Made by a program: the position numbers and the translations under genes
Shown: piece by piece, positions 1-11,485 of the stretch
Position numbering within the stretch: the stretch's first letter is position 1
How the letters are laid out: each line of letters starts with the position of its first letter
The notes under the pieces: model-generated
What the model saw: the letters and a program-made list of their open reading frames with translations, nothing else
Told to the model about the DNA's origin: nothing
Databases searched by the model: none
Origin: Rhodospirillales bacterium
Lineage (GTDB): Bacteria > Pseudomonadota > Alphaproteobacteria > Rhodospirillales > 2-02-FULL-58-16
Length of the DNA stretch: 11,485 nt
Direction of reading: 5' to 3'
Assembly (NCBI GenBank): GCA_021775195.1
Contig: JAJFIG010000202.1
Location: 1-11,485, forward strand

Positions 1-354
1 GTAGCCGAGGCAGACCAGGCCGCGGACACCCGTCTCGTCGGCGACCATGCTCGCCATGCGCCCGCCCATGGACTTGCCGCCGATGACCAGATTCCCGGCA
101 CCCAGTTCATCGATCACCGCCCGCCAGGCGTCCAGCAGTACCGGTGCCCGGTCCGGCGGGCGCCTGGTGCCCTCGGCGCGGCGTCGCGCCATGTAGGGGA
201 ACTCGAACCGCACCACCCTGAGCCCCGCCGCCGCCAGTCCGTCCGCGAAAGCCGCTATGAAGGCCGAATCCATCGGCGCCCCAGCGCCGTGGGCCAGGGC
301 CACCGTCACCGCCGCGTCGGCGGGTCCGTTGAACAGGTACTCGGGTGGCGCCAC
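1..354 (-). CDS. Alpha/beta hydrolase, KANL3/Tex30-like (partial, C-terminus outside window)
   Basis: The 118 visible codons start at a GTG (354-352), three bases after the fumarase stop, with GGAG six bases before it inside the end of the fumarase gene. No in-frame ATG lies near the family N-terminus, so GTG is the likely start. An early strand ends in HGAGAPMD (residues 22-29), typical of the oxyanion loop of the KANL3/Tex30 dienelactone-hydrolase-like family. FEFPYM follows (50-55), and then the nucleophile elbow GGKSMGG (92-98) with Ser95. The catalytic Asp and His would lie beyond the edge. Family members are small cytoplasmic hydrolases whose substrates are mostly unknown. The 3-base gap to the fumarase stop suggests translational coupling. 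Family assignment is good; the substrate cannot be told. Confidence 0.85.
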   Translation of the reverse strand, partial: MAPPEYLFNGPADAAVTVALAHGAGAPMDSAFIAAFADGLAAAGLRVVRFEFPYMARRRAEGTRRPPDRAPVLLDAWRAVIDELGAGNLVIGGKSMGGRMASMVADETGVRGLVCLGY

Positions 355-357
355 CGC

Positions 358-2001
<1,644 letters not shown>

Positions 2002-2066
2002 GGCCATGTCCTCGTCAGGTGGTTGGTGCCCGATGGACCCCGGGTGGGGTGGCGTACCGGCGTCGG

Positions 2067-2570
2067 TTATTTCTTGCGGAAGGTGTCCAACGCGATCACC
2101 TCGCCGGTCTTCTTATCATCCTCGGTTGGCATGTCGTAGGGGTCAGCGGCGACATCGTTGGACCCGGCCTCGGGCTCGCTCTGCGCGGCCCCGTCTTCCT
2201 TGTTCGCGGCCAGAGCGTTCACCTTTAACTGCAAGCCGAAATTGACCGACGGATCGGCAAAGGCGGTCACCGCGCTCAGGGGGATGCGCAGGCGTTCGCT
2301 CTTGCCCGCGAATTTCAAGGTGACCAGAAATACGTCCCGGTCCACTTCCAGGTCCTGGAACTGATTCTGCAGAACGATGGTCATCTCGTCCGGGTATTGG
2401 GTGCGAAGATGTTGTGGAATCCTCACCCCGTCCTCGCCGGTGCGGAAGGTGACGTAGAAGTGATGTTCACCGGGAGGACCCTCCGCCGCAACGTACGCCA
2501 GCGTTCGCCGGATGACGCTACGAAGGGCCTCTTCAATCCATTTGTCGTATCGCAGCGGATCTGTCGTCAT
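2067..2570 (-). CDS. sspB: SspB-type ClpXP adaptor (alphaproteobacterial form)
   Basis: Adaptor that binds the tmRNA-encoded tag on stalled-ribosome products and tethers them to the ClpXP protease. The 167-residue protein has the alpha-type SspB layout: a folded N-terminal domain (about 1-122, starting [14 protein letters not shown] and containing HHFYVTF and [10 protein letters not shown]), an acidic low-complexity linker (about 123-155), and the C-terminal peptide [12 protein letters not shown] (156-167), which matches the ClpX-binding tail of the family. No convincing Shine-Dalgarno sequence precedes the ATG at 2570; an out-of-frame ATG sits at 2583. The gene begins about 50 bases after the end of the tmRNA coding piece on the same strand, so tag and adaptor are neighbours. 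Fumarase follows after 65 bases and may be cotranscribed. Confidence 0.93.
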
Positions 2571-2617
2571 GGGAGCCGATCATCAAAAGTGTGCCTTGAA
2601 CCCCGAAGGGCCGTTAA

Positions 2618-2788
2618 GTGGGGGGCTTCTGTTGCCAGGTGCCCCCCGAACCCCGCAATAACAGCCGTTAGGCGGCTACTGCAAATGCCTCGTTATCATT
2701 GGCATTTGTATGTTTGGCCCGATAACGGCGGTACCATGCCGGGCAAAAACCATGCCTTTACCACGCGCGTCGATCCTGTTTCGCCCCC
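2618..2788 (-). ncRNA. ssrA: tmRNA coding piece
   Basis: Begins with acceptor strand GGGGGCG and a D-arm-like segment, then a region that can form pseudoknot PK1: GCCCG (2744-2740) can pair with CGGGC (2721-2717). An A-rich stretch leads to the resume codon GCC (2703-2701), with A at position -4 as is usual. The last Ala codons and the stop sit in a small hairpin AGCCG-CCTAA-CGGCT (2677-2663). The piece ends near hairpin GGGGGGC/GCCCCCC (2647-2641 and 2626-2620) with the 14-base loop ACCTGGCAACAGAA. The exact 3' end is not visible. Confidence 0.82.
2668..2703 (-). other. ssrA: tmRNA tag reading frame (ANDNEAFAVAA, stop TAA)
   Basis: Read on the minus strand from the resume codon, the codons are GCC AAT GAT AAC GAG GCA TTT GCA GTA GCC GCC TAA. 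With the alanine carried by tmRNA, the full tag is AANDNEAFAVAA. The start AANDN and the end AVAA match the alphaproteobacterial tag pattern: AANDN is the region read by SspB and the last residues are read by ClpX. At 12 residues it is two shorter than the Caulobacter tag as I recall it (AANDNFAEEFAVAA). Confidence 0.92.
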
Positions 2789-2830
2789 AAAATGTTGCCC
2801 CGGCCGTGACCCTGGCCGCGGAAAGGATTT
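2789..2830 (-). other. ssrA: Spacer of the permuted tmRNA precursor, removed during maturation
   Basis: These 42 bases lie between the encoded CCA of the acceptor piece and the first G of the coding piece. In the precursor they form the loop that closes the acceptor stem. In this class of tmRNA the loop is cut out by tRNA-type processing (RNase P at the coding-piece 5' end, 3'-end processing at the CCA), which leaves two RNAs held together by pairing. The boundaries follow from the acceptor-stem pairing; processing itself is inferred from the family. Confidence 0.75.
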
Positions 2831-2910
2831 TGGTGGAGGCGCCGGGCACTGCCCCCGGGTCCGCAACGCTTATTCCACACGGCGTTTATCGCCATAGTCG
2901 GTTTCCCGAC
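2831..2910 (-). ncRNA. ssrA: tmRNA acceptor piece
   Basis: This is the part that carries the 3' CCA and receives alanine. From 5' to 3' it shows a hairpin GTCGG-GAAA-CCGAC with a GNRA tetraloop (2910-2897), a second hairpin GGCG-ATAAA-CGCC (2893-2881), the P2 strand GCGTTG (2869-2864), a T-arm with stem CCGGG/CCCGG (2858-2854 and 2846-2842) and 7-base loop GGCAGTG, then the acceptor strand, discriminator A and CCA. The T-loop lacks the TTCGA core of ordinary tRNAs. The 5' end is set by the first hairpin and the promoter position and is uncertain by several bases. Confidence 0.82.
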
Positions 2911-2916
2911 GCTTTC

Positions 2917-2945
2917 AATATAAGGACTGGACCGCCGCTTTGAAA
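2917..2945 (-). promoter_or_regulatory. Candidate promoter of ssrA
   Basis: Minus strand: -10 TATATT (2922-2917) and a weak -35 TTTCAA (2945-2940) with a 17-base spacer. Transcription would start near 2911-2910, exactly where the first hairpin of the acceptor piece begins. The -10 is good and the -35 poor. The position relative to the RNA is the best support. Confidence 0.5.
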
Positions 2946-3096
2946 GGGGAAGCGAAGCCCAAGATGCGGGCAAAAGGGGGCACGAACGGGCACTCCTGGT
3001 TCCGGGTTCCGGAGGGGCTTTGCCCGCCCGCCGGGAAAGGCTAAAGTGCCTGGCGATCCTGCCACGTCACCCGCGATTCCTAGGGGAGAAGAATTC
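2942..3096. promoter_or_regulatory. Intergenic region upstream of thyX, repeat-rich, with a weak promoter
   Basis: Between the divergent ssrA and thyX genes. A weak plus-strand promoter may be TTGCCC (3020-3025) and TAAAGT (3042-3047) with a 16-base spacer. A 9-bp perfect inverted repeat GCGGGCAAA/TTTGCCCGC lies at 2966-2974 and 3019-3027, its right arm over the candidate -35. The direct repeat GGGCAC occurs at 2978 and 2988, one helical turn apart, and GGTTCC occurs twice near 2998-3010. The thyX ribosome site GGGGAGAAG is at 3083-3091. Confidence 0.3.
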
Positions 3097-4035
3097 ATGG
3101 ACCTTACGCCCGAACAACGGGCCGAGATCGACGCCCTGCGCGCCCAGCGCACCGAAACCCGCCGCGCCGTCGCCCCGGCGCTGGAGGAAATCCTTTACGA
3201 ACCCATTCCGGTGCTCGACCACGGCTTCATCCGCGTCATCGACTACATGGGCGACGACGCCGCCATCGTCCAGGCGGCGCGGGTGTCCTACGGCAAGGGT
3301 ACCAAGAAGGCGCAGTCCGACGCCGGCCTCATCGCCTATCTGCTGCGCCACCGCCACACCACGCCCTTCGAGATGTGCGAGATCAAGTACCACGTCAAAC
3401 TGCCCATCTTCGTCGCCCGGCAGTGGATCCGCCACCGCACTGCCAACGTCAACGAGTACTCGGCCCGTTATTCCATCCTTGATAGGGAATACTACGTCCC
3501 CGACCCCGACCAGTTGGGCACCCAGTCGCGCTCCAACCGCCAGGGCCGCGGCGCCGTGCTCGAGGGCGAAGAGGCCGATCACGTGCTTGGCCTGCTGCGC
3601 GCCGACGCCGAACGTTGCTATACCGACTACGAGGTCATGCTCAACGAGGACTCGGACGGCAACAAGCTGGACGAGAACAGGGCCGGGCTTGCCCGCGAGT
3701 TGGCGCGCATGAACCTGACCCTGAACGCCTATACCCAGTGGTACTGGAAGATCGACCTCCACAATCTTCTCCATTTCCTGTCGCTACGCGCCGATCCCCA
3801 TGCCCAGTATGAGATCCGCGTCTATGCCGACGCCATGGTCGAGACCCTCCGCCACTGGCTGCCCATCACCTACGAGGCCTTCGTCAATTACCGCCAGGGC
3901 GGGCTCAGTCTGTCGGCCAAGGGGCTTGCCGTGGTCAAGCGCATGCTCGATGGCGAAGCCGTGACCCAGGAAACCAGCGCCATGAGCAAGCGCGAGTGGC
4001 GCGAACTGATGGAAAGCCTCGGCCGAGAGGCTTAG
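3097..4035 (+). CDS. thyX: Flavin-dependent thymidylate synthase ThyX
   Basis: Makes dTMP from dUMP, using methylene-THF as carbon donor and FAD/NADPH as reductant, and releases THF rather than the dihydrofolate made by ThyA. The 312-residue protein carries the ThyX signature [15 protein letters not shown] (residues 112-126), and [11 protein letters not shown] (221-231), where the family has dUMP-binding residues. HRHTTPFE (85-92) is also typical. It is longer than the roughly 220-residue Thermotoga enzyme and resembles the longer alphaproteobacterial forms, with an N-terminal extension (about 1-40) and an insert around 140-195. The ATG at 3097 has GGGGAGAAG upstream at good spacing, so the in-frame GTG at 3046 is not needed. 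The next gene starts 7 bases after its stop, so the two are probably cotranscribed. Confidence 0.97.
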
Positions 4036-4042
4036 GTCGGCA

Positions 4043-6466
4043 ATGAAGACCCATGTCCAGGTCGCCGTCATCGGGGGCGGCCTTGTCGGCTGCAGCATCC
4101 TCTATCACCTGACCAAGCTCGGCTGCACCGATGTCGTGCTGCTCGAGCGTGACGAGCTCACCTCCGGGTCCACCTGGCATGCGGCCGCCAACATTCACGG
4201 CCTGCACGACACCAACAACGTTTCGCGCCTCCAGTACTACACCATGAAGCTCTACACCGAGCTCGAGGCCGAGACCGGCCAGTCCTGTGGTGTCCACCAG
4301 CCCGGCTCCATCTACCTCGCCAGCACCAGGGAGCGCATGCATCAACTTCGCCTGCAGCGGGCCAAGGCGCGCGCCTATGGTGTCGAGTTCGAGGAACTGT
4401 CCCTGGCCGTGGTCCGCGACCTCAATCCCTTCGTCAACCTCGACGGCGTCCTATGCGCCATGTACGAGGCCGCCGGCGGCCATGTCGATCCCTCCGGCGT
4501 CACCCACGCCTACGCCGCCGGAGCCCGCAAGTTGGGCGCCGAGATCCACCGCTTCACGCCGGTCACCGAAACCAACCCCCGTCCCGGCGGGGGCTGGGAC
4601 GTGGCGACGGATAAGGGCACCATTCGCGCCGACGCCGTGGTCAACGCCGCCGGTCTCTGGGGCCGCGAGGTCGGCCGCATGGCCGGCCTGGAGCTGCCCT
4701 TGATGACCATGGAGCACCAGTATCTGGTGACCGAGGAAATCCCCGAGCTTGCGGCCCTCGGCCGCGAACTGCCGTCGCTGGCGGACCGGGACGGAGAATA
4801 CTACCTGCGCCAGGAAGGCAATGCCCTGCTCGTCGGGGCCTACGAGAAGGACGGCCGGTTCTGGTCCGTCGACGGTACCCCGTCCGACTTCGGCCACGAG
4901 CTGCTGCCCGATGATCTCGACCGCATCAGCGACAACATCATGCGCGCCTGCGAGCGCATGCCGTGCCTCGCCGACGCCGGCATCAGGCGCATCATCAACG
5001 GGCCCATGATCTGGACCCCCGACGCCAGCGCCCTGGTCGGCCCGGTGCCGGAACTGCGCAACTACTTCGTCTGCACCGGCATCATTCCCGGCTTCAGCCA
5101 GAGCGGCGGCCTCGGGCTTGCCGTGGCCCAATGGATCGTCGATGGGGAACCGGAACTGGACCTCTTCGGCTGGGACGTTGCCCGCTTCGGCGCCTGGGCG
5201 GACAAGCCCTACACCATGGCCCGCGCTTTCGACAATTACACCTCTCGGTTCCGCATTCATTTCCCCAACGAGGAACGCGACGCCGGTCGTCCCGTGCGCA
5301 CCCGCCCCGTCCACGACCTGCAGCGCGACGAAAAGCGGGCCGTGTTCGGCTTCTCCTTCGGCTGGGAGCACCCCCTCTGGTATGCGCCCGAAGGGATGGC
5401 TCGGGAAGATCATTTCACCTTCGAGCGCCCGCGCTGGTTCGACGCTGTCGGCCGCGAATGCCGTGCCCTTCGGGACGGCGTCGGCGTCATCGACATTTCC
5501 AACTTCGCCAAGTACCGGGTCACCGGCGCCGGGGCCGAGGCCTGGCTCGACGGCCTCTTCGCCAACCGCCTGCCGGCCCGGGTCGGGCGGGCCTCGCTGT
5601 CGCCCATGCTCAGCGCCCGGGGCGGCGTTGCCGGGGATTTCACCGTCACCCGGCTCGCCGACGACGACTTCTACGTCATCGGGTCCGGCATCGCCGAACG
5701 CTATCATTCCCGCTGGTTCAACAGCCGCCTGCCGGCGGCCGGCGTCGAATTCCAGTCCCTGTCCGCGGCCTACACCGGCTTCAATGTCGCCGGGCCCGGG
5801 TCCCGCGACCTTATCGGCCGCCTGATCGACGAGGATTTTTCCAACCAGGAATTCCCCTTCATGGAGGGCCGGGTCTGTCGTATCGGTGAAGCCGAGGCCA
5901 TCGTCATCCGGGTTTCCTTCACCGGCGATCTCGGTTACGAGATTTACGTTCCCGAGCAACACCAGTTGGCGGTCTACGATGGCCTGTTCCGTCTCGGCGC
6001 CGACCTCGGCGTCCAACCCGTCGGCTCGCGCGCCCTGGCGTCGTTGCGTGTTGAAAAGGGATACGGCAGCTGGGGCCGGGAATACTCGCCCGAATACCGG
6101 CCCCGGGAATCCCGCCTCGAGCGGCTGATCAAGGACGACAAGGGCGACTTTTGCGGCCGTGACGCCTATCTACGGATCAAGGACGCACCGCCCCGCGAAC
6201 TGTTGTGCTTCTTCAAGGTCGACGCCGCCGATGCCGATCCGGTCGGTAGCGAACCGGTGTTCACCGCCGACGGGTCCGTTGTCGGCCGGCTGTCGTCGGC
6301 GGCGTACGGTTTCACCGTCGATGCCAGCGTCGCCCTCGGTTATCTTGAAACGTCCCACGCCGTTCCCGGCGCCCGGTTGGAGGTGCCCGTCCTCGGCACC
6401 AACCGGCCCCTGACGGTGCTGGAACGCCCGCTTTTCGATCCCGATGGGACGCGCCTGCGAGGCTAG
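4043..6466 (+). CDS. Dimethylglycine/sarcosine dehydrogenase-like FAD-GcvT protein
   Basis: An 807-residue, two-part oxidoreductase of the dimethylglycine/sarcosine dehydrogenase family, which oxidises N-methyl groups of glycine derivatives and passes the carbon to tetrahydrofolate. The N-terminal FAD domain begins with VAVIGGGLVGCSIL (about 7-20, GGGLVG at 11-16). GSTWHAA (42-48) places His46 where mammalian dimethylglycine dehydrogenase has its covalently flavin-linked histidine. HQPGSI and GGHVDP follow as in that enzyme. A bridging domain (about 365-430) leads to a GcvT-like folate-binding half (about 430-800) with VSFTGDLGYE at 624-633. Length and domain order match mitochondrial dimethylglycine dehydrogenase. 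The exact amine substrate cannot be read from sequence. It lies 7 bases after thyX, which uses the methylene-THF this family makes. The ribosome site is weak (AGG in TTAGGTCGG), so coupling to thyX is likely. Confidence 0.92.
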   Translation: MKTHVQVAVIGGGLVGCSILYHLTKLGCTDVVLLERDELTSGSTWHAAANIHGLHDTNNVSRLQYYTMKLYTELEAETGQSCGVHQPGSIYLASTRERMHQLRLQRAKARAYGVEFEELSLAVVRDLNPFVNLDGVLCAMYEAAGGHVDPSGVTHAYAAGARKLGAEIHRFTPVTETNPRPGGGWDVATDKGTIRADAVVNAAGLWGREVGRMAGLELPLMTMEHQYLVTEEIPELAALGRELPSLADRDGEYYLRQEGNALLVGAYEKDGRFWSVDGTPSDFGHELLPDDLDRISDNIMRACERMPCLADAGIRRIINGPMIWTPDASALVGPVPELRNYFVCTGIIPGFSQSGGLGLAVAQWIVDGEPELDLFGWDVARFGAWADKPYTMARAFDNYTSRFRIHFPNEERDAGRPVRTRPVHDLQRDEKRAVFGFSFGWEHPLWYAPEGMAREDHFTFERPRWFDAVGRECRALRDGVGVIDISNFAKYRVTGAGAEAWLDGLFANRLPARVGRASLSPMLSARGGVAGDFTVTRLADDDFYVIGSGIAERYHSRWFNSRLPAAGVEFQSLSAAYTGFNVAGPGSRDLIGRLIDEDFSNQEFPFMEGRVCRIGEAEAIVIRVSFTGDLGYEIYVPEQHQLAVYDGLFRLGADLGVQPVGSRALASLRVEKGYGSWGREYSPEYRPRESRLERLIKDDKGDFCGRDAYLRIKDAPPRELLCFFKVDAADADPVGSEPVFTADGSVVGRLSSAAYGFTVDASVALGYLETSHAVPGARLEVPVLGTNRPLTVLERPLFDPDGTRLRG

Positions 6467-6492
6467 ATTCTATTCGGGCAGGAAGGAACATC

Positions 6493-7278
6493 ATGCGCCA
6501 GACCAGAGATCCAGGAATCGACGTCATCCACTCCCGTCCCGGCCATCGCTGTTACGGCATGGGGCTCGGGGTCTTGATCGTCGACGACGTTTACCCGGGT
6601 TTCCCCGGCGACGTCCGCAATGCCAGCGCCTTCCCCTATCCCGTCCAGTACGAGGTGGTCGAGGGCATCGACATCAAGCAGCTCGCCTATTCCGACGACC
6701 GCGATGTCTGCCTGGAGCCGATCCAGCGGGCGGCGCGCAAGCTCGAACGGATGGGTGTGCGCGCCATCATTTCCGAGTGCGGCCATTTTTCCTACTTCCA
6801 GAAAAAGATCGCCGCCTCGGTCAACATCCCGGTTTTCCTCTCCAGCATGCTGCAGGTGCCGTGGGCGCAGCAGGTCATCGGCCCGGAAAAGGTCGTCGGG
6901 CTTCTCGTCTCCCACACCGACCCCGTCACCCCGGCCCATCTCGACGCCGTCGGCATCCGCGCCGACAGCAACGTCGTTATCCGTGGCGCCCGCAACGACG
7001 GCAAGTGCCCGGCCTTCGACCACCTGTGGGTCAAGGACATGCGCGCCGACCCCGTGCGCGTTTCCTATGCCGAGGCCGAGGAACAGTTCGTGAAGGTGGC
7101 GGTGGATTTCTTCGCCGACACCCCGGACATGGGGGCCATGGTGCTGGAGTGCACCGGCTTTCCGCCCTTCGCCCGCGCCATCCAGCGCCGCATCGGCATC
7201 CCCGTATTCAGCTTCTCGACCCTGATGGATTTCGCCTGGTCCGTGGCCGCCCATCGGGACTTCTACGGCCACGTCTGA
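6493..7278 (+). CDS. Asp/Glu/hydantoin racemase-superfamily protein
   Basis: The 261-residue protein has the two-cysteine layout of the Asp/Glu racemase superfamily: Cys96 in ISECGHFSYF and Cys220 in LECTGFPPFA, each in one of two similar halves. In classical racemases such a pair removes and returns the alpha proton; related members act as decarboxylases, isomerases or hydantoin racemases. Both cysteines here follow Glu rather than the usual Thr/Asn or Gly, so this is a divergent subgroup and the reaction is unknown. IPVFLSSML and IGIPVFSFSTLMDF are the strands that follow each cysteine region. The ATG is preceded by AGGAAGGA with good spacing. It begins 26 bases after the dehydrogenase-like gene and probably belongs to the same transcript, which suggests work on a related amino acid. 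Confidence 0.85.
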   Translation: MRQTRDPGIDVIHSRPGHRCYGMGLGVLIVDDVYPGFPGDVRNASAFPYPVQYEVVEGIDIKQLAYSDDRDVCLEPIQRAARKLERMGVRAIISECGHFSYFQKKIAASVNIPVFLSSMLQVPWAQQVIGPEKVVGLLVSHTDPVTPAHLDAVGIRADSNVVIRGARNDGKCPAFDHLWVKDMRADPVRVSYAEAEEQFVKVAVDFFADTPDMGAMVLECTGFPPFARAIQRRIGIPVFSFSTLMDFAWSVAAHRDFYGHV

Positions 7279-7289
7279 CATTTACGGAA

Positions 7290-7316
7290 TTGAAAAGGTT
7301 TTCGGTCCCTTATAAT
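7290..7316 (+). promoter_or_regulatory. Candidate promoter of the small downstream gene
   Basis: TATAAT (7311-7316) is a perfect -10. TTGAAA (7290-7295) is a good -35 sequence, but the spacer is only 15 bases. The short stretch is clearly more AT-rich than its surroundings. A start near 7323 would leave a leader of about 25-30 bases before the ATGs at 7348 and 7354. Confidence 0.5.
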
Positions 7317-7347
7317 GGCCCGATGAAGCCGTCACGGCGACTTGGGT

Positions 7348-7647
7348 ATGCCCATGAAGAAAAACCTGAAGGTTGTTGATTCCGTTGATCTGGGGCCCAC
7401 GGACGTGGCCCTGGTGTGGGACGGCGAGGGCGGGCTCAGCGCCTATGTCTCCGACGCCGACCTTGCCCACGCCATGCCCGACCACCTGCTCGAGGCCTTC
7501 GCCGTCATGCTCTCCATGGAGGACCCTGAGATCAAGTCCCGCATGTGGGAGAAGATGGAAAACAGGATGGACGTCGACCTTGCCCGGCATCCGGAACAGG
7601 CCGCCGCTCCTCCGTCCGATCCAGACCCGGAACCCGACCCCGCCTGA
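7348..7647 (+). CDS. Small protein of unknown function
   Basis: About 99 residues. I do not recognise a family. Possible starts are TTG 7342, ATG 7348 and ATG 7354; GGGT at 7344-7347 sits upstream of the last one, and none has a strong ribosome site. The first two thirds look folded, with short hydrophobic strands (VALVWD, GLSAYVSD) and then a helix-rich part (DHLLEAFAVMLSM, IKSRMWEKMENRM). The tail is a Pro/Asp/Glu-rich stretch ending DPDPEPDPA. The protein is acidic, with no signal peptide or membrane segment. Third-position GC is high like its neighbours, and an AT-rich promoter lies just before it, which supports a real gene. It converges on mrp. Confidence 0.65.
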   Translation: MPMKKNLKVVDSVDLGPTDVALVWDGEGGLSAYVSDADLAHAMPDHLLEAFAVMLSMEDPEIKSRMWEKMENRMDVDLARHPEQAAAPPSDPDPEPDPA

Positions 7648-7660
7648 GGGCCGCCGCCCT
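7647..7660. terminator. Hairpin between convergent genes
   Basis: AGGGC-CGCC-GCCCT forms a 5-bp stem with a 4-base loop. It spans the last base of the small gene's TGA and part of the mrp stop codon. No T-run follows on either strand, so it would be a weak terminator at best. Confidence 0.25.
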
Positions 7661-8798
7661 ACTGCATGACGATCTTGGGCGCCGTCGCCTCGCGCTCGTC
7701 CAAACCTTTCCTGATCTGTTCCCAGATTTTCCGGGCGATGGCCACGTAGGCCTTGGCGTGGACGCTGGCGGGATCGGAGACGACGATCGGCTGGCCGCTG
7801 TCCGAGGTCTCGCGGATCGCGATGTCCAGGGGAACCTCACCCAGAAAGTCGGTGCCCAGGCGTTCCGCCGTGCGCTTGGCGCCGCCATGGCTGAAGATCT
7901 CCGAGCGTTCGTTGCAGTGAGGGCAGACGAAGTAGCTCATGTTTTCGATGATGCCCAACACCGGCACGTCCACCTGACGGAACATGTTGAGACCCTTGCG
8001 CGCGTCCAGCAGCGCGATGTCCTGGGGCGTCGACACGATCACCGCGCCGGCCAGGGGCACCTGCTGGGCCATGGTCAGCTGGGCGTCGCCCGTTCCCGGC
8101 GGCATGTCGACCACCAGGACGTCGAGCTCGCCCCAGTTGACGTCGCGCATCATCTGCTGCAGCGCCGACATGACCATGGGGCCGCGCCAGATGGTCGGCG
8201 TCTCCTCGTCGACCAGGAAGCCCATGGACATGCACTTGAGGCCGAAGTTCTCCATCGGCTCCAGGCTGCGCCCGTCGACGGAGACCGGCTGCCCGGCGAT
8301 GCCCATCATGCGCGGGATCGAGGGGCCGTAGATGTCGGCGTCCAGCACCCCGACACTGTGCCCGCCCGCCGCCAGGGCCAGGGCCAGATTGACCGCGGTG
8401 GTCGACTTGCCGACGCCGCCCTTGCCCGAGGCCACGGCGATGATCGCCTTGACCCCCGGCATCAGGGCGGGATCCAGTCCCGCCGCTATGCCCGGTCCGC
8501 CCGGAGCCGGGCCCGGACCCGCCGGCGCGCCGCCGTTGCCGCCGCTTCCCGGCGCCCGTTCGGCGGTCAGCACCACCGTTGCCGAGATCACCCCGGGCAG
8601 GTCGAAAACGGTCTTCTCCGCTTCCCTGCGAAGGGGCTCCAGGTGGGGGCCGCGCTCGGGATCGACCTCGATGGAAAAGGCCACATGCCCGTCCTTGACT
8701 TGCAGGCCGGAGACCATGCCCTTGCTGACGATATCCTGGTCTTCGTCGTCGACGCCACCCAGGGCCTCCAGAATTTGTTCTTCGGTGACCTGCGTCAT
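7659..8798 (-). CDS. mrp: Mrp/ApbC-type Fe-S cluster carrier ATPase
   Basis: Binds iron-sulfur clusters and passes them to target proteins, in the cytoplasm; a P-loop NTPase of the Mrp/Nbp35 family. The 379 residues comprise an N-terminal DUF59/MIP18 domain (about 1-80), a Gly/Pro/Ala linker (about 82-108), and the NTPase domain with deviant Walker A SGKGGVGKST (124-133), DADIYGPSIPRMMG (153-166) and DMPPGTGD (231-238). CPHC (292-295) provides the cluster-binding cysteines. The start is ATG 8798, preceded by GGGGAG and AAGG; the frame stays open much further upstream (to 9023), but this would overlap hflK and adds non-family sequence. Its neighbour hflK diverges from it. It may help mature the iron-sulfur fumarase, though nothing links them directly. 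Confidence 0.95.
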   Translation of the reverse strand: MTQVTEEQILEALGGVDDEDQDIVSKGMVSGLQVKDGHVAFSIEVDPERGPHLEPLRREAEKTVFDLPGVISATVVLTAERAPGSGGNGGAPAGPGPAPGGPGIAAGLDPALMPGVKAIIAVASGKGGVGKSTTAVNLALALAAGGHSVGVLDADIYGPSIPRMMGIAGQPVSVDGRSLEPMENFGLKCMSMGFLVDEETPTIWRGPMVMSALQQMMRDVNWGELDVLVVDMPPGTGDAQLTMAQQVPLAGAVIVSTPQDIALLDARKGLNMFRQVDVPVLGIIENMSYFVCPHCNERSEIFSHGGAKRTAERLGTDFLGEVPLDIAIRETSDSGQPIVVSDPASVHAKAYVAIARKIWEQIRKGLDEREATAPKIVMQ

Positions 8799-8973
8799 CC
8801 TTGAAATCTCCCCGTCACTGGCCGATATCATTGGGGCTCGCGCATCGCCTTCACGTTGCGCTGCCGGTGAAGCTGTCCTATAAGGCAAGCCGATCAGATA
8901 TACGACGTAGCGTCGCAAACACAAGATACAAGACCTGATCACCCAGCAGACTTTTTTATGAGGACCTAAATAT
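8799..8973. promoter_or_regulatory. Divergent promoter region between mrp and hflK
   Basis: For hflK (plus) the best pair is TTGCGC (8856-8861) and TATAAG (8879-8884) with a 17-base spacer. For mrp (minus) it is TTGTGT (8924-8919) and TATATC (8902-8897) with a 16-base spacer. A perfect inverted repeat CGACG-TAG-CGTCG (8903-8915) lies inside the mrp spacer and downstream of the hflK start, where a regulator could affect both genes. The hflK ribosome site GAGGA is at 8960-8964. Confidence 0.4.
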
Positions 8974-10056
8974 ATGGCTTGGAATCCACAGGGCGGAGGC
9001 CAGGGGCCATGGGGCCGCGGCACTCCCGGCCCTCAGCCACCGGACATCGAGGAAATCCTGCGCCGCGGCCAGGACAAGTTCAAGCGCTTCCTGCCCGGCG
9101 GCATGGGCACGGCGCGGGCAATCATCCTGGCGATCATCGCTGTCGCCGCGATCTGGCTGGCCAGCGGGCTCTACCGGATCGAATCCGGCCATAAGGGGCT
9201 GGTCTTGCTGTTCGGCAAGAACGTCGCCGAGACCGATCCCGGCCTGCACTGGTTCTTTCCCGGCCCCATCGGCGAGGTCGTGATCCCCAATGTCGAGCGC
9301 TCGCGCCGCGTCGACGTCGGTTTTCGCACCGCCGGCACCTCGACGCGCGCCGGCGCCGTGCGTGATCTGCCCGAGGAAAGCCTGATGCTTACCGGCGATC
9401 AGAACATCGCCGATCTGGATTTCACCGTTCTCTGGAAGGTCAATAACCCGGCCAATTTCGTCTTCAACATCCGCGACCCGGAGACCACCGTGAAGGTGGC
9501 CGCCGAAAGCGCCATGCGCGAAGTCATCGGCCAGACCCCTCTCGAGGACGCGTTGGCCGGCGGCAAGGAAATCATCCAGAACCGCACCCGGGACCTGCTT
9601 CAGACCATCCTCGACGGCTACGGCGCCGGTATCTCCATCGATACCGTGCAGCTTCAGAAGGTCGACCCGCCGGGGGCGGTCATCGACGCCTTCAACGAGG
9701 TCCAGCGCGCCAAACAGGACAAGGAGCGCAAGCTGAACGAGGCCGAGGCCTACCGCAACAAGATCGTCCCCACCGCCCGCGGCGAGGCGGCGCAGATCAC
9801 CCAGAACGCCACCGCCTACAAGGAAAAGGTCACCAAGGAGGCCGAGGGTGAGGCGCAACGCTTCCTGGCCATCTACGAGAGCTTCAAGGCCACCGAGGAC
9901 GTCGCCCGCCAGCGCCTCTACCTGGAGACCATGGAAGAGGTTCTGGGCGGCGCCAGCAAGGTCATCATCGACAGCAAGGGCGGCGCGGGGTCGGGCGTGA
10001 TTCCCTACCTGCCCCTGCCGGAACTCCAGAAACGCAGCGGGAGGGCAGGCAAATGA
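8974..10056 (+). CDS. hflK: HflK, FtsH-associated SPFH membrane protein
   Basis: With HflC it forms a large membrane cage around the FtsH protease and modulates its action on membrane proteins. The 360-residue protein starts with the Gly/Pro-rich HflK N-terminus (MAWNPQGGGQGPWG), then the amphipathic IEEILRRGQDKFKRFLPGG, one membrane segment (about 47-65), and a band-7/SPFH domain from about 66 with VERSRRVDVGF, QNIADLDFTVLWKV and a long coiled-coil-forming helix (about 245-310, rich in Ala, Glu, Arg and Lys). It ends with a short hydrophilic tail. The bulk of the protein should lie in the periplasm. Its TGA overlaps the ATG of hflC (ATGA), so the two are translationally coupled. Start ATG 8974 has GAGGA upstream. 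Confidence 0.97.
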   Translation: MAWNPQGGGQGPWGRGTPGPQPPDIEEILRRGQDKFKRFLPGGMGTARAIILAIIAVAAIWLASGLYRIESGHKGLVLLFGKNVAETDPGLHWFFPGPIGEVVIPNVERSRRVDVGFRTAGTSTRAGAVRDLPEESLMLTGDQNIADLDFTVLWKVNNPANFVFNIRDPETTVKVAAESAMREVIGQTPLEDALAGGKEIIQNRTRDLLQTILDGYGAGISIDTVQLQKVDPPGAVIDAFNEVQRAKQDKERKLNEAEAYRNKIVPTARGEAAQITQNATAYKEKVTKEAEGEAQRFLAIYESFKATEDVARQRLYLETMEEVLGGASKVIIDSKGGAGSGVIPYLPLPELQKRSGRAGK

Positions 10057-10934
10057 GTAAGATCGCCCTAGCAATCGTCGGCGCCATCGTCGTCGCCGCC
10101 GGCGTCGTCGCCTCCAGCGCCCTGTTCACCGTCGACCAGCGGGCCCAGGCACTGGTCATGCAGTTCGGCGAAATCATCAAGACCGTCAACAAGCCGGGAC
10201 TGAACGTGAAGATCCCGTTCGTCCAGAACGTCGTCTACTACGACAAGCGGGTCCTCGACCTCGACCCGCCGGTGGAACAGGTGATCCTGGCCGATCAGAA
10301 GCGCATCAACGTCGATGCCTTCGCCCGCTATCGCATTGTCGATCCCAAGCGGTTTTTCCAGGCGGTGAAAACCGAACTGACCCTTCGCGACCGTTTCGGA
10401 AAGATTCTGAACTCGAGCGTTCGGACCATCCTCGGTCGCCATTCCCTGCCGGCGCTCCTCTCCGAGAACCGCGACGACATCATGGCCACCATCAAGGAAA
10501 GCGTCACCGCCTCGGCCAACAACTTTGGCATTGAGGTGGTCGACGTGCGCATCGGCCGCACCGACCTGCCCGAGGACATTTCCAAGAACGTCTTCGACCG
10601 CATGCGCTCGGAGCGCGAGCGCCAGGCCAACCTTTTGCGCGCCGAAGGGGACGAGGCCAAGCAGCGGGTCACCGCCGACGCCGACCGCCAGAAGACCATC
10701 ATCCTGGCCGAGGCGACCAAGCTGGCGGAGATCCTGCGCGGCGACGGCGACGCGGCGGTGACCCGCATTCTCGGTGATGCTCACCAGCAGGGTAAGGACT
10801 TCTTCGATTTCAATCGCGCGCTGGAGGCCATGCGCAAGGGCCTGAACCCGGACGACACGACCCTGATTCTGTCGCCCGAGGGCAACTTCTTCCGCTTCTT
10901 CGGCGATCCCACCGGCGGCGCCGGAAAGAAGTAG
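10053..10934 (+). CDS. hflC: HflC, FtsH-associated SPFH membrane protein
   Basis: Partner of HflK. The 293-residue protein has an N-terminal membrane anchor (about 4-24), a band-7/SPFH domain starting FTVDQRAQALVMQFGE, and the family segments PGLNVKIPFVQNV, DKRVLDLD and INVDAFARYRI. A long charged helix follows (about 190-240, DRMRSERERQANLLRAEG), then the C-terminal part DFFDFNRALEAMRKGL and LILSPEGNFFRFF, which is typical of HflC. Length is normal. It starts within the last codons of hflK. The usual C-terminal hydrophobic strand is intact. Confidence 0.97.
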   Translation: MSKIALAIVGAIVVAAGVVASSALFTVDQRAQALVMQFGEIIKTVNKPGLNVKIPFVQNVVYYDKRVLDLDPPVEQVILADQKRINVDAFARYRIVDPKRFFQAVKTELTLRDRFGKILNSSVRTILGRHSLPALLSENRDDIMATIKESVTASANNFGIEVVDVRIGRTDLPEDISKNVFDRMRSERERQANLLRAEGDEAKQRVTADADRQKTIILAEATKLAEILRGDGDAAVTRILGDAHQQGKDFFDFNRALEAMRKGLNPDDTTLILSPEGNFFRFFGDPTGGAGKK

Positions 10935-10999
10935 GGAAGACGGTGAAACGATAACACCGGCTGCCGGCAATTGGGGCGGCGTGCCATGCCCCGGAACAA

Positions 11000-11025
11000 C
11001 CGTCGGCGGCCGTCAGGACCGACGG
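11000..11025 (+). promoter_or_regulatory. Hairpin just before the DUF2065 gene, touching its ribosome site
   Basis: CCGTCGG (11000-11006) pairs perfectly with CCGACGG (11019-11025) across a 12-base loop. The right arm includes the first two bases of GGAAGG (11024-11029), the likely ribosome site of the next gene. A smaller hairpin GGGGC/GCCCC lies upstream (10973-10992). Either could tune translation or mark partial termination after hflC. Confidence 0.35.
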
Positions 11026-11031
11026 AAGGCC

Positions 11032-11217
11032 ATGACTGATCTGCTGACTGCACTTGCCCTCGCCATGGCGATCGAAGGGGCGTTGTATGCATTGTTCCCC
11101 GGCGGCATGAAAAAGATGATGGAACATGCCCTGGCCCAGCCCCAGAGCAGCCTCCGGACCGCCGGAATGACTGCTGCGGTGATCGGGGTCGGCATCGTCT
11201 GGCTGGTTCGCGGATAA
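11032..11217 (+). CDS. DUF2065 (YjeT-like) small inner-membrane protein
   Basis: The 61-residue protein has two hydrophobic helices (about 3-21, with EGALYALFPGG after it, and about 43-59) joined by a short positive loop (MKKMMEHALAQPQSSLRT). This is the DUF2065 pattern. E. coli yjeT lies right after hflC, and the same order here supports the call; its function is not known. ATG 11032 is preceded by GGAAGG, rather close. An in-frame GTG at 10981 would add 17 hydrophilic residues not typical of the family. It is probably in the hflKC transcript, about 100 bases after hflC. Confidence 0.88.
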   Translation: MTDLLTALALAMAIEGALYALFPGGMKKMMEHALAQPQSSLRTAGMTAAVIGVGIVWLVRG

Positions 11218-11348
11218 GGGGTCGGTCGTGAACGTTTAACGGTCGAAATGGCGGCGAATCTGCCCTAGTTCGACCATATTTCTGGCCCATAGAAGGAGGC
11301 AACGGCCTCGGGTCCCCGCCTCTTGAATACGTCACCGTGATGGACTAG

Positions 11349-11399
11349 ATGGCAATCAACGAAATGAACCGGCGTCACCGTGGCCGGTTTTTTGGATGA
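11349..11399 (+). other. Possible 16-codon leader peptide
   Basis: A tiny frame MAINEMNRRHRGRFFG ends in TGA at 11397-11399, overlapping the ATG at 11396 as ATGA. The terminator-like hairpin lies inside it. The Arg-rich run RRHRGR and the overlap are suggestive, but the ribosome site is poor and chance is quite possible. Confidence 0.2.
11367..11393 (+). terminator. Rho-independent terminator-like hairpin
   Basis: AACCGGC (11367-11373) pairs with GCCGGTT (11383-11389) across the 9-base loop GTCACCGTG, followed by TTTT (11390-11393). It would end the hflK-hflC-DUF2065 transcript, or act as an attenuator for the frame that starts right after it. Confidence 0.55.
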
Positions 11400-11416
11400 G
11401 GACATTGGTTTCAGTT

Positions 11417-11485
11417 ATGAGCACTCGCAGAATCGACAACGAATCCGTTAGCCGTGCCCGCGCCGTGGACTCCGTTTCCGGCCCC
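11417..11485 (+). CDS. Start of an unidentified gene (partial, runs off the edge)
   Basis: Only 23 codons are visible, beginning MSTRRIDNESVSRARAVD, hydrophilic, with no signal peptide. An in-frame ATG at 11396 would add seven residues. AGGA at 11399-11402 is 14 bases before ATG 11417, which is long. I cannot name the product. The frame is open to the edge and GC-rich at third positions in places, but with so few codons it may also be chance. Confidence 0.4.
   Translation, partial: MSTRRIDNESVSRARAVDSVSGP

Follow-up and report, generated by a model that had tools for sequence, protein, structure and literature searches.

At first sight the DNA between a ThyX-type gene (PF02511) and the gene for an SspB family protein, on a contig of a Rhodospirillales bacterium, is an empty gap, and the question raised by this locus is whether it holds a gene and, if so, how that gene relates to its neighbours. 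A sequence-only reading of the window, by which we mean the whole 11,485-nt stretch analysed, had proposed that the minus strand at 2618-2910 carries a permuted two-piece tmRNA gene. Consistent with this proposal, the covariance-model and tmRNA-finder scans that it had suggested as a check all match, as evidenced by a hit to Rfam RF01849 (alpha_tmRNA) of 270.1 bits (E 2.9e-78, whole model covered, gathering cut-off 50 bits), a whole-model match to RF04321 (tmRNA_permuted) of 160.2 bits (E 8.2e-33), and a separate ARAGORN call of a permuted tmRNA with the tag ANDNEAFAVAA. According to the paper on the tmRNA database (PMC11915505), the base pairs that RF04321 covers are confined to the tRNA domain. 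Chance is excluded as the source of these three matches, and Rfam and ARAGORN together place a circularly permuted ssrA of alphaproteobacterial type on the minus strand from 2910 to 2617. We are virtually certain that the region is an ordinary two-piece tmRNA gene in the form usual in Alphaproteobacteria.

The gene shares with the alpha_tmRNA family the order of acceptor RNA, spacer and coding RNA, an encoded CCA, the G3.U70 pair, the ANDN start of the tag and a 3' pseudoknot. The permuted two-piece form was reportedly described by Keiler, Shapiro and Williams in 2000 (as cited in PMC3985003), with Caulobacter as the type case. In the window the two acceptor strands stand in this permuted order and not at the two ends of one gene, as they do in the one-piece tmRNA (RF00023). 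No one-piece tmRNA scores over the cut-off in the window's genome, the best match reaching 43.9 bits against a cut-off of 47 and being a tRNA-sized stretch of 76 bases on another contig. SmpB is encoded in the same genome on contig C103 (PF01668, 194.3 bits). A phage search returned a single incomplete hit, spanning 23% of the query at 74.2% identity, in an unannotated record. Passages of the 2025 tmRNA database paper count 11,946 unique permuted sequences (PMC11915505), and the window's gene thus adds one more of a known type.

The details on which the sequence-only reading had relied are all present on the minus strand. The encoded CCA end is found as ACCA at 2834-2831, and the 7-bp acceptor stem between distant parts, including G3.U70, forms between CGCCUCC (2841-2835) and GGGGGCG (2788-2782). 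The acceptor RNA, with a predicted length of 80 nt (2831-2910; supported by RF01849, ARAGORN and covariation), comprises a 5' hairpin, connector strands, the T arm, the 3' acceptor strand and the encoded CCA. It is separated by a 42-nt spacer (2830-2789), lying between CCA and G1 and expected to be excised, from a coding RNA with a predicted length of 172 nt to the end of conservation (2788-2617, where the RF01849 match ends). The latter consists of the 5' acceptor strand, connector strands, a PK1 region, the tag frame and a 3' pseudoknot; ARAGORN reads the frame, ANDNEAFAVAA followed by a stop codon, at 2703-2668, with a resume codon and a short tag that ends in hydrophobic residues. The pseudoknot, which is PK2-like, occupies 2655-2619 and is built from the stems GGGU/ACCU and GGGGGG/CCCCCC. 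Folded by free energy as a single strand, with a method that cannot form a pseudoknot, the tail (2571-2667) reached a z-score of -0.83, and 39 of 200 shuffles did as well.

A promoter scan of 2300-3100 found one promoter-like site, where 0.3 would be expected from shuffled sequence. Its -10 element, TATATT (minus strand, 2917-2922), falls within the 5' segment that RF01849 leaves unpaired, and a -35-like hexamer, TTCAAA (minus strand, 2939-2944), found by the consensus scan as a consensus match only, precedes it by 16 nt. In 56 loci, the window included, a 45-nt segment ahead of the CCA was searched for the best match to TATATT; the hexamer was exact in 41 and had at most one mismatch in 54, and in 39 the distance from its end to the CCA end was 86 nt. 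Position 2949 is where the RF01849 match starts, and the likely promoter falls within the first 39 positions of the model, none of which is paired, so that gene starts taken from RF01849 would be about 39 nt too early. We took the 5' end of the acceptor RNA to lie 7 nt after the -10 element. The lengths of roughly 80 and 170 bases given in the sequence-only reading agree with the predicted 80 and 172 nt, and the median length of the coding RNA across 55 loci is 171 nt. Relative to the RF01849 model, the window's coding RNA is shorter after the tag, where most of model positions 278-325 are missing. Allowing for this missing part, the predicted sizes agree with the bands of 82 and 204 nt given for the tmRNA pieces of Sinorhizobium meliloti in a 2007 survey (PMC2245857).

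Gene callers could place proteins here instead, and open frames of 166, 77 and 71 amino acids do exist (2397-2897 and 2710-2943 on the plus strand and 2758-2973 on the minus strand, respectively); if the region encoded one of these, its likeness to an RNA gene would be incidental. The sequence-only reading had called the first two frames spurious, and they exist in a mechanical sense, with neither they nor the third matching any Pfam family at E 0.01. Against a protein is also the spacer that the frames cross, which ranges from 6 to 85 nt among relatives, and pairing that is kept through compensatory changes. For the latter, paired cells were counted in 55 loci (54 distinct rows, with one further locus, L056, excluded because a contig end cuts it) and compared with 200 shuffles, in an alignment that was not fitted to the structure; the structure itself was taken from the window together with its Rfam match, and relatedness among the rows inflates the counts. 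The connector helices gave the clearest signal, with 326/378 cells paired in P2b (7/7 pairs changed on both sides, shuffle maximum 283) and 265/270 in P2a (5/5 changed on both sides, maximum 244). Two short helices beside the T arm were paired in 159/162 and 162/162 cells (maxima 149 and 148), and the 5' hairpin of the acceptor RNA in 259/270 (4/5 pairs changed on both sides, maximum 246). The T stem was fully paired (270/270, 1/5 changed on both sides, maximum 268). Both stems of the 3' pseudoknot covary as well, GGGU/ACCU being paired in 203/216 cells (maximum 192) and GGGGGG/CCCCCC in 313/324 (maximum 299). The counts for PK1 are mixed, its first stem (192/216) equalling the shuffle mean of 192.6, and its second stem lying weakly above the shuffle maximum of 138 under one pairing option (140/151) and at the shuffle mean of 144.4 under the other (144/162). 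The putative helices that would join the acceptor and coding RNAs show compensatory changes across the 55 loci. The covariance score and this covariation refute the protein-coding reading in practice, and we regard it as vanishingly improbable. The remark that the RNA gene is easily missed was too strong, since both standard RNA tools detect it at once.

Conservation among relatives further supports a two-piece tmRNA gene. A search of 60 genomes with RF01849, the window's own included, found the gene in 55, that is, in 54 of 59 relatives. Among the five misses, the sspB contig of G041 ends within ssrA (RF01849 133.8 bits, cut by the contig end) and a contig of G031 ends within sspB, while genome searches of G007, G016 and G036 found a match to neither gene. 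Of 57 loci fetched, one was dropped as a repeat (L057, of L021), leaving 56 with the window. All 56 have ACCA, G3.U70 and the permuted order, their spacers are 6 to 85 nt long (median 37), and their tags begin with ANDN, 24 of them reading exactly ANDNEAFAVAA. Loss of the acceptor stem or of the tag in relatives, which the sequence-only reading had named as the outcome that would count against it, is not seen: the acceptor stem is paired in 378/378 cells, with 2/7 pairs changed on both sides (shuffle maximum 376), and a permuted gene with a tag is present at every locus. ANDNEAFAVAA is not among the tags listed by the version of ARAGORN we ran and is printed nowhere in the literature searched.

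The locus could also be read as a permuted tmRNA gene that has decayed or lost its function. One relative, G011, does carry a second copy, truncated where its contig ends, but we found no support for such a reading of the window's gene. It is the sole RF01849 match in its genome (77.84% complete) and scores among the highest across the 60 genomes, and nothing is broken in its acceptor stem, CCA, promoter, tag frame or 3' pseudoknot. With one intact copy, we reject this reading as highly improbable. In G011 itself, the two permuted tmRNA genes (L021 and L056, the latter being the cut copy) have spacers of 76 and 52 nt and the same tag, and represent either a duplication or contamination. A separate observation concerns L055, from a reduced genome of 0.9 Mb (G050), in which the spacer is 6 nt, the tag is the unusual ANDNIAVTEKILCAA, and sspB lies on another contig.

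For an intact two-piece tmRNA gene of this kind, a course of action can be proposed in which the sequence, its covariation and conservation, and the SmpB and SspB genes come from the present analysis, and transcription, cleavage, charging, tagging and degradation would follow the known family. A single transcript would start just after the -10 element at 2917, and cleavage at its CCA (2831) and ahead of G1 (2788) would release the 80-nt acceptor RNA and the 172-nt coding RNA, with the 42-nt spacer discarded. The acceptor stem and the connector helix would hold the two RNAs together, and G3.U70 would direct charging with alanine. With SmpB, the RNA would enter stalled ribosomes and add A followed by ANDNEAFAVAA, and the tag would then be handed to ClpXP, for which the SspB of the neighbouring gene is the probable adaptor. 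This course is the one established for the two-piece tmRNA family (PMC3985003).

The sspB gene (minus strand, 2067-2570) encodes 167 amino acids and matches PF04386 with E 1.4e-43 (score 149.1, cut-off 27 bits). SspB is a family of tag-binding ClpXP adaptors, and the SspB adaptor of Alphaproteobacteria is said to have been described by Lessner, Venters and Keiler in 2007 (cited in PMC3985003). The window's protein matches positions 2-153 of the 156 in the PF04386 profile, and its tag binding is putative. Its start codon lies 46 nt downstream of the tmRNA gene on the same strand, a fumarase gene (PF05681, PF05683) follows next, and the ThyX-type gene lies upstream of the tmRNA gene and is divergent. 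Open frames further along, at 7659-10934, are by eye what we take to be an Mrp/ApbC-type ATPase (minus strand) diverging from an HflK-HflC pair (plus strand). The position of sspB directly downstream, like the promoter, the 3' pseudoknot and an order with one-piece tmRNA described below, goes beyond what the sequence-only reading had claimed.

This neighbourhood is widely conserved. In 51 of the 56 loci, the window included, an sspB start lies 73 to 577 nt past the stop of the tag frame on the same strand; of the five loci with no nearby sspB, one ends with its contig (L056) and four (L042, L043, L052, L055) have an SspB match elsewhere in the genome. Approached from the protein, GTDB contigs yielded 214 SspB relatives, and 47 of the best 80 of these 214 have a permuted tmRNA at most 1.5 kb upstream on the same strand, among them proteins of Bradyrhizobium, Bosea, Mesorhizobium and Paramagnetospirillum. 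One more of these best 80 has a tmRNA 2.3 kb upstream and one has too little sequence, and ARAGORN found no upstream tmRNA for the remaining 31, of which 12 are titled Acidocella. Across the class, 114 genomes were sampled, the window's among them; RF01849 exceeds its cut-off in 108 of these and SspB is present in 107. Among the 104 other genomes with both, 77 have SspB at most 1 kb downstream of ssrA on the same strand, with a median gap between the two matches of 109 nt (37 to 850). The 27 unlinked genomes comprise 11 in which SspB sits at another place on the contig that carries ssrA and 16 in which the two are on different contigs, a separation that in some of these 16 may reflect a broken assembly. 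The 2007 survey describes the genes on either side of alphaproteobacterial tmRNA as conserved, both of them, and a functional link as uncertain (PMC2245857), and the neighbourhood of ssrA and sspB is therefore at least partly known; the genes are not named in the main-text passages of that survey. An explicit statement of the linkage was not found in the literature searched, in which SspBalpha is not mentioned either; most subscription papers lie outside its coverage, and this is no proof of novelty.

The closeness of the two genes raises the possibility that the tmRNA transcript reads through into sspB and that the coding RNA is cut from a longer ssrA-sspB transcript, which is an addition to the two-piece tmRNA explanation and not a contradiction of it. 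The 46-nt gap, in which our scan detects no terminator-like site, and the conserved linkage are in keeping with such a transcript, and across 51 loci the gap to sspB tends to be longer where the sequence past the pseudoknot is richer in T (Spearman 0.40, p 0.003, relatedness not corrected). On the other side, sspB could have a promoter of its own, although the scan of 2300-3100, which covers one promoter type only, found none for it, and the linkage is absent in the 27 unlinked class genomes. Weighing these points, we consider read-through a serious possibility, rated slightly below an even chance.

Returning to the two-piece tmRNA and its tag, the genomes of the class in which one partner is missing bear on how far the tag start follows SspB. 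Three genomes of the class sample carry a permuted ssrA and no SspB match (G084, G097 and G141), and their tags are ANDNELALAA, AKSDYAEYALAA and ANESYAIAA. Conversely, two have SspB and no RF01849 match, namely G111, where the permuted gene is present and cut by a contig end (128.7 bits), and G078, where the upstream stretch read holds a tRNA only. Neither is over cut-off in G101, G105, G126 and G131. Of these, G126 has a one-piece tmRNA (152.9 bits), G105 has an uncertain one-piece hit where a contig ends (scored at 73.2 bits in one search and at 24.7 in another), and G101 (47.1 bits) and G131 (39.8 bits) have only tRNA-sized matches to the one-piece model. Across 14 genomes of the order to which G126 belongs, a one-piece tmRNA (RF00023) is found in 10, an SspB match in none, and a permuted tmRNA in none at E 1e-8. 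The one-piece tmRNA of that order has the same expected function as the window's gene, but its gene is not permuted. Four of its tags were read (L259, L265, L266 and L267: ADDNFEYAMAA, GNSYDYALAA, ANKTSNVVAFQPRAAAPMAMAA and AKKSNVIAFRPAAMPAMAMAA), and none begins with ANDN.

From 103 SspB-bearing class loci, a set to which the window's genome and G030 do not belong, ARAGORN called no tmRNA in 20, leaving 83 with a called tag. An ANDN start is found in 74 of these 83, against one of the three permuted loci without SspB (Fisher p 0.04, relatedness not corrected). The nine SspB-bearing loci with other tag starts argue against a strict rule tying SspB to ANDN. The comparison suggests that SspB keeps ANDN in place, the genomes without SspB being few, partly from one order and small. 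More broadly, we put forward as speculative, and on balance unlikely, that permuted ssrA and sspB form a conserved two-gene unit in which SspB holds ANDN and tag starts drift where it is missing, the order without SspB having the one-piece gene, and that permutation, the linkage to sspB and the ANDN tag originated as one package, perhaps with read-through from ssrA into sspB at short gaps such as the 46 nt here.

What is most worth following, besides the order with a one-piece gene and no SspB, is that an RNA which would write a degradation tag stands directly upstream of a gene for a protein of the type that reads it. The pair offers a natural system in which to ask if expression and evolution of the writer are coupled to those of the reader, and if the permutation of the RNA came with its adaptor.
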